A stretch of DNA of 39,022 bases from a virus. The translations under genes and the position numbers were made by a program. The DNA is taken from positions 1 to 39,022 of IMG/VR virus record IMGVR_UViG_3300037485_000561; one strand, 5' to 3'. Positions 1-39,022 of the stretch are shown here, in pieces (the stretch's first letter is position 1; every line of letters starts with the position of its first letter). A model generated the notes under the pieces. That model searched no databases, was not told the origin of the DNA, and saw only the letters and a program-made list of their open reading frames with translations.

Positions 1-417
1 GGTCGGCACGGCAAGCCGCTGGTCTATCGTTACGCCAACTGGCACTGGGCGACCTACCAGTACGATGAGCGTGGCTTCCTGATCAAGAAAGAGGAGTTTA
101 ACCACTGGACTGAGTACCGCCGCGACGAGGATGGCAGCGAGCTGAGTGTGGTTCACAGCAGCGGATGGATTCGGTACATGCATAATGGCCGTTGCAAGCG
201 CGACTACTTCAGCAAAAAGATTTCCGATCAGTCTAAGATCGACTATCCGTTCAACGTGAAGGAGCACAGCTCTGAAGAGTTTCGTGCCGAGTGGGAGCGC
301 CAGTACGCTGCGGCGATGGAGCGGGCCATAGCGTGGGATCGTGAACAATTTCAGTTAGAGAACAAATCAATCCAACCCACAAAACCAGATATCCAATGTA
401 TCATTCCAACGACCTAA
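1..417 (+). CDS. Hypothetical protein, 5' end cut off
   Basis: The frame is open from base 1, so the gene begins outside the window; the visible part is 138 codons ending in TAA at 415-417. The product is charged and rich in aromatic residues (several Trp and Tyr, clusters such as NWHWATYQYDE and RDYFSKK). It has no signal peptide, membrane segment or motif I can name. An internal ATG exists near 178, but the reading upstream of it (for example RYANWHW) has normal coding character, so I treat the whole stretch as coding. Its last 22 bases overlap the next gene. Function unknown. Confidence is for a real coding region only. Confidence 0.7.
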   Translation, partial: GRHGKPLVYRYANWHWATYQYDERGFLIKKEEFNHWTEYRRDEDGSELSVVHSSGWIRYMHNGRCKRDYFSKKISDQSKIDYPFNVKEHSSEEFRAEWERQYAAAMERAIAWDREQFQLENKSIQPTKPDIQCIIPTT

Positions 418-593
418 AACGCGCCGAGTATCTCGGACGCTTGCTATGCATAACGCGCACGCTCGACTACGATCTCGAGCTGCTGACCAAGGAGCAAATG
501 ATCTCTCGATTAATGGACGGCGCCAAGGCCGGCCGCGAGATCTGGGATGAGCTGATCAAGATGGAGCGCACCGTGTGGGAGGTTACAAAATGA
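396..593 (+). CDS. Small hypothetical protein (65 aa)
   Basis: This short acidic and basic helical protein begins MYHSNDLKRAEYLG and ends ERTVWEVTK. It starts inside the end of the preceding gene and its stop overlaps the next start (ATGA at 590-593), so it is part of a translationally coupled cassette array. The start has no clear SD (upstream bases are atatcca), unlike the next three junctions. The last codons of this gene carry the GGAGG that serves the next start. No domain recognised; no function proposed. Confidence 0.65.
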   Translation: MYHSNDLKRAEYLGRLLCITRTLDYDLELLTKEQMISRLMDGAKAGREIWDELIKMERTVWEVTK

Positions 594-943
594 AACCGAC
601 TTATACTACCAATTCCCCAAGCTCCTTTCCATATCCTTCAATAACTTTTAACAATTCAAATCTCGCAGTGCTTCGCATCACCCACGATGGACATATGATT
701 ACTGGCGAAGGATTGTCCAAGGAGGAAGCCACGCAAGAAACGGCGAAGCTGTTAATCGCTGCGTTTGAGGAACAGATTCAGAAGATGGTGGATGCGCGGG
801 TTGCCGCCGAGCGCGAGCGACACAATGCGTTGCGTCAGGCGGTGCTCAATGTGCTATGCGACCCAGAGGGCCGCGCTTGCTTTTACGGTTTAGACGCTGA
901 TCGCGCCGTCATCGACGCCGCCATGAAGGAGGGCATCAAATGA
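590..943 (+). CDS. Hypothetical protein (117 aa)
   Basis: I place the start at ATG 590 rather than the in-frame GTG at 575. The 590 start overlaps the upstream stop as ATGA and has GGGAGG about 7 bases upstream. The N-terminal part is polar and Pro/Ser/Asn-rich. The middle (roughly residues 28-40) reads as beta strands (LAVLRITHDGHMITGEG). The second half is a long amphipathic helix rich in Ala, Glu and Arg (AAFEEQIQKMVDARVAAERERH). The stop again overlaps the next ATG. No enzyme motif is visible and I do not recognise a family. Function unknown. Confidence 0.7.
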   Translation: MKPTYTTNSPSSFPYPSITFNNSNLAVLRITHDGHMITGEGLSKEEATQETAKLLIAAFEEQIQKMVDARVAAERERHNALRQAVLNVLCDPEGRACFYGLDADRAVIDAAMKEGIK

Positions 944-1137
944 ACAAAGATAATATCGTTACTTGTATCATGATTTCTTTCTTATTCGCGTTAGTGGGCT
1001 TTATGCTTGGAGCTGTTTTTGTTACTTCGTTGTTTAGTGACAAATTTGAGCGGGAAGCCGTTAAAAAAGGTCACGCTGTGTGGAGCACCAATGAAAATGG
1101 TTATCCTGTATTTCAATGGAAGGAGTCCTGCAAATGA
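940..1137 (+). CDS. Small single-pass membrane protein (65 aa)
   Basis: Residues about 6-30 form one hydrophobic helix (VTCIMISFLFALVGFMLGAV) after a short MNKDN head. A polar tail of about 35 residues follows, with VWSTNENGYPVFQW near the end. No lipobox or cleavage site is convincing, so an inner-membrane anchored protein with one polar side is the simplest reading. It starts in an ATGA overlap with GAAGGAGGG just upstream, and its own last codons (AAG GAG TCC) provide the SD of the next gene. A host-takeover or superinfection role is conceivable for such a protein, but nothing in the sequence shows it. Confidence 0.7.
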   Translation: MNKDNIVTCIMISFLFALVGFMLGAVFVTSLFSDKFEREAVKKGHAVWSTNENGYPVFQWKESCK

Positions 1138-1577
1138 GCACCACGCCACGCACAGATGAACAAACTTTGGCTTACCGCACCGAGGACGGCAGTGCAATTG
1201 TTCACGCATCCTTCGCCGCTGAACTCGAAACCGAACTCGCCGCTGCGAGAGTAGAGGTGGAACGATTGAGAAAAAGAAACGAATTACTTACAGACCATTA
1301 CGAGTGCAAAATGAACATCCCAGAAAGGGTGTCGAACATAGAAACCGAACTCACCGCCATGCAAGCCCGCGCTGAACTTGCCGAGGCTTCCGCAAAATTG
1401 TGGGAGGCTGACGCTCTTCGTTATGCGAATAACACGGAATTCTGGAAAGACCGCGCCGAGAAAGCCGAGGCTGCGCTTCAAAAAATCCTAAATGTAATGC
1501 GGCAAGATTCTAACGGCAAAGACCCGATGGACGCCGTGGAAGACATTATCATTGCAACGAAGGAGGCCAGCCAATGA
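1134..1577 (+). CDS. Coiled-coil hypothetical protein (147 aa)
   Basis: I choose ATG 1134 over the in-frame ATG at 1116 because 1134 sits in an ATGA overlap with GGAAGGAGT upstream. The product begins MSTTPRTDEQTLAY and soon becomes a long Ala/Glu/Leu/Arg helix (AAELETELAAARVEVERLRKR), with a second coiled-coil stretch from about residue 62 (ELTAMQARAELAEASAKLWEA). The short TPRTDE-type head followed by a coiled coil is a style I associate with small phage and prophage proteins of unknown role. The end of the gene contains AAGGAGG, which leads to the aborted reading frame at 1574. Confidence 0.7.
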   Translation: MSTTPRTDEQTLAYRTEDGSAIVHASFAAELETELAAARVEVERLRKRNELLTDHYECKMNIPERVSNIETELTAMQARAELAEASAKLWEADALRYANNTEFWKDRAEKAEAALQKILNVMRQDSNGKDPMDAVEDIIIATKEASQ

Positions 1578-1591
1578 GCCGCCACATGTAA
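1574..1591 (+). other. Aborted reading frame behind a strong RBS
   Basis: An ATGA overlap with GAAGGAGG upstream looks exactly like the three preceding gene junctions, yet the frame stops after five codons (MSRHM). This may be the scar of a deleted cassette gene, or a leader or coupling peptide. The sequence up to 1676 shows no continuing frame. Confidence 0.45.
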
Positions 1592-1676
1592 AGAAAACCA
1601 CAGAAAACCATGCACTTCTTCACAACATGTCAAAATTAAGCACGCGATCTCAACCCTAATGTTAACAACCTACGTT

Positions 1677-1793
1677 ATGAAAGACAAAATCATCACCCTG
1701 CTGCTCACCCTGGCGTTTTCGTCACTGATTCTGATGCTCTGGCCTGTGCTGGCGTACTTTTTCAAGATCGAGGACAAGGATAACGACCCCTAG
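1677..1793 (+). CDS. Possible 38-aa membrane peptide
   Basis: ATG at 1677 opens 38 codons ending in TAG at 1791-1793. The peptide has a short charged head (MKDK), one hydrophobic helix of about 24 residues (IITLLLTLAFSSLILMLWPV and on to LAYFF) and an acidic tail (KIEDKDNDP). This is the layout of small phage membrane proteins. There is no convincing SD: upstream is gttaacaacctacgtt. It is the last plus-strand frame before the terminator at 1844, which supports it being the end of the transcription unit. Function unknown. Confidence 0.5.
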   Translation: MKDKIITLLLTLAFSSLILMLWPVLAYFFKIEDKDNDP

Positions 1794-1843
1794 GCAGGCC
1801 AGCCTGTTTGATTTCCCGCCATTTCCCGCCCGATCTGACTCAA

Positions 1844-1877
1844 GACCCCCATAACTCACATTATGGGGTTCTTTTTT
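1844..1877 (+). terminator. Rho-independent terminator of the left plus-strand unit
   Basis: CCCCATAA at 1847-1854 pairs with TTATGGGG at 1861-1868 around a six-base loop, with two more pairs outside one mismatch. Six T residues follow at 1872-1877. It lies just after the last plus-strand frame and before the convergent minus-strand genes. Confidence 0.8.
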
Positions 1878-1918
1878 GATTTAATGGTAACAATCCAAAC
1901 AAATCATCCCAGGGCGCG

Positions 1919-1953
1919 TTGCCCCTTCGCCCGTCAGGAGCGAGAGGGGGCAA
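1919..1953. terminator. Inverted repeat between convergent transcription units
   Basis: TTGCCCC (1919-1925) pairs with GGGGCAA (1947-1953), with partial inner pairing (TTCGC against GCGAGA). A second small hairpin, CTGCTT at 1965-1970 with AAGCAG at 1977-1982, lies beside it. They follow the end of the minus-strand block, so they could stop that transcript, but neither has a clear U run on the minus strand. Confidence 0.35.
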
Positions 1954-2004
1954 TAAGCGCCCCTCTGCTTTAGTAGAAGCAGCCCCCTCACATAGCCCCC
2001 AAAA

Positions 2005-2037
2005 TCATCCTTTCGTCATCCTCCAATCATCCTCTGA
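2005..2037. repeat. Three 11-bp spaced TCATCC repeats (iteron-like)
   Basis: TCATCC occurs at 2005, 2016 and 2027, exactly 11 bases apart. Units 2 and 3 read TCATCCTCCAA and TCATCCTCTGA. A further TCATCC is at about 1905. The third unit overlaps the stop of the winged-helix gene. Regular spacing near one helical turn suggests protein binding on one DNA face. Confidence 0.5.
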
Positions 2038-2395
2038 GGTCATGCACGATCTTGGCGAGGGCGTTATGCTGCTCAACTACCTGACTCAGTACGCCTTGCA
2101 GATGCTTCACCTTGGCCAACGACTCGCGCACCTGGCGCCTCAAGTCGGCCATCTCGCCGGCGATCCTCATCCTCCGATCATCCTCCGATTCGAACGGCAC
2201 ATGCTCGGCGCCCTGCCAGATGCGGCCACGGGTGAGGAAGATCAGGTGGCCCTTGTTGCGCAGGTAGTGGAAGGTGCGCTGCGCGGTAGGCAAGTCGCAG
2301 CCTGCCTCTGATGCGATAAAAGCAAGCACGGCACTGCGTTCCGGTATGCGATCATGCCGGCGCGGCTCCATCCTGCGGAAGAGGTCACAGGTCAT
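2027..2395 (-). CDS. Winged-helix-like protein (122 aa)
   Basis: Residues about 20-55 look like a winged helix: a helix with SAVLAFIASEAG, then DLPTAQRTFHYLRNKGHLIFLTRGRIW, which reads as recognition helix plus wing. The second half is a coiled coil (EMADLRRQVRESLAKVKHLQ). It starts in an ATGA overlap with the end of the primase-helicase gene, so the two are translationally coupled. The coupling and the neighbouring TCATCC repeats suggest an initiator accessory or regulator of replication, which is inference. Two more TCATCC repeats lie inside its coding sequence (2167 and 2178). Confidence 0.7.
   Translation of the reverse strand: MTCDLFRRMEPRRHDRIPERSAVLAFIASEAGCDLPTAQRTFHYLRNKGHLIFLTRGRIWQGAEHVPFESEDDRRMRIAGEMADLRRQVRESLAKVKHLQGVLSQVVEQHNALAKIVHDLRG
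2167..2188. repeat. Tandem 11-bp TCATCCTCCGA repeat inside a gene
   Basis: Two perfect copies of TCATCCTCCGA sit at 2167-2177 and 2178-2188. They match the unit and spacing of the intergenic cluster at 2005-2037. In the minus-strand gene they encode part of SEDDRRM, so codon constraint does not by itself explain the identity with the non-coding cluster. Confidence 0.5.
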
Positions 2396-4197
2396 AACTT
2401 GATGGTGTGCGGTGCGGTGGCCGGCTTAGGCTTGAACATCACCGAGGGCGCGTACTCCCAGCAGATGCCGGCCTGCGAGTGGCGCAGTCGGATGGCTGAT
2501 GCCGGGTTCCCCATGAGATCCACCATGCCGCTGCGTTTGCCACGCTTGGTCAACGTGAACGTGAAGGTCGGATCGTCACCCTGGCGTTGCAAAACGCCAA
2601 CCTCTCGAGACCAGTTGGTGAGATCCGCGGAGCCGGCGCCTGCGTAGGCCAGGTCGCTGACCGTGCCCTTGGACTGGTCGCCCTTGGGTGGTTTTGGCAT
2701 GTGGTGGAGCCAGATCCAGACGCAGCCGGTCTCCTTGAGCACCGGATTGAGGTGGTTGCGCAGGAATTTGCTCATGAACTTCTGCTCGGATATGTCATCG
2801 CCGGCATAGGATAGCAGCGGATCCGCAATCATTAGGTCGGCCTTGTGCTTCACGATGATGGATCTGGCCAGCCGAATGAAGTCGGTGCCGGTCTTGACCG
2901 TCTCGTCGTAGAACCGGATGTTGGTGTTGAGCGTCTCGAGATCTTGGCCACTGAACCTCATCGCATCGACAACGCCGCGGAATGCCTCGGCCATGTCGCC
3001 CATGTCATTCTCAGCCTGGATGAATGCCACGCGCAGGGGTTTGACGGGTTTGATGCCAAAAAAGTGCCGGCCGAGGCCAAAGGTCAGACCAAGTTGCATG
3101 GCAAACGACGACTTACCGACGCCAGACTGGCCCACGATGGTGAGCGACCCGCCGCGGCATAGCCAACGCTTGCCAAGGACGTTATTGGGGTCGTTCTCGG
3201 TATCGTACTCAAGCAACTCCTGCGGCGTGGTGGGATCTGCGATCTCGGACTGGTCACGCCAGTCGATCCACTCCTGCCAGGTCGACAGGCCAATGTTGAG
3301 CGCCACCAGCTTCTGCTCGATGTCGCCACGCATAATGCCAGGCAACCTCGAGAACCTCGACGGGTTCTTGTTTGCCTCGCATGGATCGTAGTCGCTTAGG
3401 TAGTCGTACACGATGTCCCGGCGCTCATCAAACTCGGCCTTGTCGGTAGCATCGACGCGCACCCAGGCGTGCAGACTGCGTCCACCAGAGTCGATCACCG
3501 CGGCAATGGGGAGCTGGCACTGCTGAATGATCTGCATCTGCTCATCCTTTGGCTTCTCATCGAACTCGATCAGCACATGCCGGTAGTCGGCCACGTTGGC
3601 GTCGGATCCGACATATTGGTCGGGCTTTGTCGGGTTGATGCGGATCCAGGCGCCGGCTTCCTTGCCGTCCCAGATGGCGTCGGGGAATCGCTCGAGCCAT
3701 CGCACCTGGGTCATAAATGTACCACTGGCCGATGGGAACCACTTGCTGCGTTCCTCGTCGTGCCGGGCCTCGTTGGTGATGCAGATCCAGTCGGTGGGCA
3801 GGAAGACCGCCTCGAGGAATCGCTTGGTGGCCTCGTAGCCGGTCAGCTCGGTGCTGGGCGCCGCCGGTGCCGGCAATGAGCGCACGATGAACTTGCCAGT
3901 CGGCGACACGCACGATGGCCGACGCACGCTGACATCACCGATCAGATGGCCGGCCGGCTTGTCGTGTGGCTTCTTGATGGCCTCGTCGATCTTGTGCTCG
4001 AGTTCTCGAGTGCTCCACGGTGGAACGCACTTTGCGTTGTACTCGCCGAGCAGCCAGAGCGCATCGATTTTGTTGAGTGAGAAACCATGCACCAGCGCGA
4101 CGGCAACGGTGTAGGTTGTGGAGTGACCGCTCGATCCAGAGATGGCGGGTGGGCAGTGCGCGAGGTACGCTCGAGCACGTTCTAATATGGGATTCAT
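2392..4197 (-). CDS. Primase-helicase fusion (AEP-like primase plus RepA-like AAA ATPase)
   Basis: The 601-aa protein has two enzymatic parts. Around residues 208-250 it shows an archaeo-eukaryotic-type primase pattern: acidic IEFDE (D213, E214), then DSGGRSLHAW (236-245), matching the SxH motif of that superfamily. From about residue 345 there is a RecA-fold ATPase with Walker A GQSGVGKSS (K362) and Walker B LMIADPLLS (D459), then WIWLHH further on, as in RepA-like hexameric helicases. The N-terminal 100 residues are helical (LERARAYLAHC) and may be an accessory domain. Expected role: priming and unwinding at the phage origin with a host polymerase, since none is seen here. Its stop overlaps the next ATG (ATGA). 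The start has no SD. Confidence 0.8.
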   Translation of the reverse strand: MNPILERARAYLAHCPPAISGSSGHSTTYTVAVALVHGFSLNKIDALWLLGEYNAKCVPPWSTRELEHKIDEAIKKPHDKPAGHLIGDVSVRRPSCVSPTGKFIVRSLPAPAAPSTELTGYEATKRFLEAVFLPTDWICITNEARHDEERSKWFPSASGTFMTQVRWLERFPDAIWDGKEAGAWIRINPTKPDQYVGSDANVADYRHVLIEFDEKPKDEQMQIIQQCQLPIAAVIDSGGRSLHAWVRVDATDKAEFDERRDIVYDYLSDYDPCEANKNPSRFSRLPGIMRGDIEQKLVALNIGLSTWQEWIDWRDQSEIADPTTPQELLEYDTENDPNNVLGKRWLCRGGSLTIVGQSGVGKSSFAMQLGLTFGLGRHFFGIKPVKPLRVAFIQAENDMGDMAEAFRGVVDAMRFSGQDLETLNTNIRFYDETVKTGTDFIRLARSIIVKHKADLMIADPLLSYAGDDISEQKFMSKFLRNHLNPVLKETGCVWIWLHHMPKPPKGDQSKGTVSDLAYAGAGSADLTNWSREVGVLQRQGDDPTFTFTLTKRGKRSGMVDLMGNPASAIRLRHSQAGICWEYAPSVMFKPKPATAPHTIKL

Positions 4198-4213
4198 TGG
4201 AATGTAATTGGAG

Positions 4214-4378
4214 TTATTGTGTGCAGTGCTGACGAAGCGCGATGCGTAGTGTTTCTACGAATACAATTGTCTGGGGGGTGATGGGTAATTCTAACAATTC
4301 AAACGCAGTAAGACACTGGCCTAGCAATTCGCGCTGCGCCTGCACCAGATCATTTTTTTCCTTTAAGATATCTTTCAT
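4214..4378 (-). CDS. Small helical protein (54 aa)
   Basis: I place the start at ATG 4378 (MKDILKEKNDLVQAQ). A longer version from 4456 adds 26 residues but would overlap the upstream gene by more than 100 bases; the shorter one overlaps by 29. The product is two helices, one charged, one hydrophobic (ELLELPITPQTIVFVETLRIAL). It ends just before the primase-helicase start. No family recognised. Which of the two overlapping small frames here dominates is uncertain. Confidence 0.5.
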   Translation of the reverse strand: MKDILKEKNDLVQAQRELLGQCLTAFELLELPITPQTIVFVETLRIALRQHCTQ

Positions 4379-4544
4379 CAAATTCTTCGCGGATGCGCTC
4401 CTTGATTTTGTTCTTGGTTTTCCGTCCGCGTTGAATCTCTCGGCGCCAGTCTTCACCTGTGATGGTATTAAAAATGTTGTCGTAGTTGTCGCGGTAGTGC
4501 TGCGAGAAACAGTTCCGCGGTGAGTCGCCCTTGCCGTTGTTCAT
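4350..4544 (-). CDS. Small basic protein, NKGKGxxPR-type (64 aa)
   Basis: It begins MNNGKGDSPRNCFSQHYRDNYDNIF, a pattern I know from small phage proteins with a GKGDxPR head followed by a YxxNYDxIF segment, usually of unknown role. The rest is very basic and charged (REIQRGRKTKNKIKERIREE). Its ATG overlaps the stop of the beta-helix gene (ATGA at 4541-4544), supporting the start. Function unknown; nucleic-acid contact is plausible from charge alone. Confidence 0.65.
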   Translation of the reverse strand: MNNGKGDSPRNCFSQHYRDNYDNIFNTITGEDWRREIQRGRKTKNKIKERIREEFDERYLKGKK

Positions 4545-5086
4545 TTTTTGGTAAAAAGATTTTTGATGTAGACGTAAATTTTGAGAAGCAACGACTGCCA
4601 GAAAAGGATCTTCACGTTGCCACCGATCACCACTGGCCGATCAGCCCAGCCCACGCGCACACGAACCGGCAGGCCATCGCTGCGCTTGCAGTTCACGATG
4701 CGCACGTCGGTCGTCTTGCCCTTCGCGTTGTCCGAGTAGTTTCCGATATCAATGTCGACCTTCTCGATGCTGCCGCCGCCGCGGATGATCGTCACGTTGG
4801 ACAAATCGATCTGCGAGGATCCGCCCTTGATCGTGAACGCGTACAGCTTGCCGGCGCCCACCTGGCAGTTGCCGATGTAGATCGAGCGGCAGAATCGCAT
4901 GATGTCGATGCCGTCCTCGCGGTTTCCACCGGACGGATTGATGATGCAGTTGTTAATGTTGGCGCCCTCGACGTGCGACAGCTTTAGGATGTCGTCGTAG
5001 TTCTCGGGGTTGGGCGCATCGATGGTATCGTTCTGGATCACGACGTTGGTCTCGTCGGCGTATGATTTGTAGTTTTTATCGCTCAT
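4541..5086 (-). CDS. Beta-helix-like protein with hydrophobic basic tail (181 aa)
   Basis: The protein is built of short repeats of strand and turn: ILKLSHVEGANINNCII, SIYIGNCQVGAG, AFTIKGGSSQIDLSNVTII, VDIDIGNYSD, VRIVNCKRSDG. These fit the rungs of a right-handed parallel beta-helix (polysaccharide-binding or lyase type fold). The last 24 residues are hydrophobic and basic (ILFWQSLLLKIYVYIKNLF) and could attach to a membrane. Beta-helices in phages are normally tailspikes, but this gene lies in the DNA metabolism block, is only 181 residues long and has no virion-binding head, so its role is open. Both ends overlap their neighbours by four bases. No catalytic residues can be assigned. Confidence 0.65.
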   Translation of the reverse strand: MSDKNYKSYADETNVVIQNDTIDAPNPENYDDILKLSHVEGANINNCIINPSGGNREDGIDIMRFCRSIYIGNCQVGAGKLYAFTIKGGSSQIDLSNVTIIRGGGSIEKVDIDIGNYSDNAKGKTTDVRIVNCKRSDGLPVRVRVGWADRPVVIGGNVKILFWQSLLLKIYVYIKNLFTKK

Positions 5087-5367
5087 GGTTTTTTGGAGAA
5101 AGTAATGTGCTTACCGTTTAAAACTCGAGACACGCAGGCCGGCGAACGCGACATGCGCTCGCAGATCAGGCTGGCCTTCATGCCTGAGTGATGCAGCTCG
5201 AGGATCTTGTCGTGTTCTTCTTTTGTGAGAAAGTCACGCCGCGTGATGATCTGATCGCGCTCAACTCGAGGTTTCATGCCTTCAATGTTGGGGCCGTGGT
5301 TAAATTTATCGGCATGCTTGCGCAGGATAAACTCAATGTTCCGCAGGGTTTCACTTGGGCTGTTCAT
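5083..5367 (-). CDS. Helix-turn-helix protein (94 aa)
   Basis: The C-terminal half reads as a resolvase or Sigma70-r4 style HTH: FLTKEEHDKILELHHSGMK, ASLICERMSRSPACVSRVLNG, where the second helix is the recognition helix. The N-terminal half is polar and helical. It resembles the HTH in the right-edge gene at 38799, where an FTPHEVRRMVRLSAAGKS head is followed by TREIASEIGCS. It overlaps both neighbours by ATGA. A DNA-binding regulator is likely; its target is unknown. Confidence 0.65.
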   Translation of the reverse strand: MNSPSETLRNIEFILRKHADKFNHGPNIEGMKPRVERDQIITRRDFLTKEEHDKILELHHSGMKASLICERMSRSPACVSRVLNGKHITFSKKP

Positions 5368-5492
5368 TTTTTCTTTTTTGGACGGCCACCTTTCTTGCCG
5401 TTGATGCGTGCGCTCTGCGCCTTGCGTGGAGTTTTAATAGATCCCAAGAGCGCCGCAGCGTTGATGGGTTTGTGACAGTGGGGGCAATTCAT
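5364..5492 (-). CDS. 42-aa zinc-knuckle-like basic peptide
   Basis: ATG 5492 to TGA 5364-5366 encodes 42 residues. It starts MNCPHCHKPIN, a CxxC(H) knuckle, and ends RINGKKGGRPKKKK, an AT-hook-like basic tail with GRPK. Both ends sit in perfect ATGA overlaps: its ATG overlaps the helicase stop and its TGA overlaps the HTH gene start. That double coupling argues strongly that it is a real gene despite its length. Similar CPHC-plus-GGRPKK small proteins are common in phages. A DNA-binding role is plausible; only half a zinc site is visible. Confidence 0.75.
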   Translation of the reverse strand: MNCPHCHKPINAAALLGSIKTPRKAQSARINGKKGGRPKKKK

Positions 5493-6586
5493 AGTGGTCG
5501 TGAAATTTTGTATCCTAGCTTTTGATAGGTTCTGACTCGGGCGAGAAATTGAGCGTGTGCGAGCGCGGCGCCGGCATCAACAAAGTCGTGAACGATGCCA
5601 AATTCTTTGCCCTCATGTGCTCGCATGACGCGGCCTGCACGTTGCTCGAGCTTGCCCGCAGATCTGCCTCCAGCGGCGAGGATCAAGACACTGGCCCGCG
5701 GTACGTCGAGTCCCTCATCGGCCAGACTGGTCGCAATCATGCAGCGGAGTGCGCCACTACGGAATTTTTCAATGGCCTCGGTGCGGCGTTTCTTGCCGAT
5801 TTTTGCGTGGACGACAACGGAGTCGGCGATGTCGGCCTGTAGGCGCTCACCGTGTTCTACGGTTGAGACCAAGATCAGAATGCTACCGGGTTCGCTTGTC
5901 GCTAGATCGATGATCTTGGCGTTACGTTTTGCGTTTGTTTTCACGACATCAGCGGTGGCCTGCCATCTTGCCCGACGTTCGTGTTCACTCGGATCAATAA
6001 ATGGATAACGACGGCACCGGCGTGCGGTCTCGGCAATGGTGCTGGATTCGATCTCAGCATCAAACTGACTGGGCAGATCGAGGTTGTGCGCCACGACTGC
6101 ACCCTGAGTGATGCTGCCCGTTGCCATGACCTCGGATCTCGGGACGGTGTAAAATTCGCGGAAGAAATTTTTGAGCTGCAGATCTCGCTCAGGATCTGAC
6201 CAAGGCGTCGCCGAGAATCCCCAGATAACGCCACTGCACCGGCCTATGGTTGACGCCCAGGTGACGGCCGGCATGTGGTGGGCCTCGTCGACGATGATAA
6301 CGTGCGCAGATGTGCAGTCGGGTTGTGCTGCCACGCAGTGCGCCTCGATCTTGACTCCAAATTTGTCTGCTGCGTCCAAAGCCTGCTGTACCTGCTCTCG
6401 AGTGTTGGCCAGCCATACGATGCGAGCCTGGTTCGTAAACGGCGCTGGAGAATCTGACTGCATGCCGCGGCGCAGCGCAGCCGCAGCGATGAAGGTCTTG
6501 CCGGCGCCGGCGGGAGCGATGACAAAGCCTCGATTTTTCCGCTGCAAAAATTCAACGGCTGCTTGTTGGTAGGGACGGAGATTCAT
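5489..6586 (-). CDS. Superfamily II DNA/RNA helicase (365 aa)
   Basis: Standard SF2 motifs are visible in order: the Q-like LRPYQ near the N-terminus, motif I APAGAGKT (K30), motif II VDEAHH near residue 100, motif III GFSATPW, and in the second RecA domain SLADEGLDVPRAS and motif VI QRAGRVMR. This is the compact DEAH-like form seen in phage helicases related to UvsW or to the ATPase core of type III restriction enzymes. Expected role: fork or recombination intermediate remodelling during replication. The first 35 bases overlap the end of the methyltransferase gene. It is short for the family and carries no extra nuclease domain. Confidence 0.88.
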   Translation of the reverse strand: MNLRPYQQAAVEFLQRKNRGFVIAPAGAGKTFIAAAALRRGMQSDSPAPFTNQARIVWLANTREQVQQALDAADKFGVKIEAHCVAAQPDCTSAHVIIVDEAHHMPAVTWASTIGRCSGVIWGFSATPWSDPERDLQLKNFFREFYTVPRSEVMATGSITQGAVVAHNLDLPSQFDAEIESSTIAETARRCRRYPFIDPSEHERRARWQATADVVKTNAKRNAKIIDLATSEPGSILILVSTVEHGERLQADIADSVVVHAKIGKKRRTEAIEKFRSGALRCMIATSLADEGLDVPRASVLILAAGGRSAGKLEQRAGRVMRAHEGKEFGIVHDFVDAGAALAHAQFLARVRTYQKLGYKISRPL

Positions 6587-7805
6587 TGAGTTCTTCCACT
6601 AAAGTTAAAAAAGCTCGGGTTGCGGTGGCGGGGACAACTCCGTTACCGAGGAGTCTGAGTTCGTCGGTACGATTGTCACAGGTGACGCACAGCTCGGCAT
6701 AGTCCATCCCACGGGCACTCCCATTAGCGTATCGACCCAACGTGGGTTCAGTTTGCCCGCATTCTGTCTGCTCAATGTTACCTTCCCATCGGCCAATCGT
6801 TTTGCTGCAACTTCCGGTGTCGATGCCAGATGACTGTCTCCCACAATCGATGTTGCCCAGTTGTCCTGCTTCACTTGCTCCTCTAACACTTTCCCCCCAG
6901 TCCCCGGCGCCCGACTCCCTGGGCATCCCGCTCTTGGCGTTGCCCACGATTTGATCTGGTCGTTTAAGTTCTTCGACCGATCTGGATTCGTGAATCTCTC
7001 CGCATCCCCGCTCCGAAAGTCCCTGCTCTGCGGCGTTGCCCACGACGCTCTCACCGCTTGCGCTGGCAGCGCATAATTCCCCGCCGAATCCCTCATGTTT
7101 GGCCCGCTGTGTTGAGGATCGCTGGCTTTCGGCGTTGCCCACGACTCGGGGCGGTTCCCATCCGTACTGGTGCTCACCGGGGCGACTAGGCCAGATTCCA
7201 CTGCCTGCACCGCTACATCCAGCGTATCCATTGATATCTTTCCATTCCTGATGCGTCCTCCCACATAGCCGCCCTTGTAATCTCTCGTCGATGAGGTGAG
7301 CCAAGATGAAGACCCGCTTTCTCTGGTGCGGAGCGCCAACTTCACTCGCGCTGAATATGCCCCACGACACTTGGTAACCCATGCTTCCCAGTTCTTCAAT
7401 GACTGCTCGGAGTCCGAGGGAGACGTGTCCTTCGACGTTCTCAAAGAAGCAAACTCGGGGCTGCATGAGTCTAATTCCATCTGCGATGAATGGCCAGAGG
7501 TGTCGGGGATCTTCGGTGCCAAGTCGCTTCCCGGCTGCGGAGAATGGCTGGCATGGGTAGCCGCCAGAGAGGATGTCCACCTTTCCACGAAACCCTGACC
7601 AAGGGAAGGTCTTAAGATTCGTCCAGATAGGTGCTGCGTCCAAGAGTCCCGCTTCCATTTTAGCGACCAAGTTCGCGCAGGCGTAACCTTCGATCTCAGA
7701 AAAAGCGATTGTGCGCAGATCTGGGATTGCTCGTTTAAGTCCGAGATCAATGCCGCCGTATCCAGCGCAGAGACTAACGTGTGTAATTGTTTGGGGAGTA
7801 TCCAT
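6552..7805 (-). CDS. DNA (cytosine-5) methyltransferase
   Basis: The 417-aa protein carries the C5-methyltransferase motifs in normal order: motif I SLCAGYGGIDLGL (residues 11-23), motif IV GGYPCQPFS with catalytic Cys85, motif VI FENVEG (121-126), motif VIII APHQRKRVFIL (158-168) and motif X LGNGVVPATA (from 386). Between VIII and X lies a long variable target-recognition region with repeated VVGNAES, VVGNAAE and IVGNAKS. It transfers a methyl group from S-adenosylmethionine to cytosine, probably to protect phage DNA from host restriction. No cognate endonuclease is seen. A second frame on the same strand is open over nearly the whole gene (see 6605-7810). Upstream of the ATG there is no SD. 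Its end overlaps the helicase start by 35 bases. Confidence 0.92.
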   Translation of the reverse strand: MDTPQTITHVSLCAGYGGIDLGLKRAIPDLRTIAFSEIEGYACANLVAKMEAGLLDAAPIWTNLKTFPWSGFRGKVDILSGGYPCQPFSAAGKRLGTEDPRHLWPFIADGIRLMQPRVCFFENVEGHVSLGLRAVIEELGSMGYQVSWGIFSASEVGAPHQRKRVFILAHLIDERLQGRLCGRTHQEWKDINGYAGCSGAGSGIWPSRPGEHQYGWEPPRVVGNAESQRSSTQRAKHEGFGGELCAASASGESVVGNAAEQGLSERGCGEIHESRSVEELKRPDQIVGNAKSGMPRESGAGDWGESVRGASEAGQLGNIDCGRQSSGIDTGSCSKTIGRWEGNIEQTECGQTEPTLGRYANGSARGMDYAELCVTCDNRTDELRLLGNGVVPATATRAFLTLVEELNESPSLPTSSR

Positions 7806-7810
7806 GTCAT
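6605..7810 (-). CDS. Candidate overprinted gene inside the methyltransferase (401 aa)
   Basis: This is a second same-strand frame, shifted relative to the methyltransferase. Its ATG at 7810 lies five bases before the methyltransferase ATG; a TTG at 7852 would add 14 residues. It is open for 401 codons and stops 18 bases before the helicase start. The product has patterned sequence: TSKDTSPSD, NWEAWVTK, four repeats SWATPKA, SWATPQS, SWATPRA and NWATSIV, then LNPRWVDTLMGVPVGWT. These WxTP and LNPxWVxxLMGxPxGWT motifs are ones I recognise from many phage proteins annotated near or as methyltransferases. The same DNA encodes VGNA in one frame and WATP in the other. It may be a true overlapping gene or a conserved shadow frame that databases have absorbed. 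Confidence 0.45.
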   Translation of the reverse strand: MTWILPKQLHTLVSALDTAALISDLNEQSQICAQSLFLRSKVTPARTWSLKWKRDSWTQHLSGRILRPSLGQGFVERWTSSLAATHASHSPQPGSDLAPKIPDTSGHSSQMELDSCSPEFASLRTSKDTSPSDSEQSLKNWEAWVTKCRGAYSARVKLALRTRESGSSSWLTSSTRDYKGGYVGGRIRNGKISMDTLDVAVQAVESGLVAPVSTSTDGNRPESWATPKASDPQHSGPNMRDSAGNYALPAQAVRASWATPQSRDFRSGDAERFTNPDRSKNLNDQIKSWATPRAGCPGSRAPGTGGKVLEEQVKQDNWATSIVGDSHLASTPEVAAKRLADGKVTLSRQNAGKLNPRWVDTLMGVPVGWTMPSCASPVTIVPTNSDSSVTELSPPPQPELF

Positions 7811-7852
7811 TGGGAAAATTTGCGCGTTGAACAGTCGCGCCCCTGCACCCAA

Positions 7853-8269
7853 TTAGAATGGGTTGGTTTCTGGCAGGTATTTCTTAATCTTCAGCGTCTT
7901 CTTTTCTTCCTTGGTGTCCTCTTTGACCCAAGTCTCTTCCTCGAGCTTGATCTTCACCTTCTGGCCAACGAACTGACTCACGAAGTCTTGGAAGACCTTG
8001 GCTTTGGAAAAGTCGAGTTCCTGGCCTTCGCTGATCTTGATCAGTGGAAGCGCGGCCAGCAGCGAATTGACGCGCCACCAGACGGACTCGCGGTTGAGGA
8101 AATTGTCAGACGCCACGCTGCCGTCTTCGCCGCGGAAGATCAGCTTAACGAGGTCTTCACCTTTCGTGGTGAGTGATGCCTCAGCCTTCACGATTTCGGT
8201 CGAGTAGATGCCGGGAGCATCAAACGATTTTGTGGAAGCGGAGGAACGGTCTACTTTGAATAGTGCCAT
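7853..8269 (-). CDS. Possible ssDNA-binding protein (DUF669-like, 138 aa)
   Basis: The protein is strand-rich with a hydrophobic and charged alternation: APGIYSTEIVKAEASLTTKGEDLVKLIFRG, then a helical FVSQFVGQKVKIKLEEE and a basic strand-rich end (TLKIKKYLPETNPF). This matches the phage DUF669 style, whose members are often found next to recE/recT-type genes and are thought to bind ssDNA. Its place directly upstream of the methyltransferase and next to the RecE-like exonuclease supports a role in replication and recombination. The leader is A/C-rich (CCAACTAAAAAATC before ATG) without SD. The family assignment rests on general pattern and context. Confidence 0.55.
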   Translation of the reverse strand: MALFKVDRSSASTKSFDAPGIYSTEIVKAEASLTTKGEDLVKLIFRGEDGSVASDNFLNRESVWWRVNSLLAALPLIKISEGQELDFSKAKVFQDFVSQFVGQKVKIKLEEETWVKEDTKEEKKTLKIKKYLPETNPF

Positions 8270-8290
8270 GATTTTTTAGTTGGTTTGGGA

Positions 8291-9091
8291 TTATTGGTTG
8301 TTGTTTGAAGTCGCCCATTTTGGGAGCGAAAGTGTTTTGACCTCGGATGGGTACGATGGCCAGGAGTCGAACGCGATGCAGTTGCCGAGCATTTGGATCT
8401 GCTTCTGACGCTCGGCCTCGGCCAGCATCAGATCCGCGGTATCCAGCTCATACACGGCTACGGCATAGGGCGCCTCTTTTTCTACAGCTACGAAAAGAAA
8501 CCGTGTCAGGTTCATGCCAAGTTCCTTTCCGAGTGACAGGTAGTGCGCAGCCTGAACGTGGTAGCGGTAGTTGGCCACGCTGCGGGCGAATCCTGCTGGC
8601 GTCGCGTCCTCAGTGGTCTTGAGGTCGAGGATCGTCTCGTTGGTAACGTAGTCGAGCCGGCCCTTCATCAGGATGCCATCGATCACGGCGAACAGAGAAA
8701 CCTCGGCGGCGCCGGTGTTGAGTAGCTTCTTGACCACCGGATGCTGACGCACGCTCTGAGTCATCGCGTGGATCTGCGATGCCTCGTCGTGCGTGATGAT
8801 GTCTTTGCCCTCGTTCTCGGCCTTAAACTGCTCCCAGATCGATTTGCCCTCCTTGGTGCGACGATCCACGATGGGAGCCACGACAACGCGGTCAGCGTAC
8901 AGCTCAGGCTGGAACACGCTCATGTGGGTGAGCGTGCCAAGGCGCATGGCCGGCGTCTCCTCGCGTTCTGCGGTCAACCAGTGCTTGTAGTGCGCCGGAC
9001 TTTTACGGAACTGGTCGAGACCAGACTTGGAGATGCCGTCAGACTTGTGATAATTTTCTGCGGACAGATTGTAATAGATATTGGGATTCAT
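8291..9091 (-). CDS. RecE / exonuclease VIII-like PDDEXK nuclease
   Basis: The 266-aa protein opens with YYNLSAENYHKSDGISKSGLDQF, the typical start of phage exonuclease VIII-like proteins (PF12684 type). It then shows MRLGTLTHM, and the PDDEXK core GRLDYV followed by ILDLKTTED (D and ExK-equivalent D-L-K), then the HVQAAHYLS helix with the conserved Gln. It should resect duplex DNA from ends, making 3' single strands for the annealing protein two genes away (9497). Together they make a RecET or lambda-Red type recombination pair. The leader ends AATCCCACCCA before ATG, with no SD. Confidence 0.87.
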   Translation of the reverse strand: MNPNIYYNLSAENYHKSDGISKSGLDQFRKSPAHYKHWLTAEREETPAMRLGTLTHMSVFQPELYADRVVVAPIVDRRTKEGKSIWEQFKAENEGKDIITHDEASQIHAMTQSVRQHPVVKKLLNTGAAEVSLFAVIDGILMKGRLDYVTNETILDLKTTEDATPAGFARSVANYRYHVQAAHYLSLGKELGMNLTRFLFVAVEKEAPYAVAVYELDTADLMLAEAERQKQIQMLGNCIAFDSWPSYPSEVKTLSLPKWATSNNNQ

Positions 9092-9100
9092 TGGGTGGGA

Positions 9101-9493
9101 TTATTCTTCGTTTTGGATTTCAACGTACTCGGCGACACGTTCGTCGGAGCACTTTGCCATGTGCATCAAATGACTTTGCCAGCCGAGCGGTGCGGCTTCG
9201 TACTCGGCTTCGAGAAGCGCCATGATGGCTTGCTCAAGGCCAAGCAGAACAGTAGCGCAAATTGCAGGATCCTCGTATGAATCGGAAGCGTAGGAGCCGG
9301 CTTCGGCGCTCGCTTCTTGCAGGATCTTTTGGATGTCGGGCTTTTCGCCATCGAACATAATTCGTTCAACGACATGCTCGAAGTGTTCGCCGTATTGTTT
9401 GCAGCCTTCTTCAAAGGCGTCTTCGTCGTTGATGACATAGGCGTTGCAGGCATATAGTTTTGCAGTGAGTAGGGTGACAGCTAGTTGGTGCAT
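9101..9493 (-). CDS. Hypothetical acidic protein (130 aa)
   Basis: An acidic, mostly helical protein (EDAFEEGCKQYGEHFEHVVERIMFDGE, then LGLEQAIMALLEAEYEAAP) that ends VEIQNEE. There is no recognisable motif. It lies between the exonuclease and annealing protein genes with only a few bases either side. By position it may modulate that pair or mimic nucleic acid by charge, but this is speculation. Function unknown. Confidence 0.65.
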   Translation of the reverse strand: MHQLAVTLLTAKLYACNAYVINDEDAFEEGCKQYGEHFEHVVERIMFDGEKPDIQKILQEASAEAGSYASDSYEDPAICATVLLGLEQAIMALLEAEYEAAPLGWQSHLMHMAKCSDERVAEYVEIQNEE

Positions 9494-9496
9494 GGT

Positions 9497-10291
9497 TTAT
9501 TTGGATTGAGAGGTTACGGCTTCGAGAAACATTTTGGAGTTGCTGAGGATTTTCTTGGCAAAGTCAGGAGCGACATCGCGGAAGGTCTGGCCTTCAGAGA
9601 TTTGTTTTTTGGCGATCAAGTAAGCATTCACAGATGCTTCGTGGTCGATCAAGATCGCAGAAAGCTGGTCAACGTAGGACTCAACGATTGGCTCGACCTT
9701 GATGGGATCCTGAGCCGGCGCCGAGTTGTTTGAGTCTTGGATCTCTTCTGGCGTGTAGACGCCGAACACAACCTCGGGCGCCAGCAAACGCACGGCCTCA
9801 GAGATCACGCGGGCGGTCAACATTTGCCTCGGGAACTTGCGCCAGTTGTCTTTCATTTTGCCATCGCGGCTGACGGCAACGCCGTTGGTCACGAAGTCCT
9901 CGAGTCGAGCCGAGAATGGAAGCGAGTTGCCCCGGAGTGTAAACGTGGCCTCGACGACCTTGTCATCGCGCTTCGTCCACTTAACGGTGCCGCCACTCAA
10001 CTGGAACTTGGCCAGCATGGCGTCAGCACGCATCGAGAGCTTGCCCTCGATCATGTGGTAGGTCTTGGCCAGCTCGAGCGGTGGCTTCTTTTCGCTGATG
10101 CACTGGAGCGCGAGCACCTGGCCCTGCTCCACCTTAGTGCAGCCAAACATTCCAGAGCTGGCGATGATCTCTCCTAAGCGTTCTACGGCTGCCAGAGGAT
10201 CTGACATCCGATTATAGACATCTTGCTCATGGAGCGCGATGTGTTGCGATGGGCCACCTTGCGTGGCGATTGTGTATGTTGGGTTATTCAT
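9497..10291 (-). CDS. RecT-like ssDNA annealing protein (264 aa)
   Basis: The middle of the protein carries the RecT-family style core: GQVLALQCISEKKPPLELAKTYHMIEGKLSMRADAML, then a strand region (VKWTKRDDKVVEATFTLRG) and WRKFPRQMLTARVISEAVRLLAPEVVFGVYTPEEI. This last stretch is very typical of phage RecT-type recombinases. It would coat and pair the 3' single strands made by the RecE-like exonuclease. The N-terminal 40 residues and the Asn/Pro-rich tail are less conserved. The start context is TCTCAGTCCA before ATG, with no SD. Confidence 0.85.
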   Translation of the reverse strand: MNNPTYTIATQGGPSQHIALHEQDVYNRMSDPLAAVERLGEIIASSGMFGCTKVEQGQVLALQCISEKKPPLELAKTYHMIEGKLSMRADAMLAKFQLSGGTVKWTKRDDKVVEATFTLRGNSLPFSARLEDFVTNGVAVSRDGKMKDNWRKFPRQMLTARVISEAVRLLAPEVVFGVYTPEEIQDSNNSAPAQDPIKVEPIVESYVDQLSAILIDHEASVNAYLIAKKQISEGQTFRDVAPDFAKKILSNSKMFLEAVTSQSK

Positions 10292-10340
10292 TGGACTGAG
10301 AAAAAGTGATGTGCTCTAGTGCGAGCGGGGATTCATTGGG

Positions 10341-10374
10341 GGCGGCGTTGGCTTAGGCTGGCGCCGCCTTTCTT
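10341..10374 (+). terminator. Terminator-like hairpin in plus orientation inside the minus block
   Basis: GGCGGCG (10341-10347) pairs with CGCCGCC (10362-10368). With GU pairs the stem extends to about 12 bp around a TTAG loop, and TTTCTTATTTT follows. Read on the plus strand this is a terminator shape; read on the minus strand there is no U run and the GU pairs become mismatches. It lies between the resolvase end and the recT start, in a stretch with no plus-strand gene. Confidence 0.4.
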
Positions 10375-10840
10375 ATTTTGTGGGATTAACCGCTTTGGCG
10401 TAATCCAAGATCAGCAACGCATCAGCCGTTTTTAATGTAACGTCGAGTGTCGGAAAACGTCGCACTGCCTCTGACTTCAATTTGTTTTTCCACTCGGTGG
10501 TGCCGCTGCAATCTTTTTTGGTGCCGAGTTTAAAGTGCTTCTGCCAGTCGTGCGGCTTGACCAATACAACGCGGATTCCGAGCGCAGTGGCGGCGCCCTC
10601 AATGTAGCCAAAGTTTCTAAACAGCACCGCAGCAGATGATGCTGGAATCGCCTTGCCGACAAATTTTGGGATGTCCTCGATCCAGATCTCTGGGTGTGGA
10701 TTGCCGACGACTAGGCCGCGCATCAGATCGATGACATCGCAGACGCTGGCCGGCATACCAGCAGCACCGATGACGCCATGATTGTCCCACGCAATGCCGC
10801 CAGATGCACCGGGATCGACTGCTATGATGAGATTACTCAT
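10373..10840 (-). CDS. RuvC-like Holliday junction resolvase (155 aa)
   Basis: RNase H-fold motifs of the RuvC family are visible: AVDPGASGGIAWD near the N-terminus (D9 as first catalytic Asp), IWIEDIPKF in the middle (second acidic residue), and TADALLILDYA near the end (last catalytic Asp). The length fits compact phage resolvases. It should cut four-way junctions before packaging and completes the exonuclease and annealing set downstream. The ATG overlaps the stop of the endolysin gene (ATGA at 10837-10840). The region 10292-10372 downstream holds only a hairpin. Confidence 0.85.
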   Translation of the reverse strand: MSNLIIAVDPGASGGIAWDNHGVIGAAGMPASVCDVIDLMRGLVVGNPHPEIWIEDIPKFVGKAIPASSAAVLFRNFGYIEGAATALGIRVVLVKPHDWQKHFKLGTKKDCSGTTEWKNKLKSEAVRRFPTLDVTLKTADALLILDYAKAVNPTK

Positions 10841-11193
10841 AAAGCGGCCTTAATTTTCGCCCAATATTTGTCGGCCAGATGAGCGCGCTTGGGGCCGGCA
10901 TTCCAGATGCGGGCCTTAAATTCATCAGACTTTCCTTTGCCGTAGTGCTCGGTGTAGATCACAAACATCTCGCGTGATTTAATCGGATCAAATCGGTCGT
11001 TTAAAGTGTAATTCTTTTTGGAGATCCTGTTGCAGTCGATCACGGTGATTTCCCAAATTTGCCCTATGCCAACAGCACGCCCCTGATCACCGATTGCCCT
11101 TGGGTTGTTGTTGCTTTCGACCTTGCAGATAGCCTGCCAGAGATCGGCCTTGAGTGGCGCCGCCAAAGCGACGAGGAGTACGAGGTATTTCAT
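10837..11193 (-). CDS. Secreted lytic transglycosylase / endolysin (118 aa)
   Basis: Residues 1-16 form a signal peptide or signal-anchor (MKYLVLLVALAAPLKA). The rest is a small lysozyme-like domain: ICKVESNNNPRAIGDQGRAVGIGQIW, where E26 in KVESNNNP is the expected catalytic acid and GxAxGIGQIW is the second goose-type/transglycosylase signature. ARIWNAGP near the end matches the third conserved block. It would cleave peptidoglycan in the periplasm at lysis. A signal sequence means export could occur without the holin, as in SAR-type endolysins. It lies downstream of the holin and XhlA-like genes. Confidence 0.85.
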   Translation of the reverse strand: MKYLVLLVALAAPLKADLWQAICKVESNNNPRAIGDQGRAVGIGQIWEITVIDCNRISKKNYTLNDRFDPIKSREMFVIYTEHYGKGKSDEFKARIWNAGPKRAHLADKYWAKIKAAL

Positions 11194-11232
11194 TGAGCCG
11201 CCAACTTGAGCGCCGTAAAACCCAACGTCAAG

Positions 11233-11499
11233 TTATTTTTTTGTGGTGGGACGATGCCACGTCTGAATACGAATGCCAGCAGTAGAAATTGCGGTGCCGG
11301 TAAACTTTTCCAGATGTCCAGAAGCGAGTCCGCGCCGCAGGTATTTATGCGCGGTGCCGATGGCTATCTCTAGCGACTCGGCGAACTCCTCGGTCGTCAT
11401 CCAGCCTTTGCCTTTTGGCTCGCGCGTCTTAGCAGACAGCACCTCGCGCAGTTCGTGCGCCCAATTAGGCGCTGTAGATTTTGACTTCGCTCGCGGCAT
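11233..11499 (-). CDS. HTH protein (88 aa)
   Basis: A basic N-terminus (MPRAKSKSTAPNW) is followed by a winged-helix-like core: WMTTEEFAESLEIAIGTAHKYLRRGLASGHLEKFTG. TTEEFAESLEI / GTAHKYLRRGLA is a good helix-turn-helix. It overlaps the start of the phosphoesterase-gene end by 35 bases. A transcription regulator within the lysis region is the simplest inference; target unknown. Confidence 0.65.
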   Translation of the reverse strand: MPRAKSKSTAPNWAHELREVLSAKTREPKGKGWMTTEEFAESLEIAIGTAHKYLRRGLASGHLEKFTGTAISTAGIRIQTWHRPTTKK

Positions 11500-12214
11500 A
11501 AAATTGACCGTTAATATTTCTGGTTTGAAAAAGCTGATAGGTGCCGTCTGGAAACAAAATACCGTAGGCCCAACCTTGCGACCACTTTAACTTCCCAGTT
11601 TTTTTATTACAATAATCCATATCGCGCACGCAGAGGCAACCAATACTCCGAGCCTCGGTAGGTTCACGCGCTGCCACGGATGCACTTTCGATAGAGTGAA
11701 TATGGCCGTGCAGACAATTGCCATAGATTGCCGCGTGCGTTCGACACGCGCTAACTCCTGCGTGGAATCCGTGCAGCACTGATAGTTTTCCGAGATTGAG
11801 CACTCCGAGATCGCTGTCATATGGCAGCATCTTCGCTTTGCATCGTTTGACCGTTGCCTCGAGTTGCTTGATGCCGTCGTTGGCATAGTCGCGCATCACG
11901 CCGGTGGCAGATCCTCGGAAGTCGTAGATCCGCTCGTCGTGATTGCCGCGGAGAAAATGGTTGCTCTTACCACCCTCGAAAAATCGTCGCAGGAAGTCGC
12001 TGCCCATTTCCCAATCTTCCGCCAGGCTCGCCGCCTTCTCGTCGTCGCTGGCGCCACGCCTAAGATTCCTTAGATCAAACGCATCGCCTGCATGTACCCT
12101 CACCTCTGGTTTCCAGTCTTTCATAAAAGACCAGAGCGCACCAACACTAGCAGCGTCGGCCATGTCGCCATGATTGTCCGACACGACGATGAAGCGTTGG
12201 CCTTTGTGAGACAT
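11465..12214 (-). CDS. Calcineurin-like metallophosphoesterase (249 aa)
   Basis: All five metal-binding blocks of the calcineurin-like superfamily are visible in order: VVSDNHGD, HAGDAFD, LRGNHDE, LHGFHAG and CLHGHIHS. The enzyme should bind two metal ions and cleave a phosphomonoester or phosphodiester. The substrate cannot be read from sequence: 2',3'-cyclic or cyclic dinucleotides, nucleic acid ends and phosphoproteins are all known for the family. It lies in the lysis region, with its ATG joined as TAATG to the XhlA-like gene. A role against nucleotide-signalling defences is possible but is only inference. Confidence 0.87.
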   Translation of the reverse strand: MSHKGQRFIVVSDNHGDMADAASVGALWSFMKDWKPEVRVHAGDAFDLRNLRRGASDDEKAASLAEDWEMGSDFLRRFFEGGKSNHFLRGNHDERIYDFRGSATGVMRDYANDGIKQLEATVKRCKAKMLPYDSDLGVLNLGKLSVLHGFHAGVSACRTHAAIYGNCLHGHIHSIESASVAAREPTEARSIGCLCVRDMDYCNKKTGKLKWSQGWAYGILFPDGTYQLFQTRNINGQFYAASEVKIYSA

Positions 12215-12441
12215 TACTTGTTCGAGAACTTAATTGCTTCCCAGAGCATCATCACGCCGGCCGTGATCGTTGCCATGATGCCACGCTGGTGCCATTTCTC
12301 ATGCTCGAGCACGGTGACGCGGCCATTGGTCTTAGTTACCTGGCTGCGGATCTCCTCGAGGATCTGATCCTGAGCGTCCATGCGCTGCAGCACGCGGGCA
12401 AACATTGAGTCGGTGCTGTTGGGATTGTAGTCGTCGCTCAT
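12214..12441 (-). CDS. XhlA-like small membrane protein (75 aa)
   Basis: The layout is a polar head, a coiled coil (FARVLQRMDAQDQILEEIR, TNGRVTVLEHE), then one C-terminal membrane helix (GIMATITAGVMMLWEAI) with a short basic end. This is the shape of haemolysin XhlA-type proteins encoded beside holins and endolysins. Its start overlaps the holin stop (ATGA) and its stop overlaps the phosphoesterase start. A holin partner or spanin-like role is likely; there is no sequence proof. Confidence 0.65.
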   Translation of the reverse strand: MSDDYNPNSTDSMFARVLQRMDAQDQILEEIRSQVTKTNGRVTVLEHEKWHQRGIMATITAGVMMLWEAIKFSNK

Positions 12442-12851
12442 TTTGATTTGCTCCTCATTTCCATGATTTTTTCAAGCGTTCTGCCACCAAAATAAAACGA
12501 CATGATTAGCATGCCCCATTGGCCAAGTAGAGCAACGTAGGACTCGTTGGCATTATAGCCGAAAGCACTCATGCCAGCGAACACGAAATAGCCCGCTAGG
12601 ATTGCCGCCAAAGTCATGGGTCTGATGTTCTTTGACCACCATGAGTCCGACGCCATATCTGCTTTCAATCGTTCCGTGAGATTGTTTTGCTCGGTCTTAT
12701 ACGCTTCCAAGTCCGCATTCATTTTGGCCAGCTCGCCGTTCTGCGCCAGCGTCGCTAATTCCAACTGAGCCTTGGCCTTTGCCTCTGGGTCAGGAATCAA
12801 TTTGTCGATCAGCTTTGTGCCGATCCCAAGAATTTCAGCGAGTGGAAACAT
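12438..12851 (-). CDS. Holin, GTA/3TM-type (137 aa)
   Basis: The first half is helical and charged (DPEAKAKAQLELATLAQNGELAK). Then comes DMASDSWWSKNIRPMTLAAILA, the hallmark of the 3TM holin family first noted in gene transfer agents (PF11351). Two membrane helices follow (MTLAAILAGYFVFAGMSAF, YVALLGQWGMLIMSFYFGG) and the protein ends KIMEMRSKSK. It should form the inner-membrane lesion at lysis. It is immediately followed by the XhlA-like gene and, further on, the endolysin. Confidence 0.85.
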   Translation of the reverse strand: MFPLAEILGIGTKLIDKLIPDPEAKAKAQLELATLAQNGELAKMNADLEAYKTEQNNLTERLKADMASDSWWSKNIRPMTLAAILAGYFVFAGMSAFGYNANESYVALLGQWGMLIMSFYFGGRTLEKIMEMRSKSK

Positions 12852-12853
12852 GG

Positions 12854-15800
12854 TTAACGTGACCTCTTTTCAATGAGCTTCTTTGATTTGTCCAATGTAT
12901 CCGCAACGCCGATCATGGCGCCGGTGGGAGCGTAGACGCGGAACTTGCCGCCTTCCTTCTGGATTACACGGTACTTGTTGTCGGTGCTCCAGGCTTGGCC
13001 GTTGGGAAGTTTTTCGGCCGGCTGAAATGTAACTTGTACTTCGGCCGGCTGAAAATTACCTACGTTTTTCTCAGATCCAGTGGAAGCATTAGCTCTTCCT
13101 CTGGAGTCAACGGTTGCGATGGGATTCCCCCGAACATCAGCTTTAGGTAATTCTCGCGTGTTACCCCTATCTTGAGTTTGTTCAGTTGCTCGAGAATCGG
13201 ATCTAGCCCAATCTGGGGTTTTGATCCCATCTGCGGCTTTTGATATTTGTGATCGGGCTTCATCTTTAGTTAGATTTCCTTTTTTGTATTCGTTCCAGAT
13301 ATTGTTAACAAGCTCTTTGTTGGCTTTGGTTTTCCATTCAGCGGTAAATAATCCGCGAACAGCTTCCCATGTAATTGACTGCATCTGACGTGGCAAAATT
13401 CCACGTTGTTTTGCAGCATCACGATAAGCGTCTGCATAAATTCCATAAATACCAGAAGCGCCAGTTGTTGCTGAACTTATTCCTGCACCAAGATTATGAG
13501 AAACCTCGGTGTCTGCTCCTGCAAGCGGACGAAGTAGGCCAGCGGCGACTGCATGTGTATCGATGGTTACATCTCCAAATGCTTTAAGATCTGGAAGCAG
13601 GATGTTGTTGTAAAATGATCGAACTTTATGTTCACCGCCGAGACGTTCTGAAATGTTAGCGCGTGATGGGTTTTCTAATACGCTCATCGCATTTGATAGC
13701 GTTTTAAAATTACCCCATCCCATAGCGGCAGGAGATCCGTCTTGTTTGCGAACAAGATCTGCAAACGATCCCTCTGGAGTCAAAATGCGATAATCGCGTG
13801 GATTGTTAACCTGATCGTATGCTCGAGTCCAAACAGCTTTTTCGTAAGTCGATAAATCGCTAAATTTTTTGCCACGCATGGCATCAATAATTTTTGCTCC
13901 ATCTTTATCGCCTTCAAAATAATTAGACAACCAACCATCCATCGCTGGAGACATTACGCTATTTTGATTATCCTTAAATATGTTTATAGCTCTTTCTGCT
14001 TGAGCTACATTTCTGAACCAATCGGTTTGTGGAGATAACGAAGCAAGTACAGCAGCAACCGTATCGCGTGAAAAACCAGTTTTTTCTGACCATTGCTCAC
14101 TTATCTTTCTGGCTCCATCATACCATTTTTGAGCACGCTGACGTAATGCTGGATCCATGCTGTCATGGAGATAAAGAAGATTATCAACAACAAATAATTT
14201 GAAGTCGTTAATGATCGTTTGTGGATCTTTGCTGTTAGATTTGAATCCTGGATAATCTTTAATCAATGAAACAACACGCTTTTGTGCCGCAGGATCTCCA
14301 ATAATAGCATCAGAGTTAATAACTAAATTTTGTTTGAGTGCATCTTCATAGGCACCTTTGGCGGTTGGTTTACGAGTAGAAATCCATTTTCCAACATCAC
14401 CGCGTTGACCGGCTGAAAGTGAATCATCAACAGGGACATTTCGTGCAACATCACCAGCAAATTTATCCAATACCAATCCAGCCTTCGCTTCAGCCTTGGC
14501 CTGCGTGTCATAGATGCCGATCCGCTCGCCAGTCGGCGCGTACAGACTGTGCTTGTTGCCCTTGGCGATGATGCGTAGGCCAGTATCGGGCGAATCAAAC
14601 ACTTTGGACTCACCCAGATTTTCGGCCGGCATGAATCGCGCCTTGTTGCGATCATAAGCGATCTGCGACATGCTGACCTTTTCTCCGGTGGGACGCATGT
14701 CGATCATGCGATCCAGCGTAAAATTGCGGATGTACTTAGCCGCGGTGCCGTCTTTGCCACCAAAGAAATCGGTCATGTATGCAGCCTTTGCAGCATCGCC
14801 AAATAGTTCCTTTGTCGGCACCGCATTCTCACGATCCGAAAGATTGTTAAGGTAGCGAGCAAGGTCGCCGTAGAACGTCTGGAAATCGGACTTGTAAGGC
14901 CCAAGACGATCTCGGGACGCCAGGCTCATCGCTTCGTTGCGAGCCTTGGAGATATCGAAAGTGCGGACAAACAACTCGCCGGCCTGGCTTGTGGCCAACG
15001 CATACGGAACAATGTCACGCTCGGTGATGCGGACGCCGTCGTTGTAGCGTTTAAGCGTTTTGCCAGTTAGGCGACTCTTGATCTCTTTCGTAGCTTTACC
15101 GTTTCGGATGAAAATCACGTTTCCGCTTTCAATCGAATCTTTTAGAATGGCTATGCCTTTCTTCACTTTATCGATGATGTTGGGAGACGCTTGAATAGCA
15201 GCCAACTGTGCGTTGCTGATACCATCGCCTACGATCTGGCCATCGACCTCGCGCAGTCGTGGCTCATTCACGTCAACAACTGGAGCTGATTTGATTGCTG
15301 CAGTCAAAGCATCAGAGCTGGCACGATCTTCTTGGGCCAGCACATCGTCTGGTTTCATGCGGGTAACGCCATCAACGCCAGTTTCTGCGATGCCCATGTC
15401 TGTAGCTATTTTTGCAGCAGCAGGATTGGCCAAATCACGATTTCTGATCGCAAAGCCAGTGTCTTCGGCCAGCTCAATCTTTTTGTTCATGTTGCGCCGA
15501 GCGCGAACCATGTCACGCAACGCCGCATTCAATGCCGGCGATGCCTGCTCGAGCTTTGTGAATACAAGCGACTCAATCGGCTTTGATCCAAGACCAAGGC
15601 TTTGAGCGGTACGGCGCAAGAATCCTTCCGTATTTGAAAGCAGCGCCTTGTCCAAGATCGTGCGAGTTAAACCATCAAAACCGCGCAGCATCGAATCCGT
15701 GTCGCTGCCTTGGATCAGACGAGACATGTACTCGGCGCCAAGTTCTTCGCCGATCAACTTTGATTTCTCAACCAGCGTGTTAGCCTTGGCCCACTTGCTG

Positions 15801-17491
15801 TTTTCGTCGGGTTTTAATTTGGAAACGTACTCGTCAAATGTTTTAAGAATTGCCGCGTCATCAAGTAGGCCAGGCGACGTGCGTGTCGACTGACCGTTTC
15901 CATCGATAACGTAATTACCAACGATCATTTGCTCGGCTCGTTCAACCAATGGACGAAGCTGATCGATAGCTTTGAACGCATGAAACAGCTCATGGCCAAC
16001 CGTTGCCTGACTGTTAAATTTATCGACGTTGATGTCTACGACTGGACGCTCGCCTTCAACGATCTGTACGCCTCGAGCATCTTGACCGTACTTCGTTGCA
16101 AATTCATCTGCAGTCGAAAAACGAACATCCGCGTCATTGAATTTGCCGCGAATGATTCCAGAGATGTCCATCACCTGAGCGGCGCCATCGATGCCCGAAT
16201 TTTTAACAACGGTATCAAATTTGGACTGCGTGTCCTTGTCTAGATTCTCGTAAAAGCGATTGAAGTCGTTGTGCCGAGCCTCAACGGCAGCTTTGCCACT
16301 GGCTTTGTCCACAACTCGAGCGATGCCGGCACCGCCAGCACCGAGCACGCCACCGGATCCAAAGCCAGCCGCGGCGCCCTCTTCACCGCCAGCCAGACCA
16401 CCGAGTACCGTGCCAATAGCAGCACCCTCGACGCCGCCGGCCAACGTGCGAGATCCGATATCAATGATATCGTCGCCACCGTATCGGCCAACCTTAGCGA
16501 TGGCTCTGTCAAACGATGACGCATTTGGATTAAGCGCCAAAGACTCCAGCGCACCAATGCGAGTCGGAGCGTTCATCAACTGCTCGCCCGCACGCTCCAG
16601 CACTTGGCCAGCCTTGTTTGCGCCCTCAATGGCACCAACTACGGCTGCGGCTTCACTTACGCCAGGAATGCCCATAGCAAAGCCTGTAACGCCTGCGCCG
16701 GCTGCTACATTCCGTAGCTTGCCAGCATCAGCACCAATTGCCTCGCCTGCCATTCTACCGACGCCGCCAATAAATTCGCTGAGTGGTTTGGTGACCGCGG
16801 TGGCGACAGCACCGGTGCCTTTCATGGCCAAGCCGGTTGCTCTGGTGCCAAATTTGCCTGCACCTAGAACTTCTCCAACGCCTGGGATAAACAACGTGGG
16901 ATCCGCAATCAGCTTCAGCGTATTCTTAACGTCGTTGTTGACTAAAGCTGGATCAAGACCGGACACGGTCTCTTTGCCGGCTTCGTATTTTTGAGTTTGC
17001 TCAACAAAATCGCGGGCCTCTAGCCATTGCTTTTTTCGTTCTGCAACGCTGCTGGTTCCATCAAGCAGATCCTTAAATTTAAAGAAAAACGAACTTGGAT
17101 CCTCAGATTGAGCCACCATGCCGTACAGATCTCGAGTGCCTTGTAGACCAGACTCGAGCGCCGTCGATGCAGCCACCTCTGGCGATAAATTACGAATCTC
17201 AAACAGACCTTTGATGCCTTTTCCAACGGTTTCGACAATGCCGCCGGCTGCACCAAGTGCCGTTTGCAGCAGATCAGTTTTCTTTTGATCTACGAATTTC
17301 TCATACAAGGAGAAATCTTCATCCGAGATCGTCTTTGAGAACCCTGGCATCTGGTTGACCTCGTAGGCCACGTCTTGCCCGTTGCGTGGGAAGTCACGTT
17401 TAATGACATCTTGAATCACGCTTTCTGGTGTTCCCTGATCAAACTCAATCGTTTGATTTCGGGACGGAATCTCAACTCGGATAGTTGGCAT
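12854..17491 (-). CDS. Giant multidomain virion protein with metallopeptidase motif (1545 aa)
   Basis: By size and place this is the large internal or ejection protein of the podovirus virion. Visible parts in order: an N-terminal strand-rich head (MPTIRVEIPSRNQTIEF); Gly/Ala-rich hydrophobic stretches at about 230-300 and 350-400 (GGVEGAAIGTVLGGLAGGEE), suitable for membrane insertion; a zincin motif HELFH at 500-504 with EELGAEYM about 90 residues later as third ligand (gluzincin-like); a YAPTG repeat at 984; a domain starting WYDGARKI at 1123 and carrying ASLSPQTDWFRN and VTIDTHAVAAGLL (D1311); a disordered linker near 1410-1475; and a second YAPTG repeat at 1520. Likely ejected into the host, with the peptidase acting on cell wall, host protein or itself. 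Expression is fused to one long frame; a 67-codon frame is nested within it. Confidence 0.8.
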   Translation of the reverse strand: MPTIRVEIPSRNQTIEFDQGTPESVIQDVIKRDFPRNGQDVAYEVNQMPGFSKTISDEDFSLYEKFVDQKKTDLLQTALGAAGGIVETVGKGIKGLFEIRNLSPEVAASTALESGLQGTRDLYGMVAQSEDPSSFFFKFKDLLDGTSSVAERKKQWLEARDFVEQTQKYEAGKETVSGLDPALVNNDVKNTLKLIADPTLFIPGVGEVLGAGKFGTRATGLAMKGTGAVATAVTKPLSEFIGGVGRMAGEAIGADAGKLRNVAAGAGVTGFAMGIPGVSEAAAVVGAIEGANKAGQVLERAGEQLMNAPTRIGALESLALNPNASSFDRAIAKVGRYGGDDIIDIGSRTLAGGVEGAAIGTVLGGLAGGEEGAAAGFGSGGVLGAGGAGIARVVDKASGKAAVEARHNDFNRFYENLDKDTQSKFDTVVKNSGIDGAAQVMDISGIIRGKFNDADVRFSTADEFATKYGQDARGVQIVEGERPVVDINVDKFNSQATVGHELFHAFKAIDQLRPLVERAEQMIVGNYVIDGNGQSTRTSPGLLDDAAILKTFDEYVSKLKPDENSKWAKANTLVEKSKLIGEELGAEYMSRLIQGSDTDSMLRGFDGLTRTILDKALLSNTEGFLRRTAQSLGLGSKPIESLVFTKLEQASPALNAALRDMVRARRNMNKKIELAEDTGFAIRNRDLANPAAAKIATDMGIAETGVDGVTRMKPDDVLAQEDRASSDALTAAIKSAPVVDVNEPRLREVDGQIVGDGISNAQLAAIQASPNIIDKVKKGIAILKDSIESGNVIFIRNGKATKEIKSRLTGKTLKRYNDGVRITERDIVPYALATSQAGELFVRTFDISKARNEAMSLASRDRLGPYKSDFQTFYGDLARYLNNLSDRENAVPTKELFGDAAKAAYMTDFFGGKDGTAAKYIRNFTLDRMIDMRPTGEKVSMSQIAYDRNKARFMPAENLGESKVFDSPDTGLRIIAKGNKHSLYAPTGERIGIYDTQAKAEAKAGLVLDKFAGDVARNVPVDDSLSAGQRGDVGKWISTRKPTAKGAYEDALKQNLVINSDAIIGDPAAQKRVVSLIKDYPGFKSNSKDPQTIINDFKLFVVDNLLYLHDSMDPALRQRAQKWYDGARKISEQWSEKTGFSRDTVAAVLASLSPQTDWFRNVAQAERAINIFKDNQNSVMSPAMDGWLSNYFEGDKDGAKIIDAMRGKKFSDLSTYEKAVWTRAYDQVNNPRDYRILTPEGSFADLVRKQDGSPAAMGWGNFKTLSNAMSVLENPSRANISERLGGEHKVRSFYNNILLPDLKAFGDVTIDTHAVAAGLLRPLAGADTEVSHNLGAGISSATTGASGIYGIYADAYRDAAKQRGILPRQMQSITWEAVRGLFTAEWKTKANKELVNNIWNEYKKGNLTKDEARSQISKAADGIKTPDWARSDSRATEQTQDRGNTRELPKADVRGNPIATVDSRGRANASTGSEKNVGNFQPAEVQVTFQPAEKLPNGQAWSTDNKYRVIQKEGGKFRVYAPTGAMIGVADTLDKSKKLIEKRSR
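13060..13263 (-). CDS. Candidate nested gene inside the giant virion protein (67 aa)
   Basis: Same strand, other frame, wholly inside the 1545-aa gene. The product reads as an ordered small protein: MKPDHKYQKPQ head, then ILEQLNKLKIGVTRENYLKL, then SQPLTPEEELMLPLDLRK. The VTRENYL followed by LTPEEExxLP pattern is familiar from small phage proteins (VTRENYLxLAY...P..L..EEExELP). The main frame over the same DNA is a low-complexity polar linker (KTPDWARSDSRATEQTQDRG), the kind of sequence that tolerates overprinting. No SD precedes the ATG, as for other genes on this strand. It could be chance. Confidence 0.4.
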   Translation of the reverse strand: MKPDHKYQKPQMGSKPQIGLDPILEQLNKLKIGVTRENYLKLMFGGIPSQPLTPEEELMLPLDLRKT

Positions 17492-17494
17492 GAA

Positions 17495-19204
17495 TTAAAT
17501 ACGCTGACCGGTGGTAGAATAGCGGATTACGGATGAACCTGGAGCAGATGGCCCAACAACGGTTGCGCCACTCATGTCTTGAGCACCAGATGCTTTGATC
17601 TTGTTTCCAACCTTTGTGTTCAAAGTGCTCTTCAAAGATCCAAGACGCTCCCTATTGTTTTCTTGAACGCTGAAAAAAGCGGTTGGATCAGAAATGACTT
17701 CTCCTAGCATTGCATATTCAGATTCATTTACGGCGCCAGGCCCAACGATCTGTTCACGCATCAAACCGCGAGCTTGAGTGGCCAATGATTTGGCTTGTGC
17801 GTATTCTTTGGTGCCAGGGATTTTGACATTTGGACTCTCGCTCAATTTCATCAAATTATCAAGGATCACTTGAGCGTCCATGTTGGCAGCAATAGCGTCC
17901 TTGATTTTGTTGGCTTCTTCTTTTTGTGAAACCAAGAACTTTGATCCGTTAAAATCAACGGTTCTGGCTTTCATGTTTTCTTGGAAATTCATCAACCGTT
18001 CTTGGTCAGCAGTAATTCCGGTAGTAGGTTTTGGAGCCTCAACAAAATGTACTGGTTTTCCGTTGGACATAACAGCCGCGCCCCAGACGTTTCCTTTATC
18101 GTCTTTCAACTGCTGAACCTTAATTTCGGAGTCAGGTGTGATGTTAAATCGAGCGGCCAATGTTTGATCCATCTTCGGATCGAGCTTTCCGCCTTCGGCA
18201 AGATAGGTGGCAATCGCAGATTGATATTTTTCCTTGTTGTTGGTTGCGACCTGACGAGTGCGCTCAACATCAACAAACGGCAGGCCAGCGATCTGTTGAT
18301 TAAATGAGGTTGGAACCTTATTGTAATCAAGAATTGGTGCAGCCGTGATCGGAGATGCTGGCAGAGCAGCGGCGCGTTCAGCAGCAGTCATTGGAGCAGC
18401 GGTGAGATCTTCACGCTGAACATTCTCCATTGGAGCAGCAGAAAGATCTGAAACGCCTTGAATTGGTGCGGCTGGACGTGCGCTACGAGCCATGACAGCT
18501 TGACCACCAAAACGCTCGATGGCAGACGGAGCAACTTGTGCAGACGGAGCAGGAAGTGAAGCGGGAGCCTGAGTGGGAGCGCCGCCACGATTCATCATTC
18601 CGCTCAGTGCCTCGGTGTCGATATTGCTGAAAGCACCCTGGCGCAGCGTTGGATTGTAACTAGAAGCATTTGCACCCTGATCTTGAAGATATTTGCTGCC
18701 AGCAATAAGACCCAGATCTTGGCCAGTGTACGTTTCGTTTTTAGTAGATGGCGTGCCGGCCATTGCTTTTGAGTAAGCATCAACATTTGCGGCTTCTTGT
18801 CTTGCAGCGTTGAGTTGCATCGCAGAGATCTGAGCATCGCGTGCATTTTTAAACGACTGAACAAAGGTTCCAGCCTGAGCAAGCGTGGCGCGTTTTTGCG
18901 ACAAAGATTGGCCACTGAAATCACCGAGCTTTTTGATCAGACCTTCGTATGATGCTTTTTGTTTATCGTCTTTGATGTCGCCGGCATAAGCCTGCAGCGA
19001 AGGTACAATTGCTTCAGCTTGGCCGGTAAGAAATTGATCTTCCTCTTTATTTTTACGATATTTCTCCAAGCTGGTTCCAATTGTTTCACCAATAGAAGCA
19101 AGCGCACCACCAAGCGAGCGCCCAATGTTAGCAGACGCCTGCATGTAACCCTCGGGCAGAGGGCTGATGTATTGGACTGGTTGAAAGTATGGGCCTTTTT
19201 GCAT
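17495..19204 (-). CDS. Putative internal virion protein (569 aa)
   Basis: Helical, Ala/Gln/Lys-rich protein. It begins MQKGPYFQPVQYISPLPEGY and then ASANIGRSLGGALASIGETIG, a short amphipathic or hydrophobic segment. A long coiled-coil-like stretch follows (FKNARDAQISAMQLNAARQEAA), then a Pro/Ala-rich linker about residues 210-300 (SLPAPSAQVAPS, SPITAAPIL), then a charged helical C-terminal half (AANMDAQVILDNLMKLSE). It lies between the giant protein and the Q-rich protein, so it is probably a core or ejection protein. No enzymatic motif seen. Confidence 0.65.
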   Translation of the reverse strand: MQKGPYFQPVQYISPLPEGYMQASANIGRSLGGALASIGETIGTSLEKYRKNKEEDQFLTGQAEAIVPSLQAYAGDIKDDKQKASYEGLIKKLGDFSGQSLSQKRATLAQAGTFVQSFKNARDAQISAMQLNAARQEAANVDAYSKAMAGTPSTKNETYTGQDLGLIAGSKYLQDQGANASSYNPTLRQGAFSNIDTEALSGMMNRGGAPTQAPASLPAPSAQVAPSAIERFGGQAVMARSARPAAPIQGVSDLSAAPMENVQREDLTAAPMTAAERAAALPASPITAAPILDYNKVPTSFNQQIAGLPFVDVERTRQVATNNKEKYQSAIATYLAEGGKLDPKMDQTLAARFNITPDSEIKVQQLKDDKGNVWGAAVMSNGKPVHFVEAPKPTTGITADQERLMNFQENMKARTVDFNGSKFLVSQKEEANKIKDAIAANMDAQVILDNLMKLSESPNVKIPGTKEYAQAKSLATQARGLMREQIVGPGAVNESEYAMLGEVISDPTAFFSVQENNRERLGSLKSTLNTKVGNKIKASGAQDMSGATVVGPSAPGSSVIRYSTTGQRI

Positions 19205-19210
19205 GGTGAA

Positions 19211-21547
19211 TTATTTGAGAGTTGCGATGCGCGAGTCCATCCACCGACGAATGAGACTCTTGGTGCGTGGTTTGTCGCTGATAAACTCAGCGAACTTCTC
19301 GCCGTACTTGATGTAGAAGTCGTGAAACCACTTTGGAGCGCGAGTGAGTAGCCAGGTGCGGAAGCGTTTCCATTTTGGATTGTTGATGCCGTAGACCTCG
19401 CGGGCGACCCAGCATGGAGTTTTAAATCCACCGCCAGCCCAACCGCCGGCCGCAGATCCAAGACCAGAGGCAAGACCACCGATAACCGCGGCGTTGGATT
19501 GAGCCGTAGCGATGTTCGCAGCGTTCGTGGCCTGCTGATTTCCACCGTAGATATTGTTGGCGTAGCTGGACTCTGGATTGAACAACGCAGGGCCGGCCAT
19601 GTTCGACAGGTTCATGCCTTGGTTGGTCGTGTTCTGCGCAACATTGCCAGCGGTAGAAGACCGGCCAAGGATTGCAGCATACGGATCCGACATCGTGGCC
19701 TGTTGAAGACCCACCAACTGCGCAGCGTAGGCGCGATCTGCACCCAGACCTTGGTTGTAGAGCTGACCGGCTTGGCCGAGATTCTGGTAGTAGTTCTGAA
19801 GCTGTTGAGCTTGAAATGCGCGGTTGCTCTCAGCGGTGCCAAGATTGGCTTGCTGATTCGCAGCCTGAGTCTGATAGCCGTACTGAGCCATGAGCTGCTG
19901 CTGCTGCAGATTCGCGGCCTGATTCGCAAGACCGGCTTGTTGTGCGGCGTCACGATTAGCCTGGGCGACCTGAGACTGGTTCAGCGCGTTGAACTGCTGA
20001 CCTTGCATGTTGACCTGTTGGTTGGCCAGAGCAGCGCGTAGTGCGGCATCCTGATTCTGAGCTTGCAGTTGAGCCTGCGTGTTGACGTTGAACTGGCCCG
20101 CTTGCAGTGCGGCCTGCTGATTAGCCAACGCCATCTGGTTGGCAGCTTCTTGATTAGCCAAGCCAGCCTGTAGGCCAGTTTGTACGTTAAATTGACCAGT
20201 CTGGATTCCGGCCTGCTGATTAGCCAATTGAGCACGAAGCAGAGCATCCTGATTGGCCTGTTGAGCTTGAATCGAGGTACTGGCGTTGAATTGACCGGAT
20301 TGCAGACCGGCTTGCTGGTTAGCCAACTGAGCTTGGAGTTGGTTCGCGGCATTCTGCTGCGCCATTTGGTTACCCGCAGCCTGATTTGCCAGAGCGGCCT
20401 GCAGACCAGTTTGAGCGTTGAATTGACCGGCTGCGAGCTGGTTGCCGATATTCTGCTGCTGCATGCCGACATCAGCGCCGAACACGTTTCCAGCAAAGCC
20501 ACGATTCGCGGCCTGCTCGGATTGCAATTGCTGGTTCACTTGGCCGGCCAGACCGAGATTCTCGATTGCACGTTGGCGCTGGTTGACCAAACGATTCTGC
20601 ACCTCGGCGCTGATGGCCTGTGGCGACATCGCCATGCCGCGGGCGGCGTAGGATGCACGCACTTGCTGCTCGGCCTGACGTTGCTCGGCGGCGCTGAGAC
20701 TGCCATCTGAAGTAAGATTATTGAGCACGGCGCTCTCGAGTGCGCTTGAGATCCTCGATGGGCCAGCGTTGAGTGCCTGACCGTAGAGACTGGCGCCAAG
20801 CGTGCCTGGTTGTACTAGACCGGCCTGCACTTGCTGTGGGGCGGCGACCTGTTGAGCCTGCAAGGCTCGAGCACGCACATTGCGAGCCTCGACCTGAGCC
20901 GGCGTCTCAATGAGCGCAGCGCCCACGCGCTCGGCGCCTACAGTGCCAGGTGCGGCGACCTGAGCAGCGGCGAGTTGTTGAGCCTGCACGGATCCCGGCG
21001 ACGCCATCTGTTGAGCGGCGACATCCATCGTGTTGATGTTACCAAACGAGGTATTCTCGCGGCCAAGCATCTGAGCGTTGATGTCAGGGCCGGTGATCTG
21101 CTGCGCGGCAATGTCCTGCTGACTTGGTGGCACCGACAAGAAAGCATTCAGACGATTGTATGGCTGATTGTTGCTGGCCTGCAGAGTCTTTGCCTGCTCC
21201 ATCTGAGCAAACAGCTCAGGATTTGCGGTTTTAAATGCGGCCTGAGCGGCTGGCGCTAAATCAGTGACATCTTGAATGTCGGCCAAGCGTTGCTGAGTGT
21301 TTAACCCTTGCTGAATTTTTTGAAATGCTTTGGAGGATTCATCATATTGACCGAGCAATCCACGCTGGCCTTCGGTGCCAAACATCGCCTGCTCGGCCAG
21401 CTTGAGCTGGAGCTGATTGTATTGCGGCTGGTACTGTGCCTCGGATGCATACAACTCTGGCGCCAACGCGATCTGCGTGGCCAGCGTGTCCTGAGTTTCC
21501 TGAGCGTAGTTGCGTGACGGAGCTGCTTGAACAGTTGTAGATCCCAT
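19211..21547 (-). CDS. Gln/Ala-rich repeat virion protein (778 aa)
   Basis: The N-terminal 150 residues are helical (QLQLKLAEQAMFGTEGQRG). Next comes a region of short AQQVAAP-type repeats (about 170-270), then helical AEQRQAEQQVRASYAARG. Residues about 374-549 are tandem hendecad repeats starting GQFN (one of 44 and four of 33 residues). After a Gly-rich hydrophobic patch (VIGGLASGLGSAAGGWAGGGF), the C-terminus is a distinct domain, CWVAREVYGINNPKWKRF, ending RRWMDSRIATLK. That C-terminal CWVAREVYG block occurs at the end of other phage tail or internal proteins I have seen. A long coiled-coil tube or core protein that helps DNA exit is the best guess. The ATG has AAAGGGATAAAAAC upstream, one of few SD-like leaders on this strand. 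Confidence 0.7.
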   Translation of the reverse strand: MGSTTVQAAPSRNYAQETQDTLATQIALAPELYASEAQYQPQYNQLQLKLAEQAMFGTEGQRGLLGQYDESSKAFQKIQQGLNTQQRLADIQDVTDLAPAAQAAFKTANPELFAQMEQAKTLQASNNQPYNRLNAFLSVPPSQQDIAAQQITGPDINAQMLGRENTSFGNINTMDVAAQQMASPGSVQAQQLAAAQVAAPGTVGAERVGAALIETPAQVEARNVRARALQAQQVAAPQQVQAGLVQPGTLGASLYGQALNAGPSRISSALESAVLNNLTSDGSLSAAEQRQAEQQVRASYAARGMAMSPQAISAEVQNRLVNQRQRAIENLGLAGQVNQQLQSEQAANRGFAGNVFGADVGMQQQNIGNQLAAGQFNAQTGLQAALANQAAGNQMAQQNAANQLQAQLANQQAGLQSGQFNASTSIQAQQANQDALLRAQLANQQAGIQTGQFNVQTGLQAGLANQEAANQMALANQQAALQAGQFNVNTQAQLQAQNQDAALRAALANQQVNMQGQQFNALNQSQVAQANRDAAQQAGLANQAANLQQQQLMAQYGYQTQAANQQANLGTAESNRAFQAQQLQNYYQNLGQAGQLYNQGLGADRAYAAQLVGLQQATMSDPYAAILGRSSTAGNVAQNTTNQGMNLSNMAGPALFNPESSYANNIYGGNQQATNAANIATAQSNAAVIGGLASGLGSAAGGWAGGGFKTPCWVAREVYGINNPKWKRFRTWLLTRAPKWFHDFYIKYGEKFAEFISDKPRTKSLIRRWMDSRIATLK
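19901..20428 (-). repeat. In-gene tandem repeat, 99-bp units (33 residues, 3 hendecads)
   Basis: Five units start with GQFN or QQFN. The first is 44 residues (four elevens); the next four are 33 residues each, all ending in ANQ(Q/A)xxxQ. The 11-residue sub-period suggests a near-straight or right-handed coiled coil. The units differ enough that slippage is not recent. Confidence 0.8.
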
Positions 21548-21551
21548 GTTT

Positions 21552-21980
21552 TTATCCCTTTAAAGCTGCGAGTTGAATATATTTTGGAGTGAGTTCGATG
21601 ACCTTGTTGGGACGGAGCGCAACGACGCGCTCAACGGATCCAGCCGGCCAGCGTTTGAACATTTCTAAGAAGAGTAGTGTAAGCCCGCCCTTGCGGGTGT
21701 TTACGACATCGAGGATTACCAGAATCTTGCCGAATGGATTGGTGCCGCGCCACTCCCACTTTGCCGTGATCTCCTCGGGATTACATTGGATCGCGGTGCC
21801 GAGTGCAACGATCTGACCTTTATCTTTTACCAAGGCAAGAGTGTTTTGGCCGGCGTGGAATGCGAGATACTGACGGACGTTCTCTCTTGGCCAGTTAATG
21901 AAGCAGCCGGCGCCACCGTTGTTGACGGCAAAGTCGGTAATGTGCTCGAGCCAGTCGGTCTGTTGAGCATCAGCATTCAT
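21552..21980 (-). CDS. GNAT-like virion-associated protein (142 aa)
   Basis: The pattern is that of a small acetyltransferase-like fold: HAGQNTLALVKDKGQIVALGTAIQC as paired strands, KILVILDVVNTRKGGLTLLFLEMFKRWP as strand plus helix, then a short SVERVVALRPNKVIELTPKYIQLA end. The position next to nozzle and internal proteins recalls the T7 gp13 place, a protein whose fold has been compared with acetyltransferases. The canonical RxxGxG/A acetyl-CoA loop is only partly matched (NTRKGG), so it may be structural rather than catalytic. Its ATG overlaps the neighbouring gene end by one base. Confidence 0.55.
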   Translation of the reverse strand: MNADAQQTDWLEHITDFAVNNGGAGCFINWPRENVRQYLAFHAGQNTLALVKDKGQIVALGTAIQCNPEEITAKWEWRGTNPFGKILVILDVVNTRKGGLTLLFLEMFKRWPAGSVERVVALRPNKVIELTPKYIQLAALKG

Positions 21981-23788
21981 TACTGCTCAGATACCAAATT
22001 GCGGCCTGGCACGGTAGCGTTGACGCGCAGACCACGAATCGTTGGCCGGCCAAAGGTGGACTCGAACTTGAGATCCAGACCAAAGCCACGCTTTGCGATT
22101 GGGAAGCGCACCGTGTAATCTTGGTTGGATCCTGACGAGAACGTGAAGACCTCGGACGAGTTGTCTGGATTCTTGGCGATGGCCGTGATGACCAGCGTGT
22201 CGTTCGCGTTGGACAGGATGTCGACCTCACCGGATGCGAATCGTTTTGAGGTGAAGGTATTGTAAAAATACCGACGCGAAAGAATCTGGCCGGCGACTTG
22301 GTACTGACGGAAATTGTTTGTGATGTACGCGGGGATCTGGAATGGCAGCGTGGGCGTGCCGGTCAGATTATCAAACTCGTCGTAGTTGAGTTCTTCGCAG
22401 AGAAAAATGCCATTCTCGCGGTTGATGGCGTACATGCGCTTGGCCTGGCCGTAAAGTGAAACGACAAAGTTATCGACGTACATTCCGGTGGGAAACGTGT
22501 CGATGGACTCCCACGCCTTGTTGAGCATCGAGTAGACCAACACCACATTGTTGCGCGTGGCGCCATCGATGGGGACGGCCAGATAGTAACGGTTGTTGAA
22601 CATGCGCCCAACGGCACCAGAGACCGCGGTAGCGTTAATTCTAGCGATGATATCCGAGATAGGATCGGACAGCGGCGTCGTGTTCCCGAGTAGCTTTAAA
22701 TCAAGCGAAGGGTTGAGGAGATACACGCCGTTGTCCGAAAGAAAGAAGATGTACTCGCCGGCATTCACTACGGTGCGCCGAGCCGAGCATCCAAATTCTG
22801 CGGTCAAGGATTGAATAAAAGAAGTGCCACCGGGGGCGGCGCCAGACGTGTAGCCATTCGGATCAATGTAGGCGTAGTAAATTGAGTTGCGCTCAAAGAT
22901 GATGAACTTGTCTTCCTGCCACGGCTGAAATCCGACGATTGCGTCATTTGATCCGAGGTTGATGACGAACTGCGCGAAGTCCACGTCCCAAGTGTTGTAG
23001 TCGAGGTAGTCTGACGCAGCGATACGATCACGCGCTGTTTTCACCACAAGACGATTCTTGAAATAAAGACCAAAGTCGCTGCACGGCATGTTGGCCGATG
23101 CGCCAGTAGTCACACCTTGGGGGACTACGCTCACCGTCGATGCGCCATCCCATACAAGCGGTGCCTTGCCTTTCTTGCAGACAATCGTGCCAGTGGCCGG
23201 CGTGGCGGGCGTGCCGGTTACGCTGTAATCAAACGTGTTCGTGGCGACGTTGGAAATGACGAATGAGCCGTTGTACTCGGTCTGGGTTGCGCCCGAGATG
23301 ATGACCTCGTCGCCATTTGAAAAACCGTGCGAGGTAATCGTGACAGTAGCGGTGGATCCTGAGCGCGTGATGCTGGTAACCGAGACTGGATCGCTGCCCT
23401 GACCGCGGAATATATAGGCCACGTTGTTGGCCTGCACAATATCGACCTTGTCGGTAACGGCGATGGTGCGACCAGTGGGATAGTTGATCGCACTGCCAAC
23501 GGTCAGCGTGGCGGTGTTGTAAATGTAGAGGGCGCCGGCCATCGCCATAATGATGTACTCGACGCCGGCCGCGGTTGAGAAGACGCCTGAGCCGTAGATC
23601 GGTAGCCCGGCAATATCTACGGTGGTCAGGCGTTTCTGGCCCTTACGAGTAATCGCAATACCAAGGTCGAGCCGCATATTCTGCGAGAGCTGGACGTATC
23701 CAGGCTCAAGCTGGAGCGGATTCAATCGGCTCTGCATGCCGATGAAACCGTTCTCGGCTTCGACCATGTACTGGTTACTCAGTGCCAT
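21980..23788 (-). CDS. Tail nozzle / tubular protein B-like (602 aa)
   Basis: A beta-rich protein starting MALSNQYMVEAENGFIGMQSR. The N-terminal LQLEPGYVQLSQNMRLDLGIAITRKGQKRL is the usual opening of phage propeller-like nozzle proteins (NxxxxxG...R.G). Residues about 135-200 hold an inserted Ig-like or gated segment (SHGFSNGDEVIISGATQTEYNG), widespread in tail proteins. Later repeats (FKNRLVVKTARDRI, FMFNNRYYLAVPID-type strands, GQAKRMYAINREN) fit beta-propeller blades. Size and position after the fibres and before internal proteins support a T7 gp12-like nozzle. Not proven by motif alone. Confidence 0.6.
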   Translation of the reverse strand: MALSNQYMVEAENGFIGMQSRLNPLQLEPGYVQLSQNMRLDLGIAITRKGQKRLTTVDIAGLPIYGSGVFSTAAGVEYIIMAMAGALYIYNTATLTVGSAINYPTGRTIAVTDKVDIVQANNVAYIFRGQGSDPVSVTSITRSGSTATVTITSHGFSNGDEVIISGATQTEYNGSFVISNVATNTFDYSVTGTPATPATGTIVCKKGKAPLVWDGASTVSVVPQGVTTGASANMPCSDFGLYFKNRLVVKTARDRIAASDYLDYNTWDVDFAQFVINLGSNDAIVGFQPWQEDKFIIFERNSIYYAYIDPNGYTSGAAPGGTSFIQSLTAEFGCSARRTVVNAGEYIFFLSDNGVYLLNPSLDLKLLGNTTPLSDPISDIIARINATAVSGAVGRMFNNRYYLAVPIDGATRNNVVLVYSMLNKAWESIDTFPTGMYVDNFVVSLYGQAKRMYAINRENGIFLCEELNYDEFDNLTGTPTLPFQIPAYITNNFRQYQVAGQILSRRYFYNTFTSKRFASGEVDILSNANDTLVITAIAKNPDNSSEVFTFSSGSNQDYTVRFPIAKRGFGLDLKFESTFGRPTIRGLRVNATVPGRNLVSEQ

Positions 23789-23791
23789 TTT

Positions 23792-23980
23792 TTATTCGGA
23801 TTTAGGAGCCTCGGGCGCGGGCATGTTAGCTTTTACGATCTCCGCGAGCTTCGTGCGAAGTCCGCCAATCATGGCGAGTTCTTCACCGCGAAACGAGCCA
23901 CGGGTGGAGCAAACGTCGATGAGCTGGACGACGGCAGCGATGTCGTTGATGTCGATGGTTGGGAGGGATGTATCGGGCAT
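23792..23980 (-). CDS. Small conserved-type phage protein (62 aa)
   Basis: I start at ATG 23980 (MPDTSLPTIDINDIAAVVQLID), since the longer frame from 24040 would run into the fibre gene. The core VVQLIDVCSTRGSFRGEELAMIGGLRTKLAEIV is a pattern I know from many uncharacterised small proteins next to fibres in environmental phages. It is a helical hairpin with an Arg-rich turn. Leader AATCCAAATAATACTACC. No function known; a fibre chaperone is a possibility by position only. Confidence 0.7.
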   Translation of the reverse strand: MPDTSLPTIDINDIAAVVQLIDVCSTRGSFRGEELAMIGGLRTKLAEIVKANMPAPEAPKSE

Positions 23981-23987
23981 GGTAGTA

Positions 23988-25751
23988 TTATTTGGATTCA
24001 AGTGCGGCGAGACGCTGATGCACGGACTGAAGTTCGGCAACTAGATTTGCGTTCAACTCTTGGAGAGCTTTGACCGTTACCGACAAAATGGCATCCACCC
24101 GAAGATTCTGAACGCGATTTTCTTCATCCTTTGTGCCTTCCGCGCCCGATGGAATGACTTCTTGAACTTCGTGAGCAATGAAACCTTCGCGGACAATTCC
24201 ATCCGCTTTGAACAATTCTTTATAATCAGTAAATTCATAACTAACTGGGCGCAACTGCATCACACGATCAAGACCTGATGCGGTTTGTGTCGTGACGTTC
24301 TTTTTGATACGATAATCCGATACCGTTGCTATTTGACCAACATTTGTTGTATCAACCCACAAATATGGATTACCTGTCCATTGGAAATTAAATACATTGC
24401 TTCCAAATGCAGCACCAGTACCTGCGTGAGATTGATACCCATCACCAGCAACAGCACCATTTACTTGAAGTTTGTACGAAGGGTTTGTCAGGCCGACGCC
24501 GACGTTACCAGAACCTCCGGTTGCATTTAAGATAATATTTCCGCTGCCTGCACCGTCAAAGTTTAGATCGCTGTTAGTTCCGCTGGTAAGTTTTCTAATA
24601 CCCGAAAAACTAATTCCAACACCTTGAGATAGATTGTTTGCCCGTACCGCGAATATGTTTGTCGCTAATACATTGTCGGCACTTAAAACCGATAGCTTTT
24701 CGCTAGGACTCGACGTGCCGATGCCGAGTCCGGTGGAGGTGATGGTGGCAACCCTTGTACCCGCCGCCCCTAGTAGCAACGTCCCCCCAGCACCATCGAC
24801 CATAAAATCGCCCGAGTTTGTTAAAAAGGAACCATATGGGCCAGACGCTCCTAATCGAAGCGTAACCGCTCCGGTTCCCGAATCATATAAAAAAGAGTTA
24901 TCATTACCTATTACAAAACCAGCAGTTGCGGTAACAGAACCAGTCGTGCTCAATCCACCAGTAACAGCTAATCCAGTAGATGAGACCGTCGTGATTTGCG
25001 TGTTGTTTACAAGCGTTTGTACCGAACTTGCTGCGCCTGTGCTGCCGTAATAAATAGTTCCTGCCGTTGCTGAACTACCAACAAAATACGGGTTCGTCGC
25101 TGTGCTAGTAATGTTACTAGTCGCGCTCAACGCGCCAGTAACAGCGAGTCCGGTGGAAGAAAATTTTGCGATTGATGTCGTAAATGTTGAACCACCCGCA
25201 ACCGTACTTGCGCTAATATCTAAAGCTCCAGATGTTATTGTATTAGCTGCTATGCGCCAGTTATATACGCTATTTGAGGTATTAAATACCAGCCAGCCAA
25301 CATTATCACCAGATGGACTTGCGCTACCGATCCTTATTAAACCCTGTCCGGCAGCACTACCAAATGTATTATAGCCATCTTGCGTAGAATTGATTGCCCC
25401 GCTGGCCGTCAACGTCGTGAACGCGCCTGCGGCACCTAGCAATGCTGGTGCGCCAGTCGTGCCAGTATTGATGGCCAGTGCCGTAGCGATGCCAGTGCCT
25501 AGACCGCTGATACCAGTAGAAATTGGAATGCCAGTCGCATTTGCGAACAACTGCGTCAGCGTCGATTTGCGCAGTGCGGTGTCCGCGGCGCTGTGGATCA
25601 GTACGGTGTCCGCTGCGAGCGGTACGGTCTTCGCGGTCTGATCGGTGATGGCGCCAGGCAGCAAGATTGCCGCGTCGGCCAGTGCGTTGAGGTTGGTCGC
25701 GGTTACTTGGTCGCCGGTGCTGTAGGTCGTGCCTTTTTGAATTTGTGCCAT
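23988..25751 (-). CDS. Tail fibre with Peptidase_S74 intramolecular chaperone (587 aa)
   Basis: The N-terminus (MAQIQKGTTYSTGDQVTATNLNALADAAI) is a common virion-attachment head of phage fibres. The middle is Gly/Ser/Thr/Ala-rich with repeats such as STGLAVTGALS and ITSTGLGIGTSSP, typical of trimeric shaft. The C-terminal ~110 residues are the S74 self-cleaving chaperone: SDYRIKKNV (catalytic Ser/Lys region), then VMQLRPVSYEFTDY, GFIAHEVQEVIP and a final coiled coil (LNANLVAELQSVHQRL). It should trimerise, cleave itself and bind the host surface. The central DNA (about 24100-25400) looks more AT-rich by eye than its flanks. Confidence 0.88.
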   Translation of the reverse strand: MAQIQKGTTYSTGDQVTATNLNALADAAILLPGAITDQTAKTVPLAADTVLIHSAADTALRKSTLTQLFANATGIPISTGISGLGTGIATALAINTGTTGAPALLGAAGAFTTLTASGAINSTQDGYNTFGSAAGQGLIRIGSASPSGDNVGWLVFNTSNSVYNWRIAANTITSGALDISASTVAGGSTFTTSIAKFSSTGLAVTGALSATSNITSTATNPYFVGSSATAGTIYYGSTGAASSVQTLVNNTQITTVSSTGLAVTGGLSTTGSVTATAGFVIGNDNSFLYDSGTGAVTLRLGASGPYGSFLTNSGDFMVDGAGGTLLLGAAGTRVATITSTGLGIGTSSPSEKLSVLSADNVLATNIFAVRANNLSQGVGISFSGIRKLTSGTNSDLNFDGAGSGNIILNATGGSGNVGVGLTNPSYKLQVNGAVAGDGYQSHAGTGAAFGSNVFNFQWTGNPYLWVDTTNVGQIATVSDYRIKKNVTTQTASGLDRVMQLRPVSYEFTDYKELFKADGIVREGFIAHEVQEVIPSGAEGTKDEENRVQNLRVDAILSVTVKALQELNANLVAELQSVHQRLAALESK

Positions 25752-25761
25752 GTGAGTAGGT

Positions 25762-28287
25762 TTAGAGGATTAGTTTAGGGTAGCCCCAAGTCCCGTCGGC
25801 CAGTAGTGCTTTTTTATTGGCTCCATCTCCAGCAGCCGCGGCTGGGACGAATCCTTTGGTTCCACCTGATCCGCTGTCGCCAACGTAGGTTGGAATTGTG
25901 TTAGATGTCACGCTTGTAATGCGTCCTGTAGAGTCTACGACGATGGTAAGTGTCGTGGTGGTGCTGCCGTAGGTGCCGGCCGTTGCGCCAGACGCTGCAA
26001 CCGCTACGGTGACCGATGCGTCAGCGTTCGTAATGCTGACGCCAGTGCCGGCCGTAAGCCGCGCCGCCTTCCAGAGACTGTTGGTAGCATCACGCACCAG
26101 CAGTGCGCCGGCCGCGGGTGCGCTGGTAATCTGCACGTCGTGGATCTCGTCGAGTTCATAACCGTTCTGCACACGAACGTAAAGTTGACCGTTGCCGCTG
26201 TTGGCCCGCTCGACGATGCCAACGTAAACTAGGTGATTGGGAGCATACGGCTTTGTGCTGGTAACAGATCCAGCCGTGGCCCCGAGGTAGAGCGTGTCGC
26301 CATCGTTGTAAGCACCAAGATTGAGTCCATCGACAACGCCCACCATGCGAATGTAGCCTGCGTTGTTGGCCGCAATAGAAGAATCCAATACCACACCAAC
26401 GGTCTTTGCGCTGGTGGCATCGCTGGTGTTGTAGGCCAGCTTCACGCTCATCCGATTGCCGGTGGCGCCAAAAGCGTAGACGACCTGGCCCTTGGTAATT
26501 GTTACTGAATCGGCGTTGGTAACGTATGCATCAAGTACGTTCTGCGCAGCCGCAACATCAGACGACAACTCGTTGATTGCATCCTGCACCGTTGTGCTCG
26601 AGATCGTGCCAGATGGCACATTGGTGATCTGCGATGCGGTGTAGTCGCCGTTGGCCGAAACTACTGCGCCCGTGCGCGTGAATACCGACGTGACCGGCGC
26701 CGTTGGATAGCTCAGTTGCGTCCAGCTCGTCAGCAGCGAAGGAGTTGATCCGGTGATGATCCAAGACGTGCCGAGATCGGTACGAATGCACCAGTCGCCC
26801 TGCTGGCCGGTGAGCGCAAGCATTGCCGCCTCAGATGCCACCGCACCAAGGTAGCTGACAATGGAGATGTCTGGGATCTGTGAAGCGGTGAGCTTGCTGT
26901 CGGATCCGAGAGTTGCAGCGCCATTTGCCGCTCCAGCAGTAAGAAGTGCTGCACTTCCAAGGCCAAGATTGGTACGCGCATCAGATGCCGTTGTAGCTCC
27001 GGTGCCGCCATTAACAATGGCCACCGTTCCGGTTACGTTGCTGGCAGTTCCCGTCGTGTTTTGATTGAGCGTCGGAAAACTTGTTAAATTTGCCGCGGAT
27101 CCGTTGGGTGCCAGCACGTCCGTTCCGATCACTAGGCCAAGGTTTGTTCGAGCGTCCGCAGCCGTGGTCGCATTGGTTCCACCATTTGCCACTGCAACGG
27201 TTCCGGTGACATTTGCAGCCGTGCCAGTGGTATTCTGGTTCAGCGTTGGAAAATCGCCTGCAACCGCAATGGACGGCACGCCTGTGCCCGTAGTGTTCTT
27301 GAGGATACCAGTGGCAAGGCCGGCCAGTGCCGTGCCGTTGATCTTGGTGACCGTAGCAGTAAGCGCCCCGGTGGATCCTGCCGCAGTAACGTCGCCCGTG
27401 ATCGAGATCGTCTGGTCGCCGGTGTTGGTTCCTGAGAGATTCGTGCCGGTTACCGTGCCGGTTGCTGCGACGGATGACGGAGTGATGGCGCCGAGTGTTA
27501 GGCTGATGGCCGGCGTCGTGGTCGAGTTGGCCACGGATCCGCTCACGCCATTTGCGGTGGTTACCGAGACGCTCGTCACAGATCCCACGCCGGCCGCAGC
27601 CCATGACGTGGTCGATCCATTGGTCGAAAGCACCTTGCCAGAGTTGCCGGCTTGGCTTGGCAGAAGATCGTTCGCATCAGGCGCGACCCATGTAGCGTCT
27701 GCGCGAAGAAATTTCTTGGCCGCGGCAGATCCTGACGTTGGCGCCGGCACTAGGCCATGCGTGCCACCAGATCCAGAGTCGCCCACCATGTCTGGCAGCA
27801 TGCCATTGAGCGTGGACATGTCCAAATCACTCGGGGCGCCGGTGCCACTTGAGCGACCCTTGACCGTTGGGCCGGTCATGTCGGCCAGTTTTGCATTCGT
27901 GACCACGCCAGGCTGGATCGTGGTCGTGATCGAAGACGTGCCAGATCCAGCAACGTCAGATGACAGCGTGATCGTCTGGTCGCCGGTATTTGTGCCGCTC
28001 AGATTGGATCCGCTGATGGCGCCGACAGCCGTGACGGCATCTGGCGTGATCGAGCCGAGCGCCAGGGTGATGGATCCAGCCGACGTGATCGGGCTGTCGG
28101 TTACAGTAATCCCATCCGTGCCAGTAATGCCAATTGAGGTGACCGTGCCGCCGCCAGCAGCCGCAAAAATCTGAGCAACCGTGGCCCTCTTGTTGGTCGA
28201 GGTGTTACCGTCCACCATGACGGTGTAGTCCGTGGTGTTTACGGTTGTGGCTACTGGTAGCTGAGAGATTTTTTTATCAACACTCAT
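25762..28287 (-). CDS. Tail fibre / appendage protein with internal duplications (841 aa)
   Basis: Head MSVDKKISQLPVATTVNTTDY followed by long Gly/Thr/Ser/Ala/Val-rich shaft. Three motif pairs are visible: SGTNTGDQTI with a preceding T/S-N-L (about residues 97 and 285), FPTLNQNTTGTA followed by NVTGTVA and NGGTxATTAxDARTNLGL (twice, about 345 and 410), and VGDSGSGGTxG (near 168 and again near the C-terminus). A familiar module SVFTRTGAVVSANGDYTASQI then SGTISSTTVQDAINEL lies in the second half, then a beta domain (ITKGQVVYAFGATGNRMSV). There is no S74 domain. Likely the first fibre or a baseplate adaptor fibre. It starts in an ATGA overlap with the 38-aa gene. Confidence 0.8.
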   Translation of the reverse strand: MSVDKKISQLPVATTVNTTDYTVMVDGNTSTNKRATVAQIFAAAGGGTVTSIGITGTDGITVTDSPITSAGSITLALGSITPDAVTAVGAISGSNLSGTNTGDQTITLSSDVAGSGTSSITTTIQPGVVTNAKLADMTGPTVKGRSSGTGAPSDLDMSTLNGMLPDMVGDSGSGGTHGLVPAPTSGSAAAKKFLRADATWVAPDANDLLPSQAGNSGKVLSTNGSTTSWAAAGVGSVTSVSVTTANGVSGSVANSTTTPAISLTLGAITPSSVAATGTVTGTNLSGTNTGDQTISITGDVTAAGSTGALTATVTKINGTALAGLATGILKNTTGTGVPSIAVAGDFPTLNQNTTGTAANVTGTVAVANGGTNATTAADARTNLGLVIGTDVLAPNGSAANLTSFPTLNQNTTGTASNVTGTVAIVNGGTGATTASDARTNLGLGSAALLTAGAANGAATLGSDSKLTASQIPDISIVSYLGAVASEAAMLALTGQQGDWCIRTDLGTSWIITGSTPSLLTSWTQLSYPTAPVTSVFTRTGAVVSANGDYTASQITNVPSGTISSTTVQDAINELSSDVAAAQNVLDAYVTNADSVTITKGQVVYAFGATGNRMSVKLAYNTSDATSAKTVGVVLDSSIAANNAGYIRMVGVVDGLNLGAYNDGDTLYLGATAGSVTSTKPYAPNHLVYVGIVERANSGNGQLYVRVQNGYELDEIHDVQITSAPAAGALLVRDATNSLWKAARLTAGTGVSITNADASVTVAVAASGATAGTYGSTTTTLTIVVDSTGRITSVTSNTIPTYVGDSGSGGTKGFVPAAAAGDGANKKALLADGTWGYPKLIL

Positions 28288-28400
28288 TCAACGATGATTC
28301 GCCCGCCATCCTCCAACAAGATTTGCCTGTTGGACTCCTCGAGATTGAGGTAGGCCAACAGTTGGTGAACTTTGCGCAGCCGATTTAACAGCGCACGCAT
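28284..28400 (-). CDS. 38-aa protein upstream of the fibre gene
   Basis: ATG 28400 to TGA 28284-28286 gives 38 residues: MRALLNRLRKVHQLLAYLNL as amphipathic helix, then a short strand end SNRQILLEDGGRIIVE. ILLEDGGxxIxE ends are common on small phage tail-region peptides. The TGA overlaps the fibre ATG (ATGA), and it sits three bases from the preceding stop, so it fills the gap exactly. Function unknown; coupling suggests co-expression with the fibre. Confidence 0.7.
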   Translation of the reverse strand: MRALLNRLRKVHQLLAYLNLEESNRQILLEDGGRIIVE

Positions 28401-28403
28401 CGA

Positions 28404-28709
28404 TTAGTCCGTAAACGGAGAAGCGACAACGCGAGCGGCGCCGCTGTTCTGAATGAATTTAGCAGCCTGAGCGGTCTGACGACTCCAGAACTCACGATAG
28501 CCGGCCGCAAGCGAGTGACCGTTGGTCAAGCTTGGGGTGCTGGCATCAAACGTGACGTAGACGCTCGCGGTCTTGACCTCAACCAAGACGTAGTGCGTCT
28601 GGAGATCGAAGGCGCTGAGTTGTACTGCGCTGGTGGATACGGCAATTTCTTGCAGGGTTTTGCCAACGTGTGGTTTCGGATAAAGATTAACGGCTTTTGT
28701 GAGTTGCAT
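28404..28709 (-). CDS. Hypothetical small beta protein in tail region (101 aa)
   Basis: Strand-rich: AVNLYPKPHVGKTLQEIAVSTS, YVLVEVKTASVYVTFDASTP, then SLAAGYREFWSRQTAQAAKFIQNSGAARVVA. This looks like a small beta-sandwich, as in phage decoration or tail-collar proteins. It lies between the adaptor gene and the fibres, and overlaps neither. Leader AATTACTAATACCACC with no SD. I do not recognise the family. Confidence 0.6.
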   Translation of the reverse strand: MQLTKAVNLYPKPHVGKTLQEIAVSTSAVQLSAFDLQTHYVLVEVKTASVYVTFDASTPSLTNGHSLAAGYREFWSRQTAQAAKFIQNSGAARVVASPFTD

Positions 28710-28716
28710 GGTGGTA

Positions 28717-29487
28717 TTAGTAATTGAAGAAATTCATTCTGCGAACTTGGCCTTCGCTGAGTAGAATGCGTTCGACTTCTTTTTGACGAGCTTGTTCAGC
28801 ATCGTTTTCAGCCATCTGAGCTTGGTCGTATTGACCTTCAGCTCGCAGGTAATCAGACAGTGCGGCACGCGCCACATAGTCACCAAGAAAATATGGGATT
28901 TCGACTTTCTGCCAGCTCGACGCATTGCTCGACGGAGATTGATTGGCCGACGTTGCGACGATGCAGTTGTAGAGATTGCCTTTGGGTTGCTTGCCAGCGC
29001 CGGGAGTAAACGATCCGGTGTTGGTGCTGGGATCAAAGTAAGCCTGTGCGCCAACAGAGTAGGCCACAGTCGAGCTCCATGCATCGCCAAACAACTCTGG
29101 GTTACCGATACGGTATTCAATCCAGACCGGACTCACGTTCTCCATCAGGTTGACAAAGCTGTTGGTGCCGTCCTCATACAGAAAATATTTAACGAGATGC
29201 GCTCGAGTGGTGAGCCGCGGATCTGCGTTGTAGACATTCAAAACCTCACCAACGTCCTCGCCCAGAGTTACCGTGCGGATGCCCTCGGCATCAGTAGTAA
29301 CTGGATCGCCTGGCGTTGTGGTTACGCGAATGAGATCTGGCCAGACGTCGCTCTTCCAGACGCCGTCGAGACGGCCATTCGCAAAGTCACGAAATTGTGC
29401 AAACATCTGCGCGGTGATGTTCGAGCGGTCAAGACCCGCAAGCTGAAGATAGCGATAGAAAACAGTGCTGAGATCTATTGTGCGCAT
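28717..29487 (-). CDS. Head-tail adaptor / tail tubular protein A-like (256 aa)
   Basis: N-terminal helices MRTIDLSTVFYRYLQLAGLDRS, FRDFANGRLDGVWKSDVWPDL fit the adaptor family of podoviruses. A beta-region follows (EVLNVYNADPRLTTRAHLVKYFLY, then YRIGNPELFG) and a small inserted domain with VAYSVGAQAYFDPSTN...WQKVEIP, which resembles carbohydrate-binding or tail insertions. The C-terminus is a long helix pair (FLGDYVARAALSDYLRAEGQYDQAQMAENDAEQ), typical of T7 gp11-like adaptors. It sits four genes after the portal, close to capsid. Start overlaps the preceding gene by 13 bases. Confidence 0.65.
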   Translation of the reverse strand: MRTIDLSTVFYRYLQLAGLDRSNITAQMFAQFRDFANGRLDGVWKSDVWPDLIRVTTTPGDPVTTDAEGIRTVTLGEDVGEVLNVYNADPRLTTRAHLVKYFLYEDGTNSFVNLMENVSPVWIEYRIGNPELFGDAWSSTVAYSVGAQAYFDPSTNTGSFTPGAGKQPKGNLYNCIVATSANQSPSSNASSWQKVEIPYFLGDYVARAALSDYLRAEGQYDQAQMAENDAEQARQKEVERILLSEGQVRRMNFFNY

Positions 29488-29852
29488 GAAATGCTTCTTC
29501 CAAATTGATCGAGGATGCCAATCTTGCTGCCGTCGCTAGTAGATTTACCGTAGCCAACCTGCAGCTTGGTAGCACCGCCCTTTGTTTCCAGACCAGGGTT
29601 ATCCCTTAAAAATTCTTTAATGAATGCATCATTCTTCCAGCAGTCGTAGCCAAGTTTTTGGCCCCAAAAGTGAAAAGAGGAGGCAGGAATCCGAGCGCGT
29701 AGACGGCCTAAACCATCTACGCCTCGGTGATAGTTCTGGTTAATGGCCGAGGCTTTTTTGGCCTCGATCATTCCCAAAACCTTTTCCTTGTGCCAGCCCC
29801 GACGAAACTCGTCCAGTAGTGGCTTATAGAGATCGTCGGGGACAGCGACCAT
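29475..29852 (-). CDS. Hypothetical protein between capsid and adaptor (125 aa)
   Basis: Basic protein: helix (DLYKPLLDEFRRGWHKEKVLGM), then an Arg/Gly region (NYHRGVDGLGRLRARIPASSFHFWGQKLGYDCW) and a helix KNDAFIKEFLRDNPGLE. The ordering NYHRxxDGLGRxxARIPxxxFHxWG, right after the capsid gene, recurs in related phages in my memory but with no assigned role. The MCP stop is two bases upstream. A structural or head-completion role is inferred from position only. Confidence 0.6.
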   Translation of the reverse strand: MVAVPDDLYKPLLDEFRRGWHKEKVLGMIEAKKASAINQNYHRGVDGLGRLRARIPASSFHFWGQKLGYDCWKNDAFIKEFLRDNPGLETKGGATKLQVGYGKSTSDGSKIGILDQFGRSISCAQ

Positions 29853-29854
29853 GA

Positions 29855-30850
29855 TTAGCTCGAGAAGTCGAATTTACCGAACGCGAGCGGGTTCTTGACG
29901 ACGAGACCGGCGACGGCCTCGATCAAGCGGGCTGGGCCACCGCCGTAGTCAGGGAGATCCTTGACTTCTGGGAGGCTGGAGTAACGGATTTCGCAGAGAT
30001 CCATTGGGATGACATAGCCTTTGTAAGCCGCGGGCATGAACGCATCAGGATGGAGACGAATGCGACCGAAATCGCCCTCGAACACATCAACGCTCGAGAG
30101 GAAGGTCTCGGCATCGGCCTCACGATTGAACGTGCGGATCGAAGAAGCGGTGTTGGTGTTGGCGTTTTGGCTGGTCGTAAAGAGCAGGTTCGTGAAAGCG
30201 CGTTTGACCGAGCTGCCAACGATACCGTCGTAGTCACGGAAGGTGCCGGTCTGACCCCAGATGGAGGTCAGGAGACCTTGCACCATCGACTCATCAAGCG
30301 TCGTGGAGGCAGCGGAGCCACCAACGATGCTGGCGGAAGGCGTGCGGAAAGCAGAGGGGACAGCAGGGGTGCTGCCGCCGCTGGTGCTGATCCAGGTGCC
30401 CATCGCTTTGGTGAGGTAAGGATTGGTGCCGTTATCAGCCTGGCCATCGTTGGCCGAGAGGAAGGTGGCTTCCATATCGCGCTTCATCAGCGTGATGCCT
30501 TTGGCGACCATGCCAGCGAGTTCGTCCTTCAGACCGGCGACGATAGAGACATCGACGGAGAGAGGAGACACGCGCACGGGACGACGGAACACTTGGACGT
30601 AATTGGCCAAGAGCGCACGGCCCGAGTTGAGATTTTGGTAATCCGAGGAGGTGACATCCGTACCGTCGACGGTGCCGGTGGTGGCAGTCGCGGGGAAGTT
30701 GTCAGCCTGCCATTGGAGGTAGGTGTTGCCGGGCTTGGAGCCTTTTGGAGCCATCGCGACGAAGGGGGTGTCCTTCGCATCGACAAGCGAGATATAGTCA
30801 GCGAGGTCTTCGCGTTTACCGACCTGAGAGCGTTCGTAGAGTTGAGCCAT
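29855..30850 (-). CDS. Major capsid protein, SU10/DUF5309-like (331 aa)
   Basis: N-terminus MAQLYERSQVGKREDLADYISLVDAKDTPFV and the following YLQWQADNFPA block are the signature opening of the DUF5309/SU10-like capsid family (KRExLxDxxxxxDpxDTPF...EWQ). It contains RRPVRVSPLSVDVSIVAG, an E-loop-like stretch, LMKRDMEATFLS (spine helix), IVGSSVKRAFTNLL and SVDVFEGDFGRIRLHPDAFM strands of the HK97-type fold. Located right after the scaffold gene. It forms the icosahedral shell. No SD; an AT-rich perfect palindrome lies upstream. Confidence 0.87.
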   Translation of the reverse strand: MAQLYERSQVGKREDLADYISLVDAKDTPFVAMAPKGSKPGNTYLQWQADNFPATATTGTVDGTDVTSSDYQNLNSGRALLANYVQVFRRPVRVSPLSVDVSIVAGLKDELAGMVAKGITLMKRDMEATFLSANDGQADNGTNPYLTKAMGTWISTSGGSTPAVPSAFRTPSASIVGGSAASTTLDESMVQGLLTSIWGQTGTFRDYDGIVGSSVKRAFTNLLFTTSQNANTNTASSIRTFNREADAETFLSSVDVFEGDFGRIRLHPDAFMPAAYKGYVIPMDLCEIRYSSLPEVKDLPDYGGGPARLIEAVAGLVVKNPLAFGKFDFSS

Positions 30851-30863
30851 GTTAGTGAGTCCT

Positions 30864-30879
30864 AGTTTTTATAAAAACT
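30864..30879. promoter_or_regulatory. Perfect 16-bp palindrome before the capsid gene
   Basis: AGTTTTTATAAAAACT is self-complementary. It overlaps the scaffold stop and ends 13 bases before the capsid ATG (30850). It could form a hairpin in the mRNA, bind a dimeric regulator or mark processing. Confidence 0.4.
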
Positions 30880-31927
30880 GCTGGAGGAGCACGTCTTTGA
30901 GGTTGCTGGCGTTGGCAGATTTTCTGAATTTTGCTTCAGCGTTTTTAGAGTCACGTTCTTTTGCCGTGACCGTCGCTGGAGCGGAGTTTGATCGAGTAGG
31001 TTGGACTGGCGCTTTCTTAACCACTGGCTTTGTAGCAGCAGTTTTTTGTTTAGCGTAATTGCTTTCGCGTTCAGCCGCCCCGCGGATGTAGTCACCGATC
31101 ACCATCTTGTAGTCTGGGAACTTACGGATCTCGGGGAATGCCTTGAGCATGTTCTGCGCAATTGCATATTCCCGAGTCGTGCGATCCTTCCACCACTGGT
31201 ATTCGGATTCTGCCATTGGATCGATCTGCGAGCGAGTATTTACATACTGAAGCTGCTTGGGCAGATGTTCCTCTAGAGCATCGAGTGCGTTGAGCTTAAT
31301 GCGTCGAACATCTTCTGCTGAATACTCGGTTTCTTTGCCCACCTTATCTTTTACGGTGGCACCGTCAGCATTTTCTTCGCACCAGCGACGAACCCTACGC
31401 GCTTCCGCAAATGCGGCATCGACCTCAACCTGCGACTGAAGGTGCAGGTAAGGATTGTCCGCTGTAGCTTTGACTGGCGCGTCCTCTGTGGCCGGCCGGG
31501 TGTTCAGCTTCAACGTAAGATCCGCGATCTGAGCTTCCAATTGCGCCGCCTTTGCTTCGGCTTCCTTGCGGAGAGCGGTCAGCTTGTCGATTCGCTTTTG
31601 GGCGCCCTTGGGCAGTCCCTCTTCAACCGGAGCCTCAGTCTGTTCAACGTCTGCTTCCTTAGAAGTGTCTTCCACAGTTTCCTGTAGAGTGGTTGTGTCT
31701 TCGGTCGCCTCGGCATTTGCCGGGGTTTCCTCTGACGTGGTTTCCGCTTTGTTGTCAGGTGCTGGTGCCTGTGCCGGCTCGTCCGACAGTGATCGACGAA
31801 GCAAAGCACTGAGCCTCTCTTCGCTGATTTTACCGAGCTTATCTGCCACGGAGGTATTGAGAGGTTTGTCCGCGCTCGTTCCGTTGTCCGAGGGTGCGCT
31901 CTCTACTGTCGTTGTACTATCAGGCAT
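30869..31927 (-). CDS. Scaffold / capsid assembly protein (352 aa)
   Basis: Acidic, disordered first third (EETPANAEATEDTTTLQETVED, KEADVEQTEAPVEEG), then a long coiled coil (KRIDKLTALRKEAEAKAAQLEAQIADL) and a Lys/Arg-rich end (KAPVQPTRSNSAPATVTAKERDSKNAEAKF). This is typical of podovirus scaffold proteins, immediately upstream of the capsid gene. The basic C-terminus probably binds the capsid inner face. It lacks any protease motif. Confidence 0.8.
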   Translation of the reverse strand: MPDSTTTVESAPSDNGTSADKPLNTSVADKLGKISEERLSALLRRSLSDEPAQAPAPDNKAETTSEETPANAEATEDTTTLQETVEDTSKEADVEQTEAPVEEGLPKGAQKRIDKLTALRKEAEAKAAQLEAQIADLTLKLNTRPATEDAPVKATADNPYLHLQSQVEVDAAFAEARRVRRWCEENADGATVKDKVGKETEYSAEDVRRIKLNALDALEEHLPKQLQYVNTRSQIDPMAESEYQWWKDRTTREYAIAQNMLKAFPEIRKFPDYKMVIGDYIRGAAERESNYAKQKTAATKPVVKKAPVQPTRSNSAPATVTAKERDSKNAEAKFRKSANASNLKDVLLQQFL

Positions 31928-31958
31928 GGTGTTTTGTGACCGTCCAAGAGGTCGTGCA

Positions 31959-31980
31959 GCGTTGCTCAGTGGCGCAACGC
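31959..31980. promoter_or_regulatory. Hairpin in the scaffold leader
   Basis: GCGTTGC (31959-31965) and GCAACGC (31974-31980) form a 7-bp stem with an 8-base loop, 30-odd bases upstream of the scaffold ATG. The stretch 31928-32071 has no gene. It may hold a promoter, but no convincing pair of boxes is seen. Confidence 0.35.
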
Positions 31981-32071
31981 AGAAAGCCCTTGGCGCGGAT
32001 CAGACACCAAGCGCTTATCTCAGTCTATAAATCAGTCAGGAAAGGTAAGGTCTACCCATCTTTCACGCTGA

Positions 32072-32305
32072 TCATCCAGCTCCGTAACGCTTCCTGGCCT
32101 CGTCGCGCAGTTGGTGCAGCGAGATCAGGAAGTCGTTTAGAGCCTCGGCCCGGCCGGCGGCGTGGATGCGATACTCGCCGGTGGTTTCGCGGTTGATGGC
32201 GGTCTCTACCTCGTCCTGGATGCAGTCGCTGGCGTGGGCCAAGATTGCATTCCAGAGTTTGTTCTCACCATCAAACGCGAAGGATTCTAATTGGTCTGGT
32301 TTCAT
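32072..32305 (-). CDS. Hypothetical small helical protein (77 aa)
   Basis: Helical protein: NKLWNAILAHASDCIQDEVETAINRE, AGRAEALNDFLISLHQLRDEARKRYG. It starts as TAATG with the portal stop. Small proteins of this kind between portal and scaffold, with a C-terminal RAEALxxLxxxLxxLRxEA helix, recur in podovirus-like phages. Function unknown. Confidence 0.65.
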   Translation of the reverse strand: MKPDQLESFAFDGENKLWNAILAHASDCIQDEVETAINRETTGEYRIHAAGRAEALNDFLISLHQLRDEARKRYGAG

Positions 32306-34455
32306 TATTGTTGAGGAGCGGGCGGCGTGTTGCCTGGCGTGACACCAATCTTGCCTACCTGTTTATTTTGCTGCTGTTGCATCGAGAACTGGAGGTTCTT
32401 CATGTATTTTTGCAGCAGTTGTTGGAATTGCTGGTCAGTCTTTGCGGCCTGTTGAGCCTTCGGATTGCTCTGCAGCACTTGCTGCGTGTACTGCAGCTTG
32501 GAAGCCGCGGCTGGATCGTTCTCAACGTACAGCGCCTCGTTGCCGAGCATCATCATGCCGATATCGTTCTGCACGTCCTTAAACATCTTCTGCGAGGCGC
32601 CCTTCTGATCGACGATCATGGTGCGAGCCGCATCTGGCGAGATGGCCATCATGATTTCTTGGATCAGTTGGTTGCGATCAATGACGCCGCCAGCATCAAG
32701 TGGCACAACGAACTGCGAGATCGATTGCAGCTTCTTCATGACGTACTCGTTGTCCATGTCGCGCACGTCGTACTTCAAGATGAAGTCGAACTGGCCGGCG
32801 ATCTCGCTGATGTTTTGTGGCAGCGGCATGTTAATCACGCGCTGGATTTCCTCGGCCGGCATGTACTGCAGGCAGAGCTGGAAGGTCTGGCTGAAGATTT
32901 TGCTCCAGACGCCGAACCAGTTGTTGATCTCCTTCTGCACGATAACCTGCTGCTTGGCGGGCGGCACGCTCGGGTGCAGTAGGCCAAAGTAATTGGCGTG
33001 ACGTGACTCGACCTGACCGATCACGGCCATCGCCTCAGAAATTGGCGAGCGTGGTGGATCCATGAACTGGTAGTCGTCAGACTGAGTGACCGGCAACTGC
33101 ACGCCGGGGCCGATCTTGTTGATCATGCCGATACGTTTCTTGACGCGGATCGGAGGCAGCGTGGTGAATGCGGTACGGTCACGCATCGAGTCATGCTGCG
33201 CCTTGATCTCGTCTTGGTCAGTCATGGACAACTCTGGAATGCCGCGGGAGTCGCAGATCGCTCGGCGCAGGCGCTCACGACGGTATTCGATGAACGGATA
33301 TTCGCCATGCGCGTAATCGAGCAGCTCATGCTTGCCGTACATGTCTTGGCCCAGCTCGGGACAGAACACGGTGTAGTAAATGGCTGGCGAACCGTTGTCG
33401 CTCAGTTGGCGGGTGTACGCATGCACAACCTCAATCAAATGATCGTTGCGCACCGTGCCGGTGACGTTGAGCGCCGTGGTAACGAGATTAGGATTGTTGT
33501 ACCAGCTCTGGCGACCTTGGGTGACCGCGGCCTTCTGGCAGAACTCGCCATCCCAGCCGGCATTCTTCTCCATCGCCTTCAGCTCGACCTCAGTGAAGTA
33601 CTCGCGGCGAAAAATCACGCGGGCGCGTTGCAGATCGATGGTCTCGGGTGGGAACGCGACCTCGTCGAACGGCTTGAGCGCGGTGATCGATGGCAGATTC
33701 TTTTGGATGTATTCTTCCTCGTACTCGCCGGTGCCGGTCTCGCGCAGTTCTTTCACGAACTTCTTCGCATCGCGGATCGTGAGATCGGGCAGGAAGGTCG
33801 TGACGATATCCGCGGCCTGCTGCTCGGCTTCGGGATTCGCGATTAGCGAAGGAAGCTGTGCGATGATGCTGTTGGGATTCTGCGCCGCAGCCTGAGCCGA
33901 GATCTGCATGACTTGCTGCATCGTGATCTTCTGCATGCGCGTGCCGGTCTTTTGATCCCAGGCAACGTGGGCCACGCTCCAGCCGTACTGCTGCGTGTAC
34001 TGAGCGAGCAGCTCGGACTCGCGCTCGAGTTCGACCTTGAGCTTGTTCTGACGAATCCAAGTCATCAGCTCGCTGGCGGCGGCGGCGGTGCCACCATCGC
34101 TGATGTCGACGCCCGAGATATTCAACTGGCCACGCACGAATGCGGTGGTCAGGTTGGCGACGATCTCGTTAATGGTCGAATCAATCAGACGGATGCGGAC
34201 ATCGCTGGCGCCCTCGAATGGGAACACCTGCTCGCCGTCTGGCCGCATGCTCGACCACTTCTTGCCGTCGTCGGTCTGGCCTGACCATTTGCAGAATCGG
34301 ACGGCATCGTTGCTATCGACTCGGCTTACGTTGTTGCCGGTGTAGAGCGAGCGTTTAAACTCGTAGTTCAGATAGTTGACGTCCGGCTTCTCGGTGGCGA
34401 TGGCCAGTTGGTCAGTGTGTGGATTGCCTGTGTCGGTTTTGTAATCGTAACTCAT
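32305..34455 (-). CDS. Portal protein (716 aa)
   Basis: The protein has the podovirus portal layout. An N-terminal clip/stem part (ESELLAQYTQQYGWSVAHVAWDQKTGTRM) leads to a wing with YNNPNLVTTALNVTGTVR and VHAYTRQL. The central TMTDQDEIKAQHDSMRDRT helix and VKKRIGMINKIGPG form the stem. A long C-terminal helical barrel follows (AASKLQYTQQVLQSNPKAQQ) with a Gln-rich end (QFSMQQQQNKQVGK). It forms the dodecameric gate for packaging and ejection. Start is coupled (ATGA) to the HTH gene. Length and domain order match large podovirus portals with barrel. Confidence 0.82.
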   Translation of the reverse strand: MSYDYKTDTGNPHTDQLAIATEKPDVNYLNYEFKRSLYTGNNVSRVDSNDAVRFCKWSGQTDDGKKWSSMRPDGEQVFPFEGASDVRIRLIDSTINEIVANLTTAFVRGQLNISGVDISDGGTAAAASELMTWIRQNKLKVELERESELLAQYTQQYGWSVAHVAWDQKTGTRMQKITMQQVMQISAQAAAQNPNSIIAQLPSLIANPEAEQQAADIVTTFLPDLTIRDAKKFVKELRETGTGEYEEEYIQKNLPSITALKPFDEVAFPPETIDLQRARVIFRREYFTEVELKAMEKNAGWDGEFCQKAAVTQGRQSWYNNPNLVTTALNVTGTVRNDHLIEVVHAYTRQLSDNGSPAIYYTVFCPELGQDMYGKHELLDYAHGEYPFIEYRRERLRRAICDSRGIPELSMTDQDEIKAQHDSMRDRTAFTTLPPIRVKKRIGMINKIGPGVQLPVTQSDDYQFMDPPRSPISEAMAVIGQVESRHANYFGLLHPSVPPAKQQVIVQKEINNWFGVWSKIFSQTFQLCLQYMPAEEIQRVINMPLPQNISEIAGQFDFILKYDVRDMDNEYVMKKLQSISQFVVPLDAGGVIDRNQLIQEIMMAISPDAARTMIVDQKGASQKMFKDVQNDIGMMMLGNEALYVENDPAAASKLQYTQQVLQSNPKAQQAAKTDQQFQQLLQKYMKNLQFSMQQQQNKQVGKIGVTPGNTPPAPQQ

Positions 34456-34661
34456 AGTTGGGTTGGGTTGATAGTTTTCTTTTGGGGAAAATTGGCGCCG
34501 ATATGCTCGAGCACTTCGTCTCGATAAAATCTGTGCAGACCGCCAAGCGTGCGATAGGTGCGCAGCCGCTCCTCATGCCGCAGCCGGTCAAAGTACTTCT
34601 CGTCGAGGCCGGTCAGTTCACTGGCCTGCTTGCGAGTAATTAGAATGGGATAGTCTTTCAT
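34452..34661 (-). CDS. MerR/excisionase-like HTH protein (69 aa)
   Basis: ILITRKQASELTGLDEKYFDRL reads as the N-terminal winged-helix of excisionase or MerR type proteins, followed by the wing YRTLGGLHRFYRDEVLEHIG. This is a complete short DNA-binding domain. Located between terL and portal and coupled by ATGA to the portal. Such placement is unusual. It may regulate late transcription or act in packaging site recognition; neither is shown. Confidence 0.75.
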   Translation of the reverse strand: MKDYPILITRKQASELTGLDEKYFDRLRHEERLRTYRTLGGLHRFYRDEVLEHIGANFPQKKTINPTQL

Positions 34662-36281
34662 TTAATAGGATCCACCACCGACGGCGGCGAAGCTGCGATT
34701 TGTGTGGTGTTGAGGATCCATGACCGCCAGGTAGCGCAGGCAGTCAATTGGATCCTTGGTTGCGCCCTTGTCACCGTCAGTGCCTGTCCACTCACGCAAA
34801 GAGTAGATCAGATTCTGACAGCGATCCGAGACATAGAGCTTCGGTTCATTCTGAATGGAAATCGGCATGTTCTGATTGAATGCCAGCCAGTCGTTAATCA
34901 GGCCGACGCCCTCGTCGACGCGGATGCCTGCCGCCGGCTCAAAGTACATGGGCGCAGGATCCGAGTCCAGTAGCTCCATCAGGCTGGTGCCGCCCTCCTT
35001 GCCCGCGGCCTGAGTGGCGCCGGCGCGTGGATCGATGTACCGAGCGAACATGGATTCCTTTTGCTCGAGATCCTTGATCAGTTCCTTGTAGTCGTTGATG
35101 CCGCGGCCGGCGCCGTTACGTTGGCCGATCCCGATCTTGCCGTCGCTCTTCTCGCTCGGCAGCGCCCACTCGCCGATATTGATGTCTGGCCACTCGCGGT
35201 AGACGTAGTGCCGGCCCTGCTCATCGACGCGCATCCAGAGCATAAACCAGTTTCTGGATCCTGCAGGATCGACGACCATGTAATTGGTGCCGGCCGTTGG
35301 GATCTTGTCGTGCGCGATGATATTGTGCTGACCAAATTTTGGGAACTGCGAACCCTGCAGCGACTCGGCCCAGCCATACGCACGGATCTTCAGCTCATAG
35401 GATCCGCGGCCATCCAGCGTGGCCTTCATGCTCGCCCAGTCCGAGTACGGATTCAGATCCGAGTGAAACCAGATCACGGCGCCGCGCTTGCCATGACACT
35501 TCGCGGTGTACGGCATCGTGCCCTTGGGCAAGCCCGGCACGTTGATCGTGTCGGCCAGTAGCTCGGCCTTGCGTGCCGTGAGAAACGTCGAGCCAGACAC
35601 ATATTCTTTTACCACCGGCGAGTAACCCGTGACCGGCGTGAACGTCAAAAGCAGCACGCCATTGCGAGTAACCAAGCGATACCGCAGCGTCTCGATCCAG
35701 TCGAGCGGCACCAACTCATCGCACCAGATCATGTCGCACTCGCCGCCCTCGATGACCTTCTTGTCTTGGGCGTAGTTCATAAAAAAGCACTGCGACTTGT
35801 TGGGCAGCACAAACGTGTTTTCCGAGAAGCCATTCTTCTGGGTGTAGGCCACGTTGGTGATCTTCGTCTTCCGCGCCATCTTGTACTCGGGCGGCATGTA
35901 TTTCCACATGACGTTCTGCTGCATCTGAATTGACGACATGTTGGTCGTGTGCAGACACCACACTCGAGATTCTGGCCGAGCGACGAGCAGATTGATCGCC
36001 CGCTTGGCGGCGTACTCGGTCTTGCCGGCACGATTGCCACCGTTGATCAGCAGCTCGCGGTGCTTGATCAGTAGCTTGTCGGCAACCTTCCAGTGATCTG
36101 GCTCGTAGCCGTGCCGGTACGGATCGCACTTCTCGGCGACGATCTTGTCCTCGCGCAACTGCAGCCGGCGAGCGGTCTCCTCGGCGCCATGCTCGCTCAC
36201 CAGTCGCTTGATGTCCTCAATCGTCGGCGAGTACAGCACCGGATGCGGCGTCGGAACGTACTTTTTTAGGATGTCAGACAT
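34662..36281 (-). CDS. terL: Terminase large subunit (539 aa)
   Basis: ATPase part: Walker A INGGNRAGKTEYAAKRA (about residue 80-96), adenine-binding VWCLHTTNM, Walker B MIWCDELVPLDW followed by coupling motif LLTFTPVTGYSP. Nuclease part: YMVVDPAGSRNWFMLW (first catalytic Asp), ARYIDPRAG, and DPIDCLRYLAV near the end (final Asp). This is the terminase_6 type with full nuclease. It packages concatemeric DNA into the prohead. The ATG joins the previous gene as TAATG. A non-adjacent candidate for the small subunit lies at 37948. Confidence 0.93.
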   Translation of the reverse strand: MSDILKKYVPTPHPVLYSPTIEDIKRLVSEHGAEETARRLQLREDKIVAEKCDPYRHGYEPDHWKVADKLLIKHRELLINGGNRAGKTEYAAKRAINLLVARPESRVWCLHTTNMSSIQMQQNVMWKYMPPEYKMARKTKITNVAYTQKNGFSENTFVLPNKSQCFFMNYAQDKKVIEGGECDMIWCDELVPLDWIETLRYRLVTRNGVLLLTFTPVTGYSPVVKEYVSGSTFLTARKAELLADTINVPGLPKGTMPYTAKCHGKRGAVIWFHSDLNPYSDWASMKATLDGRGSYELKIRAYGWAESLQGSQFPKFGQHNIIAHDKIPTAGTNYMVVDPAGSRNWFMLWMRVDEQGRHYVYREWPDINIGEWALPSEKSDGKIGIGQRNGAGRGINDYKELIKDLEQKESMFARYIDPRAGATQAAGKEGGTSLMELLDSDPAPMYFEPAAGIRVDEGVGLINDWLAFNQNMPISIQNEPKLYVSDRCQNLIYSLREWTGTDGDKGATKDPIDCLRYLAVMDPQHHTNRSFAAVGGGSY

Positions 36282-36493
36282 TAGATCGTTTCCTCCTTGT
36301 CGATGCCGGTAAAATAGGGCCGATCATACGTCAGCTCGATGTCGGTGTGGTAGTCCGTCGAGCGACCCTGCCAGCACACGCGAAATTCCACGCCGGCGTT
36401 GGTGTACAAAATGCCAGTCACAATACCCGGCACGTCCTCGGTGCGATGGTACACCAGATCACCAATCTTAAAATTAACGCGGTCAGCATTCAT
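36281..36493 (-). CDS. Small SH3-like hypothetical protein (70 aa)
   Basis: Strand-rich: NFKIGDLVYHRTEDVPGIVTGILYT, VEFRVCWQGRSTDYHTDIELTYD. KxGDxVxHRxxxxxGIVTGI followed by V.W.....DYH...L is the shape of a KOW/Tudor or SH3-like barrel, common in small phage proteins beside terL. It ends in the TAATG overlap with terL. Function unknown. Confidence 0.65.
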   Translation of the reverse strand: MNADRVNFKIGDLVYHRTEDVPGIVTGILYTNAGVEFRVCWQGRSTDYHTDIELTYDRPYFTGIDKEETI

Positions 36494-36497
36494 GCGC

Positions 36498-37019
36498 TCA
36501 CCACTTCCCTGGGAACCGCGGCTGGCGTGCCGCCGTCAGGATCCCATCGTACTTGCGCACTGGGATGATCATATTCGGCTGGAAATTCAGCGAATCCTTC
36601 ACCCGGCAGATCGTCATCTTGCCCTCAAATTCCACCGAGATCGCCTTACGATTGGCGAACTTGTTGGCCAACACCTTTGCCTCGTCTTTCGTCCACCAGC
36701 CGGGACGACCATGCTCCAAGATCAGCCCATTCTGCGGCAGTTTTGGGATCTTATGGTCAGGGTAGCGGTGCCCCTCGACCTCCTCAAAAACCTCAATTTC
36801 CACCACCACCGGCTTAACCTCGGCCGGCTGCTCGCCCAAGATCCGCTCCATCGCCTGCACGCCGGCTGGCGTATACCACACGCTCTTGGGGCGCCCATCG
36901 TAGTCCCAGTGGTCACCCTTAGTCAGCCGGCTGCGGAGCTTGCCCATCTCGATGCGGGACATGCCAACCTTGATGGCCAGCTCGATCTCGCGGATTTGAT
37001 ATTTGGATTCAGTTGTCAT
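36498..37019 (-). CDS. Hypothetical protein with HTH-like N-terminus (173 aa)
   Basis: The first 60 residues (QIREIELAIKVGMSRIEMGKLRSRLTKGDHWDYDG, then VWYTPAGVQAMERILGE) look like an HTH with a DNA-contacting wing (WYTPAGV). A Pro/Val/Glu linker and a C-terminal beta part follow, with WWTKDEAKVLANKFANRKAISVEF and NMIIPVRKYDGILTAARQPRF. The final block resembles the end of the neighbouring protein (VRKxDGxxxAxR). A DNA-binding role with packaging or late regulation is possible. Start overlaps the next gene's stop by ATGA. Confidence 0.65.
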   Translation of the reverse strand: MTTESKYQIREIELAIKVGMSRIEMGKLRSRLTKGDHWDYDGRPKSVWYTPAGVQAMERILGEQPAEVKPVVVEIEVFEEVEGHRYPDHKIPKLPQNGLILEHGRPGWWTKDEAKVLANKFANRKAISVEFEGKMTICRVKDSLNFQPNMIIPVRKYDGILTAARQPRFPGKW

Positions 37020-37633
37020 TTGGTTAAAGCGTTCAGATCGGCATTGTGGCCCGTCTCGGCGTGCCAGGTCTTCGCCGGCATCACCCGGTATGCCGAAAAG
37101 ACCCCATCATTCTTGCGCACAAACGAGTCATCCTTCCACACGATCCGATTATTCGGCTGCGCCACGATCTGGCCCGAGCCATCGTGCAGCAGCAGAATGT
37201 GGTAGCACTTGTGCTCGGATGGATATTGACTCCAGCCGTTGTCGGTGTGATCCAGCGTAAACCAGTACGAAGCCTCGAGAATCTGGCCAGACCTCGTCTT
37301 CACCGTGCAGGCCATCTCGCGCAGGTACTCGTAAGCCGTAACGCCAAATTCCCACCCGTGACAGTCCCAGCTCTGCAGCTCATTCAGCGGATGACATGGG
37401 CCAGTAGGGTGTTCGTGCCGCAATTTATGGATCGGGATCCGCGCCCACTGGCTGCCGGCCTCCGTCATAATCGAAAAATGCAGCGCCCGCGACGGGATCG
37501 AGGTCACCCCAAAGATCACGCAACGGTCAAAATCGGTGCCATCCTCGACCTTCCCACGCAAAATCCCACCGTCCACCAGCCCATACAGGTGCCGCGGCGT
37601 CGATGCATTCAGGGCGTGGTGGTGGCTATTCAT
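37016..37633 (-). CDS. Uncharacterised phage protein (205 aa)
   Basis: I use ATG 37633 (MNSHHHALNASTPRHLYGLVDGG). A longer frame from 37681 would run across the strong inverted repeat at 37641-37684. The sequence (HALNxxTPRxLYGxVDGxIL, CVIFGVTSIPSRALHFSIMTEAG, LNELQSWDCHGWEFGVTAYEYLR, EHKCYHILLLHDGSGQIVAQPNNRI) matches a recurring protein of unknown role that sits by terminase genes in aquatic phages, as far as I recall. Cys and His are frequent (CHPLN, WDCHGWEF, HKCYH), and metal binding is possible. Function unknown. Confidence 0.7.
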   Translation of the reverse strand: MNSHHHALNASTPRHLYGLVDGGILRGKVEDGTDFDRCVIFGVTSIPSRALHFSIMTEAGSQWARIPIHKLRHEHPTGPCHPLNELQSWDCHGWEFGVTAYEYLREMACTVKTRSGQILEASYWFTLDHTDNGWSQYPSEHKCYHILLLHDGSGQIVAQPNNRIVWKDDSFVRKNDGVFSAYRVMPAKTWHAETGHNADLNALTK

Positions 37634-37640
37634 AAATTCA

Positions 37641-37684
37641 GGCGTGCGCGATCCCACCGGACATTTCCAGCATCCGCGCACGCC
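37641..37684 (-). promoter_or_regulatory. Perfect 10-bp inverted repeat just upstream of a start
   Basis: GGCGTGCGCG (37641-37650) and CGCGCACGCC (37675-37684) pair perfectly around a 24-base loop. On the minus strand the hairpin ends 8 bases before the ATG at 37633, in the leader of the genes running to terL. Confidence 0.5.
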
Positions 37685-37862
37685 CTCCGATAGTAGGACT
37701 CCAACCTACACTGCAAGATTTGGCCCATCCGCGTCCAGATGGCACCTCTCGAATCATCTGCTTTTGATCATACCGGAAACCGCTGATGCTACGCACCAGA
37801 CGGAAAATCATGGGGCTTTTTGTGAAAAATTTTTCGGTGATGGAACCCGTCGCATTGTCGTC

Positions 37863-37884
37863 GCGCCGGCGCCAGGGGTACCCC
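37863..37884. promoter_or_regulatory. Two adjacent 10-bp palindromes and a C-run (packaging or control site candidate)
   Basis: GCGCCGGCGC (37863-37872) and GGGGTACCCC (37875-37884) are each perfect palindromes, followed by further C tracts up to 37895 and TTTT. The surrounding 37685-37947 stretch holds no gene I believe, only a GTAGG/CCTAC stem-loop (37693-37709) and AT-rich parts. It separates the small-terminase candidate from the rest of the packaging genes. Confidence 0.4.
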
Positions 37885-37947
37885 CCCCGCCCCCCTTTTG
37901 GTCGACGCACAATCTTCATTATGTTTAATATGTCCATCGTCGGTGAC

Positions 37948-38502
37948 CTAAGCGGCGGACATGGAGTGGGTTACGTCGATTACTTCGCCATCTGAACGCT
38001 TGGAATTAGCGATCAATTCGTTAACCGCTGCGGTGTCTATAGTTAGGCGATGCTCGACGACGGTTGTTGGAACGTCGCCGTTCAAAAGTGCGGCCTTGTC
38101 CAAAATAATCCCTAGTGCGACGGATAACCCTACCAACTGTGTCGGCTTGATTTCCTGGTGCTCCATCTCGTCGATGCCGCGCTCGATAGTTGATGCGGTC
38201 TTGTTGGCCAGGCGTTGAAGGCTTGCGGCCATGTGAGATTTGAAGAGGGTTGGCTCGCGTTCGATGAGCCGATCACGGATGACTGCGATGGTGCTGGTTG
38301 AGCTGTGAACTTCGCGTGCGATGGCGTGGAGTCCCATGCCTTTCTTGATGAGGGTCTCGATGGCCTTGATCTTTTCTGGGTCAACGTGAGTGGCCTTAAA
38401 GTTCTGAAGATCCTTCCCGCGTGCGAGCTTCTGTTCGATGGTGAGGAGTGCACCTTCATCAACTCCACCCACCTTCTCCTCGGTTATGCTCTGATCTTCC
38501 AT
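37948..38502 (-). CDS. Small terminase subunit-like HTH protein (184 aa)
   Basis: After a polar head and helix comes a clear HTH: AIETLIKKGMGLHAIAREVHSSTSTIAVIRDRL. This is followed by long helices (FKSHMAASLQRLANKTASTIERGIDEMEHQEI; QLVGLSVALGIILDKAALLNGDVPTTVVEH). HTH plus oligomerisation helices with DKAALLxGxxTxxVEH is the usual plan of phage small terminase subunits and related packaging proteins. It is four genes away from terL, with a structured gap in between. A transcription factor is the alternative. Confidence 0.6.
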   Translation of the reverse strand: MEDQSITEEKVGGVDEGALLTIEQKLARGKDLQNFKATHVDPEKIKAIETLIKKGMGLHAIAREVHSSTSTIAVIRDRLIEREPTLFKSHMAASLQRLANKTASTIERGIDEMEHQEIKPTQLVGLSVALGIILDKAALLNGDVPTTVVEHRLTIDTAAVNELIANSKRSDGEVIDVTHSMSAA

Positions 38503-38515
38503 GTTTATGTTCTAA

Positions 38516-38576
38516 CTCGGGGTTCTTCCCGAGACAAAAGATTTCTGAAAATAGTGCTTGAACCCAGCGATGGGTT
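38516..38576. promoter_or_regulatory. Divergent control region with hairpin and operator-like dyad
   Basis: The 108-base gap between the divergent genes contains CTCGGG/CCCGAG (38516-38533, 6-base loop) and the dyad AACCCA-GCGA-TGGGTT (38561-38576). TTGAAC at 38559 followed 17 bases on by ATTGTA is a weak promoter-like pair facing right, with the dyad placed between the boxes. Confidence 0.4.
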
Positions 38577-38610
38577 ATGCATTGTAGAGCGCATCAACCT
38601 GATTCTCCCT

Positions 38611-38802
38611 ATGAAAAACCATTACGTTCTCGTCCTAAAAAAATGGAATACGCGCACGCAATCCGCTGAAATTTTAAGCGAATTTGATGGCAAAGTTAAT
38701 TTAGACGAAGCCTTTAAAACTGTTGATTTATGGAATGAGCGCGAAGGTTACACGTTCCGCGGATTTGGTGAATGGTTTGATTACTCTCGCATTGCAGAAT
38801 GA
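38611..38802 (+). CDS. Small hypothetical protein (63 aa)
   Basis: ATG 38611 begins MKNHYVLVLKKWNTRTQSAEILSEF and ends GYTFRGFGEWFDYSRIAE. The start is chosen because it follows the control region; the longer open frame upstream is antisense to the small terminase candidate. The protein is a short strand-helix mix with aromatic tail. Stop overlaps the next ATG (ATGA). No SD. Function unknown. Confidence 0.7.
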   Translation: MKNHYVLVLKKWNTRTQSAEILSEFDGKVNLDEAFKTVDLWNEREGYTFRGFGEWFDYSRIAE

Positions 38803-39022
38803 TAAATGCACCGATGCACGAAAGCACCGACACACCCTATCACCGCATGGTGCACCTGATCCAGAAGCACGCGCCGAGGCTGATGCGTGAAGGTGCCTTT
38901 GAGGTGACAGAGCGTAGGCCAAAGCGAACGTCATTCACGCCGCATGAAGTGCGCAGAATGGTGCGTCTGAGTGCCGCGGGCAAGAGCACGCGAGAGATCG
39001 CCAGTGAGATTGGCTGCTCGCA
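38799..39022 (+). CDS. HTH protein, 3' end cut off
   Basis: ATG 38799 opens a frame that continues past the window edge (74 codons seen). After a basic helical head (HRMVHLIQKHAPRLMREG) comes a resolvase-like HTH: FTPHEVRRMVRLSAAGKS, TREIASEIGCS. The first gene after the control region plus an HTH gene suggests an early regulator. The frame does not join in phase with base 1, so this is not the same gene as the left-edge fragment. Confidence 0.75.
   Translation, partial: MINAPMHESTDTPYHRMVHLIQKHAPRLMREGAFEVTERRPKRTSFTPHEVRRMVRLSAAGKSTREIASEIGCS

Follow-up and report, generated by a model that had tools for sequence, protein, structure and literature searches.

The C5-cytosine methyltransferase M.EcoHK31I (YGGCCR) has a beta polypeptide of about 176 aa. 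This small subunit is said, in work attributed to Lee et al. 1995, to be encoded in another frame inside the large one. Canonical C5 enzymes have, after motif VIII and ahead of motif X, a small domain that comprises motif IX and the variable recognition region; in M.EcoHK31I motif IX is on the smaller subunit, and motifs I-VIII and X are on the larger one (PMC3404938). M.AquI (CYCGRG) also consists of two polypeptides, the second of which has the distal recognition region, motif IX and motif X (PMC3404938). Totally overlapping C5-methyltransferase ORFs have been described in the S. thermophilus 5093-group phages, in a section that also cites a pneumococcal phage and a streptococcal conjugative transposon (PMC5601072), and in phage K1H the genes for ORF29 (C-specific methylase) and ORF28 (Mte8-like protein) are nested in the +1 relation with NPAHSRWLMGYPPEW in the second frame. 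Nested C5-methyltransferase ORFs, as in M.EcoHK31I, the streptococcal phages and phage K1H, are thus of a kind already known. What is added here is a full-length second chain that starts together with the first, selection on both frames, the breadth of the arrangement (phages N15 and epsilon15 included) and the occurrence of one domain in nested, split and fused form.

Layout of the locus

The window, that is the whole stretch of DNA that was analysed, spans the 39,022 bases of a virus record, and in it helicase, exonuclease and RecT genes surround a methyltransferase locus. The locus has two ORFs that we call alpha and beta, and beta, which has an ATG start, lies almost entirely within the 417-codon alpha gene in its +1 frame. 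The features, of which the alpha motifs were located in the sequence, are as follows.

6552-7805, minus strand: alpha, the large polypeptide of a C5-cytosine methyltransferase, 417 aa, ATG at 7805
6605-7810, minus strand: beta, the second-frame ORF (+1), 401 aa, proposed recognition subunit with motif IX
7803-7810, minus strand: coupled starts ATGacATG (beta ATG 7810, alpha ATG 7805)
7752-7772, minus strand: alpha motif I
7539-7565, minus strand: alpha motif IV (PCQ)
7425-7442, minus strand: alpha motif VI (ENV)
7299-7334, minus strand: alpha motif VIII
7140-7193, minus strand: conserved alpha-frame segment WPSRPGEHQYGWEPPRVV, within the overlap, in the recognition region
6848-7141, minus strand: beta W-A-T-P repeat region (three WATP and one WATS), overlying three VGNA and the LGNI of alpha
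6701-6751, minus strand: beta LNPRWVDTLMGVPVGWT, assigned to motif IX from its position and its homology to fused enzymes
6609-6668, minus strand: alpha motif X

A sequence-only reading of this DNA had drawn attention to the second frame and its geometry was confirmed: the frame is open for 401 codons from the ATG at 7810, or for 415 from a TTG at 7852, its ATG is 5 bases ahead of the alpha ATG, and its stop, which ends at 6605, is 18 bases ahead of the helicase ATG at 6586. That reading had also placed LNPRWVDTLMGVPVGWT of beta over LGRYANGSARGMDYA of the enzyme frame (6696-6740) and NWEAWVTK of the beta frame (from 7393) at the motif VIII region, and both placements hold, the latter peptide being just ahead of motif VIII and overlapping it. 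The four-fold WATP repeat that it saw over VGNA was correct for three copies, at 7130-7141, 7031-7042 and 6935-6946, but the fourth is WATS (6848-6859) and overlies LGNID. Alpha itself overlaps the first 35 bases of the downstream helicase gene (window 6552-6586) and this short stretch therefore also codes in two frames.

Like the larger subunit of M.EcoHK31I, the window alpha has motifs I-VIII and X, and motif IX is again in a separate polypeptide, judged from where it lies and from its homology to fused enzymes, although this polypeptide is only slightly smaller than alpha. Unlike in M.EcoHK31I, the window beta has about the length of alpha, and its start adjoins the alpha start. Another difference is that the predicted recognition domain of M.EcoHK31I has been put in the large subunit (PMC3404938) whereas selection in the window points to beta. 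Since no comparison was made with the M.EcoHK31I sequence, a likeness in how the two enzymes work is better supported than membership in one family. The window shares with M.AquI the proposed division into two polypeptides, the second with motif IX and the distal part of recognition, but by the presence of motif X in the second subunit it does not qualify as an M.AquI type, as its motif X is in alpha. The 5093-group ORFs are like those of the window in that the same DNA in different frames gives two C5-methyltransferase-like products; they differ in that the section concerned reports them as a striking feature of the annotation and neither assigns motifs nor tests for selection nor proposes subunits (PMC5601072). 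In phage K1H the start of beta is inside alpha, and both ORFs are annotated.

The two proposed chains

Alpha has all of motifs I, IV (PCQ), VI (ENV), VIII and X and by this measure is a C5-cytosine methyltransferase. It matched Pfam DNA_methylase at 3.1e-34 and TIGR00675 (dcm) at 1.1e-27, which is slightly below the cut-off of that model, and in Foldseek its structure model matched M.HaeIII, M.HhaI and DNMT1. In the AF2 model of alpha, residues from about 1 to 180 (motifs I-VIII) and 385-410 (the motif X helix) were ordered, and residues from about 180 to 383 were of low confidence and modelled as disordered. A complete single-chain enzyme would also hold motif IX and an ordered small domain; neither was found in alpha, given this model, and the motif-IX-like sequence sits in beta. 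Because of this and the low confidence of residues 180-383, alpha on its own is an incomplete single-chain member. In the alpha alignment W205, P209, Q213, W216, E217, P218, R220 and V221 of the WPSRPGEHQYGWEPPRVV segment are invariant, and as the window-family alpha retains this conserved segment within the recognition region it might, to judge by conservation alone, take some part in recognition in that family.

In beta, LNPRWVDTLMGVPVGWT is near-invariant in the family, with L354, N355, W358, V359, L362, M363, P366, G368 and W369 invariant. The PHROG 1008 profile, which is labelled simply DNA methyltransferase, matched the window beta at 2.8e-16 and, in all, 57 of 57 members of the beta family. 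Beta was matched by none of the models in Pfam, NCBIfam and PADLOC and, if the two-chain reading is right, requires a family model of its own; a PDB sequence search gave only chance matches and nothing significant, and a plasmid search gave few relatives. The AlphaFold model of beta was poor and uninformative (pLDDT 54, pTM 0.23) and hence the fold of beta as the small domain is without structural proof. The N-terminal 170 or so residues of beta have no known counterpart and their role can only be guessed, the cheapest guess being that they serve the folding of beta or its docking on alpha.

The pairing of the two starts is conserved in the family. The beta ATG is at -5 relative to the alpha start in 36 of 66 homologues, in 34 of which the alpha start is also ATG, and it is at -2, overlapping an alpha GTG (ATGTG), in another 25; it is at -8 or +4 in two, and in the remaining three it is at none of these positions. 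Most window-family betas open with MTWILPKQLHT or MWILPKQLHT. In a second family, which was queried with the enzyme of Acinetobacter phage ABMM1, 68 of 72 genes have the beta ATG 4 bases past the enzyme start. No obvious Shine-Dalgarno sequence for beta was seen in 34 of 62 window-family loci.

The second frame is kept open and both frames are under selection

Stops were counted from the third enzyme codon to 30 codons short of the enzyme stop in 66 distinct IMG/VR homologues with usable gene ends, the window gene included, and synonymous shuffles within each gene served as the null. The sequence-only reading had named frequent stops among close homologues as one of the outcomes that would speak against it, and it had called for a comparison with codon-shuffled controls. 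There were no +1 stops in the 66 homologues compared to about 349 expected, to which motifs I-VIII contributed about 244 and the recognition region 105. When the window gene was shuffled synonymously none of 300 shuffles retained an open +1 frame, and thus the beta frame is open far beyond the null. The +2 frame had stops roughly as predicted, 1141 compared to about 1103 expected. In the ABMM1 family there was one +1 stop in 54 genes where about 236 were expected. These counts are not independent because many of the homologues are of common ancestry. As controls, at least 7 +1 stops were counted in each of nine further genes of the window and in E. coli dcm, and 15 fused single-chain relatives had 96 in total (about 134 expected). 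The fused relatives carry these stops with all of the enzyme in frame, and therefore an open +1 frame is not imposed by being a C5 methyltransferase.

Overlap-aware rates were obtained by sorting isolated differences according to their effect in each frame, with two measures and with both disjoint pairs and all pairs; the intervals are approximate even with disjoint pairs since the homologues share ancestry. Over motifs I-VIII of the window family the rate was 0.08-0.15 for alpha and 0.27-0.51 for beta, and over the recognition region it was 0.18-0.52 for alpha and 0.08-0.25 for beta. In the ABMM1 family the beta rate over motifs I-VIII was 0.43 and 0.29 by the two measures, and over the recognition region the rates were 0.78-2.2 for alpha and 0.04-0.10 for beta; the enzyme frame of this family appears unconstrained across the recognition region. 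In unrelated control genes on the same contigs the +1 frame gave 0.91 and 1.24. Both frames are thus under purifying selection, which is stronger on alpha over motifs I-VIII and on beta over the recognition and motif-IX region, and the second frame shows constraint at the protein level. In the N-terminal half of beta the constraint is moderate and uneven (two measures, four segments).

Nested, split and fused forms

A profile made only from second-frame sequence, from motif VIII onward, matched about 19 actinophage enzymes, found with a prophiGD91-2 query, in the same ORF as their catalytic domain and with E-values down to 1e-12. The order in these enzymes, all in one frame, is motifs I-VIII, LLPTP repeats, WMMGWPxGWVT and motif X. 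The WATP repeat region of beta is homologous to their LLPTP repeat region, and LNPRWVDTLMGVPVGWT aligns in frame with their ...EWMMGWPxGWVT... upstream of motif X. This in-frame match is the reason why we take beta to correspond to what lies after motif VIII and ahead of motif X. The single-chain C5 methyltransferases of Batiatus and prophiGD91-2 have the same LPTP repeat and motif-IX domain followed by motif X, but they are in a single frame throughout and show no retention of an open +1 frame. When the fused enzymes and E. coli Dcm were compared by profile only motifs I-VIII aligned and there was no direct match to the canonical motif IX of Dcm.

Nested +1 pairs were the commonest architecture (about 270 loci); about 40 loci were split and about 28 were fused, and no nested +2 pair was seen among the collected loci; these loci include near-duplicates and the counts mirror the queries and not natural frequencies. 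The nested pair is widespread in phages and prophages and is mostly annotated as one gene. Bacterial loci were found in Acinetobacter, Pseudomonas, Halomonas, Burkholderia and many MAGs. In two well-studied phages, N15 (gene 58, L291:20547-21542) and epsilon15 (L292:14021-15190), a nested second ORF has WxTP repeats and NPxHSRWLMGLP, and only one ORF is annotated in each. The annotated gene is the alpha frame in ABMM1, and in Salmonella phage SLP-22 (L004:2596-3549) the annotated DNA methyltransferase is the beta frame and the catalytic alpha frame is omitted. In mycobacteriophage Pioneer (L009:1171-2185) and similar cluster members a split pair is annotated as two DNA methylases, with motifs I-VIII in the first ORF and LPTP repeats, WMMGYPEGW and motif X in the overlapping second one, which is the M.AquI layout.

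One window-family relative (L090, 2414-3449) has motif X (DNRTDELRLLGNGVVP) in the beta frame and its alpha ends without motif X; it has motif X in the second chain, as M.AquI does, and is an intermediate towards that layout. In a Thermoanaerobaculia MAG (L368:1710-2789) the motif-IX peptide of beta and GRVVDGLADRVVQLRALGNGQV are in different frames with no catalytic region nearby, and the locus looks like a decayed remnant. The sequence-only reading had proposed a search for the second protein apart from the overlap. The search succeeded to the extent that the same domain occurs fused in frame or split off, but a clean stand-alone beta gene was not found, the loci without alpha being three contig edges and two loci of bacterial genomes, the L368 remnant and one unresolved case (L369).

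A probable two-chain enzyme and its alternatives

We consider it very probable that the locus encodes one C5-cytosine methyltransferase as two chains, alpha with motifs I-VIII and X and beta with the recognition region and motif IX, in the manner of M.EcoHK31I. What we have computed is that two frames are under protein-level selection, that the starts are conserved and that beta is homologous to the recognition and motif-IX part of single-chain enzymes. Translation of beta, a complex of alpha and beta and sequence-specific methylation are inferred only, with nothing experimental behind them; such methylation would probably shield phage DNA from host restriction. In the proposed mechanism alpha would supply the catalytic large domain, with motifs I-VIII, then a stretch of little order where the recognition region lies and then motif X, and beta, in the +1 frame with its ATG beside the alpha start, would supply the small DNA-recognition domain with the WxTP repeats and motif IX (LNPxWVxxLMGxPxGWT). 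The small domain, which is within the large one in single-chain enzymes, would here be released as a separate chain. That alpha would have to read through the recognition DNA of beta to reach motif X would explain why both frames are open.

That fused and split versions exist means that the recognition region can join the catalytic part, and this leaves some room for a programmed +1 shift after motif VIII and a shift back before motif X that would make one chain, with no separate beta. We regard this as improbable since motif X could be reached only with two shifts, the ATG of beta is conserved next to the alpha start, the beta frame is already open and under constraint ahead of motif VIII, and the window-family alpha is constrained inside the recognition region. 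It is marginally less probable still that beta is a real overprinted protein with another function, for example in anti-restriction or regulation, and not a subunit of the enzyme. The N-terminal half of beta, constrained yet without a known counterpart, and the lack of a Pfam, NCBIfam or PADLOC model for beta would agree with such a protein, but the C-terminal half is homologous to the recognition and motif-IX part of single-chain C5 methyltransferases, an intact beta was never seen without a nearby alpha in the loci collected (one case is unresolved), and alpha has no recognisable motif IX. Of the two roles that the sequence-only reading had offered for an overprinted partner gene, target recognition is borne out by the absence of stops, the constraint on the second frame and the occurrence of the domain outside the overlap, and the anti-restriction role found no support. 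Its other possibility, a shadow frame kept open solely by the amino acids, codon usage or GC content of the enzyme, with motifs that are out-of-frame images, draws on the way in which the motifs of the two frames overlie each other (VGNA/WATP, LGRxxxG/WVxxLMG) and is hardly credible, being refuted at the level of sequence by the many stops in synonymous shuffles, the +1 stops in fused relatives, the overlap-aware rates, by which the recognition region evolves more slowly in the second frame than in the enzyme frame, and the matches of the second-frame profile to genuine in-frame domains elsewhere.

If the two-chain enzyme is real then many annotated phage C5 methyltransferase genes are half an enzyme, cloning of the annotated ORF without its partner would yield an enzyme that is inactive or mis-specified, and the assignment of methylomes to genes would overlook the recognition chain. 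A same-strand overlap of about 400 codons is unusually long, selection can be measured on both of its frames, and because fused and nested versions both survive, the origin and the cost of the gene overlap are directly testable. A broader picture, which we put forward only tentatively and think somewhat less likely to be right than wrong, is that the C5 methyltransferases of phages and prophages include a large class with dual coding over nearly the whole gene and a recognition chain of full length, that the N-terminal half of this chain may be a new domain with a role in assembly or a second function, and that the module moves between nested, split and fused forms by change of frame.

Elsewhere in the window, and without a null comparison, two long antisense ORFs were seen on the plus strand, one of 369 codons (27065-28174) opposite the gene at 25762-28287 and one of 271 codons (30050-30865) opposite the gene at 29855-30850.
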